64,000 bases of DNA, taken from assembly GCA_019637095.1 (NCBI GenBank), contig JAHBWG010000017.1:1-64000 (forward strand), given 5' to 3'. The notes beneath the pieces were generated by a model. It was not told where the DNA came from. It did not search any database and saw only the letters and a list, made by a program, of their open reading frames with translations. The position numbers and the translations under genes were made by a program. How positions within the stretch are numbered: position 1 is the stretch's first letter; each line of letters begins with the position of its first letter. This DNA comes from Sandaracinaceae bacterium. Lineage in GTDB: Bacteria > Myxococcota_A > Polyangia > Polyangiales > Sandaracinaceae. Of the stretch, positions 1 through 64,000 are shown in pieces.

Positions 1-314
1 CGCCCGCGCGCGCCGGTGACCGGGCGCGCCTCGGCGCTCGCGCGCTGCGCGCCGTCGCGATCGACGAGGGCGAGCGCGAGCGCCGCGCGCGCGCCGCGGC
101 CGCGGACGGTCCCGCGCACGGTTCCGTCCGGGTCGTCCGTCGCGTCGACCACGGTGACCCGCGCCTCGAGCGCGCGCCGCACCGAGGCGCCCGCCGCGCT
201 CGCGCCGGGCCCCTCGAACGGCTCGACCGCCACGCGCTGCGCGGCGACGGGGGACGCGGTCAGGGCGCACAGGACGAGGGCGACGGCGCCGAGGCCGCGT
301 GAGGTAGAGAGCAT
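1..314 (-). CDS. Secreted protein, N-terminal part (cut by window edge)
   Basis: The reading frame runs off the left edge, so only about 104 residues are visible. It begins MLSTSRGLG and has a classic Sec signal peptide: a hydrophobic core followed by SPVAAQ, with cleavage probably after AA. The next residues (RVAVEPFEGP, then an Ala/Arg-rich stretch) resemble the opening of TolB/CsgG-like or 'FEGP' periplasmic proteins of myxobacteria, but too little is present to assign a family. A TAGAGA box lies 8 nt upstream of the ATG. It is divergent from the lipoprotein gene at 404. Function unknown. Confidence 0.6.
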   Translation of the reverse strand, partial: MLSTSRGLGAVALVLCALTASPVAAQRVAVEPFEGPGASAAGASVRRALEARVTVVDATDDPDGTVRGTVRGRGARAALALALVDRDGAQRASAEARPVTGARG

Positions 315-403
315 CGCGCCGCTCTCTAGCGCGCGGCGCGCGCGCGCGCACCGGTTCGATCGGGCTGGCGCGCCGCGGCGTGCGCGACAAGGTTCCGTGC
401 CCA

Positions 404-1348
404 ATGCGCGCTCCGAACCCGCCGCCGTGCCGGCTCCTCCTCCTGTACGCCGCCTCGCTCGGCGCGTGCGCCCCCGACCTCGGCGTGTGCGACCCCGCCG
501 CCGCGGAGCGCGTCGTCTACGACGACGGGACGCCCGCGTACGAGGGGCAGGCGCTGGTGATCCAGTCGTGCGGCGCGGGCGCCTTCTGCCACAGCGAGGG
601 CATCGACGCGACGGACCGCTTCGGTGTGCCGCGCGGTCTCGACTTCGATCTGCGCCTCGCCTCGACGACGCCCGACGTCGAGGCGCCCTCGATCGAGCGG
701 CTCGGGCGCTCGCAGGCGAACGCGCACTTCCTCGCGACGAGCGTCTACGAGCAGGTGCGACGCGGCGCGATGCCGCCGCCCGGCGTGACCGCGGTGCCGA
801 TCGGGCGCCCCGAGTACCAGCGCGTCGCGCCGGGGGAGCGCGAGGGGCCCGTGTTGCCGGGGATCGCGACGGAAGAGGGGCTGGCGATCCTGCGCAACTG
901 GCTCGCGTGCCAGGCGCCCGTCGTGGAGCGCACCCTGCCGCGCGCGGACGGCAACGAGAACACCGTCGGCGGGACCGCGGCGACCATCGAGACGACGCCC
1001 GTCGATCCGGTGTGGAGCGCGATCTACCCGCGCATCGTCGAGCGCTCGTGCGCGTACACGATGTGCCACGACGCGACGACGCAGGCGGGCGCGCTCGACC
1101 TCAGCACGCCGGCTCGCGCGCTCGAGGCGCTGCTCCAGCCCGCCGCCGGGCGCCTCTGCGAGAGCGCGGGCATCGCGCGCGTCGTCCCGGGCGATCCCGA
1201 CGCGTCGCTGCTCGTGCACAAGCTCCGCGGCGTCGGCCCCGACGGCCGCGTGTGCGGCTCGCGGATGCCGAGCGCCGGGAGCTACCTGAGCGAGTCGCGC
1301 ATCGAGACGATCACGACCTGGATCGCCAACGGCGCCCGCGCCGAGTGA
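404..1348 (+). CDS. Lipoprotein with two Cys-X4/5-Cys-His motifs (cytochrome-like)
   Basis: A 314-residue predicted lipoprotein. The ATG at 404 is preferred over the GTG at 380 because it places a compact signal peptide before lipobox LGAC (Cys22). Two cysteine-histidine motifs are seen, CGAGAFCH (C-x5-CH) near residue 57 and CAYTMCH (C-x4-CH) near residue 220. Each is followed by a region that ends in a 'GDPDASLLVHKL' type phrase, the layout of the large myxobacterial and planctomycete families annotated as cytochrome-like secreted proteins. Canonical c-heme needs CxxCH, although longer spacings are known in some cytochromes, so heme binding is possible but unproven. It probably sits in the outer membrane facing the periplasm. 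Convergent with the VWA gene that ends at 1351. Confidence 0.75.
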   Translation: MRAPNPPPCRLLLLYAASLGACAPDLGVCDPAAAERVVYDDGTPAYEGQALVIQSCGAGAFCHSEGIDATDRFGVPRGLDFDLRLASTTPDVEAPSIERLGRSQANAHFLATSVYEQVRRGAMPPPGVTAVPIGRPEYQRVAPGEREGPVLPGIATEEGLAILRNWLACQAPVVERTLPRADGNENTVGGTAATIETTPVDPVWSAIYPRIVERSCAYTMCHDATTQAGALDLSTPARALEALLQPAAGRLCESAGIARVVPGDPDASLLVHKLRGVGPDGRVCGSRMPSAGSYLSESRIETITTWIANGARAE

Positions 1349-1350
1349 GC

Positions 1351-2685
1351 TCAGTACCCCTCGGCCTGAACGGCCTCGGCCTCGAAGTCGTAGGCGGCGG
1401 CGGGAGCCGCCGCGGCGGGCGCGCTCGCGGCGCGGCTGGAGGCGGCCTCCATGCGCGCGGCGCGCTCGCGCATGCGGGCGCCGCTCGCCGAGTCGGCGGG
1501 CGCGCGCTGCGCCGCGGCCGCGAGCGCGGCGCGCGCGCGAGAGAGCTCGGCCGCGGCGTCTTGCTGCCGCCCCGAGCGCATCATCGAGGCGGCGCGGCGC
1601 TGCGACTCGCTCGCCTGGTGGTCGGCGAGCATCGCGACGACCGCGGGGGCCTGGCTCGCCTCGGCGCTCGCGACGTCGGTGGTCACCTCGTAACGCAGGG
1701 CGCGCTCGTCGATGCGGCGCTCGCGCTCGCCGGGCACCTCGTACACGAGCCGCGCCTGCCCGAGGGGGTGCGCGCCCGGACGCGCCGTGTCGACGCGCGC
1801 GCGGAACAGCAGCTCGCGGTGCTGGCCCGCGTACAGCGCGCCGAGCGGCAGCCGCACGCGGCCCTCGACGACCTCGGCGCCGAGCGTCGCGCCCTCGACG
1901 ATCCGCACGCCGGGCGCGGGCAGCACTTCGATGAACGCGTTGAGCGCGACGGTGCGCGAGAGCAGGCCCATCTCCTGCTCGAGGATGTGCGCCATCTGCT
2001 GCGGCTGCCCGAGGTGGTGCAACCGCCCCGAGGTGCGCACCACCATCGAGGCGAGCGTCCCCTGGTCGTACTCGTAGCCGACGCCGATCGCCGAGATCTG
2101 CGCGCCCCACTCGGTGCCGTTGGCGGCGAGCGAGGTGAGCGAGGCGGGGTCGGACGGACCGATGTTCGCGTGGCCGTCGCTGATGAGGAAGACGCGGCGG
2201 ATCGGGTGCGTGGCAGGCGCCTGGCTCATGCGCCCGAGCGCCGCCTGGACGCCACCGTAGAGGTTCGTGCCGCCCGCGGCGTAGAGCTGGCCGACGCGCT
2301 GCATCAGCCCGGAGCGCGTCGCGGCCGACACGACGGTGGGCGGCGCGAGCTCGACCGCGTGGTTCGAGAACGCGACGATCGACACGATGTCGCCGTCGGC
2401 CGCGCTCTCGAGCAGGCTCGCGGCGGCGAGGCGCGCGTTCTCGATCTTGTCGCCCGCCATGGAGCCGCTCGTGTCGACGACGAGCGCGAGCGCCATCGGC
2501 GCGCGCACGCGCGTGACGACCGTGCGCGGCGCGTCGATCCAGACGCCGACGTAGGTCGTTCCGTCGGCGCCGACGCGGAGCCGGGTCTGGATGGGAGAGC
2601 CGTCGATCCAGCTCGATTGTGCCGCCGCCGAGCCCGCCCACACGACGGCGCTCGCGACGACGGCCATGGCCAGGGCACGTCGCAT
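1351..2685 (-). CDS. Secreted von Willebrand factor A domain protein
   Basis: A 444-residue protein with signal peptide MRRALAMAVV...GSAAAQ (about 23 residues). A VWA domain starts near residue 65 and carries an intact metal-ion-dependent adhesion site, DTSGS (residues 71-75), followed by later VWA signatures such as VFLISDGHANIG. The C-terminal third is Ala/Arg-rich and probably helical, ending in an acidic tail (AYDFEAEAVQAEGY). The start has a good ribosome binding site, GGGAGGAG about 8 nt before the ATG. VWA domains bind protein ligands through a divalent metal; here the protein is exported, so the partner is periplasmic or extracellular. Specific role unknown. It lies downstream of ftsB on the same strand, 90 nt apart. 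Confidence 0.85.
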   Translation of the reverse strand: MRRALAMAVVASAVVWAGSAAAQSSWIDGSPIQTRLRVGADGTTYVGVWIDAPRTVVTRVRAPMALALVVDTSGSMAGDKIENARLAAASLLESAADGDIVSIVAFSNHAVELAPPTVVSAATRSGLMQRVGQLYAAGGTNLYGGVQAALGRMSQAPATHPIRRVFLISDGHANIGPSDPASLTSLAANGTEWGAQISAIGVGYEYDQGTLASMVVRTSGRLHHLGQPQQMAHILEQEMGLLSRTVALNAFIEVLPAPGVRIVEGATLGAEVVEGRVRLPLGALYAGQHRELLFRARVDTARPGAHPLGQARLVYEVPGERERRIDERALRYEVTTDVASAEASQAPAVVAMLADHQASESQRRAASMMRSGRQQDAAAELSRARAALAAAAQRAPADSASGARMRERAARMEAASSRAASAPAAAAPAAAYDFEAEAVQAEGY

Positions 2686-2775
2686 CTGTTGTCTCCTCCC
2701 GCTAGGCGGATCGAAGCCTTCAGACGCGCGAGCGTGGAAACGGATCTCACGCCGCGTGCGAGGCGCTCGATGCGC

Positions 2776-3069
2776 TCAATGCGGGAACTGGAAGAGGATC
2801 TCGTCCTCGCGGATCATCCCGAGCTCGTCGCGCGCGATCCGCTCGATCGCATCGGGATCCTGGCGCAGGTCGCCGACCTCGCGGTGCAGGGCCTCGACGT
2901 CGCGGCCGAGCCGGTCGTTGACGCGGTCGATCTCGGCGAGCTCGTCCCGCAGCGCGCGATACCGAGGCAGGCCCTGCTCGTCGAGGATCGACAGCGGCAC
3001 GCTCACGATCGAGAGCACCAGCAGGCCGAACGGCAGGGTCCACAGAAGGGCGCGGGCGAGGCGGCTCAC
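2776..3069 (-). CDS. ftsB: Cell division protein FtsB/DivIC-like
   Basis: About 97 residues from a GTG start at 3069 (VSRLARALLW); a GTG at 3108 would add 13 residues. A single membrane segment (residues about 7-28) is followed by a coiled coil (LRDELAEIDRVNDRLGRDVE) and the typical family ending DPDAIERIARDELGMIREDE. This is the septum-formation-initiator architecture: an inner-membrane bitopic protein that links FtsL and FtsQ at the division site. A GAGGA lies about 10 nt before the chosen start. The gene often follows eno in proteobacteria, but eno is not next to it here. The start codon is the main uncertainty. Confidence 0.8.
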   Translation of the reverse strand: MSRLARALLWTLPFGLLVLSIVSVPLSILDEQGLPRYRALRDELAEIDRVNDRLGRDVEALHREVGDLRQDPDAIERIARDELGMIREDEILFQFPH

Positions 3070-3181
3070 GGGCGATTCATCCTCGGCGCACGCGGCGGTG
3101 GGGTCCACTTTTCGGGACGCGCCTTTTTTGACCCCCGGCGCCGCGATCCGGTACCCGGAAGCACCTCCCGACGAACGCACG

Positions 3182-5302
3182 ATGTCCACGCTCGTCCACG
3201 CCGCGCTCACCCTCCGAAAGACCGCGCGCGCGTCGTTCGGCCTCGCGGCCGCGGCCGCGTTCCTCGGTCTGGTCCTGCTCGGCGTGTTCCGCGGCGGGCC
3301 CGAGGCGCTCGGGCTCGAGCACGGCGCGGTCGGCGTCGCCTGGCTCGCGATCTTCGGCGCGCGCGCGATGCGCCGCGCCCGCACGCGCGAGGAGGCGACC
3401 GAGACGCGGTGGCTCGACCTCGAGCTCGGCGCGCTCTTGCTCGTCGCCGCGCACGCCGGCGTCCAGATCGCGGGCGGGCTCGGCAGCTCGGTCTACCCCG
3501 TGGTCTACGTGCTCGTCGCGTTCCTCGCGTCGTTCGCGCGGCCGCCGATGGGCACCGCGCTCGTGCTCGTCGCGATCGCGATCGAGGCGGCGCTCACGGC
3601 GCTGACCGAAGCGCGCGCCGACTGGCGCCAGCTCTCGCTCCACGGGGTCTTCATCCTCTTGTTCGGCGCGCTCAACGTCGTGTTCACGCGGGCCGAGATC
3701 GCGCGCGTTCGCGAGCGCTCCAAGAAGGCGCTCGACGAGGAGAAGGCGAAGGTGCGCGACGAGAGCCGCCTCTTCCGCCTCGTCGGGGCGGCCTCGGGCG
3801 CGTCCGAGAGCACGAACCCCGAGGAGAAGATCTACCGCTCGAGCCTCGAGCAGGTGCACGACGCGCTCTACCACGTGCTCGAGCTGCTCAAGAGCACGCT
3901 CGATCTGCACACCTGCGTGCTGCTGATGAAGGACGAGGGCACGGGCAAGCTGCGCATCGTCGAGCTCGCGACGGACTCCGACGAGGTGGCCGACGGACCC
4001 TTCGATCCGGGGGAGGGCGCCGTCGGCGCGGTCGCGAGCCGCGGGCTCGTCATGCGGCTCGAGAACCTGCGCCCGGGCTACAAGGGCCTCTGCTACTACC
4101 GCGACGGCGCGAAGGTGCGCAGCTTCCTCGGCGTGCCGGTCGAGGAGGACGGCCGCGTGCGCGGCGCGCTCTGCGCCGACCGCGTGAGCGGCGAGCCGTT
4201 CACACCGCGCGAGGAGGGGGTGCTCGCCCGCGCGATCGCCCAGGTCATGCGCGCGATCGAGAACGAGCGCGTGTTCGTGCAGCTCGAGCGGAGCAAGCGC
4301 GAGCAGACCTACTTGCATCGGGCGTCCACCGCGCTCGGCGCCGCGCTCACCGAGGACCAGGTGATCGACGCCGCGCTCGCCGCCGCCGCCGACCTCGCCC
4401 CGTACGACTTCGCCGCGATCACCCTCTACGACACCGCGACCCACAAGCACAGCGTGCGCAAGGCGGTCGGCGAGGGCGCGGACCGCGTCCTCGGGCTCAC
4501 GTTCCGCGACAACACCTCGCTCACCGCGATGGCCGTCAAGAACCGCCACTACCTCCCGTACCGCGGCGAGCTCGATCCGAAGCAGCAGGTCGTCTACACC
4601 AAGCGCGCGAACCTCACGGCGATGCGCAGCCTGCTGATCTTCCCGCTCATCGTGCGCGAGGACGCGATCGGCACGCTCGCGATCGCGGCGCGGCGGCCGG
4701 GCGCGTGGAGCCCGGCCGTGCGCCCGACGCTCTCGGTGCTCGCCAACCAGCTCGCCGTCGCGATGAGCAACGCGCAGGCGGTGCGCCGCCTCGAGGAGAT
4801 GGCGACCACCGACGGGCTCACCGGCTGCCTCAACAAGCGCGCGTTCATGGACGAGCTCGAGCGCAAGCTGACGAGCGCCGCGCGCTTCGGGCGCCCGCTC
4901 TCGCTGCTCGTCACCGACATCGACCACTTCAAGGCGGTCAACGACACGTACGGGCACGACGTCGGCGACGTCGTGATCAAGGAGCTCGGCGCGATCCTCC
5001 TGCGCGAGAAGCGCGACACCGACATCGTCGCGCGCTTCGGCGGCGAGGAGTTCTGCGTCCTGTGCGAGGAGACGGACACGCCCGGCGCCGTGATCCTCGC
5101 GGAGCGCGTGCGCGAGGTGGTCGGCGACACCGTGTTCACGACCGAGCTCGGCAAGCTCTCGGTGAAGGCCTCGATCGGCGTCGCCTCCTTCCCCGGTGAC
5201 GCCAAGACGCCGGCCGATCTCTTCAAGATCACCGACCAGGCGCTCTACGCGGCCAAGCGCGGGGGCCGCAACCGCGTGTGCACGTCGCGCGACGTCCCGT
5301 GA
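3182..5302 (+). CDS. Membrane-anchored GAF-GAF-GGDEF diguanylate cyclase
   Basis: 706 residues. The N-terminal part (about 1-190) has five to six hydrophobic segments, then a helical linker (KKALDEEKAKVRDESR), two GAF-like sensor regions (about 220-370 and 390-540) and a C-terminal GGDEF domain. The active-site loop reads GGEEF (residues 620-624), competent for making cyclic di-GMP from two GTP. An RxxD product-inhibition site (RDTD) lies exactly five residues upstream, so feedback inhibition is expected. It begins with ATG at 3182. The gene stands alone, divergent from ftsB, and probably feeds a c-di-GMP signal controlling motility or matrix. The sensed ligand cannot be told from sequence. 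Confidence 0.9.
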   Translation: MSTLVHAALTLRKTARASFGLAAAAAFLGLVLLGVFRGGPEALGLEHGAVGVAWLAIFGARAMRRARTREEATETRWLDLELGALLLVAAHAGVQIAGGLGSSVYPVVYVLVAFLASFARPPMGTALVLVAIAIEAALTALTEARADWRQLSLHGVFILLFGALNVVFTRAEIARVRERSKKALDEEKAKVRDESRLFRLVGAASGASESTNPEEKIYRSSLEQVHDALYHVLELLKSTLDLHTCVLLMKDEGTGKLRIVELATDSDEVADGPFDPGEGAVGAVASRGLVMRLENLRPGYKGLCYYRDGAKVRSFLGVPVEEDGRVRGALCADRVSGEPFTPREEGVLARAIAQVMRAIENERVFVQLERSKREQTYLHRASTALGAALTEDQVIDAALAAAADLAPYDFAAITLYDTATHKHSVRKAVGEGADRVLGLTFRDNTSLTAMAVKNRHYLPYRGELDPKQQVVYTKRANLTAMRSLLIFPLIVREDAIGTLAIAARRPGAWSPAVRPTLSVLANQLAVAMSNAQAVRRLEEMATTDGLTGCLNKRAFMDELERKLTSAARFGRPLSLLVTDIDHFKAVNDTYGHDVGDVVIKELGAILLREKRDTDIVARFGGEEFCVLCEETDTPGAVILAERVREVVGDTVFTTELGKLSVKASIGVASFPGDAKTPADLFKITDQALYAAKRGGRNRVCTSRDVP

Positions 5303-5350
5303 GCAGAGCCCCTCGCGCGCGCGCTCGGTATCGGCTACTCAGGACGCACC

Positions 5351-8191
5351 GTGACGCTGCACCCCCGGTCTCGCTCGCTTCTCTTCGTCTCCCTCTCTTC
5401 GCTCCTCCTCACCGCGTGTGACGGAACCGGCGAGCCGACGGCCGACGCCGCGGTGCCCGAGATGGCGCTCGGCTGCGGGCGCGGCTTCGCGTTCCCCGAG
5501 GTCACGTGGCTGACGTCGTCGGTGGGGATGGCGCCCGGCGCGACGCGCGAGGTCGCGCTCCAGCTCGCGCGCGACTGCACGTCCGGCGCGCCGGTCGAGC
5601 TCAGCGCGAGCGCGCCGGGGGTCGTCGGCTTCCCCGCCACCGTGGAGATCCCCGTCAACTTCGATCGCGCGCTCGTCCCGCTCGAGGGGCTCGCGGAGGG
5701 CACCGTCACGTTGACCGCGCGCATGTTCCACGCGCCGAGCGGCGACGAGCAGGTCGCGACCGTCGAGGTCGTCGTCGCGCCCGCGGCGATCCCCGCGTGC
5801 GCCGGCGCGGCCGACGGGATGGTGAGCCCGGGGAGCGCGCTGCGCGTCGCGTCGGGCTCGCTCGCCGGCGCCGCGATCACGCTGCCCGAGGGCGCGGCGC
5901 GCGCCGACCGCTACCACGTCGACCCGTTCGCCGCGACGATCGGCTGCGGCGAGGACGCGGTGCCCGAGGGCTACCGCGCGCTCGGGCCGCCGGTCACGTT
6001 CGGCCCGACGTACGCGCGCCTGCCGCGCGAGATCCCGCTGAGCGTGCCGATCCGCATGCTCGCGCTGCCGCCCGGCGCGCACCGCGGGCACGTCGAGGTG
6101 GCCTACCGCGGCCCGCGTGACGCGGCGGCGCGCATCGTCCCGATCGCCTCGCCGGTGTTCGCGGGCGGCGCGGCCGATGGGACGCTCACGTTCGAGGTGC
6201 CGCGCTTCGGCACCTACCAGGCCGTCGTCTCGACGAGCGCGCCGGAGCGTCGCTCGCGGCGCTTCTCCTTCCGCGGGATCCTCGGCTTCTCGATGGGCGG
6301 GAGCGGCTCGGGCCGCATCGGGTTCGGCAACCCGGAGCGCTTCGACTTCGTCGCGCCGCTCGGCGGGCCGACCGACTGGACGTTCATGCTCGAGCACATC
6401 CGCACCTACCACCTCGGCGGCTTCTGCACCGAGGCCGAGCGGCAGGCGGATCCGGACGGCTGCGCGGCGGGGGCCTCGGTCGATCGCACGCCGCCGACGT
6501 GGCATCGCCACGAGCACGCGCAGACGTTCGAGCACTGGTGGTTCGAGGACGGGAACGAGGGCAACTCGACCTTCCGCCGGCGCGACTACATGGAGATCTT
6601 CCGCGACCTCGCGACGATGTTCGGCAACCCGAACTCGGACCGGAGCGCGAGCCCGTCCGAGCCGAGCATCACGCCGCCGGGCATACCGGACTCGGAGCGC
6701 GCGCGCTCGGAGGCCGAGCGGTGCGCGGACGGCGCGCAGCTCGTGATCCCGCCGTTCGACGGCGAGCCGACCGATCCAGCGAGCGGCACGGCGGGCCACG
6801 GCTTCTTCGACGACGAGTACAACCCGGACGGGCGCTACCCCGTGATCACGTTCTGCGACGGAAGCGACGTGCCGGGCGACATCGGCCTCTGGGATCCGAG
6901 CGGCGCGAACCGGCACCCGATCGAGGTCGCGCTCGCGGTCGACGTGAACGCGAACGGCCGGCGCGACCCGGGCGAGCCGGTCATCCGCAACGGGCGCGAG
7001 CCGTTCGAGGACTTCGGCCTCGACGGCGTGCCGAGCGAGCGCGAGGTGAGCGCGGACGGAACGCCGTACCACCCGGTGGAGAACCCGGATCCGGCCGGGG
7101 ACGACTTCGACTTCCAGTACAACCCGACGGGCACGGAGCGGAACTGGACGCGCGACACGCCGGACGGCGATCCGTGCAACGCGGCGGGCGAGGCGTTCCT
7201 CGACGTCGGCCTCGACGGCGTCGCGGGGACGCGCCAGCTCGCGGCCGCGCACGGGCTCCCGGCGGGCGGGTTCGACCTCGGCGAGGGCAACGGCTGCTGG
7301 GACCGCGCGACCGGCGCGCAGCGCATGATCGACAGCTCGCCGCGCACGATGGTGGAGCGCATGCCGATGGCGTCGCTGCGCGACACCGACCTGTTCGGCG
7401 ACGGCGGCATCCGCGACCTGTTCAACTGGGTGGTGATGAGCGACGTGACCACCGCGGGCTGGGTCTCGCGCGGGCTGCCGCTGCGCTACTTCAACGGCTA
7501 CCCCGCGCTGCACATGGACGGGCGCCCGGAGCTCACGTACGGCGACGTGCCGTGGGACGAGATCGGCCGCTTCACGATGATCCGCTACGGGAGCATCGAC
7601 GAGGAGCCGCGCTTCATCCGCGCGGGCGACGGAGGGCACGTCGGCACCGTGCAGCAGCTCATCGATCGGTTCCGCTCCGGGCTCGCGGTGATGGGCGCGC
7701 GCTGGCCCGACGGCGACCGCCGCCGCGAGGTCGAGGACCGCGTGTGCTCGGAGGGCGACCGCGAGGGCTGCGGCTACGTGAACAGCTTCGTGATGCAGTT
7801 CACCGCGTCGACCGGCCGCACGGGGCCGGTCTCCGTCGTGCTGCCGCCTGGCTACTTCTTCGAGCACAACCGCGAGCGTCGCTACCCCGTCGCCTACTTC
7901 CTGCACGGGTACGGGATGACGCCGGAGGACCTCGTCGCGATCGGCCTGTTGATGTTCGAGGCGATGAACAGCCCGCGCGTGGGCAGCTCGCGGCGGCTGC
8001 CGAAGATGATCCTCGTGTTCCCCGACGGGCGCTGCCGCAACGACGAGTGCTTGAACGGGACGTTCTACACGGACGCGCCCGACAACGTGCCCGGCGGCGC
8101 GCAGATGCAGACGTTCATGCTCGACCTGATGGACTACATGGACCGCGAGTACCGCACGCGCGCGCCCGAGTCGTTCGAGGTCCTCGAGTGA
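5351..8191 (+). CDS. Large lipoprotein ending in a truncated esterase (alpha/beta-hydrolase) domain
   Basis: 946 residues from a GTG start. Lipobox LLTAC puts the lipidated Cys at residue 23. The middle holds Asp/Gly-rich calcium-loop-like segments (DVNANGRRDPGEP; EDFGLDGVPSEREV; DVGLDGVAGTRQ). The last 120 residues match the opening of esterase-D type hydrolases (SVVLPPGYF, YPVAYFLHGYG, MILVFPDGRC, LMDYMDREYRT). The frame then stops (FEVLE), just before where the family's nucleophile motif GxSxGG should occur, so the catalytic Ser and the later Asp/His are missing. The stop overlaps the next gene's start (GTGA), so the end is genuine as read. Either a non-catalytic binding domain or a decayed enzyme. 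Confidence 0.75.
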   Translation: MTLHPRSRSLLFVSLSSLLLTACDGTGEPTADAAVPEMALGCGRGFAFPEVTWLTSSVGMAPGATREVALQLARDCTSGAPVELSASAPGVVGFPATVEIPVNFDRALVPLEGLAEGTVTLTARMFHAPSGDEQVATVEVVVAPAAIPACAGAADGMVSPGSALRVASGSLAGAAITLPEGAARADRYHVDPFAATIGCGEDAVPEGYRALGPPVTFGPTYARLPREIPLSVPIRMLALPPGAHRGHVEVAYRGPRDAAARIVPIASPVFAGGAADGTLTFEVPRFGTYQAVVSTSAPERRSRRFSFRGILGFSMGGSGSGRIGFGNPERFDFVAPLGGPTDWTFMLEHIRTYHLGGFCTEAERQADPDGCAAGASVDRTPPTWHRHEHAQTFEHWWFEDGNEGNSTFRRRDYMEIFRDLATMFGNPNSDRSASPSEPSITPPGIPDSERARSEAERCADGAQLVIPPFDGEPTDPASGTAGHGFFDDEYNPDGRYPVITFCDGSDVPGDIGLWDPSGANRHPIEVALAVDVNANGRRDPGEPVIRNGREPFEDFGLDGVPSEREVSADGTPYHPVENPDPAGDDFDFQYNPTGTERNWTRDTPDGDPCNAAGEAFLDVGLDGVAGTRQLAAAHGLPAGGFDLGEGNGCWDRATGAQRMIDSSPRTMVERMPMASLRDTDLFGDGGIRDLFNWVVMSDVTTAGWVSRGLPLRYFNGYPALHMDGRPELTYGDVPWDEIGRFTMIRYGSIDEEPRFIRAGDGGHVGTVQQLIDRFRSGLAVMGARWPDGDRRREVEDRVCSEGDREGCGYVNSFVMQFTASTGRTGPVSVVLPPGYFFEHNRERRYPVAYFLHGYGMTPEDLVAIGLLMFEAMNSPRVGSSRRLPKMILVFPDGRCRNDECLNGTFYTDAPDNVPGGAQMQTFMLDLMDYMDREYRTRAPESFEVLE

Positions 8192-8712
8192 AGCGACGCG
8201 CGCTGCTCGTCGCGCTGGCGAGCGCCGTCCCCTCGCTCGCGCTCGCGCAGCGCACGTGGCGGGGCCTCGAGATCCCGCCCGAGAACGACTGGGAGGGGCC
8301 GCGCCCGCCGCGCCCCGCGGTCGGCGACGCGGAGGCGCGCGCGGCGCAGCTCTTCGGGGCGATCCTCGCGGACGAGCCGGAGCGCGCGCGCGACTTCTTC
8401 TTCCCGCGCGAGCCCTTCGCGGTGCTCAAGGCGATCGCGGAGCCGGATCGCTACTGGCAGACGCTCTACGCGCACTACGAGCGCGACATCCACCGCTTGC
8501 ACGCGCAGATCCCGGCCGGCGCGACGTTCGAGCGCTTCGAGATGACCCGCCGCGGCGGCTGGGTGGACCGGCGCGAGGAGGCCAACGCGATCCCGTACTG
8601 GGCCTCGCGCCACGACTGGGTCCACTACCGCGCCGGCGGGCGCGCGCAGCGCTTCGAGATCCGCACGCTGATCAACTGGGGCCCGCGCTGGTACGTGACG
8701 CACCTCGCCTGA
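8188..8712 (+). CDS. Small secreted protein of unknown function
   Basis: 174 residues from a GTG start that overlaps the preceding stop codon by 3 nt (GTGA), so it is probably translationally coupled to the large esterase-like lipoprotein. It has a clear signal peptide (VKRRALLVALASAVPSLALAQ) and a mature part rich in aromatic and charged residues (FFFPREPF, YWQTLYAHYERDIHRLHAQ, WVHYRAGG, LINWGPRWYVTHLA). I do not recognise a family. The tight coupling suggests a periplasmic partner of the lipoprotein. Confidence 0.75.
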   Translation: MKRRALLVALASAVPSLALAQRTWRGLEIPPENDWEGPRPPRPAVGDAEARAAQLFGAILADEPERARDFFFPREPFAVLKAIAEPDRYWQTLYAHYERDIHRLHAQIPAGATFERFEMTRRGGWVDRREEANAIPYWASRHDWVHYRAGGRAQRFEIRTLINWGPRWYVTHLA

Positions 8713-8810
8713 AGGCGACCGTCCTTCGGGACACGGCTCGATGCGCCCGACGCCGAACCGAGCGACACGATCGACGGAGGTCGGAGTTCGGTCTAGGTTC
8801 GATTCAGACC

Positions 8811-8986
8811 ATGCCGCCGCGAGACCTCGAGCTCGCGACCGACCTCGTCCCATCGGGGAGTTCCGCAGCCGGACGGCCAAGCTCATCGCCGAGATGAAGG
8901 ACGAGGGGCGAACGCTCGTCATCACGCAGAACGGGAAGGCCGCGGCCGTCGTCATGTCGCCCGAGTGCTTCGACGCGCTGCGCTAG
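8811..8986 (+). pseudogene. Phd/YefM-type antitoxin gene, frameshifted
   Basis: The ATG at 8811 opens a frame reading MPPRDLELATDLVP that fails after 28 codons. The typical antitoxin body (IGEFRSRTAKLIAEMKDEG, LVITQNGKAAAVVMSPECF) continues in another frame to 8986. Adding one C to the CCC run at 8849-8851 would join them as DLVPIGEFRSR, the usual antitoxin sequence, so this is a one-base deletion in the gene or in the assembly. A TAGGTT box lies 11 nt before the ATG. Antitoxins of this type bind the operator and neutralise a RelE/ParE toxin. Confidence 0.7.
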
Positions 8987-9126
8987 TCCCCGAGCTGCCG
9001 GGGAGCGGCCTCCGCGAGGTCATCCATCGTGGGTATCGGCTGATCTACCGGCTCACGTCGAGGCACGTCGAGATCCTGACCGTGTTCGAGGGGCGCCGGC
9101 GCCTGCGCGCGGACGAGCTGACGTGA
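8983..9126 (+). pseudogene. ParE/RelE-type toxin, C-terminal remnant
   Basis: Directly overlapping the antitoxin stop is a 47-codon fragment reading LVPELPGSGLREVIHRGYR, then LIYRLTSRHVEILTVFEGRR, then LRADELT. This is the C-terminal half of ParE-family toxins ('REVIHRGYRLIYR', 'HGRR'). No start codon or N-terminal half is present; the DNA passes straight from the antitoxin C-terminus into the middle of the toxin, so an internal deletion removed roughly 45-50 codons. The locus cannot make a toxin. Confidence 0.7.
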
Positions 9127-9151
9127 CTCGCGTGGGGTCGCGGATGGCCGT

Positions 9152-10705
9152 TCAGTCGTAGAAGCAGGACATCGGCGCGACCGGCGCGACCGGCGTGACG
9201 CCGGTGCACTGCCGCCCGACGTTGTCCGACAGCGCGGTGAGGAGCTGCCAGTCCGCGGTGATGTCGGGGTCGTCGTACTCGGCCTGCCAGCCCTCGTACG
9301 TCGCCACCATCGCCGGCACGATGCCGAGCGACTGCGCGCAGTCCCCCGCGTGGTAGAGCTCGACCGTCGTGCGCAGCGACAGGTACATGTTCAGCATCAT
9401 GAACGCCTTGCCGCGCAGCGGATCGGAGAAGTGCGGGAACATGCCGCTCGGGTTGGCGCCGGGCGCGAGCCCGTTCGCGACCTCGAGCCGCCGCACGATC
9501 CGCTCGCCGGTCTCGGCGTCGGTGAAGCGCGCCGTCGCGTGGAAGGCGGGGGCGCCGGCGCCGATGCCGGCGGCGAGCTCCGGCACGACGATGAGCTCGA
9601 CGAACAGCCCGCCGCCGCCGCCGCGGCGGCCCTCGCCGACGTCGGCGGAGCCGGTCCGGTTGCCGACCATTAGGACCGGCGAGGCGAGGTATGCGGCGGC
9701 CTGCTCGGACCACGCGCGCCGCGCGCCGTACACGCGCCCGACGCGGTAGCCGGGCGCGGGCTCGACGACGAGCTCGAAGTCCGTCGCGAGCGGGTAGAGC
9801 GAGGTGCGCCCCTCGAGGCGGAAGATCGCCTCGAGGTCGCGCCCGCCCTCGGCGTAGTAGTACGAGGAGCCGCCGCCCTCGCTGATCTGCATCGCGAGCT
9901 CGGGGCGGTAGCCCTCGCCGAGGCCGACGACGCTCACGCCGATCGAGCGGCTCGCGAGCGCGTCGCTGAGCCCGACGATGCGCATCGCGTCGGTGATGCC
10001 GGCGTCCGCGGTGCCGCTCGTGACGAGCACGACGCGGTGCGCGCCCTCGAAGCCCGCAGCGGTCACGTCGTCGACCGCGATCGCGGCGCGCGCGAGCCCG
10101 TCGTAGAGCGCGGCGCGCGTCGCCCCGCGGGAGAAGCGATCCACGACGCCGGCGAGCGCCGGATCCGCGGGCCCGAGGCCCTCTGCGAGCACCTCGACGG
10201 TCTCCGCGATCCGCACGACGCTGACGCGGTCATCCACCATCAGCTCGTTGAGGAGCGCTCGCATCGCCGCCTGCACGTCGCTCGCCGAGAGCGCGGTGCG
10301 CGCGGTGTCCTCGATCGCGAGCACGAGGTGGACGTCCGGCCGCGCGAGCGCGCGCGGATCGACCGGCGTGTTCATCGCGAGGAAGGCCATCGTCCAGTTG
10401 CTCTCCTGGTCGATGCCGGGCGCCACGGCGAGGTTCGCGTGCAGGCACACGCGATCGCCGCAGTCCGCGGGCGGCAGGTCGACGGCGTGCTCCGCGAAGA
10501 ACCCGACCGGCTCGATCGTCGAGGGCTCCGGGACCTCGCCGCGCCCGACGATCGCGCGGAAGTGGCCGATGTCCTGCGCGCCGCCCTGCGTGACGGCGCG
10601 CGAGCCCATCGGGCCCTCGCGCCCGGTCCCGCTCGAGGCGGCGTCCGACGCGCACCCGGCGAGCGCCGCCGCGATCGCCAACCAAGTGATCTTCGAGCTG
10701 TTCAT
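9152..10705 (-). CDS. Lipoprotein with VWA-like domain lacking a canonical metal site
   Basis: 517 residues. Start ATG at 10705 (MNSSKITWLAIAAALAGC), giving lipobox ALAGC with Cys18; the start overlaps the upstream gene's stop by ATGA. A VWA-like fold is suggested by HLVLAIEDTARTALSASD, VSVVRIAE, RVVLVTSGTADAGIT and SIGVSVVGLGEGY. Where functional VWA domains have DxSxS this protein has DTART, so divalent-metal binding is probably altered or lost. The C-terminal part has a Gly-rich loop and MMLNMYLSLRTT. Expected to be a surface- or periplasm-facing lipoprotein. Translationally coupled to the membrane protein encoded at 12297-10702. Confidence 0.75.
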   Translation of the reverse strand: MNSSKITWLAIAAALAGCASDAASSGTGREGPMGSRAVTQGGAQDIGHFRAIVGRGEVPEPSTIEPVGFFAEHAVDLPPADCGDRVCLHANLAVAPGIDQESNWTMAFLAMNTPVDPRALARPDVHLVLAIEDTARTALSASDVQAAMRALLNELMVDDRVSVVRIAETVEVLAEGLGPADPALAGVVDRFSRGATRAALYDGLARAAIAVDDVTAAGFEGAHRVVLVTSGTADAGITDAMRIVGLSDALASRSIGVSVVGLGEGYRPELAMQISEGGGSSYYYAEGGRDLEAIFRLEGRTSLYPLATDFELVVEPAPGYRVGRVYGARRAWSEQAAAYLASPVLMVGNRTGSADVGEGRRGGGGGLFVELIVVPELAAGIGAGAPAFHATARFTDAETGERIVRRLEVANGLAPGANPSGMFPHFSDPLRGKAFMMLNMYLSLRTTVELYHAGDCAQSLGIVPAMVATYEGWQAEYDDPDITADWQLLTALSDNVGRQCTGVTPVAPVAPMSCFYD

Positions 10706-12297
10706 CGCGGTTCCTCTCCGTACGAGACCAAGATGTCCATGCGCGCGCCGAGCTGATCGCGCGCGGCGCCGCACGCGGCGCGCGTGACCGACATCGACTC
10801 CGCCCGGCCGACGCGCAGCCGCGCGCGACGTCCATCGGCCGCGACGCGCTCCACGAGCTCACCCGGGTGCACGTAGCGGGTCGTGCCGTCCATCGCGAGG
10901 CCGACCGCGCCCGGGAGGCGGAAGCCGCCGCACGCCAAGCGCTCGCCACGGCAGGTCGGGTCGACCGTGGTCAGCTGCGCCCGGAACGGTCCCTCGAAGA
11001 AGAGCCCGCGCGCGCGCACCACGCGCAGCTCCCCGGTCCGCCAGCTCGTCCCGTCCTCGCGCTCGAGGTCGCGCACGATGCGCAGGTCCGCCTCGTCGCT
11101 CGTGATGCGCACCTCGGCGTTCTGGTGGAACGGGAAGTCCTCCGGCGGCACGCAGAGGAAGACCTCGTGGGCTGCGCCGTCCTCGCCCCAGCCGCTCCTC
11201 CGCTCGACGAGCTCGAGCAGGAGGCAGCCGTCGATGGTCGGCCGGATCGCGTCGATGCGGAGGGGCTGCTCGACCCACCGGGGGAGCTCGGACCAGTCGA
11301 ACCCGCGGACCTCGCCGTAGTCGCGGCAGCTCGCGCCGCCGTCGTAGACGTCGACGGGCACCGCGTGCAGGTAGCCCGCGGCCGAGACGAGCGCGATCGG
11401 CGCGCCGTCGCGGCCGCCGACGAGGTGCAGCCCTCCGGCGACCGCGGCGCGATCGGCGTCGTCCTCCACGTCCGCCGGGATCACGCGCACCCCGAGCTCG
11501 CTCCAGAAGATCAGCGTCTCCGGGACGCCTCCGCCGCGCACGAGGATCGCGTCGCAGTTGCCCGAGTGCGTGACCGTCGGGGCCGGTCGGTCCCGGCCGA
11601 CGCCGAGCGCGACGCCGCGGTCGAGCGGGAGCGTGCTCTGGGCTCGGACGGCGAACGTCGTCCCGGCTCCGAACACCTCGCGCGGGAGCGCGTCGGCGAA
11701 GCTCGCCCGCATCGCCTCGCAGTCGAGGTCGGCCTCGACCCAGCGCACGTGGAGCTCGAGGTCCTCGTCCGTCGCGTTGTAGAGGAACGCCGCCGTGTTC
11801 CAGAAGGGCTCGGGCGGCGGCGAGGCGACGCACGCCGCGAGCGCGAGGCCGAGCGCGAGCCGCTCGGTCAGCGCGCCGGCGGGCGCGCGCCCGGGCTGGC
11901 CCAGCCGCCACGCGACGGGCATCGCCGCGAGGGCGACGAGGTCGGTCGGGTCGACCCAGAACCGCCACGACAGCCCGAGCCACGCGCCGAGCGCGCTCGT
12001 CGCCGCGGCCACGGGTGCGAACAGGTTGGCGCCCGCGAACCAGCCGCCGACCAGCGCGAACGCGAACGCGCGGGCGTGGCGCGTGCGCGCGCCGAGCAGC
12101 CGACCGAGCAGCGCGCCGAGCGCGATCGGCGCGACGATCAAGCCGGCGAAGTCGCTCAGCTTCCCCGTGAGCCACCCGGGCAGGAGCCCCGAGCCCTTGA
12201 GCAGGTGGTCGTTGACGACCAGCAGCGCGAGCGCTCCCCAGAAGAGCGGGTGGCGCAGCGCGGTCCAATCCGTCGGCGTGGGCTGGCGTTCGGTCAT
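10702..12297 (-). CDS. Polytopic membrane protein with large C-terminal extracytoplasmic domain
   Basis: 531 residues from ATG 12297 (MTERQPTPTDW), preceded by a GAAGG ribosome-binding sequence. The first 170 residues contain about five hydrophobic helices (WGALALLVVNDHLLKG; LIVAPIALGALLGRLLG; ALVGGWFAGANLFAPVAA; and others). A last hydrophobic stretch ends LALGLALAACVASPPPEPF. The remaining 350 residues look soluble, with several Cys, and are probably periplasmic. No family recognised. It overlaps the VWA-like lipoprotein gene by 4 nt and is presumably expressed with it, so the two may form a complex. Divergent from the deaminase gene at 12398. Confidence 0.75.
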   Translation of the reverse strand: MTERQPTPTDWTALRHPLFWGALALLVVNDHLLKGSGLLPGWLTGKLSDFAGLIVAPIALGALLGRLLGARTRHARAFAFALVGGWFAGANLFAPVAAATSALGAWLGLSWRFWVDPTDLVALAAMPVAWRLGQPGRAPAGALTERLALGLALAACVASPPPEPFWNTAAFLYNATDEDLELHVRWVEADLDCEAMRASFADALPREVFGAGTTFAVRAQSTLPLDRGVALGVGRDRPAPTVTHSGNCDAILVRGGGVPETLIFWSELGVRVIPADVEDDADRAAVAGGLHLVGGRDGAPIALVSAAGYLHAVPVDVYDGGASCRDYGEVRGFDWSELPRWVEQPLRIDAIRPTIDGCLLLELVERRSGWGEDGAAHEVFLCVPPEDFPFHQNAEVRITSDEADLRIVRDLEREDGTSWRTGELRVVRARGLFFEGPFRAQLTTVDPTCRGERLACGGFRLPGAVGLAMDGTTRYVHPGELVERVAADGRRARLRVGRAESMSVTRAACGAARDQLGARMDILVSYGEEPR

Positions 12298-12384
12298 CCT
12301 TCGATCCGACCCGGGCAGGGTCCAGAGGAGACGGAGAGCAAGGCCCGTGCCCGGCCAGACTGTGCCACCGCGCCTCGGGCGGAG

Positions 12385-12390
12385 TATCGT
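12385..12390 (+). promoter_or_regulatory. -10 box of apparent leaderless promoter (TATCGT)
   Basis: TATCGT ends 7 nt before the GTG start of the deaminase gene, placing the expected transcription start at or next to the start codon. No Shine-Dalgarno sequence is present. Confidence 0.5.
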
Positions 12391-12397
12391 CGCGCGC

Positions 12398-13450
12398 GTG
12401 ACGCTCTTGAGCGACCGCTGGCGTGGGCTCCGGCATCTCCCGTTCATCGCGATCGCCGACCTCCCCACACCCATCGTGCCGGTCCCCACGCTCGCCAGCA
12501 AGGCAGGCGCGGCGATCTGGATCAAGGCAGACGGCCGGACGTCGCCGCGCTACGGCGGGAACAAGGTCCGCAAGCTCGAGTACCTGCTCGGCGAGGCGGT
12601 GGCCGAGGGGGCGGACACGGTGGTGACGACGGGCGCCGCGGGCTCGCACCACGCGCTCGCGACGGCGATCTTCGCGTCGGAGCTGCGGTTGCGCGTCCAC
12701 GTGGTGGCGTTCCCTCAGCCCTGGAGCGCGCACGCGGAGCACCAGCTGCGCGCGATCCTGCACGCCGGCGCCGAGGTGCACCCGGTGCCGTCTCCCGCCC
12801 TCGCGTTGCCTCGCGCGCAGGCGCTCGCGGCGCGCTTGCGGTTGCGCGGGCGGCGCCCGCACGTGATCCCCCCCGGCGGCTCGAGCGTCGCCGGCGTGAT
12901 CGGCTACGTGGAGGCGGGGCTCGAGCTGTCGCGTCAGATCGAGGCAGGCGCGCTGCCCGAGCCCGACGCGATCTTCGTCGCGCTCGGGACGGCAGGGACG
13001 GCGGCCGGTCTCGCGGTCGGGCTCGCGGCGGCCGGGGTGACCTCGACGATCGTCGGGGTGCGCGTGGTGCCTCGCGCGATCGCGAACCGCGCGCGGATCG
13101 CCGAGCTGATCGGGCGCACGGTGATGCGGCTGAAGCGGCTCGACGAGCGCTTCCCGGACGTGGCCAAGCCCGCTCGCAGCCACGTCGAGATCGACGGGGA
13201 GGAGCTCGGCCCGGGGTACGGCGCCGAGACCGCGGTGGGGCGCTACGCGATGCGGCTCGCCCGAGAGCACGCGGGGCTCTCGCTCGACCCGACGTACACC
13301 GCCAAGGCCTGGAGCGGGATGATGCGGGCGGCGGCGGGGCCGCGGGCCGGGCAACGACTCTTGTTCGTCGACACGCTGAGCACCGCAGCGCCGTCGTTCG
13401 AGCGCGCGCCGCGCTTGCCCGACAGCCTGCGCAGGCTGCTGCGTCGGTGA
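12398..13450 (+). CDS. PLP-dependent D-cysteine desulfhydrase / ACC deaminase family enzyme
   Basis: 350 residues from GTG 12398 (VTLLSDRWRG), chosen because TATCGT sits 7 nt upstream. It belongs to the fold-type II PLP family: the opening LPTPIVPV and GGNKVRKLEYLLGEA contain the Lys that forms the internal aldimine, TTGAAGSHHALATA is the substrate/cofactor loop, and FVALGTAGTAAGLA is the phosphate-binding loop. Family reactions are desulfhydration of D-cysteine or deamination of 1-aminocyclopropane-1-carboxylate; which applies cannot be decided here. Expected cytoplasmic and homodimeric. Divergent from the membrane protein gene at 12297. Confidence 0.85.
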   Translation: MTLLSDRWRGLRHLPFIAIADLPTPIVPVPTLASKAGAAIWIKADGRTSPRYGGNKVRKLEYLLGEAVAEGADTVVTTGAAGSHHALATAIFASELRLRVHVVAFPQPWSAHAEHQLRAILHAGAEVHPVPSPALALPRAQALAARLRLRGRRPHVIPPGGSSVAGVIGYVEAGLELSRQIEAGALPEPDAIFVALGTAGTAAGLAVGLAAAGVTSTIVGVRVVPRAIANRARIAELIGRTVMRLKRLDERFPDVAKPARSHVEIDGEELGPGYGAETAVGRYAMRLAREHAGLSLDPTYTAKAWSGMMRAAAGPRAGQRLLFVDTLSTAAPSFERAPRLPDSLRRLLRR

Positions 13451-13499
13451 TCGCGCACCGACGGCGGTCGCCGCGATCTTTGGGTAAGCTCCTCGGGCC

Positions 13500-13991
13500 A
13501 TGACGCGCGCCTCGCTCCTCACGTTCGCGCTCCTGATCGCGCCCGGGCCGACCGCGTCGGCGCAGCCGCCGGAGGTCGCGCGCCCCTACGACGAGCGCGC
13601 GGACGCGCAGGCGCAGATCGACGCAGCCGTCGCGGCGTCGGCGCGGAGCTCGCGGCGCGTGCTCCTGATGTTCGGCGCGAACTGGTGCGTGTGGTGTCGC
13701 CGGCTCGCGTGGGTGATGCAGCACGACGCCGACGTCGCGCGCGAGCTGCGCGAGGGCTTCCGCGTCGTGCACGTCGACGTCGGTCCGCGCGGCTCGAGCA
13801 CCAACCGCGAGCTGGCGCGGCGCTATGGCGACCCGCTCGGGCAGGGCCTGCCCGCGCTGGTCGTGCTCGACGCGGCCGGCGCGGTCGCGCACGTGCAGGA
13901 GACCGGCTCGCTCGAGGCCGGCGATCGCCACGACCCGGCGCGCGTGCTCGCGTTCCTGCGCCGCTGGCGCCTCCCGCGCACGGGCCGGTAG
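13500..13991 (+). CDS. Periplasmic thioredoxin-like protein
   Basis: 163 residues with a signal peptide (cleavage probably after PTASA). The thioredoxin fold is signalled by VLLMFGANWCVWCRRL: the active-site Cys-Val-Trp-Cys occupies residues 63-66, and the cis-Pro loop reads GLPALVVLD. This resembles the thioredoxin_7/DsbD C-terminal group that reduces disulfides in the periplasm. Start ATG 13500 with TAAGCT 9 nt upstream and no ribosome-binding sequence. It is followed convergently, 10 nt away, by the MBL-fold gene. Substrate unknown; cytochrome maturation (operon at 37.9-43.1 kb) is one candidate pathway but is not linked. Confidence 0.85.
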   Translation: MTRASLLTFALLIAPGPTASAQPPEVARPYDERADAQAQIDAAVAASARSSRRVLLMFGANWCVWCRRLAWVMQHDADVARELREGFRVVHVDVGPRGSSTNRELARRYGDPLGQGLPALVVLDAAGAVAHVQETGSLEAGDRHDPARVLAFLRRWRLPRTGR

Positions 13992-14001
13992 CCTGGCGCC
14001 C

Positions 14002-14883
14002 TCAGATCTTCATCGCGCGCGGGTGCGCCCAGCTCTGGCCGGCGTGGAAGCGTCCGCGCTCGTCGCGCGCGACGCGCGCCATCGCGCAGTCGGGGTCGTG
14101 CGTGAAGAAGAGGCGGCCGTCACGCGCGAGCAGGTCCGTCAAGAGGGCTTGCTTCTCGTCGATGAGCTGCTCGGGGTATCGGTCGTAGCCCATCGTGATC
14201 GGCAGGTGCACCCACGGGCGCCCGGGGATCAGGTCGGCGGCGAACACGATGGGCCCGTCCGCGCTCGGCACCTCGACGAGCACGAGCCCGGGCGTGTGCC
14301 CGTCGGAGCGGTGGAGGCGGTAGTCGGGGCCGAGCGCGCGCGAGCCGTCCGCGTCCGCGACCTCGAGCCGACCGCTCGCCTCGAGCAGCGCGGGCAGCGC
14401 CTCGATGAAGCTCGCGCGGTCGCGCGAGTGCGGCGCCGTCGCGCGCGCCCACGCCTCTCTGCCGACGACGAAGGTCGCCTTCGGGAAGAGGAGCGAGGGC
14501 GGCTCGCCCTCGCGGTAGGCGGCGAGCAGCCCGCCGGCGTGATCGAAGTGCAGGTGGCTGAGCACGACGACGTCGACGTCCGCGTGCGTGATCCCGGCGT
14601 CGGCGAGCGACGCGAGCAAGACGTGTTGCGATTGGACGACGCCGAAGCGCTCGCGCAGCTTCGGCTCGAAGAACGCGCCGATCCCCGTCTCGAAGAGGAT
14701 CCACCGCGTGCCCTCGTCCGTGTCCTCGCGCACGAGCAGCGCCCGGCAGGCGAGCGGGATGCGGTTCTGCTCGTCCGGCGCGATCCAGCGCTCCCAGAGC
14801 GCGCGCGGCGCGTTGCCGAACATCGCGCCGCCGTCGAGGCGCTGCGTGTTGCCCTCGATCGCCCAGATCGTTCGCTCGGTCAT
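14002..14883 (-). CDS. Metallo-beta-lactamase-fold hydrolase
   Basis: 293 residues, complete. The metal site motif HLHFDHAGG (H110, H112, D114, H115) is intact, and further ligands are seen as [10 protein letters not shown] and [11 protein letters not shown]. Fold and spacing suit the cytoplasmic lactonase/hydrolase branch of the superfamily, which binds two metal ions and hydrolyses esters or lactones. No signal peptide. It is the last gene of a same-strand run with the two zinc-ribbon repeat proteins and the radical SAM gene, but the 36-nt gap and a TAGACC box 6 nt before the ATG suggest it may also have its own promoter. Confidence 0.85.
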
Positions 14884-14919
14884 GTCGGCGGTCTAGCGCG
14901 CGGACGTCCGCGGGGCCCC

Positions 14920-15543
14920 TCACTCGCTCGGGAGGCCGGGGCCGCCGTAGAGCGGGGCGATCCCGCCGCCGTCGCTACCGGCGTCGAAGGGGATCACGCC
15001 GGTGCCCGCGTCGCGGCCGCCCGCGTCGAAGGGGACGATCCCGGTGCCCGAGTCGGTGCCCGCGTCCGTGCCCGTCGCGGCGTCCATGCCCTCGCCCGCG
15101 TCCGTGCCCGTCGCGGCGTCCATGCCCTCGCCCGCGTCGGTGCCCTCGCCCGCGTCGGTGCCCTCGCCCGCGTCGGTGCCCTCGCCCGCGTCGGTGCCCT
15201 CGCCCGCGTCCATCCCCGCCATCGAGCCGCCGTCGCTCGGCGCGCCGCCGCCGTCGTCCATCGGCGCGCCCCCGTCGCCGCCTCCGCCGCCGGCGTCTGC
15301 GAGCATCGCGGCGTCGGTCGCGCCGCCGGCGTCACCTGCGCCGACGCCGTCGCCACACGCGCTCGACGCGGCCATCGCCGCCGAGAACGCGAACGTCGCC
15401 GCGCGGCTCAGCCGCCGCGTCGGCTGTCGCTCCGGCGCGCGGTGGCGAAGCGACATCGGGAGCGCCTCACCGCAGAACGGGCAGAAGGGCTCGACCACTC
15501 GCACGTGCCGATCGCACGCCGTGCAAGGGAGCATGGTGTCCAT
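14920..15543 (-). CDS. Zinc-ribbon protein with lipobox-like segment and TDAGEG repeats
   Basis: 207 residues. A short zinc ribbon at the N-terminus (CTAC...CPFC, C-x2-C-x10-C-x2-C) leads into a basic stretch, a hydrophobic segment (ATFAFSAAMAASSAC) and a low-complexity domain of TDAGEG and MDAATG repeats, with IVPFDAGG, VIPFDAGS and a final IAPLYGGPGLPSE. The Cys after the hydrophobic segment could be lipidated, which would remove the zinc ribbon as an unusually long leader; otherwise the segment is a membrane anchor. A strong Shine-Dalgarno (AGGAGGT) precedes the ATG by 7 nt. It is a paralogue of the next gene upstream, and both lie downstream of a radical SAM/SPASM gene, suggesting they are its substrates (inference). 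Confidence 0.8.
   Translation of the reverse strand: MDTMLPCTACDRHVRVVEPFCPFCGEALPMSLRHRAPERQPTRRLSRAATFAFSAAMAASSACGDGVGAGDAGGATDAAMLADAGGGGGDGGAPMDDGGGAPSDGGSMAGMDAGEGTDAGEGTDAGEGTDAGEGTDAGEGMDAATGTDAGEGMDAATGTDAGTDSGTGIVPFDAGGRDAGTGVIPFDAGSDGGGIAPLYGGPGLPSE
15127..15216 (-). repeat. Five 18-bp tandem repeats encoding TDAGEG
   Basis: Four identical 18-bp units (15127-15198, unit beginning ctcgcccgcg) and a fifth diverged unit lie inside the zinc-ribbon gene. Each encodes one Thr-Asp-Ala-Gly-Glu-Gly hexapeptide, so copy number can change without a frameshift. Confidence 0.9.
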
Positions 15544-15600
15544 GAAGCGACCTCCTTCGAAGCGCGCCCAGGGTACCGACGCGCTCCGGCGCGAGCAACG

Positions 15601-16101
15601 TCAGTCGGCCGGGGGCAGCCCGTAGAGCGGCGCGACGCCGCCGTCGTCGTCCGGCGGGGGCAAGCCGTACGGCGGGGCGACGTTGCCCGCGTCGAAGCCC
15701 GCGTCGCTCGCGCCCGCGTCGACCTCGGCGCCCGCGTCGTCTCCGCCGTCGGGCGGGGGCAGACCGTACGGCGGTGCGATGTTGCCCGCGTCGTAGCCCG
15801 CGTCGTCTCCGCCGTCGGGCGGGGGCAGGCCGTAGGGCGGTGCGATGTTGCCCGCGTCGTAGCCGGCGTCCGTCGCGCCGGTCCCCGCGTCGCTCCCCGC
15901 GCCGTCGTCGCAGCCGGTCGCCGCGGAGGCCGCGAGCGTCGCGCCGAACACGAACGTCGCGGCGCGCCCGAGCCGCTCCGTCGGCGTCCGCGGGACGCGC
16001 GCCCTGAGCGAGGCGGGCAGCGCCTCGCCGCAGAACGGGCAGAAGGGATCTTCGGCGCGCACGTGGCGCGCGCAGCCGGCGCAAGCGATGAGGTGACCCA
16101 C
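15601..16101 (-). CDS. Zinc-ribbon protein with lipobox-like segment and APPYGLPPPD repeats
   Basis: 166 residues, paralogous to the next gene. N-terminal zinc ribbon (CAGC...CPFC, same C-x2-C-x10-C-x2-C spacing and shared PFCPFCGEALP), then a hydrophobic segment ending ASAATGC followed by acidic DDGAGSDAG. The rest is built from repeats of [IV]AP[PL]YGLPP[PA]D joined by GGDDAGYDAGN linkers: three full copies plus a C-terminal APLYGLPPAD. The start lies only 10 nt after the stop of the radical SAM gene, so the two are an operon. Short repeats with a fixed Tyr-Gly-x-Pro core next to a SPASM enzyme suggest a modified peptide or lipoprotein (inference). Family otherwise unrecognised. Confidence 0.8.
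   Translation of the reverse strand: MGHLIACAGCARHVRAEDPFCPFCGEALPASLRARVPRTPTERLGRAATFVFGATLAASAATGCDDGAGSDAGTGATDAGYDAGNIAPPYGLPPPDGGDDAGYDAGNIAPPYGLPPPDGGDDAGAEVDAGASDAGFDAGNVAPPYGLPPPDDDGGVAPLYGLPPAD
15731..15862 (-). repeat. Two 66-bp tandem repeats encoding the APPYG unit
   Basis: Units 15731-15796 and 15797-15862 are nearly identical 66-bp copies, each encoding a 22-residue block with IAPPYGLPPPD. A third, diverged copy lies at about 15650-15710. Recent tandem duplication is likely. Confidence 0.9.
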
Positions 16102-16111
16102 GCGCGGTAGG

Positions 16112-17434
16112 TTACTTCTCCGTGGTGCGGGCCGACAAGGCCGCCGGGTCGTCCTCGAGCACGAGCTCGAAGTGGCCGTGGTCGAACGGCAGGCCAGGGG
16201 CCTCGCTCACCTTCACGACGCGCTCGCGCTTGCCCTCGCGCTGCCGCTCGAGCGCGCGGTGGTGGCAATAGGGGTTGTTCCCCGCACGGCCGAACAGCAC
16301 GTAGCTCGTCCACGTGCAGCCTGCGCGGCACACGTCCGCGTAGTAGCAGTCGCGGCAGTACCCCCAGAGGTCCTCGACCGTGCGGTCGCGCGTGTAGCGC
16401 AGCGGCGCCGTCTGCTCCCAGATCTCGCGCAGCGAGCGGTCGCGGATGTTGCCGCCGACCCACTCGTCGGTCGGCAGCGAGGGGCAGCCCTTGATCGCGC
16501 CGTCCGCCTCGATGCCGAGCGTCGCGCGGCCCGCGCCGCACGAGGCCATGTGCCCGCGCGGCATCGTGCCGCGCAGCGCGCTCTCGTAGGGCCCGAAGTA
16601 GCCGATGTTGTTGCCGGGCCAGAGGCGCACCCGCGCCGCGTCGCAGCGCTCCTTCAGCTCCCCGAGCATCGGGAAGAGGTCGAGCAGATCGTACGGCTGC
16701 AGGAGCACGTCGGGCTCGTCCGCCGCGCGTCCCATCGCGACCGTGAGCTGGATCTGCCACGAGTGGACGCCCGCCTCGATGATGCGCTCGAGGATGAACG
16801 GCATGAGCGGCATCGAGAGGCGGTTGATCTGCGTGTTCGCGCTGACCTTGATGCCCGCCGCGCGCAGGTTGTCGAACGCGCGCATCGCCGCGTCGTAGCT
16901 GCCGGCCACGCCGCGCAGGCGGTCGTGGGTCTCTCGGTCGCCATCGATCGACACGCTCGTCGACTGCAGGCCCGCCTCCGCCGCCTCGGCGCACCGCTCG
17001 GGGGTGAGCCCGCGCCCCCCCGTGGTCAGCAGCGCCATCATGCCGCGCCTGCGGATGTGCCGCAGGACCTCGGTCCAGTCGTCGCGCAGGTACGCCTCGC
17101 CGCCGATCAGGCTGACCTCCTTGACGCCGAGGTCCGCCATCTGGTCCACGAGATCGAGGCACTCTTCGGTCGTGAGCTCGTCGGGCCGGTCACGCCCCGC
17201 GCGCGAGCCGCAGTGGCGGCACGCGAGGTCGCACGCGAGGGTGATCTCCCAGACCGCGTAGATGGGCCGGTAGCGCGCGTCCTTCTCGCGCGGCTCGAGC
17301 AGCGGCAGGTGTCGCTTGGACGCCGGCGCGTGCGGCGCGATCGGCAGCGCGCGCTTCGGACGCTCGGCGTAGAGGAGCGCCTCGCGCGCGGCGGGATCGA
17401 GCGGGTCGGGGCCGCGCTCGTCGACGATGCTCAT
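16112..17434 (-). CDS. Radical SAM/SPASM enzyme
   Basis: 440 residues from ATG 17434 (MSIVDERG), preferred over an upstream ATG at 17467 because TACCCT lies exactly 7 nt before it. The radical SAM cluster motif CxxxCxxC is CDLACRHC (C68, C72, C75), followed by IGGEAYLRDDW, the usual glycine-rich SAM-binding region. The C-terminal SPASM region is Cys-rich: CGAGRATLGI, GAIKGCPSLP, YCRDCYYADVCRAGC and GNNPYCHHRAL, enough for one or two auxiliary 4Fe-4S clusters. SPASM enzymes generally modify ribosomal peptides or proteins (thioether or C-C crosslinks, epimerisation) in the cytoplasm. Immediately downstream are two repeat proteins that could be its substrates. Divergent from a hypothetical gene and lgt. 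Confidence 0.9.
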   Translation of the reverse strand: MSIVDERGPDPLDPAAREALLYAERPKRALPIAPHAPASKRHLPLLEPREKDARYRPIYAVWEITLACDLACRHCGSRAGRDRPDELTTEECLDLVDQMADLGVKEVSLIGGEAYLRDDWTEVLRHIRRRGMMALLTTGGRGLTPERCAEAAEAGLQSTSVSIDGDRETHDRLRGVAGSYDAAMRAFDNLRAAGIKVSANTQINRLSMPLMPFILERIIEAGVHSWQIQLTVAMGRAADEPDVLLQPYDLLDLFPMLGELKERCDAARVRLWPGNNIGYFGPYESALRGTMPRGHMASCGAGRATLGIEADGAIKGCPSLPTDEWVGGNIRDRSLREIWEQTAPLRYTRDRTVEDLWGYCRDCYYADVCRAGCTWTSYVLFGRAGNNPYCHHRALERQREGKRERVVKVSEAPGLPFDHGHFELVLEDDPAALSARTTEK

Positions 17435-17441
17435 GGGACGC

Positions 17442-17447
17442 AGGGTA
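17442..17447 (-). promoter_or_regulatory. -10 box of apparent leaderless promoter (TACCCT) for radical SAM operon
   Basis: On the minus strand TACCCT ends 7 nt before ATG 17434, with no Shine-Dalgarno, so transcription likely starts at the start codon. It fixes the start of the radical SAM gene. Confidence 0.5.
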
Positions 17448-17490
17448 GCAGCCCTCGCCTCCGGCATCTCGCCGGTGCAAGCTCCCCGCC

Positions 17491-18033
17491 GTGAGCGACC
17501 CGCGAAGCCTCCCTCGGGCCGCGCCGGCCGAGCTCGGCGCGCCGACGATCATGGACCGCGCGCTCGCGGCCAAGCACGGCGTCCCGTACGTCCACCTCGC
17601 CGCGTTCGCGATCGACGTCGACCGCGTGCGCGAGGCGGTCGAGGGCTACGACGACCCGCGCCCGTTCGGCTGGGAGGTGTTCCTGCTCGAGCGCTACCTC
17701 GTCGACCGCTTCGACCCGAACCGCGAGCCCGAGCTCTGCCTCCTGTTCGAGGACGTGGTGCTCGGCGTCCTCGACGGAGCGCCGGACGCCCTCGGCTCGC
17801 AGATCGTCTTCGCGATCTGGGACCTGATCCAGCGCGCGCGCTTCCCCCGCCGCCTGGAGGGCGCGTTTCGCGCGTGGAAGGCGCGCCCCGACGAGCTGTG
17901 TCGGGACCTCGACGCGCTCTTCGCCGACGAGGTCGCGCTCGGCGCCGCGCTGGCGCGCAGCTGCCTCGAGGTCGCGCTCGAGCCGCCGCTCGCGCCGCCC
18001 ACCAAAGAGGCGCTCGCGAAGCTGGCGGAGTAG
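17491..18033 (+). CDS. Hypothetical cytoplasmic protein upstream of lgt
   Basis: 180 residues from GTG 17491 (MSDPRSLPRAAPAELG). No signal peptide or membrane segment. The sequence is mostly helical and acidic (EVFLLERYLVDRFDPNREPELCLLFEDVVLGVL; WDLIQRARFPRRLEGAFRAW). I recognise no domain. It ends 9 nt before lgt and is probably read with it, although lgt also has a TAGAGT box overlapping this gene's stop codon. Confidence 0.7.
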   Translation: MSDPRSLPRAAPAELGAPTIMDRALAAKHGVPYVHLAAFAIDVDRVREAVEGYDDPRPFGWEVFLLERYLVDRFDPNREPELCLLFEDVVLGVLDGAPDALGSQIVFAIWDLIQRARFPRRLEGAFRAWKARPDELCRDLDALFADEVALGAALARSCLEVALEPPLAPPTKEALAKLAE

Positions 18034-18036
18034 AGT
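18031..18036 (+). promoter_or_regulatory. -10 box (TAGAGT) overlapping stop codon, for lgt
   Basis: TAGAGT starts with the stop codon of the preceding gene and ends 6 nt before the GTG of lgt, fitting a leaderless internal promoter. Confidence 0.4.
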
Positions 18037-18042
18037 CCGCCC

Positions 18043-18978
18043 GTGCATCCGGTCCTCTTCGAGATCCCCATGCCGTGGGGCGGTCAGCCCGTCTACTCGT
18101 ACGGCGTGATGCTGGGCCTGTCGCTGCTCGTGGCCTGGTACACGATCATGTGGCTCGGCGAGAAGAAGGAGACGCTCCCCGCCGAGGTGATGCGCAACGC
18201 GTTCATCGTGACCGCGATCAGCGCGATCGTGTGCTCGCGGCTGCTCTACGCGGCGACGAACCCCCACGAGTTCCACTCCGTCGGCGACCTGTTCAACCTT
18301 CAGGGCGGCGGCCTCGTCGCGTACGGAGGTTTCCTCGGCGGGCTCGTCGGCGCCTGGGCGTTCCTCTACAGCAAGAAGCAGAGCTTGCTCGCGTGGGCGG
18401 ACCTCGTCGCGCCGACGCTCGGGACGGGGCTCGGGCTCGTGCGCGTCGGCTGCTACCTCTACGGCTGCGACTTCGGGCAGCCGCTCGACGCGAGCGCGCC
18501 GGCGTGGCTGCGCGCGTGGGGCACGTTCCCCCGCTGGACGACCGGGATGGACGGCTCGCCCGCGTGGTCGCGCCACGTCGAGGCGTACGGGCTGTCGCCC
18601 CTCGCGAACTACAGCCTGCCGGTGCATCCGACGCAGCTCTACGAGAGCGTCGTGGGCTTCGCGCTCGCCGCGGTCGCGTTCGCGCTCTGGCGCAAGCGCG
18701 CGTTCCGCGGACAGGTGATCCTCGTCGTCGCCGTGCTCTACGGCGTCTGGCGGTTCCTGATCGAGTACGTGCGCGACGATCCGGAGCGCGGCTTCTTCTT
18801 CGGGTTCTCGACGTCGCAGCTCATCTCGATCGCGCTCGTGCCCGTCTGCGGGTTCCTCTACTTCGAGCTGAGGAAGCGCGCCGCCGCCGAGGGCCCGCCG
18901 CCCGCGCCGAGCGCGGCGCCGGACGCGGAGCCCGAGGCGCCGCGCCGGAGCAAGCGCAAGAAGCGCAAGAAGGCTTGA
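18043..18978 (+). CDS. lgt: Prolipoprotein diacylglyceryl transferase
   Basis: 311 residues from GTG 18043, within the usual family size plus a basic C-terminal tail (RRSKRKKRKKA). About seven membrane helices. Diagnostic motifs: YSYGVMLGLS, GGLVAYGGFLGG, GLGLVRVGCYLYGCDFG, HPTQLYES and WRFLIEYVRDDPER with the catalytic/phosphatidylglycerol-binding Arg and Glu. It transfers diacylglycerol from phosphatidylglycerol to the lipobox Cys of prolipoproteins, the first step of lipoprotein maturation at the inner membrane. Its position beside the radical SAM/repeat-protein operon is notable because those repeat proteins carry a lipobox-like Cys, but lgt serves the whole lipoproteome. Confidence 0.95.
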   Translation: MHPVLFEIPMPWGGQPVYSYGVMLGLSLLVAWYTIMWLGEKKETLPAEVMRNAFIVTAISAIVCSRLLYAATNPHEFHSVGDLFNLQGGGLVAYGGFLGGLVGAWAFLYSKKQSLLAWADLVAPTLGTGLGLVRVGCYLYGCDFGQPLDASAPAWLRAWGTFPRWTTGMDGSPAWSRHVEAYGLSPLANYSLPVHPTQLYESVVGFALAAVAFALWRKRAFRGQVILVVAVLYGVWRFLIEYVRDDPERGFFFGFSTSQLISIALVPVCGFLYFELRKRAAAEGPPPAPSAAPDAEPEAPRRSKRKKRKKA

Positions 18979-18984
18979 GAACGT

Positions 18985-19767
18985 TCAGGTGCCCTCGGGG
19001 TCCACGCCCAGGGCCCGGAGCCGCTCCGCGAGCCGCTCTGCGCGTTCGCGCTCACGCTCTGCGCGTTCGCGCTCACGCTCTGCGCGTTCGCGCTCACGCT
19101 CTGCGCGTTCGCGCTCACGCCCTGCGCGTTCGCGCTCGCCGAGCAGGCGAGGCCGCAGCTCCCCGCGGAAGTACACGTCGAGCTTGTAGCCTGCCGTCCA
19201 CTGCTCGCGCGGCAGCACGCGCAGCTCGAGCCCCGGTACGGCCTCCGAGCGCACGCTGCCGCCGGGCCCGACGACGTGCTCCTCGTACTCGAGCTCTCCG
19301 TCCGGCAAGCGGCAGAACACGAGCGCGCGGGGGTCCTCGAGCTCCGGAAACGCGAGCGCGAACTCGCGCACGCCGTTGTACTCGTTCAGCGCCCGCCGCA
19401 GGCGCATGTCCTTGAGCGCGCGGCGGCGGTCGTTCGTGCTCACGACCTCGATGACGGTGAGCAGATCGCGCGCGGTGATGCGGGAGACGTCGGTCGCGCG
19501 CGCGAGGACGAGGTCGCCATAGAACGCGCGCTGCTCCTCGCTCTCGGGGTGGATGTACCAGATCGGCTCGTCCGACAAGAACCGCAGGTCCGCCTCCTGG
19601 GCGATGGCCGCGAGCAGGGCGGACAGCTCCGTGACCATGATCCGGTGGGCCGTCGTCTGGGGCACGTCGAGCTCCGCGTCGTAGTAGGGGATCCCGTCGA
19701 ACGCGGTGTGCATCCGCGGGACGAGCCGGTCCGCGGGAGCTCGGTCCGCTTCCTCCACCGTGGGCAT
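18985..19767 (-). CDS. Uma2-family (PD-(D/E)xK-like) protein with coiled-coil tail
   Basis: 260 residues. Residues 25-190 match the Uma2/DUF820 putative restriction-endonuclease-like family: DVPQTTAHRIMVTELSALL, FYGDLVLAR, LLTVIEVVSTNDRRRALKDM (the E-x-V-S-x(n)-K core) and YNGVREFALAFP. The family is frequent in cyanobacteria and myxobacteria, and its biological role is not settled. The last 60 residues are a perfect heptad coiled coil (RERERAE repeats) encoded by 21-bp tandem repeats, absent from the usual family layout. Start ATG 19767 with TAGGCT 6 nt upstream. Convergent with lgt, 6 nt apart. Confidence 0.8.
   Translation of the reverse strand: MPTVEEADRAPADRLVPRMHTAFDGIPYYDAELDVPQTTAHRIMVTELSALLAAIAQEADLRFLSDEPIWYIHPESEEQRAFYGDLVLARATDVSRITARDLLTVIEVVSTNDRRRALKDMRLRRALNEYNGVREFALAFPELEDPRALVFCRLPDGELEYEEHVVGPGGSVRSEAVPGLELRVLPREQWTAGYKLDVYFRGELRPRLLGERERAGRERERAERERERAERERERAERERERAERLAERLRALGVDPEGT
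19036..19140 (-). repeat. Five 21-bp tandem repeats encoding RERERAE heptads
   Basis: Four identical units (19036-19119) and one diverged unit (to 19140) at the 3' end of the Uma2-type gene. Each encodes one heptad of a charged coiled coil, so unit number tunes coil length in frame. Confidence 0.9.
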
Positions 19768-19773
19768 GCCCCA

Positions 19774-19779
19774 AGCCTA
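19774..19779 (-). promoter_or_regulatory. -10 box of apparent leaderless promoter (TAGGCT) for Uma2 gene
   Basis: Minus-strand TAGGCT ends 6 nt before ATG 19767 with no Shine-Dalgarno present. Confidence 0.45.
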
Positions 19780-19927
19780 CGCCGCACCCGGCGCGCGATC
19801 CACGCGGCGGGCTCGCCACGCTGTCGTCGCGGCGAGGGGAGCGTTGCCAAAGTGGCAGCGGCGCCGCCGATCTCGCGCTCGAGCGGGCCGCCCGCGCGCC
19901 GGCATGCACGTTGCTGAGTGAGCTCGC

Positions 19928-20323
19928 ATGCAGTCTCGCTTCGTCCTCTACGTCGTGATCGCGGGGGCCATCGCGCTCGGTGGCGTCGTGCTCTACGCGA
20001 CCACCGCCCGCTCCGAGGAGGCGCGCCTCGAGCGCCTCGTGGACGACGTGCTCGAGGACCCGGACCGCGCGGAGCTCGACTGGACCGATCCGGCGCGGGT
20101 GCCGCTCGAGGTGCAGATCGGCGGCCGCCGCGCCGCGCTCTCGACGGCGCTCGGGCGCCTGCGCGGCGACGACGTGGAGGTCGTCCAGCGCTCGGTGAAC
20201 GTGCGGGGGGAGCAGGCCGACGTCGCGATGCGCGCGCGCGTCGACGGCGAGCTCGTGGACCTGCGGTTCCGGCTCGCGCGCGATGGCGAGGACTGGCGGA
20301 TCCGCAGCGTCGTCACGCGTTGA
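19928..20323 (+). CDS. Small membrane-anchored protein, SnoaL/DUF4440-like shape
   Basis: 131 residues. One N-terminal membrane segment (FVLYVVIAGAIALGGVVLYA) is followed by a soluble alpha/beta domain (EEARLERLVDDVLEDPDRAEL ... GEQADVAMRARVDGELVDLRFRLARDGEDWRIRSVVTR). The last strand pattern 'LARDGEDWRIRSV' is typical of NTF2-like/SnoaL-like domains, but the match is weak. It lies 44 nt upstream of the aldehyde dehydrogenase gene on the same strand. Function unknown. Confidence 0.6.
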   Translation: MQSRFVLYVVIAGAIALGGVVLYATTARSEEARLERLVDDVLEDPDRAELDWTDPARVPLEVQIGGRRAALSTALGRLRGDDVEVVQRSVNVRGEQADVAMRARVDGELVDLRFRLARDGEDWRIRSVVTR

Positions 20324-20367
20324 GCGCGAGCGTTGAACGCGGCGCCGGTTCGCGGTTCGATGCGCCG

Positions 20368-21735
20368 ATGCAGGTCATCGATCCGAGCACCGGCGAGGTG
20401 AAGGCGCGCTACGCGCTCATGGACGAGCGCGCGCTCGAGGCCGCGCTCGCGCGGAGCGCGGCCGCGTTCCGCGCGTGGAGGGAGACCTCGTTCGCGGAGC
20501 GCGCGCGGCTGCTCGAGCGGGTCGCGTCGTCGCTGCGCGCGCGCGCCGACGGGCTCGCGCTCCGGATGGCGACCGAGATGGGCAAGCCCCTCGCGCAGGG
20601 CCGCGCCGAGGTCGAGAAGTGCGCGTGGGTGTGCGAGCACTACGCCGCGCGCGCGGCCGACTACCTCGCGTCCGAGCCGATCGACGTCGGGGCCGATCGA
20701 GCCCTCGTGACTTACCGTCCGCTCGGGCCCGTGCTCGCGATCATGCCGTGGAACTTCCCGTTCTGGCAGGTGTTCCGGCAGGCCGCGCCCGCGCTGATGG
20801 CGGGCGACACGGTGCTGCTCAAGCACGCGGAGAACGTGCCCGGGTGCGCAGAGGATCTCGCGGCGCTCTTCGCGGACGCGGGCGCGCCCGACGGCGTGCT
20901 CGAGTCGCTGCGCATCGAGCGGGCGAGGGTCGCGCGCGTGATCGCCGACGCGCGCGTGCGCGCGGTCACGCTGACCGGCTCGGCGCGCGCGGGCCGCGCC
21001 GTCGCCGCGCAAGCGGGCGCCGCGCTCAAGAAGACGGTGCTCGAGCTCGGCGGCAGCGACCCGTACGTCGTGCTCGCGGACGCCGACCTCGAGCGCGCCG
21101 CCGACGCGTGCGTGGCGAGCCGCCTGATCAACGCCGGCCAGAGCTGCATCGCGGCCAAGCGGTTCGTGGTCGTGCGCGACGTGCACGATCGCTTCGTCGA
21201 GCTCGTCGTCGAGCGCATGGCGCGCGCGCGCGTCGGCGATCCGCGCGAGCCCACCACGGAGGTCGGACCGCTCGCGCGAGAGGATCTGCGCGCGACGCTC
21301 GACGACCAGGTGAGGCGCTCGATCGCGGCGGGCGCGGAGGTCGCGCTCGGGTGCGAGGTGCCCGACGGGCCGGGGTTCTTCTACCCGCCGAGCGTGCTGA
21401 CCGCGGTGACCCCGGGGATGGCGGCCTTCGACGAGGAGCTGTTCGGCCCCGTCGCGGCGGTGGTCGAGGCGCGCGACGAGGCGGAGGCCGTCGTCCTCGC
21501 CAACGCCTCGCCCTACGGGCTCGGCGCCGCCGTCTTCACGCGCGATCCGGCGCGCGGCCGGCGCCTCGCGGAGCACGCGCTCGAGGCGGGGACCGTCGCC
21601 GTCGGCGCGTTCGTGCGCAGCGACCCGCGCCTTCCGTTCGGCGGCATCGGCGACAGCGGCTACGGTCGCGAGCTCGGGCGCCACGGGATCCACGAGCTCG
21701 TGAACGTCAAGACCATCTTCGTGTCGGTTTCGTGA
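20368..21735 (+). CDS. gabD: Aldehyde dehydrogenase, succinate-semialdehyde dehydrogenase type
   Basis: 455 residues, the short length typical of GabD1/SSADH-type enzymes. The catalytic Cys is C260 in NAGQSCIAAKR and the general base Glu is E226 in LELGGSDPYVV. The cofactor region has IMPWNFPFWQVFRQAAPALMAG and TLTGSARAGR, and the C-terminus has FGGIGDSGYGRELG and EELFGPVA. It oxidises an aldehyde, probably succinate semialdehyde to succinate with NAD(P)+, in the cytoplasm; the exact substrate is inferred from subfamily resemblance. Start ATG 20368. The end of the gene contains a 16-bp direct duplication that spans the stop codon. Confidence 0.85.
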   Translation: MQVIDPSTGEVKARYALMDERALEAALARSAAAFRAWRETSFAERARLLERVASSLRARADGLALRMATEMGKPLAQGRAEVEKCAWVCEHYAARAADYLASEPIDVGADRALVTYRPLGPVLAIMPWNFPFWQVFRQAAPALMAGDTVLLKHAENVPGCAEDLAALFADAGAPDGVLESLRIERARVARVIADARVRAVTLTGSARAGRAVAAQAGAALKKTVLELGGSDPYVVLADADLERAADACVASRLINAGQSCIAAKRFVVVRDVHDRFVELVVERMARARVGDPREPTTEVGPLAREDLRATLDDQVRRSIAAGAEVALGCEVPDGPGFFYPPSVLTAVTPGMAAFDEELFGPVAAVVEARDEAEAVVLANASPYGLGAAVFTRDPARGRRLAEHALEAGTVAVGAFVRSDPRLPFGGIGDSGYGRELGRHGIHELVNVKTIFVSVS

Positions 21736-21754
21736 CAGGTGTCGGTTTCGTGAC
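21721..21754 (+). repeat. 16-bp direct duplication at the aldehyde dehydrogenase stop
   Basis: The 16 bases at 21721-21736 (gtgtcggtttcgtgac) recur at 21739-21754, two bases later. The first copy holds the last codons and TGA stop; the second is non-coding. A small tandem duplication, probably by slippage. Confidence 0.85.
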
Positions 21755-21807
21755 GCCTGCCGATCCTCGATTGCTCGGCGCCTGGGCGCGAACACAATCG
21801 CGACGAC

Positions 21808-22935
21808 TTGGAGACGATCGCTCAGCGTCCGCCCATCGCGACATCTGCCGCCGCGCCGGTGTCGAGCCCGCGCGCGCGCTTCATCGAGATCGTCGTCCAG
21901 GAGCGCGTCTTCTTGAGCCTCTTGCTCGTGGGCTTCCTCGTCTCGGCGCTCACGTTCCGGACCCCGGTCCTCGCGATGTGGTTCGGGTTCGCGGTGGCGG
22001 GGTACTCCGCGGTCGCCAACGACTCGATCCAGACGATCGGGACGTTCATCGCCTCGAACCGCAACCAGAAGTGGTGGCTGCTCTGGCTGTTCATCGGCGG
22101 GATCTTCCTCGCCACGGTGACCTACAGCTTCGTGACGTACCAAGGCGACGTCACCTTCCAGCGCCTCGCCGCCAAGGGCTTCGACACCGCGCCGACGAGC
22201 TTCTCGTACCTCCAGGTCGCGGCGCCGCTCTTCCTCCTGGTCCTGACGCGGCTGCGGATGCCCGTCTCGACCACGTTCCTGCTCCTGACCTCGTTCGCCA
22301 CCGAGGCCTCCGGCGTCGGCGACATGCTGACCAAGAGCCTCGCGGGCTACGGCGTCGCGTTCGGCGTCTCGATCGCCGTCTGGCTGCTGCTCGCGAAGCG
22401 CTTCGAGGCGTGGTTCCAGGGCGAGGCGCACCCGGCGTGGCGCGTCGCGCAGTGGATCACGAGCGGCGTCCTCTGGAGCGTCTGGATCATGCAGGACGCG
22501 GCGAACATCGCCGTGTACCTGCCCCGCCAGCTGGGCTGGGGGGAGTTCGCCGCCTTCGCGCTGCTCGTGTTCCTCGGCCTCGGGCTCCTCTTCAAGCTCG
22601 GCGGCGAGCGCGTCCAGGAGGTCGTCGACGAGAAGTCGGGTGTCGTGGACGTGCGCGGCGCGACGATGATCGACCTCGTCTACGTCGCGATCCTCTACTA
22701 CTTCAAGGTCGTCTCGAACGTGCCGATGAGCACCACGTGGGTGTTCGTCGGGTTGCTCGCGGGCCGCGAGCTCGCGATGTCGCTGCGCAAGAGCTCGAAC
22801 CGCAGCTTCAAGGAGGCGCTGCGGCTGATGGGGCGCGACGTCTTCTACGTGACGATCGGCCTCGTCGTCTCGGTGATCATCGCCTACGCGGTCAACGACT
22901 CGTTCCGCATGCAGATCGCCACCTTCTTCGACTGA
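21808..22935 (+). CDS. PiT-like (phosphate-permease-related) membrane protein
   Basis: 375 residues from TTG 21808 (GTG 21859 is an alternative). About ten hydrophobic helices. Two inverted-repeat-like signatures recall the PHO4/PiT family: GYSAVANDSIQTIGTFI and MQDAANIAVYLP correspond to the two 'GANDVANA' motifs, and MPVSTTFLLLTSF and VPMSTTWVFVGLLAGRE to the two 'VSTTH' motifs. The signatures are degenerate (no GAND, no STTH), so substrate may not be phosphate. Inner membrane. A promoter-like pair TTGCTC (21771) and CACAAT (21793), spacing 16, fits a start near the TTG codon. Confidence 0.7.
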   Translation: METIAQRPPIATSAAAPVSSPRARFIEIVVQERVFLSLLLVGFLVSALTFRTPVLAMWFGFAVAGYSAVANDSIQTIGTFIASNRNQKWWLLWLFIGGIFLATVTYSFVTYQGDVTFQRLAAKGFDTAPTSFSYLQVAAPLFLLVLTRLRMPVSTTFLLLTSFATEASGVGDMLTKSLAGYGVAFGVSIAVWLLLAKRFEAWFQGEAHPAWRVAQWITSGVLWSVWIMQDAANIAVYLPRQLGWGEFAAFALLVFLGLGLLFKLGGERVQEVVDEKSGVVDVRGATMIDLVYVAILYYFKVVSNVPMSTTWVFVGLLAGRELAMSLRKSSNRSFKEALRLMGRDVFYVTIGLVVSVIIAYAVNDSFRMQIATFFD

Positions 22936-22975
22936 GCTCGGTTGACCGCGCAGGCGCGCGAGCTACGTCTTCGCC

Positions 22976-23494
22976 ATGACCGAACGCATCGGATCGCTCG
23001 AGGAGTTCTGGCCGTTCTACCTGAGCGAGCACCGGGATCCGACGTCGCGCAAGCTGCACTTCGTCGGCACGACCGGGTTCCTCGCGTCGATCGTCGGCGC
23101 GGCGGTCACCAACCCGATCGGCTTCCCGCTCGCCGCCGCCGGCTTCGCGGCCGTGCTGAAGAAGGGCCTCGACGCGGAGAAGGACGCGCCGCCGTTCGCG
23201 CACGTCGCCGCCCTGCTCGGCCTCGGCACGCTCGCCTCGCCGGTGTTCTTCCCGGTCGGGGTCGCGTGCGCCTACGGCTTCGCGTGGGCAGGCCACTTCG
23301 GGTTCGAGAAGAACCGCCCCGCCTCGTGGACCTACCCGCTCTACTCGCTCACGAGCGACTTCAAGATGTACGCGCACATGCTCCGCGGACGGCTCTGGAG
23401 CGGCGAGCCGCTCGAGGAGCTCGGCCTCGCCGACCCGACGGTCGCGCGCGAGTCCACGCCCCCGCCTGCCGACCCCGTGTCGGTGCTCAACTGA
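22976..23494 (+). CDS. Mpo1-like (DUF962) membrane protein
   Basis: 172 residues. The opening FWPFYLSEHRDPTSRKLHFVGT and the later HFGFEKNRPASWTYPLYSLTSDFKMY are the two halves of the DUF962/Mpo1 family signature; three to four membrane helices lie between. Yeast Mpo1 is an iron-dependent dioxygenase in the alpha-oxidation of 2-hydroxy fatty acids, and its His residues (LSEHR, LHFVG, GHFGF) are kept here, so a similar oxygenase role is plausible though untested in bacteria. Inner membrane. ATG 22976 with TACGTC 6 nt upstream. Confidence 0.85.
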   Translation: MTERIGSLEEFWPFYLSEHRDPTSRKLHFVGTTGFLASIVGAAVTNPIGFPLAAAGFAAVLKKGLDAEKDAPPFAHVAALLGLGTLASPVFFPVGVACAYGFAWAGHFGFEKNRPASWTYPLYSLTSDFKMYAHMLRGRLWSGEPLEELGLADPTVARESTPPPADPVSVLN

Positions 23495-23519
23495 CGAGTC
23501 GATCGCGCGCCCGCCGGTC

Positions 23520-24617
23520 TCAACGGCAGCCGTCGTCGAGCGGGTCGAGGTCGCGCACGAAGGTGGCGAAGCGGCCGCGCACGCGCGGTGCGTCGCGCTG
23601 CGTCCCGAGCCGACCCTCGATTGTGCCCGCGATCGCGCCCCCGAGCCGCGGCTCGTAGGCGGTCAGCTCGACGTGCCCTTCGGCGCCGCCGGCCGACGCG
23701 AGCGTCCCGCGCGCCGGCGTCGTCACGGTGAGCACCGCCTCGCTCGCGCCGAGCGGCAGGCGCGCCGGCGGCGCGAGCCGAGCGGGCACGACGATCTCGA
23801 GCGACACGCTCGGCTCCGCGCGGCCGATCGCCGCCGGCCCGAGCGGCGCCGCCAACGTGATGTGCGTGCGACAGCGGCGCGGGACGAGCCGCACGCCGCG
23901 CTCCACCTCGCGCTCACGCACGCTCGCGCCGTCGACCTCGACCGCGAAGGTCGCCTCCGCCGCCGCCGCCGGGCTCGCTCGCCGCTGCGTGCCGAGCGCC
24001 GCGCCGTAGCGCGCCACCTCGGCTCCGCAGCGCGCCACGTCGCCCTCGCGCGCCCCCGCGCAGCGGCGCGCGTCGCCCGCGAGCACCGCCTCGCAGCGCG
24101 CGCGGTCGGCGGGCGAGGCCGCGCGGCAGAGATCCGGATCGCGCGCCGCCCACGCGACGCAGACGGCCTCGCGGCCCGGCGTCACCGGGTCGTCGGGGCA
24201 GGCCTCGGGCGACCCGTGGAACAGCGCGATCCGCCGCCGGCACCCGCGCCGTGCGCTCGACACGCTCAGCGCCTCGCAGCCGTCCGCGTCGCCCGCGCGC
24301 ACCGCCTGCATCGAGGCGCACACGTCGGCGAAGAACGCCTCGTAGCCGAGATCGGCGATCCCCTCGGAGAGGGCGGTCGGGGTCGAGGCGCGCAGCCCCG
24401 CGAGGCACGCCTCGACCGTCGTGAAGCGCTCGAGCGCGTCGCCGAGCGGCTCGACCCGCGCGGGCCACGCCGAGGGTGGCGGCGGCACCAGATCCGCTGG
24501 CGGCTCGAACGGGCGCGGCGGCGCCTCTCGCTCCGGCGGCGGCGCCGGCTCCTCGCACGCCGCGAGCACCAGGAGGAGCCCCGCCCCGATCACCCACCGC
24601 TCACGCCGTGCCTGCAA
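23520..24617 (-). CDS. Cys-rich lipoprotein of unknown function
   Basis: 365 residues from a TTG start at 24617, chosen because a TAGGCT box lies 7 nt upstream and because it gives a basic n-region (LQARRERWVIGAG) before lipobox VLAAC. A Pro-rich linker (PPPEREAPPRPFEPP) follows, then a Cys-rich helical part with many evenly spaced Cys (VEACLAG, DVCASM, DGCEAL, EACPDD, AVCVAW, DLCRAA, ARCEAV, RRCAGA, ARCGAE) that looks like the short Cys-pair repeats of myxobacterial secreted proteins, then a beta-rich C-terminus. Function unknown. Convergent with the Mpo1-like gene. Confidence 0.7.
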   Translation of the reverse strand: MQARRERWVIGAGLLLVLAACEEPAPPPEREAPPRPFEPPADLVPPPPSAWPARVEPLGDALERFTTVEACLAGLRASTPTALSEGIADLGYEAFFADVCASMQAVRAGDADGCEALSVSSARRGCRRRIALFHGSPEACPDDPVTPGREAVCVAWAARDPDLCRAASPADRARCEAVLAGDARRCAGAREGDVARCGAEVARYGAALGTQRRASPAAAAEATFAVEVDGASVREREVERGVRLVPRRCRTHITLAAPLGPAAIGRAEPSVSLEIVVPARLAPPARLPLGASEAVLTVTTPARGTLASAGGAEGHVELTAYEPRLGGAIAGTIEGRLGTQRDAPRVRGRFATFVRDLDPLDDGCR

Positions 24618-24624
24618 CGCGCGC

Positions 24625-24630
24625 AGCCTA
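24625..24630 (-). promoter_or_regulatory. -10 box of apparent leaderless promoter (TAGGCT)
   Basis: Minus-strand TAGGCT ends 7 nt before the TTG start at 24617 of the Cys-rich lipoprotein. It supports this rare start codon. Confidence 0.45.
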
Positions 24631-24699
24631 CCCGACCTCGCCGCGTCGAATCGAGCGCGAGCCTGGCGCGCGCCCGCGCGAAGCGCTGTAATCACGGCC

Positions 24700-25599
24700 G
24701 TGCTCGCCTCGCGCCCTCGCACCCTGATCGGGCTCGCGCTCCGCGCCGCGGCGCTCCACCGCGTGCGCCTCGCCCTCGTCTCGCTGGTGGTCGTGCTCGC
24801 CGCGCTCGCACCCGCCGCGATGATCTGGCGCGGCGGCGCGAGCGACGTGCGCGTCGCGACCTTCAACATCGAGAACTTCCCGCGCGACGCGCGGCAGGTC
24901 GAGGCCGCGTTCACCGCGATCGCCGCCCTCGACGCGCCCATCGTCGCCGTGCAGGAGATCACCGATCTGGCGCTCTTCGCGGACGCGGCGCGCGTCCACC
25001 TCGGCGCCGACTGGCGGTTCGTGCACGACGCGAGCGAGAACCTCCAGCGCGTCGGCGTCCTCTACGACGCGTCGCGCTTCACCGTCACCGCGACCCACAC
25101 GCACCCCGCGACGCAGCTCGAGGGGCGCGGCAAGCCGACGCTCGAGGTGCGGCTGTCGCGCGTGCGCGGCGCCGCGTTGCGCGTGTTCGTCGTGCACCTC
25201 AAGGCGGGCGGCGAGCACGCCGGCGTCCGGCGCGAGCAGCTCCGCCGGCTCGCGCCGCTGATCGAGGACGCGGTCGCGTCGCCCGACGACGTCGTGCTGC
25301 TCGGCGACTTCAACTCGACCGGTGACGAGGATCGCGTGAGCCTGGCGCGCTTCGCGCGCGCGACGCGGCTCGAGTGGGCGAGCGAGGCGCTCGCCTGCAC
25401 GTCGTACTGGGATCGCCGCGATGGCTGCCGTGGCGTCGCGCTCGACCACGTGCTCACGCGCCGGGCGCCCCGGGACACCGCGGCGCGCGGACCGTGCGAG
25501 TCGATCGGCTGCGCGCCGGGCCGCGAGTGTCCGGTGTTCCATCGCGAGGTCTCGGACCACTGCCCCGTGACCGCCGATCTTCGAGCTCCCGAGTGGTAG
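24700..25599 (+). CDS. Membrane-anchored endonuclease/exonuclease/phosphatase-family protein
   Basis: 299 residues from GTG 24700. One N-terminal membrane segment (RLALVSLVVVLAALAPAAMIW) anchors a soluble EEP-fold domain with all the signature motifs: ATFNIENF, AVQEI (metal-ligand Glu), FVVHLKAGGEH, LLGDFNSTGDED and the final SDHCPVTA with catalytic Asp-His. Such enzymes cleave phosphodiester or phosphate-ester bonds in nucleic acids, lipids or sugar phosphates with Mg2+. Membrane tethering with the domain outside suggests an extracellular or periplasmic substrate. Divergent from the Cys-rich lipoprotein gene. Its stop codon TAG is part of the -10 box for the next gene. Confidence 0.85.
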   Translation: MLASRPRTLIGLALRAAALHRVRLALVSLVVVLAALAPAAMIWRGGASDVRVATFNIENFPRDARQVEAAFTAIAALDAPIVAVQEITDLALFADAARVHLGADWRFVHDASENLQRVGVLYDASRFTVTATHTHPATQLEGRGKPTLEVRLSRVRGAALRVFVVHLKAGGEHAGVRREQLRRLAPLIEDAVASPDDVVLLGDFNSTGDEDRVSLARFARATRLEWASEALACTSYWDRRDGCRGVALDHVLTRRAPRDTAARGPCESIGCAPGRECPVFHREVSDHCPVTADLRAPEW

Positions 25600-25602
25600 G
25601 AT
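25597..25602 (+). promoter_or_regulatory. -10 box (TAGGAT) overlapping stop codon
   Basis: TAGGAT begins with the stop codon of the EEP-family gene and ends 7 nt before GTG 25610. Confidence 0.5.
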
Positions 25603-25609
25603 CCGCGTC

Positions 25610-26212
25610 GTGGGGTACGACCTGGCGTCCTTCGCGGAGCCTCCGTGGGGCGCTCCACTCGACGCGGAGGCGGTGATCGCCGGGCTGCCGCCCGAGTCGA
25701 GCATGCGCGGGATGTTCCTCTCGGCGGTGGTCGGGCGCGCCGCGCGCGATGGGCTCACGCTGCCGAGCGCGCGCGAGCGCTACCTGCCGTTCGAGCCCTA
25801 TCCGCTCCACGAGCACTGCCGGCTCCTCGTCGAGCTCGCGCGCGCCGCGTGGCCGCAGGACACGTTGCGGCAGGGGCTGCGGCGGATCGGGCGCGGCGCC
25901 GCGCAGGCGTTCCGGAGCTCGACGTTCGGCGGGGTGACCGTCGGCGCCGCCGACAACGTCGGCGACGTGCTCGCCGAGATGGCCAAGACCTTCGCCGTGC
26001 TCGCGAAGCCGGGTCGCATCGAGGTGGTCGAGCGCGGGGGCGGCTACGCCGTGCTCGAGCTGACGGACATCCACTTCTTCCTCGACTCGCACCACGTCGG
26101 CGTCTACGAGAGCGCGCTGCGCTTGGCGGGCGCGCGCGACGCGCACATCCGGGTGCGGCTCGAGACGACGAGCCGCGGGCACTTCCTCTGCACCTGGGAC
26201 GAGCGCGCGTAG
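25610..26212 (+). CDS. DUF2378 (TIGR02265) family protein
   Basis: 200 residues from GTG 25610. The pattern SSMRGMFLSAVVG, YLPFEPYPLHEHCRLLVELA, LRRIGRGAAQAF and GYAVLELTDIHFFLDSHHVGVYESALR matches the DUF2378 family, a paralogous group that I know mainly from myxobacteria and that averages about 190 residues. It is soluble and without known catalytic residues; several members neighbour kinases or regulators. Here it lies convergent, 6 nt from a Ser/Thr kinase gene. Function unknown, but a useful taxonomic marker. Confidence 0.85.
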   Translation: MGYDLASFAEPPWGAPLDAEAVIAGLPPESSMRGMFLSAVVGRAARDGLTLPSARERYLPFEPYPLHEHCRLLVELARAAWPQDTLRQGLRRIGRGAAQAFRSSTFGGVTVGAADNVGDVLAEMAKTFAVLAKPGRIEVVERGGGYAVLELTDIHFFLDSHHVGVYESALRLAGARDAHIRVRLETTSRGHFLCTWDERA

Positions 26213-26218
26213 CGGTCT

Positions 26219-27781
26219 CTACGGCGCGTCGCGCGAGGCGAGCGCGTCGTCGTGCCGATCGTCGGTCGCCGCCGCGGCGCGGATCAAGCCGCTCCGCAGG
26301 AACAGGCCGGAGCGCCCCTCGACGCACGTGATGTCGTCCCAGCTCTCGATCTCCGTCTCCACCGAGACGCCGCGCAGCGGGCAGCGCGCGAGCGCGTCGG
26401 CGAGCGCGGCCGCGTTCGGGTAACGGGCGTCGGGCTCGCGCGCGAGGCAGCGCATCACCACCGCCTCGAGGTGCGGCGGGATCCACGCGCCGGTGTGGAG
26501 CGAGGGCTTGACCGGATCGAGCTTCACCTTCGCGCGCAGGACGGTCGCGGGCTCCCCCTCGAACGGGCGCACGCCGGCGAGCATCTGGTAGAGCACGACG
26601 CCGAGCGCGTACACGTCGCTGCGCGCGTCGGCGGGCTCGCCGCGCACCAGCTCGGGCGCGATCGTCGCGGGCGTGCCGACCACCCAGCCCTCGCGCGTGA
26701 GCTGCGGCGAGGAGTCGCGCGTCAGCCGCGCGAGCCCGAAGTCGAGCACCTTGATGCTCACGGAGCCGTCGCCGGACCGCGTGACGAAGAGGTTCTCGGG
26801 CTTGAGGTCGCGGTGCACGATCCCGGCGCGGTGCGCCTCCGCGACGCCCTCGGCGGCCTGCTGGATCCACTCCACCGCGCGCGCCGGATCGAGGCGGCCC
26901 ATGCGCGAGAGCGCGCACGAGAGGTCCTCGCCCTCGAGCAGCTCCATCGCGTAGTAGAAGAGCCCGTCCTCGGTGACGCCATAGTCGAACACCGAGACGG
27001 CGTTCGGGTGGCGCAGGCTCGCCATCATCGACGCCTCGCGCTCGAAGCGCGCGACCGCGTCGGGGCAGGCGCGCTTCTCGCGCGAGAGGATCTTGATCGC
27101 GACCTCGCGGCCGAGCGCGTGGTGGTGCGCGCGCCAGACCTCGCCCATGCCGCCCTCGCCGATCTTGTCGACGAGGCGCCAGCGGCCGAGCGCGCGCGTG
27201 CGGAAGACCTGCCGGCGGAGCTGCCAGACGGCGTGGCCGCCCGCGAGCGCGAGCGCGGCGCCGCCCGCGAGGAAGAGCACGTCGAGCGCGAAGCGGCTCG
27301 CGACGCTCGGGTCGGCGAGCTGCGCGCCGAGCGTGCCGGTCAGCGCGCCGAGCGCCAGCGTGGTCAGCGGGTAGGCCGCGGCGGCGAGGCCGATCGGGAC
27401 GAGCGCGCGCCGCCACGCGTCGCCGAGCAGGGCCGCGTGCCCGATCAAGAGCAGCATCACGCCCATCGCGAGCGGGCTCCCGAGCCCGGCGAGCTCGTGC
27501 GCTTGCACGCTGACCATCGCCGCGAGGAAGGTGGTGAGCGCGGCGTCGATCGCCCAGACCGTGCGCGCCGAGGCGTCGCGGCGGAGCACGAGCGCGGCGC
27601 CGCCGAGCGCGAGCGCGCCGAGCGCGCGGGTCGCGAGGAACACCCACACCCGGCCGCCGATCCCGAGCGCGACCCCGAGGTCGACGAGCACGAACGCCGG
27701 CCAGGTCACGAGGGCGAAGCGCAGCGCCTGTCGGAACCGGAGGACGCGATCTTCGTGCTCGGTGGTTCGGGTCGGCGGCAC
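26219..27781 (-). CDS. Ser/Thr protein kinase with N-terminal membrane domain
   Basis: About 520 residues from GTG 27781 (start uncertain). Unlike most bacterial kinases of this type, the membrane part comes first: five to six helices in residues 15-195. The kinase domain follows (about 210-475) with GEGGMGEVWRA (P-loop), VAIKIL (Lys), HRDLKPEN (catalytic loop), DFGLAR (metal Asp) and a TPATIAPE activation segment, so it should be active. The C-terminal tail reads SVETEIESWDDITC. It resembles sensor kinases with a MASE-like input domain. Divergent from the glycosidase-like lipoprotein and convergent with the DUF2378 gene. Confidence 0.85.
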   Translation of the reverse strand: MPPTRTTEHEDRVLRFRQALRFALVTWPAFVLVDLGVALGIGGRVWVFLATRALGALALGGAALVLRRDASARTVWAIDAALTTFLAAMVSVQAHELAGLGSPLAMGVMLLLIGHAALLGDAWRRALVPIGLAAAAYPLTTLALGALTGTLGAQLADPSVASRFALDVLFLAGGAALALAGGHAVWQLRRQVFRTRALGRWRLVDKIGEGGMGEVWRAHHHALGREVAIKILSREKRACPDAVARFEREASMMASLRHPNAVSVFDYGVTEDGLFYYAMELLEGEDLSCALSRMGRLDPARAVEWIQQAAEGVAEAHRAGIVHRDLKPENLFVTRSGDGSVSIKVLDFGLARLTRDSSPQLTREGWVVGTPATIAPELVRGEPADARSDVYALGVVLYQMLAGVRPFEGEPATVLRAKVKLDPVKPSLHTGAWIPPHLEAVVMRCLAREPDARYPNAAALADALARCPLRGVSVETEIESWDDITCVEGRSGLFLRSGLIRAAAATDDRHDDALASRDAP

Positions 27782-27940
27782 GAGGGAGCGTTCAGCAAGC
27801 GCAGTGCCCGGGCCCGGATCGTCCGAAAAACCGGCGAAGCACCGCCCGGGTGGCGAGCGCGGTGACCGCCTGGTGGCTCCTCGGGCGTTCCACTCGCGGC
27901 GGGGTGCGGACTCGAGGCCGCACCGCGCGGCGGGGGCGTG

Positions 27941-27946
27941 TACGCT
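27941..27946 (+). promoter_or_regulatory. -10 box of apparent leaderless promoter (TACGCT)
   Basis: TACGCT ends 6 nt before GTG 27953, and so argues for that start over the GTG at 27938. Confidence 0.45.
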
Positions 27947-27952
27947 GGGCGA

Positions 27953-29455
27953 GTGGCACGACGCGGGCGCTGGTGGGTGCTCGGGGTGGTCCTGCTCGCG
28001 TGCGACGCGCCCGGCGGAACCGACGCCGCGGTGCTCGCCGACGCCGGAGCGCTCCCCGACGCGGGGCCGCGGCGCTGCACCACGCACGCGCGCTGCCCCG
28101 AGGCCGAGCGCTGCGCGGTCGGCGACGTCGGCGAGATCTCCGTCGAGGCCGGCGAGGAAGGTTGGTGCCGGCCGGCCGCCGCCCTGCTCGGGAGCGCCGC
28201 GCCGAGCCACGCCTACCGCCCCGGCGGCCGCCCGCTCGCGGAGCGGCTCTGCGTCGCGCAGGCGCTCCAGGCCGGCGCCGGCGCGGACGCGCTGCGCGCG
28301 CGGCAGCTCGAGCTCTTGTCGGCGAGCGGCGCGCGGCTCGTGCGCATCCACATCCTCTGGTCGACGGTCCAGCCCACACGCGACGGCTTCGACTTCTCCG
28401 CGTACGACCCGCTGGTCGAGGCCGCGACCGGCGCGGGGGTCGAGCTGCTCGTCGTGCTCGCGTACGGCGCCCCGTGGGCGGCGTCCGCCACCGAGGCCGA
28501 TCACCACTTCCCGCCCGACGACCCCGAGGACTTCGCGCGCTACGCCGGCGAGGTCGCCGCGCGCTACGCGGGGCGCATCCGGCGCTACGAGATCTGGAAC
28601 GAGCCCAACGGCGGCTACCGCTTCTGGAAGCCGACCGTCCACGGCGACGCCGCCGCGTTCGCGGAGCTCACGGCGCGCGCCGCCGCCTCCGTCCGCGCCG
28701 CCTGCGACGACTGCATCATCTCGGGCGCGGGCCTCTTCTTCCACGAGCAGGTCATCAACGGCGCGATCGAGTTCACGCAAGACTGGTTGACGGCTCGCCC
28801 GGACGGGCTCGCGCAGCTCGACGCGTTCGGCGTCCACCCGTACCCGCTCTATCCGCCGCAGGCGCCGCCCGAGGGCGACGCGACGAGCCGCGCGTTCTCC
28901 GGGATGGACGACGACGTGCGCGCCGTGCTCGCGCGCCACGGCGCGCCGCCGCTCCCGCTCGCGGCGACGGAGCTCGGCTGGCCCTCGTACGGCGCCGTCG
29001 ACGAGGCGCGGCAGGCGCGCTGGCTCACGCGCGCCATGTTGCTCGGCGCCGCGCTCGGCTGGGATCCGCTCTGCTGGTACGAGCTGTCCGATCGAGAGCT
29101 GCGCGGCACCTACCCGCCCGAGCACGACTTCGGGCTCTACCGCTTCGGCTCGCAGGATCCCGCGCAGCCCATCGACCCCAAGCCCGCGCGCGACGCGCTC
29201 GCGTGGCTCGCGTCGATCGGGGAGGGCGCTCGCTTCGCCGGCGCGCGCGCGCCGCCGCTCCACGATCCAGAGGCAGGCCGCTATGCGCTCGACTTCGAGG
29301 GACCGAGCGGTCGCTGGACCGCGCTCTGGAGCCTCGCGCCGTGGCGGGCGTCGATCGAGGCCGCGCACCGCGTGCTCGATCACCTCGGCGTCGAGCGCGG
29401 CGCCACCCCCGGCGAGCTCGACATCGGCGCGGAGCCGCGCTTCCTCCTGCCCTGA
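27953..29455 (+). CDS. Glycoside-hydrolase clan A-like lipoprotein
   Basis: 500 residues from GTG 27953 (VARRGRWWVLGVVLLAC), a lipoprotein with an Asp/Ala/Gly-rich linker and a short Cys-rich region before the catalytic domain. The (beta/alpha)8 glycosidase signature is clear: LVRIHILWSTVQPTRDGFDF, YEIWNEPNGG with the acid/base Glu (E217), DAFGVHPYP, and LAATELGWPS with the nucleophile Glu (E340). The layout resembles GH39/GH5-type enzymes acting on plant or microbial polysaccharides. Lipidation implies an outer-membrane or surface location. Substrate unknown. Confidence 0.8.
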   Translation: MARRGRWWVLGVVLLACDAPGGTDAAVLADAGALPDAGPRRCTTHARCPEAERCAVGDVGEISVEAGEEGWCRPAAALLGSAAPSHAYRPGGRPLAERLCVAQALQAGAGADALRARQLELLSASGARLVRIHILWSTVQPTRDGFDFSAYDPLVEAATGAGVELLVVLAYGAPWAASATEADHHFPPDDPEDFARYAGEVAARYAGRIRRYEIWNEPNGGYRFWKPTVHGDAAAFAELTARAAASVRAACDDCIISGAGLFFHEQVINGAIEFTQDWLTARPDGLAQLDAFGVHPYPLYPPQAPPEGDATSRAFSGMDDDVRAVLARHGAPPLPLAATELGWPSYGAVDEARQARWLTRAMLLGAALGWDPLCWYELSDRELRGTYPPEHDFGLYRFGSQDPAQPIDPKPARDALAWLASIGEGARFAGARAPPLHDPEAGRYALDFEGPSGRWTALWSLAPWRASIEAAHRVLDHLGVERGATPGELDIGAEPRFLLP

Positions 29456-29496
29456 CCGTCCCTCGCTCTCGCGGACGCGACGCGCGCGCGCGGTGC

Positions 29497-29502
29497 TATC
29501 CT
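29497..29502 (+). promoter_or_regulatory. -10 box of apparent leaderless promoter (TATCCT)
   Basis: TATCCT ends 8 nt before ATG 29511 of the outer-membrane protein gene. Confidence 0.45.
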
Positions 29503-29510
29503 GCGCCGTG

Positions 29511-30680
29511 ATGCGGACCTCGCACGCTCTCGTCGGGCTCACGCTCTCGCTCGCGCTCGCCGCTCCTGCGGCCGCGCAGAGCGCGAGCGAGCTCGCGCCG
29601 CCGGGCGGCGGCGCCTCGCGTCCGCCCGCGCCGCCCGCTCCCGCGACGCCCGCCCCCGCGACGCCCCCGGCGCCCGCCACGCCCGTCCCCGCCACGCCTC
29701 CCGCGCCGCCCGCCACGCCGCCGGCGAGCGAGTTCGACGGCGTCGACGACGACACCGGCGAGCGCATGCGCATGCTCGTCGTCGACGCGGCGGTGTTCGG
29801 CGTCGACCCGGTCGTCGGTCGCGTCGCGAGCGCGCAGATGCGCGCGACCGGCGAGGCGCTCGGCTACCAGGTGCTCACGCAAGAGGAGACGATCGCCGCC
29901 GCGCAGCAGCTCCAGATGCCGTACCCGCCGACGCCCGCCGACCTCTGGCGCGTCTCGTGGGTCGCCCGCGTGCACCGCGGCGCCTTCGCGCGCATCTGGT
30001 CGCACGCCGGCCAGTACGTCGTCGAGATCAGCGTCGCGAGCCTCGACGGCGCGGGCCCGTTCTTCGCTCGCGGCACCGCGGGCTCCGAGGGGTTCCGCGA
30101 GGTCGTCGATCAGCTCCTGCGGACCGCGCTCCCCGCGCCCAACGTGTGGACGCCGCAGGCGGGAGCGCAGCCCGACCCCGCGCCCGCGGTCGGGCCCGAG
30201 GACCTCGACACGCCGCCGCGCCCGCAGCCCGAGCCGGAGCCGGAGCCCGAGCTCCGCCGCTGGTCGCTCACCCTCCAGACCGAGGCGGCCTTCGGCGTCT
30301 CGAACGAGTTCTTCTACAACCACCTCCTCGGCGCGCGGCTCGACTTCCGCATCACCCGAGACATCCTTCTCGGCGTCTACTTCGCCTACACGAACCTCAA
30401 CGCGCGCAACGGTCGGGCCGACAACATCTTTTTCATGTTGCAGTTCGAGAACCGCATCCGGCTCTCGCGCGAGCTCGACCTGACGATCCCGCTGCGCGCC
30501 GCGGTGGGCTACCTGCCGTTCAACGGCCCCGTCGTGCGGCTCGCCGCGGGCCTCAACTACGCGCTCAGCCCGGACTGGGAGATCGGCGCGGACCTGATCG
30601 TCCCGACCTTCTGGATCCTCGCGGACGGCGGCACCGCCGTCAGCCTCGACGTCGGGCTCGAGGTCCAGTACCGGTTTTGA
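29511..30680 (+). CDS. Outer-membrane beta-barrel protein with Pro-rich linker
   Basis: 389 residues. A signal peptide (LTLSLALAAPAAAQ) is followed by a Pro/Ala/Thr-rich linker (PATPAPATPPAPATP), a soluble domain (about 85-220), a second Pro/Glu linker (PQPEPEPEPE) and a C-terminal part made of alternating strands (TLQTEAAFGVSNEFFYNH ... ISLDVGLEVQYRF). The final Phe and alternating aromatic pattern are the signal for BAM-assembled barrels; the barrel would have about eight strands. The soluble domain may interact with the periplasm. Specific function unknown. ATG 29511 with TATCCT 8 nt upstream. Confidence 0.75.
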   Translation: MRTSHALVGLTLSLALAAPAAAQSASELAPPGGGASRPPAPPAPATPAPATPPAPATPVPATPPAPPATPPASEFDGVDDDTGERMRMLVVDAAVFGVDPVVGRVASAQMRATGEALGYQVLTQEETIAAAQQLQMPYPPTPADLWRVSWVARVHRGAFARIWSHAGQYVVEISVASLDGAGPFFARGTAGSEGFREVVDQLLRTALPAPNVWTPQAGAQPDPAPAVGPEDLDTPPRPQPEPEPEPELRRWSLTLQTEAAFGVSNEFFYNHLLGARLDFRITRDILLGVYFAYTNLNARNGRADNIFFMLQFENRIRLSRELDLTIPLRAAVGYLPFNGPVVRLAAGLNYALSPDWEIGADLIVPTFWILADGGTAVSLDVGLEVQYRF

Positions 30681-30873
30681 TTCTTCAGTCTTCGGAGGAG
30701 TCGTTCCAACGATGGGCCCCCTCGACCGACGCCCGTCGCGGCGCGACGGGCTGGTCTCGATTGCGTCGTCGGCCGCGTGCTCGGGCGTCGTCGACCGCGT
30801 GCGCGCGCGATGGCCCGGCCTCGATGGCGCGCGCAGCGTGACCGCTCGATCAATGGACGCTCTTCGAGCGGGC

Positions 30874-31578
30874 TCAGCGCCCTTCGAAGCGCAGCTTCCA
30901 GACCATCAGCACCGCCTCCGCGAAGATCTGGCGGCTCATCTTGCTGCGGCCGGCGCGGCGGTCGACGAACACGATCGGCACCTCGCGCACGCGAAAGCCC
31001 CCGCGGACCGCGCGCCAGGTCATCTCGATCTGGAACGAGTAGCCCTCTGAGCGCACCCCGCCGAGGTCGATCGCCTCGAGGACCTCGCGCCGCCACATCT
31101 TGTAGCCGCTCGTCAGATCGCGGATCGGCAGGCCGAGGATGAAGCGGCTGTAGACGCTGCCGCCTTTCGACAGGAAGTGGCGGCCGGGGCCCCAGCCCTC
31201 GACGCCGCCGCCGCGGATGTTGCGCGAGCCGAGCACCACGTCCGCGCCGCGCTCGATCGCCGCGAGGAAGTCCGGCAGGTGGCGCGGGTCGTGGCTGAGG
31301 TCGGTGTCCATCTGCACCAGGACGTCGAACCCCTCGCGCAGGCCCCAGCGAAAGCCTTCGAGGTAGGCGCTGCCGATCCCGAGCTTGCCGCCGCGGTGCA
31401 GGACGGACACGCGCGGGTCGCGCCCCGCGAGGCGATCCGCGATCGCGCCGGTCCCGTCCGGCGAGGCGTCGTCGACCACGAGCACGCTCGCGTCGGGCAG
31501 CACGTCGTGCACGCCCTCGACGAAGCGCTCGAGGTTCTCGCGCTCGTTGTAGGTGGGGGTGACGACGAGGACCCTCAT
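30874..31578 (-). CDS. Polyprenol-phosphate mannosyltransferase-like glycosyltransferase (GT2)
   Basis: 234 residues. All GT2/DPM1 signatures are present: VVTPTYNERENLERFVEGV, LVVDDASPDGTGAIAD with the nucleotide-binding DD, LGIGSAYLEGFRWGL, MDTDLSHDPRHLP with the DxD-type acid pair, GSRNIRGG, and SGYKMWRREVL. The absence of a C-terminal membrane pair makes it the short DPM1 type. It would transfer a sugar (mannose or glucose) from a nucleotide sugar to a polyprenyl phosphate at the cytoplasmic face of the membrane. Start ATG 31578 with TAGTCT 10 nt upstream. The 193 nt between this gene's stop and the outer-membrane protein gene hold nothing recognisable. Confidence 0.9.
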   Translation of the reverse strand: MRVLVVTPTYNERENLERFVEGVHDVLPDASVLVVDDASPDGTGAIADRLAGRDPRVSVLHRGGKLGIGSAYLEGFRWGLREGFDVLVQMDTDLSHDPRHLPDFLAAIERGADVVLGSRNIRGGGVEGWGPGRHFLSKGGSVYSRFILGLPIRDLTSGYKMWRREVLEAIDLGGVRSEGYSFQIEMTWRAVRGGFRVREVPIVFVDRRAGRSKMSRQIFAEAVLMVWKLRFEGR

Positions 31579-31745
31579 GGCGGCGCGCAGACTAGCAGGC
31601 GCGCGCCGATGTACACGCGTCACGGACCGATGCCGGATCGTCGTGGTCCCGGGGCCGCTCTGCCAAGTTGACGAGCCCGACGCGGCGCGCCGCCGCGGGC
31701 GGGACCGCGCGCGCGCGCGGCACGCGAGTTGCGCTCTCGCACGGC

Positions 31746-32591
31746 ATGCTCGCCCGCGCCGTCCTGGTCCTGTCCACCGCGTCCGCCAGCGGATTGCTCG
31801 TCGGCTCCGGCGTGGCGCAGCTGCTCGCGCCGCGGCTCGACGTCGTCCGTCCCGCGCCGCTGCCGCACGTCGAGCTGGTCGAGCCCGAGGCGCCCGAGAC
31901 GCTCACCGGCGGGCTGTTCCTGCCGACCCAGGACCCCGCGCCGCCGGCCCCCGAGCCCGCGCCCGCGCCAGGCGACGTGGTCGCGTGCGAGGTCCCGTGG
32001 CGGCTCGTCGGCACGATGATCGACCGGCGCCGGCCCGCCCGCTCGTTCGCCGCCTTCGCGACCCCCGAGGGCTCGCGCCTGCTCGCCGTCGAGATGGTGC
32101 AAGCCGAGCTGACGGTCGTGGCGCTCGACGCGTCCTCGGCGACGCTCTCGCGCGCCGACGGACGGCGCTGTCAGATCCGCATGTTCGCGCCGGAGCCCGC
32201 CGCGCGCGTGGTCGCGCTGTCCGTCGCGGACCCGACGCCGCCGGCCGACCACCCGCTCGTGCGGCAGGTGAGCGCGAGCCACGTGGAGCTCGATCCGCGC
32301 GCGCTCGAGCTCGGCGGCGACGCGCTCGGGGGCGTGCGCGCGGTGCCACACCTCGAGGGCGGTCGCGTCGCGGGGGTGCGCCTCTTCGGCGTGCGCGCGG
32401 GGAGCCCGCTCGCCGCGACGGGGCTGCGCAACGGCGACGTGGTGCGCGCGATCGACGGCGCGCCCATCGAGGGCGCGGACGTCGCGCTCGCCGCCCTGGG
32501 GCGCCTGCGCTCGGGGGAGCGCGTGCGGGTCACCGTCGCGAGCGGCGGCGAGGCGCGCGAGGTCACGCTCGCGTTGGGCGCTCCTCGGTGA
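31746..32591 (+). CDS. gspC: GspC-like type II secretion protein with PDZ domain
   Basis: 281 residues from ATG 31746 (a TTG at 31668 would add 26). An N-terminal membrane anchor (AVLVLSTASASGLLVGSGVAQL) is followed by a Pro-rich linker, the homology region of GspC (VPWRLVGTMIDRRRPARSFAAFATPEGSRLLAVEM), and a C-terminal PDZ domain (GVRLFGVRAGSPLAATGLRNGDVVRAIDGAPIEGADVALAALG). GspC couples the inner-membrane platform to the GspD secretin in type II secretion. No other gsp gene is present within this window, so it is either an outlying member of the system or a PDZ protein of another function. Confidence 0.75.
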   Translation: MLARAVLVLSTASASGLLVGSGVAQLLAPRLDVVRPAPLPHVELVEPEAPETLTGGLFLPTQDPAPPAPEPAPAPGDVVACEVPWRLVGTMIDRRRPARSFAAFATPEGSRLLAVEMVQAELTVVALDASSATLSRADGRRCQIRMFAPEPAARVVALSVADPTPPADHPLVRQVSASHVELDPRALELGGDALGGVRAVPHLEGGRVAGVRLFGVRAGSPLAATGLRNGDVVRAIDGAPIEGADVALAALGRLRSGERVRVTVASGGEAREVTLALGAPR

Positions 32592-32622
32592 GGCCGGGCG
32601 TGACGCACCGCGCCTCGCGCGG

Positions 32623-32628
32623 TAGCGT
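32623..32628 (+). promoter_or_regulatory. -10 box of apparent leaderless promoter (TAGCGT)
   Basis: TAGCGT ends 9 nt before ATG 32638 of the leucine-dehydrogenase-like gene. Confidence 0.4.
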
Positions 32629-32637
32629 CCGCGCGTC

Positions 32638-33666
32638 ATGTCCGAGCTCCCGGAGGCGGTCGAGGCGGTCGTCCGAGGCTTCGCGCCCGAGCGCGTGGTG
32701 CGCGTCGAGGAGCCGTCGGTCGGGCTCCTCGCGTACGTCGTCCTCGACAGCACCGCGCTCGGACCGGCGGCGGGCGGCGTGCGCACCGCGCGCTACCGCT
32801 CGGAGGCCGAGGCGGTCCACGACGCGTGCCGGCTCGCGCGCGCGATGACCTACAAGTGCGCGCTCGGCGGCCTCGACGCGGGCGGAGGCAAGGCGGTCGT
32901 CATGCTCGACGAGGCGCTGGATCGTGCGCGCGCGTTCGAGCTCCTCGGCGAGCGCGTCGAGGCGCTCGGCGGCGCCTTCCGCACCGCGGGCGACCTCGGG
33001 ACCACCGCCGAGGACCTCGCCGCGATGGCGCGGCGCACCGGCTACGTCCACACCGACACCCCGCGGCTCGCCGCGTCGGTCGGTCGGGGCGTGCTCCGCT
33101 GCGTCGAGGCCTGCGTCGAGCTCGCGGAGCGCCGCGTGCGCGGCCTGCGCGTCGCCGTCCAAGGGTGCGGCGACATCGGCGCGGCGGTCGCCGGCGCGCT
33201 CGCCGCAGAGGGCGCGGAGCTCCTCGTCGCCGACCTCGACCCCGACCGCGCGCGCGCGATCGCCGAGCGGACGGGCGCCACCGTCGTCGCGCCGGAAGAA
33301 GTCTTGCGCGCTGCGGTCGACGTCGTCTCGCCCTGCGCCGTCGGCGGCGCGATCGACGAGGACGCGGCCGGCGCGCTGCGCGCGTGGGCGGTGTGTGGCG
33401 GCGCCAACCACGTCGTCGCCTCCGAGGCCGTCGACGCCACCCTGCACCGGCTCGGCATCGCCTTCGTCCCCGACGTCCTCTCGAGCGCGGGCGCGGTGAT
33501 CGACGGCGTCGGGCTCACCGTCATGGGCCTCGCGGATCGCACGCCGCTCATCGACGCGCTCGGGGACACCGCCCGCGCCGTCCTCGCGGCGTCGCGACGA
33601 GACGGCCGGCCGCCCGCCGTGCACGCCCGCGAGCGCGCCGAGGCCCGCATCGCGAGCGGGCGTTGA
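32638..33666 (+). CDS. Leucine (branched-chain amino acid) dehydrogenase family enzyme
   Basis: 342 residues. The Glu/Leu/Phe/Val dehydrogenase signature is ARAMTYKCALGGLDAGGGKAVVML, with catalytic Lys in AGGGK; VHTDTPRLAASVGRGV and the Rossmann loop RVAVQGCGDIGAAVAGAL follow, then CGGANHVVAS. The size and motif order fit leucine dehydrogenase, which interconverts branched-chain amino acids and 2-oxo acids with NAD+, feeding branched-chain fatty acid precursors important in myxobacteria. Substrate preference is inferred. ATG 32638. It lies 46 nt after the GspC-like gene but has its own -10 box. Confidence 0.85.
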   Translation: MSELPEAVEAVVRGFAPERVVRVEEPSVGLLAYVVLDSTALGPAAGGVRTARYRSEAEAVHDACRLARAMTYKCALGGLDAGGGKAVVMLDEALDRARAFELLGERVEALGGAFRTAGDLGTTAEDLAAMARRTGYVHTDTPRLAASVGRGVLRCVEACVELAERRVRGLRVAVQGCGDIGAAVAGALAAEGAELLVADLDPDRARAIAERTGATVVAPEEVLRAAVDVVSPCAVGGAIDEDAAGALRAWAVCGGANHVVASEAVDATLHRLGIAFVPDVLSSAGAVIDGVGLTVMGLADRTPLIDALGDTARAVLAASRRDGRPPAVHARERAEARIASGR

Positions 33667-33724
33667 CGACGTGGTCCGCGATCGCGCGCGCGGATGCGGC
33701 TCGACGCGGCGCGCGCGCCGTGGG

Positions 33725-33730
33725 TAGGCT
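33725..33730 (+). promoter_or_regulatory. -10 box of apparent leaderless promoter (TAGGCT) for sctR/fliP
   Basis: TAGGCT ends 8 nt before ATG 33739; TCGACG 18 nt upstream is a fair -35 match. Confidence 0.45.
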
Positions 33731-33738
33731 CGCCGCCG

Positions 33739-34503
33739 ATGAGCCGGCTCCGGCACGCCAGCGCGGCCCTCGGGGGCGCCGCCCTCGCCTTCGTGGGCGC
33801 GTGCTTCTTCGCCTCCGAGGCGAGCGCGCAGGCGAGCGGCGCTTCGGCCGGCTCGCTCACCACCTTGCTGGCGGTCGGCGCGCTCACCGCCTTGCCCTTC
33901 CTCTTCATGACGACGACCAGCTTCGTGAAGATCGCCGTCGTCTTCTCGCTCCTGCGCAACGCGCTCGGCACCGGCGAGGTCCCGAGCGGGACGGTGATCG
34001 CCGGGCTCGCGGCGATCCTCTCGCTCTACGTGATGGCGCCGGTCGGCGAGCAGATCGCCGAGGTCGCGGGCCCCGCCGCCTCGCGCGTCGACGTGAACGA
34101 CCCGCTCGCCGACCTCGACGCGCTCGGCGCCGCCGTCGAGGCGGGCGCAGGACCACTGAGAGCCTTCTTGACACGCAACGCGGGCGCGCGGGAGCGCGCG
34201 CTCTTCCTCGACCTCGCGCGCCAGGCGCGTCCCGACGACCAGCGCGACCGCGTCGGCGAGGACGACGTCCTCGTGCTGTTGCCCGCGTTCCTCGTGACCG
34301 AGCTGAGCGAGGCGTTCCAGATCGGCTTCCTCGTCTTCTTGCCGTTCCTCGTGGTCGACCTCGTCGTCTCGAACGTGCTGATGAGCCTCGGGATGCACAT
34401 GCTCTCGCCGACGCAGGTGAGCATGCCGTTCAAGCTGCTGCTGTTCGTGCTCGTCGACGGCTGGTACCTCCTCGCGCGGGCGCTGGTGCTCGGCTACGCG
34501 TGA
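33739..34503 (+). CDS. sctR: Type III secretion export-apparatus protein SctR/FliP family
   Basis: 254 residues with a cleavable signal-like N-terminus and four membrane helices. Family motifs: LPFLFMTTTSFVKIAVVFSLLRNALG, PAFLVTELSEAFQIGFLVFLPFLVVDLVVSNVLMSLGMHMLSP and FKLLLFVLVDGWYLLARALVLGYA. The ending DGWYLL...LVLGY and the ARERALFLDLA segment resemble injectisome SctR more than flagellar FliP, but the two are close homologues. It forms the export gate in the inner membrane with SctS and SctT. No other type III secretion or flagellar gene lies nearby; convergent with a membrane protein gene 12 nt away. Confidence 0.8.
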   Translation: MSRLRHASAALGGAALAFVGACFFASEASAQASGASAGSLTTLLAVGALTALPFLFMTTTSFVKIAVVFSLLRNALGTGEVPSGTVIAGLAAILSLYVMAPVGEQIAEVAGPAASRVDVNDPLADLDALGAAVEAGAGPLRAFLTRNAGARERALFLDLARQARPDDQRDRVGEDDVLVLLPAFLVTELSEAFQIGFLVFLPFLVVDLVVSNVLMSLGMHMLSPTQVSMPFKLLLFVLVDGWYLLARALVLGYA

Positions 34504-34515
34504 GCCCAGCGTGGC

Positions 34516-35187
34516 TCAACCCGTCGCGAGCGCCACGAGCGCGGGGATGGCGACGCAGACGCCGGTCACGATCAGCATCAGGTAGACGGTGCCGATGCGC
34601 AGCGCGGTGACCCCGACGCGGACGTTCTGGGGCTCGCGGTACACGAAGGGCGCGATGAACCCGATCATCCCGACGAGCAGCGCGCCGACGTAGAGCGCCC
34701 AGCGCTCGACGCCGGGCGGCTCGCCGGTCGGACGGCCCGCCTCGATGCGCGCGACGCGCAGGCTCCCCCAGCGCCACAGGAACGCGCACGCGGCGCCGAA
34801 GCCCGCGAAGACGAGCGCGCAGATCGCGGCGACGAACGGCCACGGGCTCGCGGTGCCCATCGCCTCCCCGAGCGGGCCGAGCGTCGCGATCACGGTGACG
34901 AGCCCGAAGTGAGCCAGCAGGATGAAGAAGCAGTTGCGGCCGGCGCGCGTCCACTCGCGCTTCGCCAGCCCGACGAGCGCCAGCACCGCGGCGGAGAGCC
35001 AGAGGACCGAGGCGCCCGCGTAGAAGAGGAGCTCCGTCTCGCCGGCCGGGAGCGCGGGTCGCTCGAGCGCCGCCTCGACGCGGCGCGTGCGCCACACCGC
35101 GAGCCACGCGGCTCCCGCGGCGAGCAGGCCGTACATCCCGAGGCAACAGAGCCCCGCGCAGAGGGCCGAGCCGACTTCGTCGCTCAC
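34516..35187 (-). CDS. Polytopic membrane protein of unknown function
   Basis: 223 residues from GTG 35187, chosen because TATGAT lies 6 nt upstream. Six to seven hydrophobic segments (CAGLCCLGMYGLLAAGAAWLAVW; VLWLSAAVLALVGL; CFFILLAHFGLVTVIATLG; FVAAICALVFAGFGAACAFLW; LLVGMIGFIAPFVY; TVYLMLIVTGVCVAIPALVAL). No family recognised. Inner membrane. Confidence 0.7.
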   Translation of the reverse strand: MSDEVGSALCAGLCCLGMYGLLAAGAAWLAVWRTRRVEAALERPALPAGETELLFYAGASVLWLSAAVLALVGLAKREWTRAGRNCFFILLAHFGLVTVIATLGPLGEAMGTASPWPFVAAICALVFAGFGAACAFLWRWGSLRVARIEAGRPTGEPPGVERWALYVGALLVGMIGFIAPFVYREPQNVRVGVTALRIGTVYLMLIVTGVCVAIPALVALATG

Positions 35188-35193
35188 GCGCGC

Positions 35194-35199
35194 ATCATA
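35194..35199 (-). promoter_or_regulatory. -10 box of apparent leaderless promoter (TATGAT)
   Basis: Minus-strand TATGAT ends 6 nt before GTG 35187 of the membrane protein gene. Confidence 0.5.
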
Positions 35200-35304
35200 C
35201 GCGTCGCCCGGGCGCGTGCTTCCGCCACGCGGCGACCCTCTGCGGACCTCCGCGCGTCGCGTCGCGCGAAACGCGCCGAGATGCGGCGGGCGCTTCGCGA
35301 GTGG

Positions 35305-35433
35305 CTCGCGCAAGGTCGCGAAGACGCGACGGGGACGGACGGAAGCCCGAGCGCCCTTCGCGAGCAAGACGCGAAGGGCACCGGTCGGGCCTCGGCGGAT
35401 CTCTCTCTTTGCGTCTTCGCGTCCTCGCGCGAG
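35305..35433. repeat. Inverted repeat with 25-bp arms
   Basis: Arms 35305-35329 and 35409-35433 are reverse complements with 22 of 25 matches. Between them sits a second perfect hairpin: 10-bp arms 35353-35362 and 35370-35379 around a 7-nt loop. The arm core (gcgtcttcgcg) recurs in the element near 51.4 kb, so it is probably a dispersed repeat family. Confidence 0.7.
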
Positions 35434-35541
35434 ATTCGAAGCGTCGAGTGGGGCAGCGCACGCCGGCGCGCGCCGGCACGATCGAAGCAGGCCACCGGCT
35501 TCGACCCGAACCACGCGCAGCCGATCGACGGCCGCCGCGCG

Positions 35542-36054
35542 TCACGCGCCGAGCGGGCGCGCCATCGCGACGCGCGGCCACGTGGCGAGCACCCCGCGGT
35601 CCTCGTCCTCGCGGATCGCGCGCAGGAACGCGGGCTGCTCCGAGGGCTCGAGCACGCGGAACGCGCGGCGCGCGTAGTAGGGCGCGTTCCACGCGACGTC
35701 GCGGAACGTCGTCAATGTGACTTGCGAACATCCGAGCGCCTGGGCCTGCGCGACGACGTGCTCGATCAGCCGGCTGCCCAGGCCCTGGCCCATGCGCGCG
35801 GGGAGCACGTCGAGCTCGCGCAGGTGCAGGGCGTCGCCGCGGCGCCAGCAGAGCGCGAACGCGACCGGGTGATCCTCCTCGTCCGCGAGCACCCACGCGG
35901 TCCCGGCCTCGATCCCCTCGGCGAGCTCGGGCGGCGTGAGCCCGTCGAGGTCGGGCGGCAGGCCCGCCTCGGCGTAGCGCGCGCCCGCCTCGTCCTCGAT
36001 CGCGCGGAGCGTCGAGGCCTCGTCGGAGCGAGCGGCGCGGATACGCAGGGTCAC
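35542..36054 (-). CDS. GNAT-family N-acetyltransferase
   Basis: 170 residues from GTG 36054 with TAGCGT 7 nt upstream. The GNAT fold is shown by the acetyl-CoA-binding loop ARMGQGLGSRLIEHVVAQA (Q/RxxGxG/A) after strand LHLRELDVLP, and by the family-typical ending YYARRAFRVLEPSEQPAFL. The opening LRIRAARSDEASTLRAIEDEA is typical of small-molecule acetyltransferases. Cytoplasmic; acceptor substrate unknown. Confidence 0.85.
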   Translation of the reverse strand: MTLRIRAARSDEASTLRAIEDEAGARYAEAGLPPDLDGLTPPELAEGIEAGTAWVLADEEDHPVAFALCWRRGDALHLRELDVLPARMGQGLGSRLIEHVVAQAQALGCSQVTLTTFRDVAWNAPYYARRAFRVLEPSEQPAFLRAIREDEDRGVLATWPRVAMARPLGA

Positions 36055-36061
36055 GCGCGCG

Positions 36062-36067
36062 ACGCTA
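36062..36067 (-). promoter_or_regulatory. -10 box of apparent leaderless promoter (TAGCGT)
   Basis: Minus-strand TAGCGT ends 7 nt before the GTG start at 36054. Confidence 0.45.
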
Positions 36068-36084
36068 GCACGAGCGGCCCGCGC

Positions 36085-36861
36085 TCAATGCCAGAGGCGG
36101 CCGAACAGGACCGGCGTGCGCACGTAGCCCGCCGTCCGCGTGCCGTGCCAGCCGTAGTGCGTCGCCTGGCCCTCGCCGTCGGTGAGGAACACGAACACCC
36201 CCGTCCCGAGCCCGCCCGCGGTGCCCTCCGCGCGCGAGTCGTCCTCGTGCGGCCCGACGATCGAGTCGGCCACGCGCACCGCGTACGCGTCGCGCAGCCC
36301 CTCGACGCGGCGCGGTCGCTCGACGACGAAGCCCGTGTGCCCCGTGTGTCGGCTCGGCGAGCCCGGCGGGGTCCGCCACGCGAACACGTCGCCGGGCAGG
36401 ACCTCCTCGATGTGGCCGAGCCGCTGCCAGCCGGCGCGCGCGCGATCGCGCGGGGCGCGCTCGATCATCCGATGGATCCCGCGCGCGGTCAGCCGCTCGC
36501 CGCCCATCGCACGGCCGGCGCGCGGCGCGGCGCGGCGGACGACCCAGGAGACGAGCCCCGAGCAGTCCCAGCGGTAGCGGCCCGCCCGCTCGTTCACGTC
36601 GGTGCGGTGCTGGTACGCGGCGTCGCGCTGCGCGCGCTCGATCTGCGCCAGCGTGGCGAGCACGCGCGCCGCCGCGTCCGTCGCGGGCGGCCGCGGCGGC
36701 AGCGGCGGCGGGAGCGCCGGCCAGCGCGCGCTGGTGAGCGGCGCCGGGTCCATCGGCCAGTGGGCGGGCCACGTCGGCGTCACGCGCAGGACGGACGGAT
36801 CGTCCGCCGCCGCGCCGGAGGCGGTGAGCAGGAGCGCCAGGACGATGGCCGCGCGCCGCAC
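36085..36861 (-). CDS. Secreted NlpC/P60-like cysteine hydrolase
   Basis: 258 residues with signal peptide MRRAAIVLALLLTASGAAA. The catalytic features of the NlpC/P60 (CHAP-related) superfamily are seen: YRWDCSGLVSWVV with the nucleophile Cys, PGDVFAW, and HTGHTGFVVERP with the catalytic His. The end VFVFLTDGEGQATHYGWHG follows. Such enzymes cut peptide or amide bonds in peptidoglycan stems or similar substrates in the periplasm. A Pro-rich linker precedes the domain. Start GTG 36861 with TAAGAC 8 nt upstream. Confidence 0.75.
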   Translation of the reverse strand: MRRAAIVLALLLTASGAAADDPSVLRVTPTWPAHWPMDPAPLTSARWPALPPPLPPRPPATDAAARVLATLAQIERAQRDAAYQHRTDVNERAGRYRWDCSGLVSWVVRRAAPRAGRAMGGERLTARGIHRMIERAPRDRARAGWQRLGHIEEVLPGDVFAWRTPPGSPSRHTGHTGFVVERPRRVEGLRDAYAVRVADSIVGPHEDDSRAEGTAGGLGTGVFVFLTDGEGQATHYGWHGTRTAGYVRTPVLFGRLWH

Positions 36862-36920
36862 GTCAGAGCGTCTTACGCGCGACGGGCCCGAACGTTCTGT
36901 CTCGTGTAGATCATGCGCCG

Positions 36921-37700
36921 ATGACCGACGCGTTCTTCCGCCAGCGAGGCGATCGCTTCGAGCCGACCGAGCTCACGCGCGGGCCGTGGGACGAGCGCGC
37001 GCAGCACGGCGGGCCGCCCTCGGCGCTGCTCGCGCGCGCGGCCGAGCAGGCGGGCGCCGAGCTCGGCCTGCCGCACCTCGCGCGGCTGACCGTCGAGCTG
37101 CTCAAGCCCGTCCCGCTCGCGCCGCTCGCGCTCGCCCTCGAGCTCGAGACGCGCGGGCGCTCGGTGGCGCGGCTCGCGCTGCGCCTCGACGACGGCGAGC
37201 GGCTCCTCGCGCGGGCGAGCGCGCTCGTCGCGCGCGTCGCGCCGATCGAGGCGAGCGTCGCGGCGACGCCGCTCGACGCGCCGCGCCCCGAGGCGTGTCC
37301 CCCGCTCGACTTCCCGTTCTTCCTCTGGGAGGTCGGCTACCACACCGCGATCGAGCTGCGCATCGCGCGCGGCGAGTACGGCGCCGGTCCCACCTTCGTC
37401 TGGATGCGCCCGCGGGCCCCGCTCGTCGAGGGCGAGCCCACGAGCGGCCCGCAACGCGCCTTGCTATGTGCAGACAGCGGCAACGGCGTCAGCCCGATCC
37501 TCGACTGGCGCCGCTTCTCCTTCGTCAACCCGGACCTCACGGTGGCCCTGCACCGCGCGCCGCGCGGCGAGTGGATCGGCCTCGACGCGCGCACCGACGT
37601 CGACCCCGCGCTCGGGATCGGGGTCGCGCGCACCCGGATCTGCGACGTGGAGGGGGCCTCCGGCCACGGCCTGCAGACGCTCCTCTGCGCCCCGCGCTGA
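36921..37700 (+). CDS. Acyl-CoA thioesterase, double-hotdog (TesB-like) family
   Basis: 259 residues. The first half has the hotdog-fold signature GPWDERAQHGGPPSALLARAAEQ and RLTVELLKPVPLAPL; the second half repeats the fold (WMRPRAPLVEGEP, LLCADSGNGVSPILDWRRFSFVNPDLTVALHR), with the Asp-rich DSGNG region matching the catalytic Asp position of this family. It would hydrolyse medium- to long-chain acyl-CoA in the cytoplasm. Start ATG 36921 with TAGATC 8 nt upstream. The 181 nt that follow hold only the promoter of the cytochrome c maturation operon. Confidence 0.8.
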   Translation: MTDAFFRQRGDRFEPTELTRGPWDERAQHGGPPSALLARAAEQAGAELGLPHLARLTVELLKPVPLAPLALALELETRGRSVARLALRLDDGERLLARASALVARVAPIEASVAATPLDAPRPEACPPLDFPFFLWEVGYHTAIELRIARGEYGAGPTFVWMRPRAPLVEGEPTSGPQRALLCADSGNGVSPILDWRRFSFVNPDLTVALHRAPRGEWIGLDARTDVDPALGIGVARTRICDVEGASGHGLQTLLCAPR

Positions 37701-37867
37701 GTCTCCCCTCGGTGGTGCGCTCGAGCTGCGCTCGGAGCGCGCCGTGCTCTGGGCGCGCGTCGCGCGGCGGCCCGGCGCTCGCGGGCCCGCGGGCGAGCGG
37801 CGCGCGCGCGTGGCCCGCGCGTTGCACCGCTCCGTAGGGAACGCGGGCATCTGCCCGCCGAGCGAGG

Positions 37868-37873
37868 TACCCT
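37868..37873 (+). promoter_or_regulatory. -10 box (TACCCT) of the cytochrome c maturation operon
   Basis: TACCCT ends 8 nt before ATG 37882. No Shine-Dalgarno is seen, so the operon mRNA may be leaderless. Confidence 0.5.
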
Positions 37874-37881
37874 CCCCCCAC

Positions 37882-40698
37882 ATGCACGGCTTCGACATCG
37901 CCAGCGTCGGCACGCTGTTGCTCGGCGCCATCCTCGTCAGCGCCGGGTACACCTTCATGCTCGCCGTCGCCTCCGCGGGCCGGCCGCAGCTCGCGCGCTC
38001 CGTGCGCTGGGCCACGCTCGCGACGCTCGGGCTCGTGACCACCGCGGTGTTCGTCCTCGCGTACGCGTTCCAGGCGCACGAGTTCGGGATCCGCTACGTC
38101 GCCCGCTACAGCGACCGCTCGATGTCGCCGCTCTACCTGTGGACGGCGCTCTGGGGTGGGCAGGACGGCTCGCTCCTCTGGTGGACCTTCCTCTCGAGCG
38201 TCTACATCGGCGCGTTCACCCTCTGGATCGGCGATCGCTACCGGCGGCTCCAGCCGGTGATGTTCGCGACGCTGATGAGCGTGCTCGCGTTCTTCGTCAT
38301 CCTGCAGCTCTACGCGGCCAACCCGTTCGCGACGAGCTTCGGCGGCGCGCCCGCCGACGGCGAGGGCCTCAACCCGCTGCTCCAGAACTACTGGATGGCG
38401 ATCCACCCGCCCGCCCTCTACATGGGGCTCACCGGCTGGGCGGTGCCGTTCGCGTTCGTCGTCGCCGCGCTCTGGACCGGCGAGCTCGACGAGGCCTGGA
38501 TCCACGGCGTCCGGCGCTGGGTCCTCGTCGCCTGGGCATTCCTGGCGCTCGGCAACATGCTCGGCATGTTCTGGTCCTACGAAGAGCTCGGCTGGGGCGG
38601 CTATTGGGCGTGGGATCCGGTGGAGAACGCGTCGTTCCTCCCGTGGCTCTCCGCGACCGCGTACATCCACTCCGTGATGATCCAGGAGCGGCGCGGCAGC
38701 CTGAAGGTCTGGAACGTCTTCCTCCTCACGCTGACGTTCATCCTCACGATCTTCGGCACGTTCCTGACCCGATCCGGCCTCATCGCGAGCGTCCACTCGT
38801 TCGCGCGCTCGGACATCGGGATCTACTTCGGCTTCTACCTCATCGGCCTCTGCATCTTCGTCTTCTCGCTGATCGGCTACCGCTTGCCGGACCTGCGCAA
38901 CGGCGCGCGCATCGGCTGGGTGGAGTGGATCGCCGGCGCGGCGATCGGGATCATCGCCGCCATCGTGCTCGTGCTCGCCGAGGTCGCGGTGTCCTGGTGG
39001 GCGCGCCTCGCGATCATCCCGGTCGGGCTCGTCTTCGTGGCGCTCCTCAAGGCGATCGAGGTCCTGCGCCTCGACGTGCTGCGCCTCGCGCCGCAGGTGA
39101 GCGGCCGGCAGCAGCGCTCGCTCGAGTCGATCGTCTCGCGCGAGTTCGCGTTCCTCCTCAACAACTGGATCCTGCTCGGGATGGCCGTGTTCGTGCTCGT
39201 GGCCACGACGTTCCCGCTCCTGAGCGAGGCGCTGCGCGGCGAGACGGTGACCGTCGGGCCCGACTACTACAACAAGTGGATGGTGCCCTTCGGGCTCATC
39301 CTGTTGTTGCTCACGGGGGTCGGGCCGCTGATCGCGTGGCGCAAGGCGACGGGCAAGAACCTCCTGAACGCGTTCGCGTTCCCCATCGCGTTCGGCGCGG
39401 TGATGTTCTGCCTCCACCTCTTCGGCGGCGAGGCCGCGGGCTACCCGCCGCTCGTGCCGCCCGACGAGATCTACGAGACGTGGGTCGGCGTCGCGCTCGG
39501 CAAGGTGTACAGCGTGACCCCGCTCTTCTCGACGACGCTCTGCGCCTTCGTGTTCGCCACGGTCGTGCAGGAGTTCGCGCGCGGCGTCCTCGTGCGCATG
39601 CGGACCAAGAAGGAGAACCCCATCGTCGCGCTCGTCGAGCTCGTGCTGCGCGCGCGGCGCCGCTACGGCGGCTACATCGTCCACGTCGGCATCGTCCTGA
39701 TGTTCTGGGGCTTCACGGGCGCCGCCTACGACCGCGACGCCGAGTCGAGCCTGCGCCCGGGCCAGTCGCTCACCGTCGGCGACTTCGAGTTCCGCTACGA
39801 CCGCGTGCGCATGGAGGCGGACTCGAACAAGCGCGCGGTCTACACGGACGTGACCATCCTGCGCGACGGCCAGGAGCTCGGCGTCGTCCACCCCGCGAAG
39901 TTCATCTACCGCAGCCACCCCGAGATGCCGACGACGGAGGTCGCGATCCAGACCTCGCTCCTGCGCGACCTCTACGTGATCATGAGCGCGGTCGAGGCCA
40001 ACACGCAGCGCGGCACCTTCCGCGTCATCGAGCGGCCGATGGTGCTGTGGATCTGGCTCGGCGGCGCGTTCCTCCTGCTCGGCGTGTTCATCGCCGGGCT
40101 GCCCAAGCTCTCGGAGGTGCTCGCGAGCGCGGAGGCGCCTCGCCCGCGGCGCGCGATCGCCGCGGCCGGGCTGACCGCGCTGCTCTTGCTGTCGCTGGCG
40201 CTGGCCGGGCTGGTGCTCGTCGTGCCACGCGCGAGCGCGCAGACGGACAGCTCGAGCACGCTGCACGCCGGCACCGTGGTGATCGAGGACGAGGAGGAGC
40301 GGCGCCTGTTCTCGCGGTTGCTCTGCGAGTGCGGGGACTGCCAGCGCCTGCCGCTCCACACCTGCGGCTGCGGCTGGGCGGACAGCATGCGCGCCGAGCT
40401 GCGTGGCCGGCTCGCCCGCGGCGAGGAGATCAACGAGATCGTCGCCGGCTATCGCGAGCGCTTCGGCGCCAGCTCGATCGCGATCCCCTCCGACGAGGGC
40501 CTCGATCGCGCGCTGTGGGCGGTGCCCGTCGCGGCGTTCGTGCTCGCCGCGTTCGGGCTGGTCGTGCGCGCGCGACGGGTCGCGAAGCTCGGCGAGGCGG
40601 ACACCGACGCCGCCGCGCAGACCGCCGAGGACCAGGTGGACGACGCGGCGATCGACCAGCAGCTCGAGGACGAGCTGCGCCGCTTCGAGGGGGACTAG
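37882..40698 (+). CDS. ccmF: CcmF-CcmH fusion, cytochrome c heme lyase subunits
   Basis: 938 residues. Residues 1-780 are CcmF: about 15 membrane helices with the heme-handling motif WGGYWAWDPVENASFLPWL and the flanking HPPALYMG. A further membrane segment leads into about 120 residues of CcmH: DEEERRLFSRLLCECGDCQRL followed by LHTCGCGWADSMRAELRG and EEINEIVAGYRERFGASSI, with CGDC in the position of the redox CxxC of CcmH (RCxxCQ). CcmF and CcmH together present reduced apocytochrome and heme for thioether formation in the periplasm. Fusion into one chain is unusual. It ends 3 nt before the next gene. Confidence 0.9.
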   Translation: MHGFDIASVGTLLLGAILVSAGYTFMLAVASAGRPQLARSVRWATLATLGLVTTAVFVLAYAFQAHEFGIRYVARYSDRSMSPLYLWTALWGGQDGSLLWWTFLSSVYIGAFTLWIGDRYRRLQPVMFATLMSVLAFFVILQLYAANPFATSFGGAPADGEGLNPLLQNYWMAIHPPALYMGLTGWAVPFAFVVAALWTGELDEAWIHGVRRWVLVAWAFLALGNMLGMFWSYEELGWGGYWAWDPVENASFLPWLSATAYIHSVMIQERRGSLKVWNVFLLTLTFILTIFGTFLTRSGLIASVHSFARSDIGIYFGFYLIGLCIFVFSLIGYRLPDLRNGARIGWVEWIAGAAIGIIAAIVLVLAEVAVSWWARLAIIPVGLVFVALLKAIEVLRLDVLRLAPQVSGRQQRSLESIVSREFAFLLNNWILLGMAVFVLVATTFPLLSEALRGETVTVGPDYYNKWMVPFGLILLLLTGVGPLIAWRKATGKNLLNAFAFPIAFGAVMFCLHLFGGEAAGYPPLVPPDEIYETWVGVALGKVYSVTPLFSTTLCAFVFATVVQEFARGVLVRMRTKKENPIVALVELVLRARRRYGGYIVHVGIVLMFWGFTGAAYDRDAESSLRPGQSLTVGDFEFRYDRVRMEADSNKRAVYTDVTILRDGQELGVVHPAKFIYRSHPEMPTTEVAIQTSLLRDLYVIMSAVEANTQRGTFRVIERPMVLWIWLGGAFLLLGVFIAGLPKLSEVLASAEAPRPRRAIAAAGLTALLLLSLALAGLVLVVPRASAQTDSSSTLHAGTVVIEDEEERRLFSRLLCECGDCQRLPLHTCGCGWADSMRAELRGRLARGEEINEIVAGYRERFGASSIAIPSDEGLDRALWAVPVAAFVLAAFGLVVRARRVAKLGEADTDAAAQTAEDQVDDAAIDQQLEDELRRFEGD

Positions 40699-40701
40699 CC
40701 C

Positions 40702-41358
40702 ATGATCCCCGCGTTCTTCATGGTCCTGGCCGGCGCGGCCGCGATGGCCGCGATGGCGGCGCTCTGGGTGAGCCTGCGCGTCGCGTTCGGCGGCGGCCGC
40801 TCGTTCGGCTCCGACACCGCGCGCGGCCTGCCCGAGCGCACGGCGCTCGAGGCGGAGAAGCACACCCTCTTGCGCGCGATCAAGGACATCGCGTTCGAGC
40901 GCGAGCTCGGCAAGCTCTCCGACGAGGACTTCGAGCGGCTCGACCGCGCGTACCGCGCCCGCGCCAAGCGCGTGCTCGCGCTGCTCGATCAGGACATCGA
41001 GCCGTTCCTCGTCCGCGCCGAGAACGAGATCGCGGAGGCGATGGGCGAGTCGGAGGACCGCGGCCCGTACCGCCGAGGCGGCGCGGCGCGCAAGAAGGGC
41101 AAGCACCGCGCGAAGGGCGGCGAGAAGCGCCCGGCGCGCCCCGCGCGCGCCGCCAAGCTCGCGCCGGCGAAGGGCGGCCTCGAGTGCCCCGCGTGCGGCG
41201 TGGACAACGACCTCGACGCGCAGCACTGCAAGTCGTGTGGCGCCCGCGTCGCGCCGATCGTGTGCGAGGCGTGCGGCACCGAGAACGACCCCGACGCGCG
41301 CTTCTGCAAGGGCTGCGCGGCCAAGCTCGGAGGGGAGGCGGCCGATGCGCGCCGATGA
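40702..41358 (+). CDS. CcmI-like protein with two C-terminal zinc ribbons
   Basis: 218 residues. An N-terminal membrane segment and the helical LEAEKHTLLRAIKDIAFERELGKLSDEDFERLDRAYRARAKRVL resemble the N-terminal region of CcmI/CycH, the apocytochrome chaperone. A long basic linker (ARKKGKHRAKGGEKRPARPARAAK) follows, then two zinc ribbons: CPACGVDNDLDAQHCKSCGA and CEACGTENDPDARFCKGCAA. The zinc ribbons are not part of usual CcmI. Membrane-bound with a cytoplasmic or periplasmic tail (topology not settled). Its close position after ccmF-ccmH supports a maturation role. Confidence 0.75.
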   Translation: MIPAFFMVLAGAAAMAAMAALWVSLRVAFGGGRSFGSDTARGLPERTALEAEKHTLLRAIKDIAFERELGKLSDEDFERLDRAYRARAKRVLALLDQDIEPFLVRAENEIAEAMGESEDRGPYRRGGAARKKGKHRAKGGEKRPARPARAAKLAPAKGGLECPACGVDNDLDAQHCKSCGARVAPIVCEACGTENDPDARFCKGCAAKLGGEAADARR

Positions 41359-43123
41359 GCCGGTGCGCGTCGCGACCCTCGCGGTCGGCCTGATCTGCCT
41401 CGCGCTCGCGTGCGCGCCGAGCGCGCGCGCGCAGGACGACGCGCCCCCCGAGGAGGCGCCCGCGCTTCCGCCGGGGCACCCGCCCGCTCCGGCCGAGGCA
41501 TCGCCGGCGCCTGCGCCGAGCGCGCTCCCGCCCGGCCACCCGGCGCCGACCGGGGGCACCGTCGCGCCCGGCGCGCCCGCGTCGATGCAACGGATCTTGC
41601 AGCCTCCGGCGCCCGAGCCGGCGGTCGAGTCCGCCGACGTGCCCACCGGCACGATCCGCGTGCTCGTCGTCGACGAGGCGGGCGAGCCCGTCGGCGATCA
41701 GCCCGTCGACGTCGGCATCCTCGCGGGCGGCGCGCGCGATCGCCGGAACGGCCGCACCGGGCTCGATGGCGTCGCCGTCTTCTCCGACCTCGCGACGGGG
41801 GGCGAGCAGCACTACCGCGTCAACGTCCCGTACCGCGGCGCGACCTACAGCACGATGCCCTTCTCGCTCGCCGCCGGCGGCTCGGGCTACTCCGTGCGCG
41901 TGGTGCGGCGCCCGGTCACCGAGGACGACCAGTTCGTCTTCTTCCACGTCTTTCGTACGATCGTCGAGCAGCGTGGCGAGCGCATGCACGTCATCCATCA
42001 GGGCGAGCTCACGAACGCGGGCACCGAGACGTTCGCCTTCCCCGCCGACGGCGTGCGCGCGCGGCTGCCCGAGGGCGCGCTCGCGTTCCAGTTCCAGCGC
42101 GTCATGACCGACCAGCGCATCGAGGAGATCGCGGGCGAGCACGCCTACGCGCTGCGCGGCTCGCTGCCGCCCGGCACCGTGCGGCTCGCGTGGGCGTACG
42201 ACGTGCCGATCGAGGGTGGCGACATGAGCCTGGCGATCGACCTGCCCATGGCCTTCTTCGGCATGCAGGTGATCGTCGAGGCGGTGCCCGGGCTCGAGAT
42301 CTCCGTCGCCGGGATGCCGCGGCCGGAGCGGCTCGACGCCGAAGGGCGGCCCTGCGAGAGCTCGATGAGCTCGGAGGGTTGCGCGTGGATCGCGCACATC
42401 CAGCGCAGCCCGACCGACGCGCGGCTCGAGCGGATCGTCATCCGCATCCGCGGCATCCCCGGGCCAGGGCCCACGCGGGTGATCGCCGTCGCGCTGCTCG
42501 TGCTGTTTGCGGTCGGCGGCGTGCTCCTGTTGTTGAGCACCCGCGGGACGGGCTCCGACGCCGAGGCGCGCGCCGCGCGTCGCGAGGAGATCCGCGCGGA
42601 GGCGGCGGAGCTCGCCGAGGAGCTCGAGGCGGGCGACGTCGGGCCCGAGTACGCCAAGCGCAGGCGCGCCGAGCTCATGCGCGAGCTCGCCAACCTCTAC
42701 TACGCGGACGAGATCGCGACCGCGCGCGACGAGGCCGACGACGAGCGCTCGCGCGTCCGGCGCCACGCGCCCGGGCCCGTGGGGCTGTTGGCGCCGGCGA
42801 AGGACGCCGAGCCCGCGGCGCGCTGGGTCGAGCTCGCGCTGACCGCGCTCGCGGCCCCGCTCCTCCTCCTGCCCGTCGCGTTCGTCGCGGTCCGGCCGAC
42901 CGCGGCGCGCGCGATGCGCGGCATGGGCGAGGTCGCGCTCGTGCTCGTGCTCGGCCTCGCGGGGGGCGCGCTCGTGTGGGTCGTCGGCGATCTCGTCGCG
43001 AGCGAGGCGACGACCGCGCGCTGGGCGGTGCTCGCGGTGTCCGGCGCGGCGCTGGCGCTGCGCACGGTCGTGCGCCACGCGGGCCACGCGGCCGTCAGTC
43101 CGGCGGGCGACGCGCGTCCGTAG
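41345..43123 (+). CDS. Secreted/membrane protein with carboxypeptidase-regulatory-like domain
   Basis: 592 residues from ATG 41345, which overlaps the previous stop by 14 nt. Signal peptide VATLAVGLICLALACAPSARAQ, Pro-rich linker (PPGHPPAPAEASPAPAP), then a beta-sandwich region (TIRVLVVDEAGEPVGDQPVDVGI ... TGLDGVAVFSDL) like CarboxypepD_reg domains, a second domain, a membrane helix (VIAVALLVLFAVGGVLLLL), a coiled coil (EEIRAEAAELAEELEAGDVG, YAKRRRAELMRELANLYY) and two or three terminal helices. The coiled-coil segment resembles the CcmI-like helices of the preceding gene. Role in cytochrome maturation is inferred only from the operon. Confidence 0.75.
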   Translation: MRADEPVRVATLAVGLICLALACAPSARAQDDAPPEEAPALPPGHPPAPAEASPAPAPSALPPGHPAPTGGTVAPGAPASMQRILQPPAPEPAVESADVPTGTIRVLVVDEAGEPVGDQPVDVGILAGGARDRRNGRTGLDGVAVFSDLATGGEQHYRVNVPYRGATYSTMPFSLAAGGSGYSVRVVRRPVTEDDQFVFFHVFRTIVEQRGERMHVIHQGELTNAGTETFAFPADGVRARLPEGALAFQFQRVMTDQRIEEIAGEHAYALRGSLPPGTVRLAWAYDVPIEGGDMSLAIDLPMAFFGMQVIVEAVPGLEISVAGMPRPERLDAEGRPCESSMSSEGCAWIAHIQRSPTDARLERIVIRIRGIPGPGPTRVIAVALLVLFAVGGVLLLLSTRGTGSDAEARAARREEIRAEAAELAEELEAGDVGPEYAKRRRAELMRELANLYYADEIATARDEADDERSRVRRHAPGPVGLLAPAKDAEPAARWVELALTALAAPLLLLPVAFVAVRPTAARAMRGMGEVALVLVLGLAGGALVWVVGDLVASEATTARWAVLAVSGAALALRTVVRHAGHAAVSPAGDARP

Positions 43124-43140
43124 CCCCACGAACGCCCCGG

Positions 43141-43169
43141 TTGATCGCGCGGGCGCCCGAGCCTACCTT
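43141..43169 (+). promoter_or_regulatory. Sigma-70-type promoter upstream of ssb
   Basis: TTGATC (43141-43146) and TACCTT (43164-43169) with a 17-nt spacer, about 55 nt upstream of the ssb start. One of the few classic promoters with an untranslated leader in the window. Confidence 0.6.
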
Positions 43170-43223
43170 GGGCCGCCCACGTGGGGGCATGACGACGTAA
43201 CGATTGGGATACGGGATACGACG

Positions 43224-43745
<522 letters not shown>

Positions 43746-43754
43746 GCCGGCGCG

Positions 43755-44516
43755 ATGGGCGCGGGCTCTCGGCGCGAGCGAGTCGACGTGCTGCTCGTCG
43801 AGCGCGGTCTGGTCGAGAGCCGCGCCCGCGCGCAGGCCATCGTGCTCGCGGGCAACGTCTTCACGGGCGACCGGCGGGTCGACAAGGCGGGCCAGCGCCT
43901 CCCGGTCGACGCGCCGCTCGAGGTGCGCGGTCGCGATCACCCGTACGTCTCGCGAGGCGGCGTGAAGCTCGCGGGCGCGCTCGACGCGTTCGGGCTCGAC
44001 CCGAGCGGCCTCGTGGTGGCGGACTTCGGCGCCTCGACGGGTGGCTTCACCGACTGCCTGCTCCAGCGCGGCGCGGCGCGCGTGTACGCGATCGACGTCG
44101 GCTACGGCCAGCTCGCGCACGCGCTGCGCGTGGACCCGCGCGTCGTCGTCATGGAGCGCACGAACGCGCGCAACCTCGAGCGCCTGCCCGAGCCCGTGGA
44201 CCTCGTGGTGATCGACGCCTCGTTCATCTCGCTCGCCAAGCTCCTGCCCGCCGCGCGCGCGGTGCTCCGCGAGCGCGGCGAGGTCGTCGGGATGGTCAAG
44301 CCGCAGTTCGAGGTCGGCCCGGGTCACCTCGACCGCGGCGTGGTGAAGGACCCGGCCGCTCGCGCCGCCGCGGTCGACGAGGTCGTCCGCGCCGCCGAGG
44401 CGCTCGGCTTCTCCGAGCACGCGCGCGCGAGCTCCGTCCTGCCCGGCCCCGAAGGCAACCTCGAGGTCTTCGTGCGGCTGCGCTGCGCGCGAGCTCCGTC
44501 GGCGCCGCGCGATTAG
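43755..44516 (+). CDS. tlyA: TlyA-family rRNA 2'-O-methyltransferase
   Basis: 253 residues. An S4 RNA-binding domain (RVDVLLVERGLVESRARAQAIVLAGNVFTGDRRVDKAGQRL) precedes a Rossmann methyltransferase with YVSRGGVKLAGAL, DFGASTGGFTDCLLQRGA (SAM loop), VDLVVIDASFISLAKLLP, MVKPQFEVG and GPEGNLEVFVRLR, giving the K-D-K-E residues of the family. TlyA methylates 16S and/or 23S rRNA; in mycobacteria this affects capreomycin sensitivity. The gene directly follows ssb, and the stop codon lies in the first unit of an 18-bp tandem repeat (44499-44606). Confidence 0.9.
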   Translation: MGAGSRRERVDVLLVERGLVESRARAQAIVLAGNVFTGDRRVDKAGQRLPVDAPLEVRGRDHPYVSRGGVKLAGALDAFGLDPSGLVVADFGASTGGFTDCLLQRGAARVYAIDVGYGQLAHALRVDPRVVVMERTNARNLERLPEPVDLVVIDASFISLAKLLPAARAVLRERGEVVGMVKPQFEVGPGHLDRGVVKDPAARAAAVDEVVRAAEALGFSEHARASSVLPGPEGNLEVFVRLRCARAPSAPRD

Positions 44517-44606
44517 CCGGCGCCGCGCGATTCGTCGGCGCCGCGCGATTCGCCGGCGCCGCGCGGTTCGCCGGCGCCGCGCGGTTCGCCGGCGCCGCGC
44601 GATTCG
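44499..44606. repeat. Six 18-bp tandem repeats at the 3' end of tlyA
   Basis: Six units of an 18-bp sequence, core ggcgccgcgcgattcg, run from 44499 to 44606 with small T/C and A/G differences. The first unit encodes the last codons and stop of tlyA. Each unit holds the palindrome GGCGCC. It separates tlyA from the convergent small membrane gene. Confidence 0.9.
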
Positions 44607-44613
44607 TCACCGC

Positions 44614-44889
44614 TCAGCGCGTCGCGACCGAGAGCCACACGAGGAAGCCGCACCACGCCGCGATCACGAGCGCGGCGAGGGCGGCCATCGCGCGCGCCGC
44701 GCGCGGGCCGCCGCGGTGATGCACCAGCGCGGCGACGAACGCGAGCGCGCTCGCGAGCCACGCGACGACCAACGCCTTCGGGAGCATCGACGCGGGCGCG
44801 GCGGGGCGCGCCGCCATGATCGCGAGCGTCCCGAGCAGGACCGGGGCGCCCGCGAGCGCCGCGTAGCCGAGCGCGCGGAAGTACGGCAC
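44614..44889 (-). CDS. Small membrane protein of unknown function
   Basis: 91 residues from GTG 44889 with GGAG 9 nt upstream. Three hydrophobic segments (ALGYAALAGAPVLLGTLAIMA; LVVAWLASALAFVAALV; AMAALAALVIAAWCGFLVWL). No family recognised. It begins 9 nt after the tRNA-Gln gene on the same strand, so it may be on the same transcript. Confidence 0.6.
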   Translation of the reverse strand: MPYFRALGYAALAGAPVLLGTLAIMAARPAAPASMLPKALVVAWLASALAFVAALVHHRGGPRAARAMAALAALVIAAWCGFLVWLSVATR

Positions 44890-44898
44890 GAGCTCTCA

Positions 44899-44969
44899 CT
44901 CCGGCGGCTGGATTCGAACCAACATAGACGGATCCAAAGTCCGCAGTCCTACCCTTGGACGACGCCGGA
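44899..44969 (-). tRNA. tRNA-Gln (anticodon TTG)
   Basis: 71 nt on the minus strand. The acceptor arms TCCGGCG and CGCCGGA pair perfectly, the anticodon stem GCGGA/TCCGT surrounds loop CTTTGGA with anticodon TTG, and the T-arm is GTTGG-TTCGAAT-CCAGC. The discriminator is G and CCA is not encoded. Fits tRNA-Gln(UUG) reading CAA/CAG. Confidence 0.9.
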
Positions 44970-45049
44970 ACGGGCACGAGGATAGCGCGGCGGGAGCGGG
45001 CGCGCCCCGATTCGGAGCGCATTTGCCCGCCCCCGCCGCGCGGTCGGGG

Positions 45050-45565
45050 TCACGCGCGCGCGGCCCACGGGACCCAGATCTTCCAGGCCTCGGGGACCGC
45101 GCCGATGGGGAGCCGCTCGAGCGGCCGCTCGCGCGGGGACGGACGGACGGGGATGGCGCGGAGCGGCATGCCCGCCTCGTCCGGTGTGCGGCCGCCCTTG
45201 TGCGCGTTGCAGGGGCGGCAGGCGGTCACGACGTTCGTCCACGACGTCGCGCCGCCGCGCGAGCGCGGCAGCACGTGGTCGAGCGTGAGCGCGCGCAGCG
45301 GCGCCTGCTCACCGCAGTACTGGCAGCGGTAGCCGTCGCGCGCGAGCACCTGCCCGCGCGAGAAGCGCACCGGCGCCCTCCAGCGCTTGACCGGGCGCGT
45401 CAGGCGCACGACCGACGGCACGGCGAACGCGCGGCTCGGCGAGCGCACGACCGCGCCGTACGTCTCCACGACCTCCACCTTGCCGGTGAAGGACAGGGTC
45501 ATGGCCCGCTGCCAACCGACGATGCGGTGGGGCAGGTAGCCGTTCGTCAGGATCAACGTCTCCAT
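45050..45565 (-). CDS. HNH nuclease-domain protein
   Basis: 171 residues from ATG 45565 with GAGGAGGT upstream. The opening TLILTNGYLPHRIVGWQRAMTLSFTGKVEVVETYG and SRAFAVPSVVRLTR are typical of a widespread chromosomal HNH family; the HNH motif is YRCQYCGEQAPLRALTLDHVLPRSRGGATSWTNVVTACRPCNAHKG, with two CxxC zinc knuckles and the catalytic His in LDHVLPRS. It would be a metal-dependent nuclease, but the cellular role of this conserved group is not established. It sits between two tRNA loci on the same strand. Confidence 0.85.
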   Translation of the reverse strand: METLILTNGYLPHRIVGWQRAMTLSFTGKVEVVETYGAVVRSPSRAFAVPSVVRLTRPVKRWRAPVRFSRGQVLARDGYRCQYCGEQAPLRALTLDHVLPRSRGGATSWTNVVTACRPCNAHKGGRTPDEAGMPLRAIPVRPSPRERPLERLPIGAVPEAWKIWVPWAARA

Positions 45566-45682
45566 GGTCTACCTCCTCTCGCGTGCGCACCGTGCGCCGA
45601 GCCGCTCGCTCGGGCGTCGAGTCGACCGACCGCCTTGTCGGCGTCGAGAGCTCCCTCTCGCGGCCGTCCGGCGTGTCGGCGA

Positions 45683-45754
45683 CACCCTCGGCAGGACTCG
45701 AACCTGCACCCTCTCGGTCCGCAACCGAGCGCTCGTCCTTCGAGCCACGAGGGT
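45683..45754 (-). tRNA. tRNA-Arg (anticodon GCG)
   Basis: 72 nt on the minus strand. Acceptor ACCCTCG pairs with CGAGGGT; the D-arm is GCTC-GAAGGAC-GAGC; the anticodon stem CTCGG/CCGAG surrounds TTGCGGA with anticodon GCG (plus-strand 45720-45722); the T-arm is GCAGG-TTCGAGT-CCTGC. Discriminator G, no encoded CCA. GCG would read CGC/CGU (Arg). Bacteria usually use an A34 (inosine) tRNA-Arg(ACG) for this box, so the GCG anticodon is unusual. Confidence 0.7.
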
Positions 45755-45844
45755 AGGGGTGGAAGAGGCCGCGGTGCTGAGCGAGCCCGTGCCGGAGCAG
45801 CGCTCCGACCGGGACGCCGACGGCGCTCTCCCGGAACGTTCGAG

Positions 45845-45919
45845 GTGGACCGACCGGGCTCGCACCGGCTCGCTCCCGGGTCACGTCCGGGCGTCTCGGC
45901 TGCTTCGACTTCGGTCCAC
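45845..45919 (-). tRNA. Degenerate tRNA-His-like element (anticodon GTG)
   Basis: 75 nt on the minus strand. An 8-bp acceptor GTGGACCG/CGGTCCAC would supply the G-1:C73 pair that marks tRNA-His, and the anticodon stem CCCGG/CCGGG surrounds ACGTGAC with anticodon GTG. However, the conserved U33 is C, the T-loop reads TGCGAGC instead of TTCGAGC, the D-stem has only 3 bp and the D-loop lacks the GG pair. It may be a pseudogene or an unorthodox tRNA. Confidence 0.4.
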
Positions 45920-45980
45920 GAAGTGTGTGTCGTGTCGTCTCTCGGGATCGCGGCTCCTCGTTCGGAACGAGACGTTCAGA

Positions 45981-46015
45981 AACGAAAAGGGCCGCCTGCG
46001 ACGCGCAGACGGCCC
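45981..46015 (-). terminator. Rho-independent terminator
   Basis: Hairpin GGGCCG/CGGCCC (45989-45994 with 46010-46015) continued inside by CTGCG/CGCAG around a 3-nt loop, followed on the minus strand by TTTTCGTTT. Terminates transcription coming from the pabB side. Confidence 0.8.
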
Positions 46016-46154
46016 ATAGAAGTCACGTTTGAACGTGCTTCACCGTCTGCGGAGCTTCGCCGTCGTACGGCGACCCGGGTGATTCGAATGGGCGTTGGCG
46101 AGGGGTTGGATCATCGGCAGGATCGGTGGCGGAGGATCGATGGGAGCGGCCACG

Positions 46155-46187
46155 AAAAAGGCCGCCCACGGGAGCCCGGGGCGGCCT
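46155..46187 (-). terminator. Rho-independent terminator of the small RNA candidate
   Basis: A perfect 9-bp stem AGGCCGCCC/GGGCGGCCT (46159-46167 with 46179-46187) followed on the minus strand by TTTTTCG. Confidence 0.85.
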
Positions 46188-46304
46188 CGAACACGCGAGA
46201 AACGTGCGCGATTCCGCTATCCGAGCGGCGCTCCCTCCGGGCCCAGCGCGCGATCGCGCCGGCACGGGCTGGAGAACGTTTCCTGGACCCACGACATCAT
46301 CGTA
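46155..46304 (-). ncRNA. Candidate small RNA (about 150 nt)
   Basis: A consensus-like sigma-70 promoter (46311-46339) and a strong intrinsic terminator (46155-46187) on the minus strand bracket about 150 nt with no convincing reading frame. The interval can fold: GAAACG near the 5' side pairs with CGTTTC near 46200, and CCAGC/GCTGG encloses GCGCGATCGCGC. Transcription would begin near 46304. I do not recognise it as 6S, SRP RNA, tmRNA or a riboswitch. Confidence 0.5.
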
Positions 46305-46310
46305 ACCTTG

Positions 46311-46339
46311 GTACTAATGGAACGTCCGCGACGTGTCAA
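46311..46339 (-). promoter_or_regulatory. Sigma-70 promoter for the small RNA candidate
   Basis: Minus strand: perfect TTGACA (46334-46339), 17-nt spacer, TAGTAC (46311-46316). It lies 40 nt downstream of the pabB stop, in a locally AT-richer stretch. Confidence 0.7.
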
Positions 46340-46378
46340 ACGAAAAGTCGAGTCGTCGAACGAATTGTTCGCGCGTGT

Positions 46379-47743
46379 TCAATCGATGTTCTTTCGCCCG
46401 ATCGACGCGAGCGCATCGAACCACACGCGCGCCTTGAGCTCCGTCTCGGCGATCTCTCGGCCGGGATCGCTGGCCGAGACGAGCCCTCCGCCCGCGAAGT
46501 AGGTGAGCTCGCCGCCGAGGATCGTCGCGGTGCGGATCGCGACCGAGAGCGAGAGCCCGCCGCCGCGATCGACGAACCCGAGCGCCCCGGTGTAGAGCCC
46601 GCGCGCGCAGGCCTCTCCACGCTCGATGAGCTCCATCGCCGCGAGCTTCGGCGTGCCGGTGACGCTGCCCGGAGGGAACGTCGCCGCGAGCACGTCGCCG
46701 AGCGTCGCGTCCGGCCGCGTCCGGCACCGCACCGTGGAGACGAGGTGGCTGAGCTTCGCGAACGGCTCGACGCGCAGCGGCGCCTCGACCTCCACCGTCC
46801 CCGTCGCCGCGACGCGCGAGAGGTCGTTGCGCATGAGATCCACGATCATCGCGTGCTCGGCGCGCTCCTTGTCGTCGGCGCTGAGCGCGCGCGCCTCGCC
46901 CGCGTCGTCGCCCGCGCGCGCGATCGTCCCCTTGATCGGGCTCGTCCAGAGCGCGCCCGTGGCGCGATCCCAGCGCAGGAACCGCTCCATCGAGCGGCTC
47001 GCGACGGCGCCCTCGTCGAGCTCGAGCAGCGCGCCGAGCGGCACCGGGCTCGCCGCGCGCATCGCCGCGTAGAGCGTGAGGGGGCTCCCCTCCCAGCGCG
47101 CTCGCCACGCGCGCGCGAGGTTCACCTGGTAGATCGTGCCCGCGCGGATCGCGTCGAGCGCGCGCTCGATCCGCGCGCGGTGGAGCGCCGCCGGCTCGGC
47201 GTCGATCGCGCCGACGATCGCGCCGACGCGCGGTGCCTCGCGCGGCGCGCGCCCGGCTCGCACCGCGCGGCCGAGCGCCTCGCACGCGGCGCGGCTCGGC
47301 CCGAGCGCCCACGCGCCGCCCCCGTCGAGATCGACCGCGACCAAGCGCTCGTAGCGCCCCATCCACGCGATCGGCCAGCGCGGGTCACGCGCGTGCCGCG
47401 CCGGCGCGCGCAGCCCGAACGCGCGGGGGCGCGACCACGCCGCGTCGTACGCGACGAAGCCGACCCAGCGCGGGACCGCCGCGGGCGCGAGCGGGATCGC
47501 GTCGCCCTCGAGCGCGCCCGGTGCGCCCGGTCCCCGCGCCTCGAAGGCGTCGAGCGCCGAGAGCGCCTCGAGCGCCGAGCCGCCCCACCTCGCCTCGACC
47601 GTCTCCTCGGGCTCCGCGCCGAAGAAGGTCCAGCGCCCCTCGGGGTGGCCGGGCCGCCCGTCCAGGCAGAACCGGCCGCGCGCCGGGAGCGCGGCGAGCG
47701 CGTCCTCGAGCGTTCCGTCGAGCCGCAGCCGGAGCGCGTACAC
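46379..47743 (-). CDS. pabB: Aminodeoxychorismate synthase component I
   Basis: 454 residues from GTG 47743 with AAAGGAG 7 nt upstream. It is a chorismate-binding enzyme: IYQVNLARAW, MERFLRW, PIKGT (the Lys-bearing motif typical of PabB rather than TrpE), EHAMIVDLMRNDLSRV, FPPGSVTGTPKLAAMELI, GALGFVDRGG and ELTYFAGGGLVSASDP. With glutamine amidotransferase PabA it turns chorismate into 4-amino-4-deoxychorismate for folate. No pabA or pabC lies next to it. The short N-terminal domain is reduced compared with E. coli PabB. Divergent from the lipoprotein gene at 47788. Confidence 0.9.
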   Translation of the reverse strand: MYALRLRLDGTLEDALAALPARGRFCLDGRPGHPEGRWTFFGAEPEETVEARWGGSALEALSALDAFEARGPGAPGALEGDAIPLAPAAVPRWVGFVAYDAAWSRPRAFGLRAPARHARDPRWPIAWMGRYERLVAVDLDGGGAWALGPSRAACEALGRAVRAGRAPREAPRVGAIVGAIDAEPAALHRARIERALDAIRAGTIYQVNLARAWRARWEGSPLTLYAAMRAASPVPLGALLELDEGAVASRSMERFLRWDRATGALWTSPIKGTIARAGDDAGEARALSADDKERAEHAMIVDLMRNDLSRVAATGTVEVEAPLRVEPFAKLSHLVSTVRCRTRPDATLGDVLAATFPPGSVTGTPKLAAMELIERGEACARGLYTGALGFVDRGGGLSLSVAIRTATILGGELTYFAGGGLVSASDPGREIAETELKARVWFDALASIGRKNID

Positions 47744-47787
47744 CGCGGCTCCTTTACTCGGGGGCCTTGCCGGCGTAAAGCCCACCC

Positions 47788-49140
47788 GTGCGCGCGCCGA
47801 CGCACCTCGCCCTCGCGGCGCTGCTCTTCGCCTGCGAGGGCGGCTCGAGCCCCGCCGTCCGCATCGAGATCATCGATCCTGCGGGCGAGAACGCCGCGCA
47901 GGACGTGATCGACGGGACCCTCACCGTCCGCGTCACGCAGGCGGGCGCCTCGCTCTGCGCCGACGGCTGCTCCTCGGCGATCGCCGGCGGCGCCTTCGAC
48001 CTCGCCCTGCCGCTCGAGAACCTCGTCGACCTCATGCACGTGCGCGGCCGGATCACCGGCGCGCCGACCGCGCTGGTCGGGGCGATGGCGCCCTTCGCGA
48101 TCGCGCAGGAGTTCGAGACGGGCGAGCTGCCGCTGCGCCTGGTGATGATGCCGCCCGGGACCTGCGCGCCGGTGTCGTTGTTCAACGTCAGCTCGGCCGG
48201 CCGCCCGCGCCTCGTCGAGCCGCGGCGCGACCTCGGCGTCGCGGTGCGCCGCAACGTCGTCCTGCTCGTCGGCGGCCGGCACGCGTCCGGCGGCTCCAAC
48301 CGCGCCGACCTCTTCGATCAGATCGTGTTCGAGATGCGCCCGCCGCTCAGCTCGCCCGGCGGCGCCCTCGGGCCGACGCGCGCGCTGCGCTTCGACGAGA
48401 ACACCGCGCTCTTCGTCGGCCAGACCGCGTGGATCTACGAGAGCCAGCCCTACGCGCCCCCGGCGGCGGTGCCCGTCAGCGTCCACGAGGGCGCCGGCTT
48501 CGCCTCGGCGCTCGCGCTCTTGCGCAACACCGGCGCGGTGATCGGCGGCGAGGGCACGAACCAGGTGAGCTGGATGACCGCGCGCACCGTGGTCGCGACC
48601 ACCGAGCTGCGCGAGCCGCGCGCGTTCGCGGCGGCCGCCGCAGGCGGCGAGGGCGTGCTCGTCGTCGGTGGCGGCCCCGGCGCGGAGTGGATCGGCCCGG
48701 TGGGCGCCGCGGTCTCCGTGGGCGGGTTCGTGCCCGAATCGATCGGCGGCTGGGTCGCCGTGTCGCCGTCGGGCCGCACCTTCCTCGCGATCGGCGGCAG
48801 CGGCGCCGAGACGACCCTCGTCACCGGCTGCCCCGCCTGCGTCGCGAGCCCCGGCCCGACGTGGAGCCGCGCGCGCTCCGGCGCATCCGCCGTCCAGACC
48901 GCGGCGGGCGCGCTCTGGATCGTCGGGGGCGAGGGGAGCGACGCGATCGACCGCGTCGTCTGGGACGGCGAGACGCCGCGCATCCTCGAGGACCCCGCGT
49001 TCGTCCTGTCGGGCGCGCGCGCGGGCGCGGCCGTGGCCGAGCACGCGGCCGGTGTGGTGCTCGTCGTCGGGGGCGAGGGGCCGGGCGGCATGCTCGACGG
49101 AGCGGAGCTCTGCACCCCACCCGAGGGCCTCGACCCATGA
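47788..49140 (+). CDS. Lipoprotein with Kelch-like beta-propeller repeats
   Basis: 450 residues from GTG 47788; lipobox LLFAC. An Ig/beta-type N-terminal part (VRIEIIDPAGENAAQDVIDGTLTVRVT) is followed by repeats carrying VVLLVGGRH, VIGGEGTN, VLVVGGGPG, FLAIGGSG, LWIVGGEG and VVLVVGGEG, the Gly-Gly doublets of Kelch/galactose-oxidase propellers. Probably a surface lipoprotein with a binding role. It is followed 76 nt later by a PEGA-domain Ser/Thr kinase on the same strand. A TAAAGC box lies 6 nt before the start. Confidence 0.7.
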   Translation: MRAPTHLALAALLFACEGGSSPAVRIEIIDPAGENAAQDVIDGTLTVRVTQAGASLCADGCSSAIAGGAFDLALPLENLVDLMHVRGRITGAPTALVGAMAPFAIAQEFETGELPLRLVMMPPGTCAPVSLFNVSSAGRPRLVEPRRDLGVAVRRNVVLLVGGRHASGGSNRADLFDQIVFEMRPPLSSPGGALGPTRALRFDENTALFVGQTAWIYESQPYAPPAAVPVSVHEGAGFASALALLRNTGAVIGGEGTNQVSWMTARTVVATTELREPRAFAAAAAGGEGVLVVGGGPGAEWIGPVGAAVSVGGFVPESIGGWVAVSPSGRTFLAIGGSGAETTLVTGCPACVASPGPTWSRARSGASAVQTAAGALWIVGGEGSDAIDRVVWDGETPRILEDPAFVLSGARAGAAVAEHAAGVVLVVGGEGPGGMLDGAELCTPPEGLDP

Positions 49141-49216
49141 GCCGGCTCGCTGCGCGCGGCTGGCACCAAGACTGCACCGCGCACGGGGTCGTGCTCTTGT
49201 AGAGTCGGGTGCCCGC

Positions 49217-51085
49217 GTGCTGCGCAAGGTCGAGAAATACGAGATCGAGGAGGAGATCGGCCACGGCGGCATGGCCACGGTCTACCGCGCGCGCGACACC
49301 GTCCTCGAGCGCGACGTCGCCCTCAAGGTGATGCACCCGCACCTGCGCGGCGCCGAGGAGGCGCGCCGCCGCTTCCATCGCGAGGCGCAGAGCGTCGCGC
49401 GGCTGCGCCACCCGCGGGTCCTCGAGATCTACGACTTCAGCGGCGAGGGCTCGAGCGAGGCGTACATCGCCGCCGAGCTCCTCACCGGCCCGACGCTCAA
49501 GAAGTGGCGCGAGGACGCGGGCGAGATCCCGGCCGAGATCGCCGCGTGCTTCGTGATCGAGATCGCCAAGGCGCTCGAGGCCGCGCACGCGGCCAAGATC
49601 GTCCACCGCGACGTGAAGCCGGAGAACGTGCTCCTGCACGAGAACCGCACGCTCAAGCTCACCGACTTCGGCATCGCCGACATGATCGACGCGCAGTCGA
49701 TGACCGCGACGGGTCAGATCCTCGGCTCGCCCGGCCACATGGCGCCCGAGCAGATCGAGGGCCGCGACACCGACGCGCGCAGCGACCTCTTCTCGCTCGG
49801 CACCGTGCTCTACTACCTCGCGACGGGCCGGCTGCCGTTCACCGGGCGCAACCCGCACCAGGTGCTCAAGCGCATCATGGACGCGGAGTACGCCGACCCG
49901 CTGCGCGTGAGCCCGGCGATCGGCGGCCGCATGCGCGCGATCATCGTCAAGGCGCTCGAGCGCGATCCGGCCGACCGCTACCAGAGCGCGCTCGAGCTAC
50001 GCGAGGCGCTCGAGGCGTTCGTGCGGGAGGTCGGCATCGAGGAGCCGGCGCAGACGCTCGCCGCGTACCTCGGCGACCCCGAGACGGTGGGTCAAGATCT
50101 CTTGCGAGAGACGGTGGACCGCCTGATCGAGCGCGGCCGCCGCGCGTCGGACGCGGGCGACGTCCCCGGCGCGCTCGACTGCTACAACCGCGTGCTCGCG
50201 CTCGACGAGGGCAACCAGCGCGTGCTCGCGCTGCTCGAGCGCGTCGGGACCGACCGGCGCCGGCGCACCGCCGCGGTCGCGGGCGTCGGGCTCATCGCGC
50301 TCGGGCTCGTGGCGGGCGGGGTCGCGTGGGCGGTGTGGTCGCGGCCGCCGGCGCTGCGCGAGGGCCCGTCCGTCGCAGGTGACGGGCTCGCGGGCGACGG
50401 GCTCGGCACGCCCGCGAGCGACCCCGACGCCGGCGTCGAGGTCGTCGAGGCGCCGGCCGACGCAGGCGAGCCGCTCGCCGAGGTCGCGCCCGACGCGGGC
50501 GCGCCGCTCGCGCAGGTCGCCCTCGACGCGGGCTCGCCGGACCGGCTCGTCGTGCGCCCGGTCGCCACGGAGCGAGCGCCGCCCTCGCGGCTCGTGCGCC
50601 TGCGCCCTGCGGTGACCGACGTGCTCGTGCGCATCGACGGCCGCGACGAGGGCCGCTTCCAGGCGGAGGTCACCACCGTCTCGCTCTCCGTCGGCCCGCA
50701 CGAGATCGTGCTCGTCCCGCGCGAGGGCCTCGCCGACGAGTACCGCGAGACGGCGAGCTCGGTGCGCATCCCGGCCGGCGAGGGCGAGTACATCCTGCCG
50801 CTCCCGGTGACCCCGCGCGACGCGAAGGTCTCCGTCCTGACCAACGCGCGCGACGCGACGGTGAGCGTCGACGGCGGCCGCGGGCGCCGGGTCGGCACGC
50901 CGGACAGCGTGATCTTCGTGCCGCTGCGCACCTCGCCGCAGGTCGTGAGCATCACGGTGAGCGCGCCCGGCTACGCGCCGCGCACCGTGCAGCGCGAGAT
51001 GCGCGGCGTCCCGCCCGAGGGCGGCGCCACGACGGAGCTGCGCGTCGACCTCGAGCGCGAGGGCGAGCGCGCCCAGGCGCCCTGA
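49217..51085 (+). CDS. Ser/Thr protein kinase with PEGA domains
   Basis: 622 residues from GTG 49217, TAGAGT 11 nt upstream. The kinase domain (about 1-270) has GHGGMATVYRARD, VALKVM, HRDVKPENVLLH, LTDFGIAD and GSPGHMAPEQ, all key residues present. A tetratricopeptide-like stretch (RGRRASDAGDVPGALDCYNRVLALDEGN) follows, then a membrane helix (AVAGVGLIALGLVAGGVAWAVW), an Asp/Ala-rich linker, and two PEGA-type beta domains (VRIDGRDEGRFQAEVTTVSLSVGPHEIVLV; KVSVLTNARDATVSVDGGRGRRVGTPDSVIFV). The sensor side faces out of the cytoplasm. Signal and targets unknown. Confidence 0.9.
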   Translation: MLRKVEKYEIEEEIGHGGMATVYRARDTVLERDVALKVMHPHLRGAEEARRRFHREAQSVARLRHPRVLEIYDFSGEGSSEAYIAAELLTGPTLKKWREDAGEIPAEIAACFVIEIAKALEAAHAAKIVHRDVKPENVLLHENRTLKLTDFGIADMIDAQSMTATGQILGSPGHMAPEQIEGRDTDARSDLFSLGTVLYYLATGRLPFTGRNPHQVLKRIMDAEYADPLRVSPAIGGRMRAIIVKALERDPADRYQSALELREALEAFVREVGIEEPAQTLAAYLGDPETVGQDLLRETVDRLIERGRRASDAGDVPGALDCYNRVLALDEGNQRVLALLERVGTDRRRRTAAVAGVGLIALGLVAGGVAWAVWSRPPALREGPSVAGDGLAGDGLGTPASDPDAGVEVVEAPADAGEPLAEVAPDAGAPLAQVALDAGSPDRLVVRPVATERAPPSRLVRLRPAVTDVLVRIDGRDEGRFQAEVTTVSLSVGPHEIVLVPREGLADEYRETASSVRIPAGEGEYILPLPVTPRDAKVSVLTNARDATVSVDGGRGRRVGTPDSVIFVPLRTSPQVVSITVSAPGYAPRTVQREMRGVPPEGGATTELRVDLEREGERAQAP

Positions 51086-51597
51086 GCGCCCGCCGCGGTG
51101 ATCGCCAACCGTCGTTCATCGTCTTGGACGATCCGTCGCCGTCGTCCTCTGCACACCTCCGCCTCTCTCCTCGTCTCCCGCGAAGAAAGGAGCGGGAGGC
51201 GACGAGACCCCGAGGCGAGGAGAAGGCGCCCGCGGCGCGAGTGAAGCCGCGATCCGGAGCAGCGACGAGGGAGGAACGCAAGGATCGTTGCGAGTGTCGA
51301 CGCACGTCGTTCCGCCCGGGGAGATGATCTCACCGCGGCGGGCGGCGCAGGGCCGCAGAGGTCGCGGATGGCGGCGAGATCTCGCGCAGCCGCGCAGCCG
51401 CGAAGGGCCTCTTCTCGCGTCTCCGCGGCTTCGCGCGAGATCCCGCTTCCGAGCGGACCCCGAGTCCAGGGACACGAACCGAGCCCTCTGGGTCCGAGGA
51501 GGAAGCGGGCTGGTCTCGCGCAGCGCCGCGAAGCCGCGAAGCCGTGAGGACATGTGGTATTCCTCTTCGCCACCCGGCCATCGATCCTCGCCCCCGC
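51086..51597. other. Non-coding gap with palindromic elements
   Basis: About 510 nt without a credible gene. The first 200 nt after the kinase gene show no recognisable element. From about 51340 it holds an imperfect inverted repeat (51378-51442) and, at about 51515-51550, another copy of the same core (cgcgaagccgcgaag) in direct orientation with the left arm. The following gene starts at 51598. Confidence 0.6.
51378..51442. repeat. Imperfect inverted repeat, related to the 35.3-kb element
   Basis: Arms 51378-51405 and 51415-51442 share gatctcgcgc and gccgcg cores in opposite orientation. The right arm (gcgtctccgcggcttcgcgc) is about 80% like the right arm of the inverted repeat at 35409-35433. 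Confidence 0.6.
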
Positions 51598-52497
51598 ATG
51601 CGCCCCCCCGTCGACCTTCGCCCGTTGCTCCTGGCCGCGCTCGGCGCCGCGCTGTCGTGGCCCGCGCTGGCCGGCGCGCAGGTCGACGAGGACTTCCGCC
51701 AGGCCCGCGAGGCGTACGCCAACGGCGAGCTCGCCCGCGTCGTCCGCCTGCTCGAGCCGCTCGTCGGCCAAGAGCTCGCCACCATCGGCGACCGCGTCAT
51801 GGCCCGCGAGGCCCGCAAGTACCTCGGCGCCGCCTACGCGCTCACCGGCGCGCCCGAGCGCGCCCGCGACCAGTTCCGCTGGCTCCTCGAGGACAACCGC
51901 GACCAGCTCCGCACCCTCACGCTCGACCGCCGCGTGTTCATCCAAGAGGTCCGCGAGCTGTTCGAAGCGGTCCAGGCCGAGCTGATCGCCGCCGACGAGC
52001 GCTCCCAGCGCGACGAGCAGAGCCGCCGGGACCGCCAGCGCGAGGAGCGCCGCGAGGCGCTCATCACCCTCCTGCACCAGGCCCAGGAGCAGACGGTCGA
52101 GGTCCCCAACGACGAGCTCCCCGCCTTCATCCCGTTCGGCGTCGGCCAGTTCCTCAATGGTGACGCGGAGCTCGGCTGGTTCTTCGCCGTCGGCGAGGGC
52201 GTGCTCGCCCTGGGCGCCTTCTCCCTCTTGTCGAGCGCCCTGCTCGTCGACTCGGAGCTCCGTCAGGTCGGTGGGCGCATCGTCGCCGGCTACGACGCCC
52301 TGCTCGAGGGGCTGACCATCGCCAACCTGGTGACGGCGGCCGTCTTCGTGGTCCTCGCCGTCGCCGGGGTCGTCGAGGCTCGCTCGAGCTGGCGCCCCAC
52401 GCGCACCGTCCGGCAGCGCCGCGACGTCGACCCGCAGATCCTCGAGCGCCTCGATCTCGAAGGCCTCGGCCAGGGCGCCGCGACCCTCCGCTTCTGA
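51598..52497 (+). CDS. TPR-like periplasmic/membrane protein
   Basis: 299 residues from ATG 51598 (MRPPVDLRPLL). Signal peptide ending SWPALAGAQ, then TPR-like helices (FRQAREAYANGELARVVRLLEPLVGQ; YLGAAYALTGAPERARDQFRWLLEDN) and a charged coiled coil (SQRDEQSRRDRQREERREAL). Two or three hydrophobic helices follow (LGWFFAVGEGVLALGAFSLLSSALL; LTIANLVTAAVFVVLAVAGVV). Envelope-located; function unknown. It is the last gene before the ribosomal supercluster and ends just upstream of the rpsL promoter. Confidence 0.7.
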   Translation: MRPPVDLRPLLLAALGAALSWPALAGAQVDEDFRQAREAYANGELARVVRLLEPLVGQELATIGDRVMAREARKYLGAAYALTGAPERARDQFRWLLEDNRDQLRTLTLDRRVFIQEVRELFEAVQAELIAADERSQRDEQSRRDRQREERREALITLLHQAQEQTVEVPNDELPAFIPFGVGQFLNGDAELGWFFAVGEGVLALGAFSLLSSALLVDSELRQVGGRIVAGYDALLEGLTIANLVTAAVFVVLAVAGVVEARSSWRPTRTVRQRRDVDPQILERLDLEGLGQGAATLRF

Positions 52498-52521
52498 GCG
52501 GCGCGCAGGTCCGAATCCGCC

Positions 52522-52549
52522 TTGACAGGTCTCCGCTCGCCAGTACAGT
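52522..52549 (+). promoter_or_regulatory. Sigma-70 promoter of the str/S10 ribosomal operon
   Basis: Perfect TTGACA (52522-52527), 16-nt spacer and TACAGT (52544-52549), about 105 nt upstream of the rpsL start. It matches the consensus closely, as expected for a highly expressed operon. Confidence 0.75.
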
Positions 52550-52653
52550 TCCGCTCCCCCGCGGCCCGGGATCAATCTCGCTGCGCCCGCGGAGCCTCGA
52601 TTCTCATGCCGTGCCCTCGGGCCGAACCGCCCCGGCGCCCACGAAGCACCTGA

Positions 52654-53536
<883 letters not shown>

Positions 53537-53832
53537 TCCATAAGGGAGCCAGCTCGAGACGAGTTTCGGCAGGTCCGCCGCCGCTGCGCGAGGGAAACCG
53601 CCGGGATGGGAGTCGCTGAAGCGTCGATGAAGAACAGACCATAGACGAGTGTCGTCGAGCGGAGCCGAGCGAGGCCCCGCACCGCGCAGGGCCGAGCGCC
53701 CCGCCACGAGAACGTCACTCGAGACCCTCTCCGGGAAACGCGATCCGAGGGTGATCGCAAAGGCCGGGGGGGGTCTTGCTGCGTCTGGACCCATCCATCA
53801 CCGCTCCGTACGGAGAAGCTCGGAGAACCACT
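53537..53832 (+). other. Long untranslated spacer between rpsG and fusA
   Basis: 296 nt with no gene. In most bacteria this spacer is short (about 100 nt or fewer). It carries GC-rich pairing segments (around 53670-53710) but no terminator with a T-tract and no clear promoter. It may hold a regulatory leader for fusA-tuf or an autoregulatory S7 site (inference). Confidence 0.4.
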
Positions 53833-55953
<2,121 letters not shown>

Positions 55954-55982
55954 AGCGGTTCGCCCGCGCTGGAGATTAGAAG

Positions 55983-57173
<1,191 letters not shown>

Positions 57174-57181
57174 GCACCGCC

Positions 57182-57487
57182 ATGGCGACCAAGATCCGCA
57201 TCCGCCTCAAGGCGTACGATCACCGGCTGCTCGACCAGTCGGCCTCGGAGATCGTGGAGACCGCGAAGCGCACCGGCGCCCGCGTGGCGGGGCCCATCCC
57301 GCTGCCGACGCGCATCTCCAAGTTCACCGTCCTTCGCGGACCGCACGTGGACAAGAAGAGCCGCGAGCAGTTCGAGATCCGGACTCACAAGCGTCTGCTC
57401 GACATCCTCGAGCCCAATCAGCAGACCCTCGAGGCGCTGATGAAGCTCGACCTGTCGGCCGGCGTGGAAGTCGAAATCAAGTCGTGA
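57182..57487 (+). CDS. rpsJ: 30S ribosomal protein S10
   Basis: 101 residues from ATG 57182 ([33 protein letters not shown]) with the typical S10 ending. It is a 30S head protein and also a NusE transcription antitermination factor. The next gene, 12 nt downstream, is rplD rather than the expected rplC. Confidence 0.97.
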
Positions 57488-57499
57488 CGGAGTAGCGAG

Positions 57500-58123
57500 A
57501 TGGCCAAGGTCACGGTCTACAACCTCGATCGCGAGAGCGTCGGAGAGCTCGAGCTCTCGGACGACGTCTTCGGAGGCGAGGTCAACGAGGCGCTCTTCTA
57601 CGAAATCGTGAAGGCGCAGCTCGCGTCCCGCCGCGCCGGGACGCACAAGGTGAAGAACCGCGCCGAGGTGCGGGGCACCACCGCCAAGATGTACCGCCAG
57701 AAGGGCACCGGCCGCGCGCGGCACGGTGACCAGAAGGCGCCGCAGTTCCGCGGCGGCGGCAAGGCCTTCGGCCCCAAGCCCCGCGACTACGCGTACAAGC
57801 CGCCGCGCAAGATGCGCAAGGGCGCGCTCAAGAGCGCGCTCGCGCTCAAGCTCCAGGAGGGCCGGCTCCTGATCGTCGATCGCTTCGACCTCCCCGAGGT
57901 CAAGACCAAGGGCCTCGCCCGCGTGCTCGGCACGCTCGACGTCCCGAAGAGCTCCGTGATCGTCGACGCCGCCGACAACCAGAACCTGCGGCTGAGCGCG
58001 CGGAACCTCGAGACGCATCAGTTCCTGCCGCCCGAGGGCGTCAACGTGTACGACGTGCTCCGCCACGAGCACCTCATCCTGACCAAGGGCGCGGTCGCCG
58101 CGCTCGAAGCCCGGTGCAAGTGA
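57500..58123 (+). CDS. rplD: 50S ribosomal protein L4
   Basis: 207 residues ([59 protein letters not shown]), with the exit-tunnel extension [37 protein letters not shown] intact. L4 lines the peptide exit tunnel and autoregulates S10 operons in enterobacteria. It follows rpsJ by 12 nt with GGAG upstream; the gene for L3 that normally separates them is absent. The stop overlaps the rplW start (TGATG). Confidence 0.97.
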
Positions 58124-58413
58124 TGACCCCCGAGACCATCATCAAGCGCCCGCTCGTCCTCACGGAGAAGGGCCAGACCCTCCGCGAGACGGACAACAAG
58201 TACCTCTTCGAGGTCGAGCGGACCGCGACCAAGCGGCAGATCCGCGACGCGGTGGAGAAGCTCTTCGACGTCACCGTCGAGGACGTCAACACCCTGATCA
58301 TGCGTGGTCGGATGCGTCGCATGGGGCGCGGTCAAGCGAAGACCCGGAACTGGAAGAAGGCCATCGTCAAGCTCGCCGAGGGCGACACGATCGAGTTCTT
58401 CGAGGAGGCGTAG
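58123..58413 (+). CDS. rplW: 50S ribosomal protein L23
   Basis: 96 residues from ATG 58123 ([31 protein letters not shown]), overlapping the rplD stop by one base. Family signatures TEKG, KYLFEV and [16 protein letters not shown] are present. L23 is at the tunnel exit and docks trigger factor and SRP. Confidence 0.95.
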
Positions 58414-58420
58414 GCGAGCC

Positions 58421-59251
58421 ATGGCCATCAAGCGTTTCAAGCCGACCTCTCCCGGTCGCCGCGCGTACGAGGTCGCCGACTTCGGTGATCTCACCAAGGG
58501 CGCGAAGCCCGAGCGCGCGCTCACCCGCTTCAAGAAGCAGACGGCGGGGCGCAACAACCAGGGCCGCATCACCGTCCGCTTCCGCGGCGGCGGCCACCGG
58601 CGGCGCTACCGCGTCATCGACTTCCGGCGCAACAAGATCGGCGTCCCCGCCAAGGTCGCGTCGATCCAGTACGATCCGAACCGCTCCGCGCGCATCGCGC
58701 TGCTCAACTACCTCGACGGCGAGAAGAGCTACATCCTCGCGCCCGACGGCGTGAAGGTCGGCGACACGCTGATCTCGAGCCGCAACGCGGACATCCAGCC
58801 CGGCAACGCGATGCCGCTCCGCTACATCCCGACCGGGACGCTGATCCACGCGGTCGAGCTCAAGATCGGCAAGGGGGCGCAGCTCGTGCGCTCGGCCGGG
58901 ACGAGCGCGCAGCTCATGGCGAAGGACCGCGACTACGCGCAGGTGCGCCTGCCCTCGGGCGAGGTCCGCATGGTCCACCTCAACTGCCGCGCGACGATCG
59001 GGCAGGTCTCGAACGCCCAGCACGCGCGCATCACCCTCGGCAAGGCGGGCCGCACCCGGTGGCTCGGCCGCCGCCCGCACAACCGCGGCGTCACGATGAA
59101 CCCGGTCGATCACCCGATGGGTGGCGGCGAGGGACGCACCTCCGGTGGCCGTCACCCCTGCTCGCCGTGGGGCCAGCTCTCCAAGGGTCTGAAGACCCGC
59201 ACCAACAAGGCGTCGACCAAGTTCATCGTCCGCTCGAGGAAGAAGAAGTAG
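58421..59251 (+). CDS. rplB: 50S ribosomal protein L2
   Basis: 276 residues from ATG 58421 ([18 protein letters not shown]). The peptidyl-transferase-proximal region around [29 protein letters not shown], with the conserved His, is intact. L2 is required for subunit association and peptide bond formation. Two nt before rpsS. Confidence 0.97.
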
Positions 59252-59253
59252 CC

Positions 59254-59535
59254 ATGTCACGCTCCCTGAAGAAGGGTCCCTTCATCGACGACCACCTCCT
59301 CAAGAAGGTGGAGGCCGCCGCGCAGAGTGGGGATCGCCGCGTCATCAAGACCTGGTCGCGCCGCTCGACGATCTTCCCCGAGATGGTCGGCATGACCTTC
59401 AACGTCCACAACGGCCACAAGTTCGTGACCGTGTTCGTCAGTGAGAACATGGTGGGTCACAAGCTCGGCGAGTTCGCGCCGACGCGGACCTTCGGCGGTC
59501 ACATCGCCGACAAGAAGGCGAAGAGGGGCCGGTGA
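59254..59535 (+). CDS. rpsS: 30S ribosomal protein S19
   Basis: 93 residues from ATG 59254 ([46 protein letters not shown]). S19 of the 30S head contacts the A-site finger and L5. The stop overlaps the rplV start (TGATG). Confidence 0.97.
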
Positions 59536-59885
59536 TGGAAGCCGTAGCCAAGGCGAAGTTCCAGCGTATCTCCGTGCGTAAGGCGCGGACGATCCTGAAC
59601 ATGGTGCGCGGGCAGAACGCGGCGGTGGCGCTCGACGCGCTCCGCTTCACGCCGAAGTCGGCGGCCCCGATCGTCGCGAAGGTCATCGACAGCGCGATCG
59701 CGAACGCGCAGCAGTCGTCGAAGGACGTGAACCTCGACGGCCTCTACGTGAAGGCGTGCTGGGCGGACAAGGCGCCCGACCGCTTCATGCGCCGGTGGCG
59801 CCCCCGCGCCCAGGGCCGCGCGACGCGCATCGTCAAGGGCATGAGTCACATCACCGTCGTTCTCGGTGAACGAGGAGAGGCCTGA
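59535..59885 (+). CDS. rplV: 50S ribosomal protein L22
   Basis: 116 residues from ATG 59535; a GTG three bases earlier would add one residue. VRKARTILNMVRGQNAAVALDALRFTPKSAAPIVAKVIDSAIANAQ and the tunnel beta-hairpin WRPRAQGRATRIVKGMSHITVVL are typical; mutations in that hairpin give macrolide resistance in other bacteria. Confidence 0.95.
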   Translation: MEAVAKAKFQRISVRKARTILNMVRGQNAAVALDALRFTPKSAAPIVAKVIDSAIANAQQSSKDVNLDGLYVKACWADKAPDRFMRRWRPRAQGRATRIVKGMSHITVVLGERGEA

Positions 59886-59888
59886 GCC

Positions 59889-60539
<651 letters not shown>

Positions 60540-60549
60540 GGAGAGAGTC

Positions 60550-60966
60550 ATGCTGCAGCCCAAGCGCACCAAGTTCCGCAAGGCCTTCAAGGGCAACAAC
60601 CGTGGCCTCGCCCACCGGGGCAGCGACGTCTCCTTCGGGGACTTCGCCCTCATGGCGACCGACCGCGGCCGGCTGACCGCCCGCCAGATCGAGGCCGCTC
60701 GTATGGCGATCCAGCGCAAGGTCAAGCGCGCCGGCAAGCTCTACATCCGCGTGTTCCCCGACCGGCCGATCACGAAGAAGCCGCTCGAGACCCGGATGGG
60801 TAAGGGCAAGGGCGCGGTCGAGGGCTGGGTGGCCGTCGTGCAGCCCGGCAAGGTCCTTTACGAGATCGAGGGGATCCCGGAGGAGCTCGCGCGCGAGGCG
60901 TTCCGCGTCGCCGGGCACAAGCTCCCGATCACCACCCGCTTCCTCACGCGGGAGGAGCAGCTGTGA
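60550..60966 (+). CDS. rplP: 50S ribosomal protein L16
   Basis: 138 residues ([54 protein letters not shown]), with the rRNA-binding [29 protein letters not shown]16 sits near the A-site tRNA elbow. Preceded by GAGGAGAG. The stop overlaps the rpmC start (GTGA). Confidence 0.97.
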
Positions 60967-61160
60967 AGGCCGAGACGCTGAGAGAAGAGACCACCGGCGA
61001 GCTCGAGGAGCGCGAGCGCAACCTGACGCGCGAGCTCTGGAAGGCACGGATGGACAATCACACGAACCAGCTCGACGACACGGCGAAGATCAGCCGGCTG
61101 CGTCGAGACATCGCGCGCGTCAAGACGCTCCTCGCGGAGCGGGCTCGCGCGGAGGGCTGA
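60963..61160 (+). CDS. rpmC: 50S ribosomal protein L29
   Basis: 65 residues from GTG 60963, which overlaps the rplP stop. Helical [49 protein letters not shown] is typical of L29, which lies beside L23 at the tunnel exit. Confidence 0.93.
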
Positions 61161-61164
61161 AGTC

Positions 61165-61467
61165 ATGGGCGAGCCGACTCCGAAGAAGGAAGCGACCCGT
61201 GGTGCCCGGCGCAAGCTGGTGGGCCGCGTGGTCAGCGATACGAAGAAGCCCGGCCGGGCCAAGCAGACGATCGTCGTCCAGGTGACGCGTCGTTTCCGCG
61301 ACCCGGTGTACGGCAAGTACGTCAAGCGCCGGAAGAAGTTCCACGCGCACGACGAGACCGAGCAGTTCCGCACCAACGATCTCGTGGAGATCCAGGAGTG
61401 CCGGCCCCGCTCCGCGACCAAGCGCTGGGAGGCGATCCGCCTCGTCGAGCGCCCCGAGGAGGTCTAG
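61165..61467 (+). CDS. rpsQ: 30S ribosomal protein S17
   Basis: 100 residues, slightly longer than the 80-90 usual because of an N-terminal extension ([17 protein letters not shown]). The OB-fold core [49 protein letters not shown] is typical of this early-binding 30S protein. Confidence 0.95.
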
Positions 61468-61469
61468 CC

Positions 61470-61838
61470 ATGATCCAGACGGAAACCGTCCTCGACGTCG
61501 CGGACAACAGCGGTGCCAAGCGCGTCGCCTGCATCAAGGTCCTCGGCGGCAGCCGCCGGCGCTACGCCGGCCTCGGCGACCTGATCGTCGTCTCCGTCAA
61601 GGAGGCGATGCCGACCGCCCGCATCAAGAAGGGCGAGGTCGCCAAGGCGGTGATCGTGCGGACCAAGCAGGAGCACCAGCGCCCCGACGGCAGCATCGTG
61701 AAGTTCGACACGAACAGCGCGGTCCTGCTCAACAACAACCTCGAGCCGATCGGGACGCGCATCTTCGGGCCGGTCGCGCGCGAGCTGCGCAGCCGCCGGT
61801 TCATGAAGATCGTCTCGCTCGCGCCGGAGGTGGTGTGA
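61470..61838 (+). CDS. rplN: 50S ribosomal protein L14
   Basis: 122 residues from ATG 61470 ([46 protein letters not shown]), the standard L14 length, lying at the subunit interface (bridge B8 region) next to L19. The stop overlaps the rplX start. Confidence 0.97.
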
Positions 61839-62154
61839 TGGGACAGCGGATCAAGCCCGACGACCGCGTGGTCGTCATCGCCGGCCGCGACAAGGGCCGT
61901 CAGGGGCGCGTCCTCAAGGTGTTTCGCGAGGAGGAGCGCGTGATCGTCGAGGGGATCAACGTGGTCCGGCGCCACACCAAGCCGAGCCAGCAGCACCCCG
62001 AGGGCGGCATCATCGAGAAGGAGCTGCCGATCCACGTGAGCAACGTGATGCCCTGGGACGACGACGCGCAGGCTCCGACCCGCGTGCGCTTCCAGCGCGA
62101 CGACGAGGGCAAGAAGTCCCGCGTCACCGTCAAGAGCGGAAAGGTCCTCGACTG

Positions 62155-62155
<1 letters not shown>
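61838..62155 (+). CDS. rplX: 50S ribosomal protein L24
   Basis: 105 residues from ATG 61838 (a GTG at 61835 would add one residue). The KOW motif ([44 protein letters not shown]) is intact. L24 starts 50S assembly. The stop overlaps the rplE start (TGATG). Confidence 0.96.
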
Positions 62156-62706
<551 letters not shown>

Positions 62707-62716
62707 AGGACAAGCC

Positions 62717-62902
62717 ATGGCCAGCGCTCGTTGTTTCGCCAAGCTCTACAAGACGCCGAAGTTCCAGGTCCGGCACAAGAACCGGTGCAAGGTCTGTGGC
62801 CGGCCGCGCGGGTACTACCGCAAGTTCGAGCTCTGCCGCGTGTGCCTCCGGAAGTACGCCCTCGCGGGCGACATCCCGGGTGTCACGAAGTCGAGCTGGT
62901 GA
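62717..62902 (+). CDS. rpsN: 30S ribosomal protein S14, zinc-binding (type Z)
   Basis: 61 residues ([51 protein letters not shown]), the short C+ form with two CxxC pairs (CKVC and CRVC) that bind Zn2+. Many bacteria keep a second, zinc-free S14 under Zur control; none lies here. Confidence 0.95.
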
Positions 62903-62918
62903 AGGGAGGACCCCCGCC

Positions 62919-63311
62919 ATGATGACCGACCCCATCGCCGACATGCTCGCGCGCATCAAGAACGCCGCCCTCGCGCGGCAGGACCGGACGAGCATCCCGC
63001 TCTCCAAGCTCAAGGTAGGGATCGCCGAGATCCTCAAGTCCGAGGGCTACATTCACGACTTCTCCGTCGACGAGTCCGGTCACGGCGCGATCGTGGTCGA
63101 GCTCAAGTACGGGCGCGACCGCGCGAGCGCGATCGCCGGGATGCGCCGCAAGAGCCGCCCCGGCCGCCGCGTCTACGTCGGCTACCGCGAGATCCCGAAG
63201 GTCCTCAACGGCCTCGGCGTGGCGATCATGAGCACGTCGCGAGGCGTGATGAGCGACAGGACCGCGCGGGCCGAGAAGGTCGGCGGCGAAGTCCTCTGCG
63301 AGGTCTGGTGA
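62919..63311 (+). CDS. rpsH: 30S ribosomal protein S8
   Basis: 130 residues from ATG 62919 (or 62922, MTDPIADMLARIKNAALARQDRTSIPLSKLKVGIAEILKSEGYIHDFSV). The ending STSRGVMSDRTARAEKVGGEVLCEVW is typical. S8 binds helix 21 of 16S rRNA and represses the spc operon in E. coli. Confidence 0.96.
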   Translation: MMTDPIADMLARIKNAALARQDRTSIPLSKLKVGIAEILKSEGYIHDFSVDESGHGAIVVELKYGRDRASAIAGMRRKSRPGRRVYVGYREIPKVLNGLGVAIMSTSRGVMSDRTARAEKVGGEVLCEVW

Positions 63312-63898
63312 TGACGACCGAGACGCAGACCGTACGTCAGTCGCGCGTGGGCAAGCGCCCCGTGTCGATCCCGAAGGGCGTCACCGTCACCATCAAGGGT
63401 GACCGCGACGTGGCGGTGAAGGGCCCCAAGGGTCAGCTCGAGCGGATCTTCCACTCGGACGTCGTGATCAAGCAGAACGGCGAGCAGCTCGAGGTGCACC
63501 CGAACGGCGCGCCGCGCCGGTTCGCGCAGTTCCAGGGGCTCAGCCGCGCGCTGCTCAACAACATGGTCGTCGGGGTGAGCGAGGGCTACAAGATCTCCCT
63601 CGACCTGTTCGGCGTCGGCTACCGCGCCACGCTCGCCGGCCAGACGTTGACCCTGAACCTCGGGCTCTCCCATCAGGTCGTGCACCAGCTCCACCCGAGC
63701 GTGTCGGCCACCGTGGAGACGATCGACGACGGCGGGACCAAGCGGCCCCGCGTGCACCTCTCCTCCTGTAACAAGGAGGCGCTCGGCCAGGACGCGGCGC
63801 AGATCCGCTCCTACCGCCCGCCGGAGCCCTACAAGGGCAAGGGCGTCCGGTACACCGGCGAGCGCATCCGCGAGAAGGCCGGCAAGACCGGAGGCTGA
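63311..63898 (+). CDS. rplF: 50S ribosomal protein L6
   Basis: 195 residues from ATG 63311 (alternative GTG 63308). About 15 residues longer than the family average, mainly an N-terminal extension (MTTETQTVRQSR) before SRVGKRPVSIPKGVTVTIKGDRDVAVKGPKGQL. The ending RSYRPPEPYKGKGVRYTGERIREKAGKTGG is conserved. L6 lies near the sarcin-ricin loop. Confidence 0.95.
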   Translation: MTTETQTVRQSRVGKRPVSIPKGVTVTIKGDRDVAVKGPKGQLERIFHSDVVIKQNGEQLEVHPNGAPRRFAQFQGLSRALLNNMVVGVSEGYKISLDLFGVGYRATLAGQTLTLNLGLSHQVVHQLHPSVSATVETIDDGGTKRPRVHLSSCNKEALGQDAAQIRSYRPPEPYKGKGVRYTGERIREKAGKTGG

Positions 63899-63900
63899 TC

Positions 63901-64000
63901 ATGGCGCAGAACGAGAACCGTACCCGGCGCAAGCGCCGCATCCGCAAGAAGGTCTCGGGCACCACCGAGCGCCCCCGCCTGTCGGTGTTCCGCACCGCTC
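63901..64000 (+). CDS. rplR: 50S ribosomal protein L18, N-terminal part (cut by window edge)
   Basis: 33 codons are visible, MAQNENRTRRKRRIRKKVSGTTERPRLSVFRTA, which is the typical L18 opening (basic tail then RPRLSVFR). L18 binds 5S rRNA with L5 and L25. The gene continues beyond the window. Confidence 0.9.
   Translation, partial: MAQNENRTRRKRRIRKKVSGTTERPRLSVFRTA

Follow-up and report, generated by a model that had tools for sequence, protein, structure and literature searches.

The 64,000-nucleotide stretch of a Sandaracinaceae genome analysed here (the window) encodes a SPASM radical SAM enzyme followed by two small lipoprotein-like proteins, each with an N-terminal zinc ribbon and at least one X-Tyr-Gly site. 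Sequence comparisons support the view that the enzyme and the zinc-ribbon proteins genuinely belong together as enzyme and substrates, the shared zinc-ribbon tag probably delivering both small proteins to the enzyme. The enzyme family and the site sequence both match splicease systems, and we therefore propose, as the probable reaction, an excision of tyramine at X-Tyr-Gly that would leave alpha-keto-beta-amino acids on exported lipoproteins.

Organization of the locus

The enzyme gene is complete and is followed, after exactly 10 nucleotides, by the first small gene and, after a further 57 nucleotides, by the second, which is preceded by a strong Shine-Dalgarno-like sequence (GAAGGAGGTCGCTTC-ATG). 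A first-pass annotation of this DNA had described a SPASM gene and two paralogous small genes behind a 10-nucleotide gap, and the sequence agrees with that description. The features are listed below.

16112..17434, minus strand: SPASM radical SAM enzyme, putatively splicease-type from profile scores and tree, 440 residues, ATG at 17434
17210..17233, minus strand: C68-x3-C72-x2-C75, the enzyme's radical SAM cluster motif, unchanged in all 41 aligned enzymes
16265..16540, minus strand: seven-cysteine SPASM region of the enzyme, C299 to C390 (Pfam SPASM)
15601..16101, minus strand: first candidate substrate, 166 residues, with zinc ribbon, lipobox segment and four XYG sites
16030..16083, minus strand: zinc-ribbon leader of the first candidate substrate, CAGCARHVRAEDPFCPFC
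15910..15966, minus strand: hydrophobic segment of the first candidate substrate, ending at lipobox-like Cys64 (ATGC)
15829..15837, minus strand: XYG site 1, P-Y-G in NIAPPYGLPPPD
15763..15771, minus strand: XYG site 2, P-Y-G in NIAPPYGLPPPD
15664..15672, minus strand: XYG site 3, P-Y-G in NVAPPYGLPPPD
15619..15627, minus strand: XYG site 4, L-Y-G in GVAPLYGLPPAD
14920..15543, minus strand: second candidate substrate, 207 residues, with zinc ribbon, lipobox segment, DAG-rich linker and one XYG site
15472..15525, minus strand: zinc-ribbon leader of the second candidate substrate, CTACDRHVRVVEPFCPFC
15355..15405, minus strand: hydrophobic segment of the second candidate substrate, ending at lipobox-like Cys63 (SSAC)
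14944..14952, minus strand: XYG site of the second candidate substrate, L-Y-G in GIAPLYGGPG, at the end of the protein

The enzyme matched Pfam Radical_SAM (PF04055; 84.8 bits) and SPASM (PF13186; 34.1 bits), both above cut-off. Its SPASM cysteines (299, 317, 360, 363, 369, 373 and 390) were likewise invariant in all 41 sequences of the alignment, and its predicted fold is nearest to those of SkfB, PqqE and SuiB.

Both small proteins start with a C-x2-C-x10-C-x2-C ribbon, in which PFCPFCGEALP is common to the two, and continue with a hydrophobic segment ending in Cys and then with repeats or linkers that contain X-Tyr-Gly. Five such sites lie beside the enzyme, four in the first protein and one in the second, as would be required of spliceotide precursors. 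The paired ribbons, the hydrophobic segment running to Cys, and the four YG repeats with a single IAPLYG had all been annotated in the same way before; the repeat of the second protein had been given as TDAGEG, which is present, but MDAATG and VIPFDAG-like units occur as well. No Nif11 or NHLP leader was matched by the two small proteins in a Pfam search.

Elsewhere in the window, positions 14002-14883 (minus strand) encode a protein of metallo-beta-lactamase fold whose closest match is YtnP lactonase, at a score below cut-off, and positions 13500-13991 (plus strand) a thioredoxin-like protein that has stayed close to the system at L014, L015 and L048 (L numbers denote the loci compared).

Pairing of the enzyme with zinc-ribbon proteins

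When the genome collection was searched with a simple pattern, a zinc-ribbon protein with YG was found nearby in 53 of 78 named enzyme relatives, and among the remaining named loci several run into a contig end or carry ribbon proteins that read YS, YA or YR. The source genome holds two further close paralogues of the enzyme, each adjoining its own zinc-ribbon protein with YG. About a dozen proteins across this genome bear the tag, most of them encoded away from the enzymes. YG was present in all 12 leader matches with E < 1e-4, and absent from weaker generic ribbons (an FHA protein and one other).

The survey was extended to 379 Myxococcota genomes, with thresholds of E <= 1e-60 for the enzyme and E <= 1e-5 for the leader, and the two lists were compared by eye. 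The enzyme was found in 146 genomes and the leader in 86, and 85 of these 86 also encode the enzyme; at the same threshold no leader match was found in 61 of the 146 enzyme-bearing genomes. The leader profile spans the ribbon and the signal segment only, and with it 40 proteins encoded away from the enzyme were picked blind to YG. All 40 contain YG downstream of the leader (shuffled mean 12.2, maximum 22 in 2000), and Gly follows 82 of their 93 Tyr residues, versus 13.7 after shuffling.

The first-pass annotation had put forward the enzyme and the zinc-ribbon proteins as a candidate linked system and had suggested a search for co-occurrence across Myxococcota; adjacency and genome overlap both uphold the link. 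It had also held that repeat proteins common without an enzyme neighbour would speak against it. Taken literally this is what we see, for many are unlinked, yet nearly all of the genomes that bear the leader encode the enzyme. The same unlinked proteins could be invoked for another reading, in which a common family of zinc-ribbon lipoproteins, unrelated to the enzyme, lies beside it by chance. The co-occurrence at genome level refutes that reading, against which also stand the adjacency, the matching of leader subtype to enzyme clade and the leader-like ribbons fused to related enzymes (see below), and we regard it as scarcely credible.

Relationship of the enzyme to known maturases

PlpX is a splicease that excises tyramine from X-Tyr-Gly. 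The PlpX/PlpY splicease of Pleurocapsa was reportedly described by Morinaka in 2018, and tyramine splicing is said to have been known since that year. The best NCBIfam match of the window enzyme was TIGR04103 (nif11-class peptide radical SAM maturase 3, which we take to be IPR026482), with 512.1 bits against a cut-off of 725. PlpX has been placed in SPASM class IPR026482 (PMC11002830). The second match was TIGR03913 (GDL motif maturase), with 483.3 bits against 591.75, and the window enzyme does not have the C-terminal zinc ribbon of GDL enzymes. The profile search against TIGRFAM maturase models, which had been recommended beforehand, hence names TIGR04103 and TIGR03913 as nearest families while leaving the enzyme below both cut-offs; it clears none of the curated equivalog cut-offs.

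The third family, TIGR04133, followed far behind with 165.5 bits (cut-off 425). Membership of the Bacteroidota rSAM/lipoprotein system TIGR04133/TIGR04134, a pairing to which the first-pass annotation had pointed, would fit with this third rank and with the lipoprotein-like partners of a SPASM enzyme in both systems. We reject it as very improbable: the score is far under the cut-off, TIGR04134 matched neither small protein and nothing over its cut-off anywhere in the source genome, and the partner architecture differs in having a zinc ribbon.

In a tree of 101 enzymes, built by a quick method and with many forks open, the window enzyme stands on its own branch among Myxococcota enzymes with zinc-ribbon precursors. 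The same large clade holds a Nostoc TIGR04103 enzyme, GDL/DUF1843 enzymes, and a Myxococcaceae group with MYGVF precursors. The Nostoc enzyme clears TIGR04103 (853 bits), is 53% identical to the window enzyme, and adjoins a Nif11 precursor with the C-terminal end SIALYGLPPELF. Azospirillum (TIGR03913) and Acidobacteriota enzymes adjoin DUF1843 proteins, most of which have PYG or LYG near their start.

The window system thus resembles PlpX/PlpY in its clade and in an X-Y-G target with near-identical surroundings (PLYGLP). It differs in that its precursors carry a zinc-ribbon leader and a lipobox, whereas PlpX-type precursors have a Nif11/nitrile-hydratase leader, and in that inspection of the neighbours revealed no PlpY/RRE-like gene adjoining the window enzyme. 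With TIGR03913/DUF1843 it shares the [P/L]YG and a matching zinc ribbon, which however sits at the C-terminus of the GDL enzyme and on the substrates in the window; moreover, the window substrates are lipoprotein-like, whereas DUF1843 proteins are short and helical.

The X-Tyr-Gly site

In 95 zinc-ribbon proteins at enzyme loci, Gly follows 212 of 251 Tyr residues, YG having been a selection criterion, and Pro, for which there was no selection, stands at +3 from Tyr in 181 of the 212 YG. In a set of 306 unique sites, the residues commonest as X are A, L, P, R, M, V, D, I, E, C and K; P or A predominates at -2, and 251 sites have P at +3. Splicing at XYG, with X as the homologised residue, would be expected to leave X free to vary and to hold Tyr-Gly constant.

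PlpA2 has the splice tag PIRPLYGLPI, and both MYG and LYG serve as sites for PlpXY (PMC10533398). VAPLYGLPP in the window is closely similar both to this tag and to SIALYGLPP in the Nostoc TIGR04103 precursor, as is seen when the window repeats NIAPPYGLPPPD and GVAPLYGLPPAD are compared with the end of the Nostoc precursor. The splicease literature consulted names X residues other than Pro, which occupies X at three of the five window sites. The first-pass annotation had proposed that Tyr and Pro in YGLPP are the modified residues. The YG repeat is indeed the likely site, but since TIGR04103 and TIGR03913 are the nearest families, excision of tyramine is likelier than modification of a Tyr or Pro side chain.

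The enzyme could nevertheless act on the same leader and site by other chemistry, such as a Tyr crosslink, epimerisation or oxidation of Tyr or Pro side chains. SPASM enzymes perform many reactions, the family was assigned by homology, with an identity of about 53% and scores short of the equivalog cut-offs, the window enzyme has its own branch, and some sites read YA, YS or YR. On the other hand, PLYGLP matches verified splicease substrates and the TIGR04103 precursor almost letter for letter, and it is X that varies freely, Tyr and Gly being conserved. We therefore consider other chemistry unlikely, and tyramine excision is preferred.

Gly is not absolute, because YS, YA or YR replaces YG in a few ribbon-tagged proteins beside close enzymes (L073, L077 and L095, with ends IYSAAF, IYAAAI or VYRATP), and YM or YA is found in the GDL/DUF1843 precursors at L126 and L128 (MYMATM or LYAAGI). 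In the enzyme clade of L003, X is the lipobox Cys itself (SACYG). YG comes right after the lipobox Cys (ACYG) at L003, L028, L037, L038, L039 and L113, several of which continue with acidic repeats of the DxDxDGYCG type. At L033 and L081 the enzyme adjoins another type of precursor, which has PYGCVFPDxAC at its end and a conserved pair of Cys flanking YG. Myxococcaceae-type precursors (L102, L103, L107, L116, L119) combine two copies of [PA][ML]YG[VI][FV] with a helix; only at L116 and L119 does a small zinc-ribbon protein, encoded separately, come after the enzyme, and none was found at L102, L103 and L107.

The zinc ribbon as a recognition module

A profile built from Myxococcota precursor ribbons matched the C-terminus of GDL/DUF1843-type enzymes (L100, L101, L117, L118, L126 and L128), the N-terminus of a Tropicibacter enzyme (L127), and the small separate proteins adjoining the L119 and L116 enzymes. 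These enzyme-fused and in-trans ribbons score 14.6-36 bits, and unrelated ribbons <= 10.5. The TIGR03913 model extends through the C-terminal ribbon part. A ribbon on the enzyme and a ribbon on the precursor were never found together among the loci examined. Because of the fusions to related enzymes we interpret the zinc ribbon as a recognition module, which appears to be mobile, with positions on the substrate or on related enzymes as well as in trans.

Leader subtypes follow enzyme clades. Long-spacing ribbons make up 9 of 11 in one enzyme clade versus 2 of 91 elsewhere, and the CxxCS[SG]F subtype 5 of 6 in another clade versus 0 of 96 elsewhere, both counts ignoring shared ancestry. The spacing in the ribbon fused to the Tropicibacter enzyme is long, as is typical of the clade to which that enzyme belongs. 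The three enzyme clades represented in the source genome have leaders of the types CxxC-x10, CxxC-x14 and CxxCSSF. The ribbon behaves, then, like the recognition leader that had been suggested for it. Models of the enzyme, which were of good quality (mean pLDDT 86 and 88), gave no firm indication of where the ribbon would dock.

An identity of the zinc ribbon with PlpY was considered and rejected; PlpY is a truncated RRE according to PMC11002830, and a zinc ribbon is lacking from the Nostoc protein that takes the place of PlpY.

Export and lipidation

The proteins look like lipoproteins, as had been suggested earlier: a lipobox-like [GA]C is present in 84 of 95 zinc-ribbon proteins, usually 20-45 residues past the ribbon, but it is preceded by an unusually long N-region of about 45 residues. 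The support drawn from the linked lgt gene falls, since lgt was found beside the system in none of about 100 related loci, and its position in the window is accidental. In another genome, the L162 substrate has an OmpA domain after the YG site, from which it would follow that at least some products are proteins and not short peptides. L181, in the source genome (contig C68, about 68503), has a ribbon, APKYGGPP and a C-terminal transmembrane segment but no lipobox; its YG site would precede a membrane anchor.

Conventional small RiPPs offer a different outcome, in which the repeats are cut apart and freed as short spliced peptides (e.g. NIAPPYGLPPPDG units). The first protein does have repeat units with DAG linkers, and some other spliceotide systems use leader cleavage and PCAT export (PMC10885120), but no protease or PCAT gene was seen adjoining the window genes, and both the frequent lipobox-like Cys and the stable OmpA domain of L162 argue against release. 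We find this outcome quite improbable and prefer an anchored product.

Proposed mechanism and significance

We propose that the splicease-type enzyme is cytoplasmic and that its substrates are proteins docking on it through an N-terminal zinc ribbon. The hydrophobic segment would then direct the spliced protein to export, and cleavage and lipidation at the lipobox Cys would remove the zinc-ribbon leader. The product may be a lipid-anchored Pro/Asp/Gly-rich chain displaying reactive ketoamides; its most likely role would be protease inhibition, with X in the P1 position. The three enzymes of the source genome would serve the dozen or so tagged proteins. The beta-residues of spliceotides are reported to confer protease inhibition (PMC10373908; PMC11117315), and a role in inhibiting proteases at the surface would be in keeping with ketoamides that are anchored, present at several sites and varied in X.

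In a wider and more tentative reading, which may well not hold in full, the ribbon is a movable splicease module and the Myxococcota enzyme a genome-wide editor of lipoprotein backbones, with a dozen or more anchored proteins per cell carrying ketoamide beta-residues that differ in X (P1), and with one clade (SACYG) in which the lipidated residue itself, the lipobox Cys, is spliced.

A 2022 survey by Scott et al. (Chem), the title of which reportedly includes proteins, may list some of these loci. Tyramine splicing is already known; the zinc-ribbon leader and the genome-wide lipoprotein set look new, and our literature search returned no paper that brings zinc ribbon, RiPP, radical SAM and leader together. 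PMC10533398, which cites Scott et al. 2022, mentions 27 other characterised and 939 predicted splicing systems.

If the proposal is true, proteins without a Pfam or NCBIfam model above cut-off gain a testable annotation, and a portable tag is named, a short zinc ribbon (about 18 residues) by which substrates are brought to the enzyme and which might provide a new splice tag for putting ketoamides into proteins. Backbone splicing, so far mainly a matter of peptides, would be linked to the surface lipoproteins of predatory and soil bacteria, and the role of ribosomal beta-amino acids would become testable in culturable myxobacteria.
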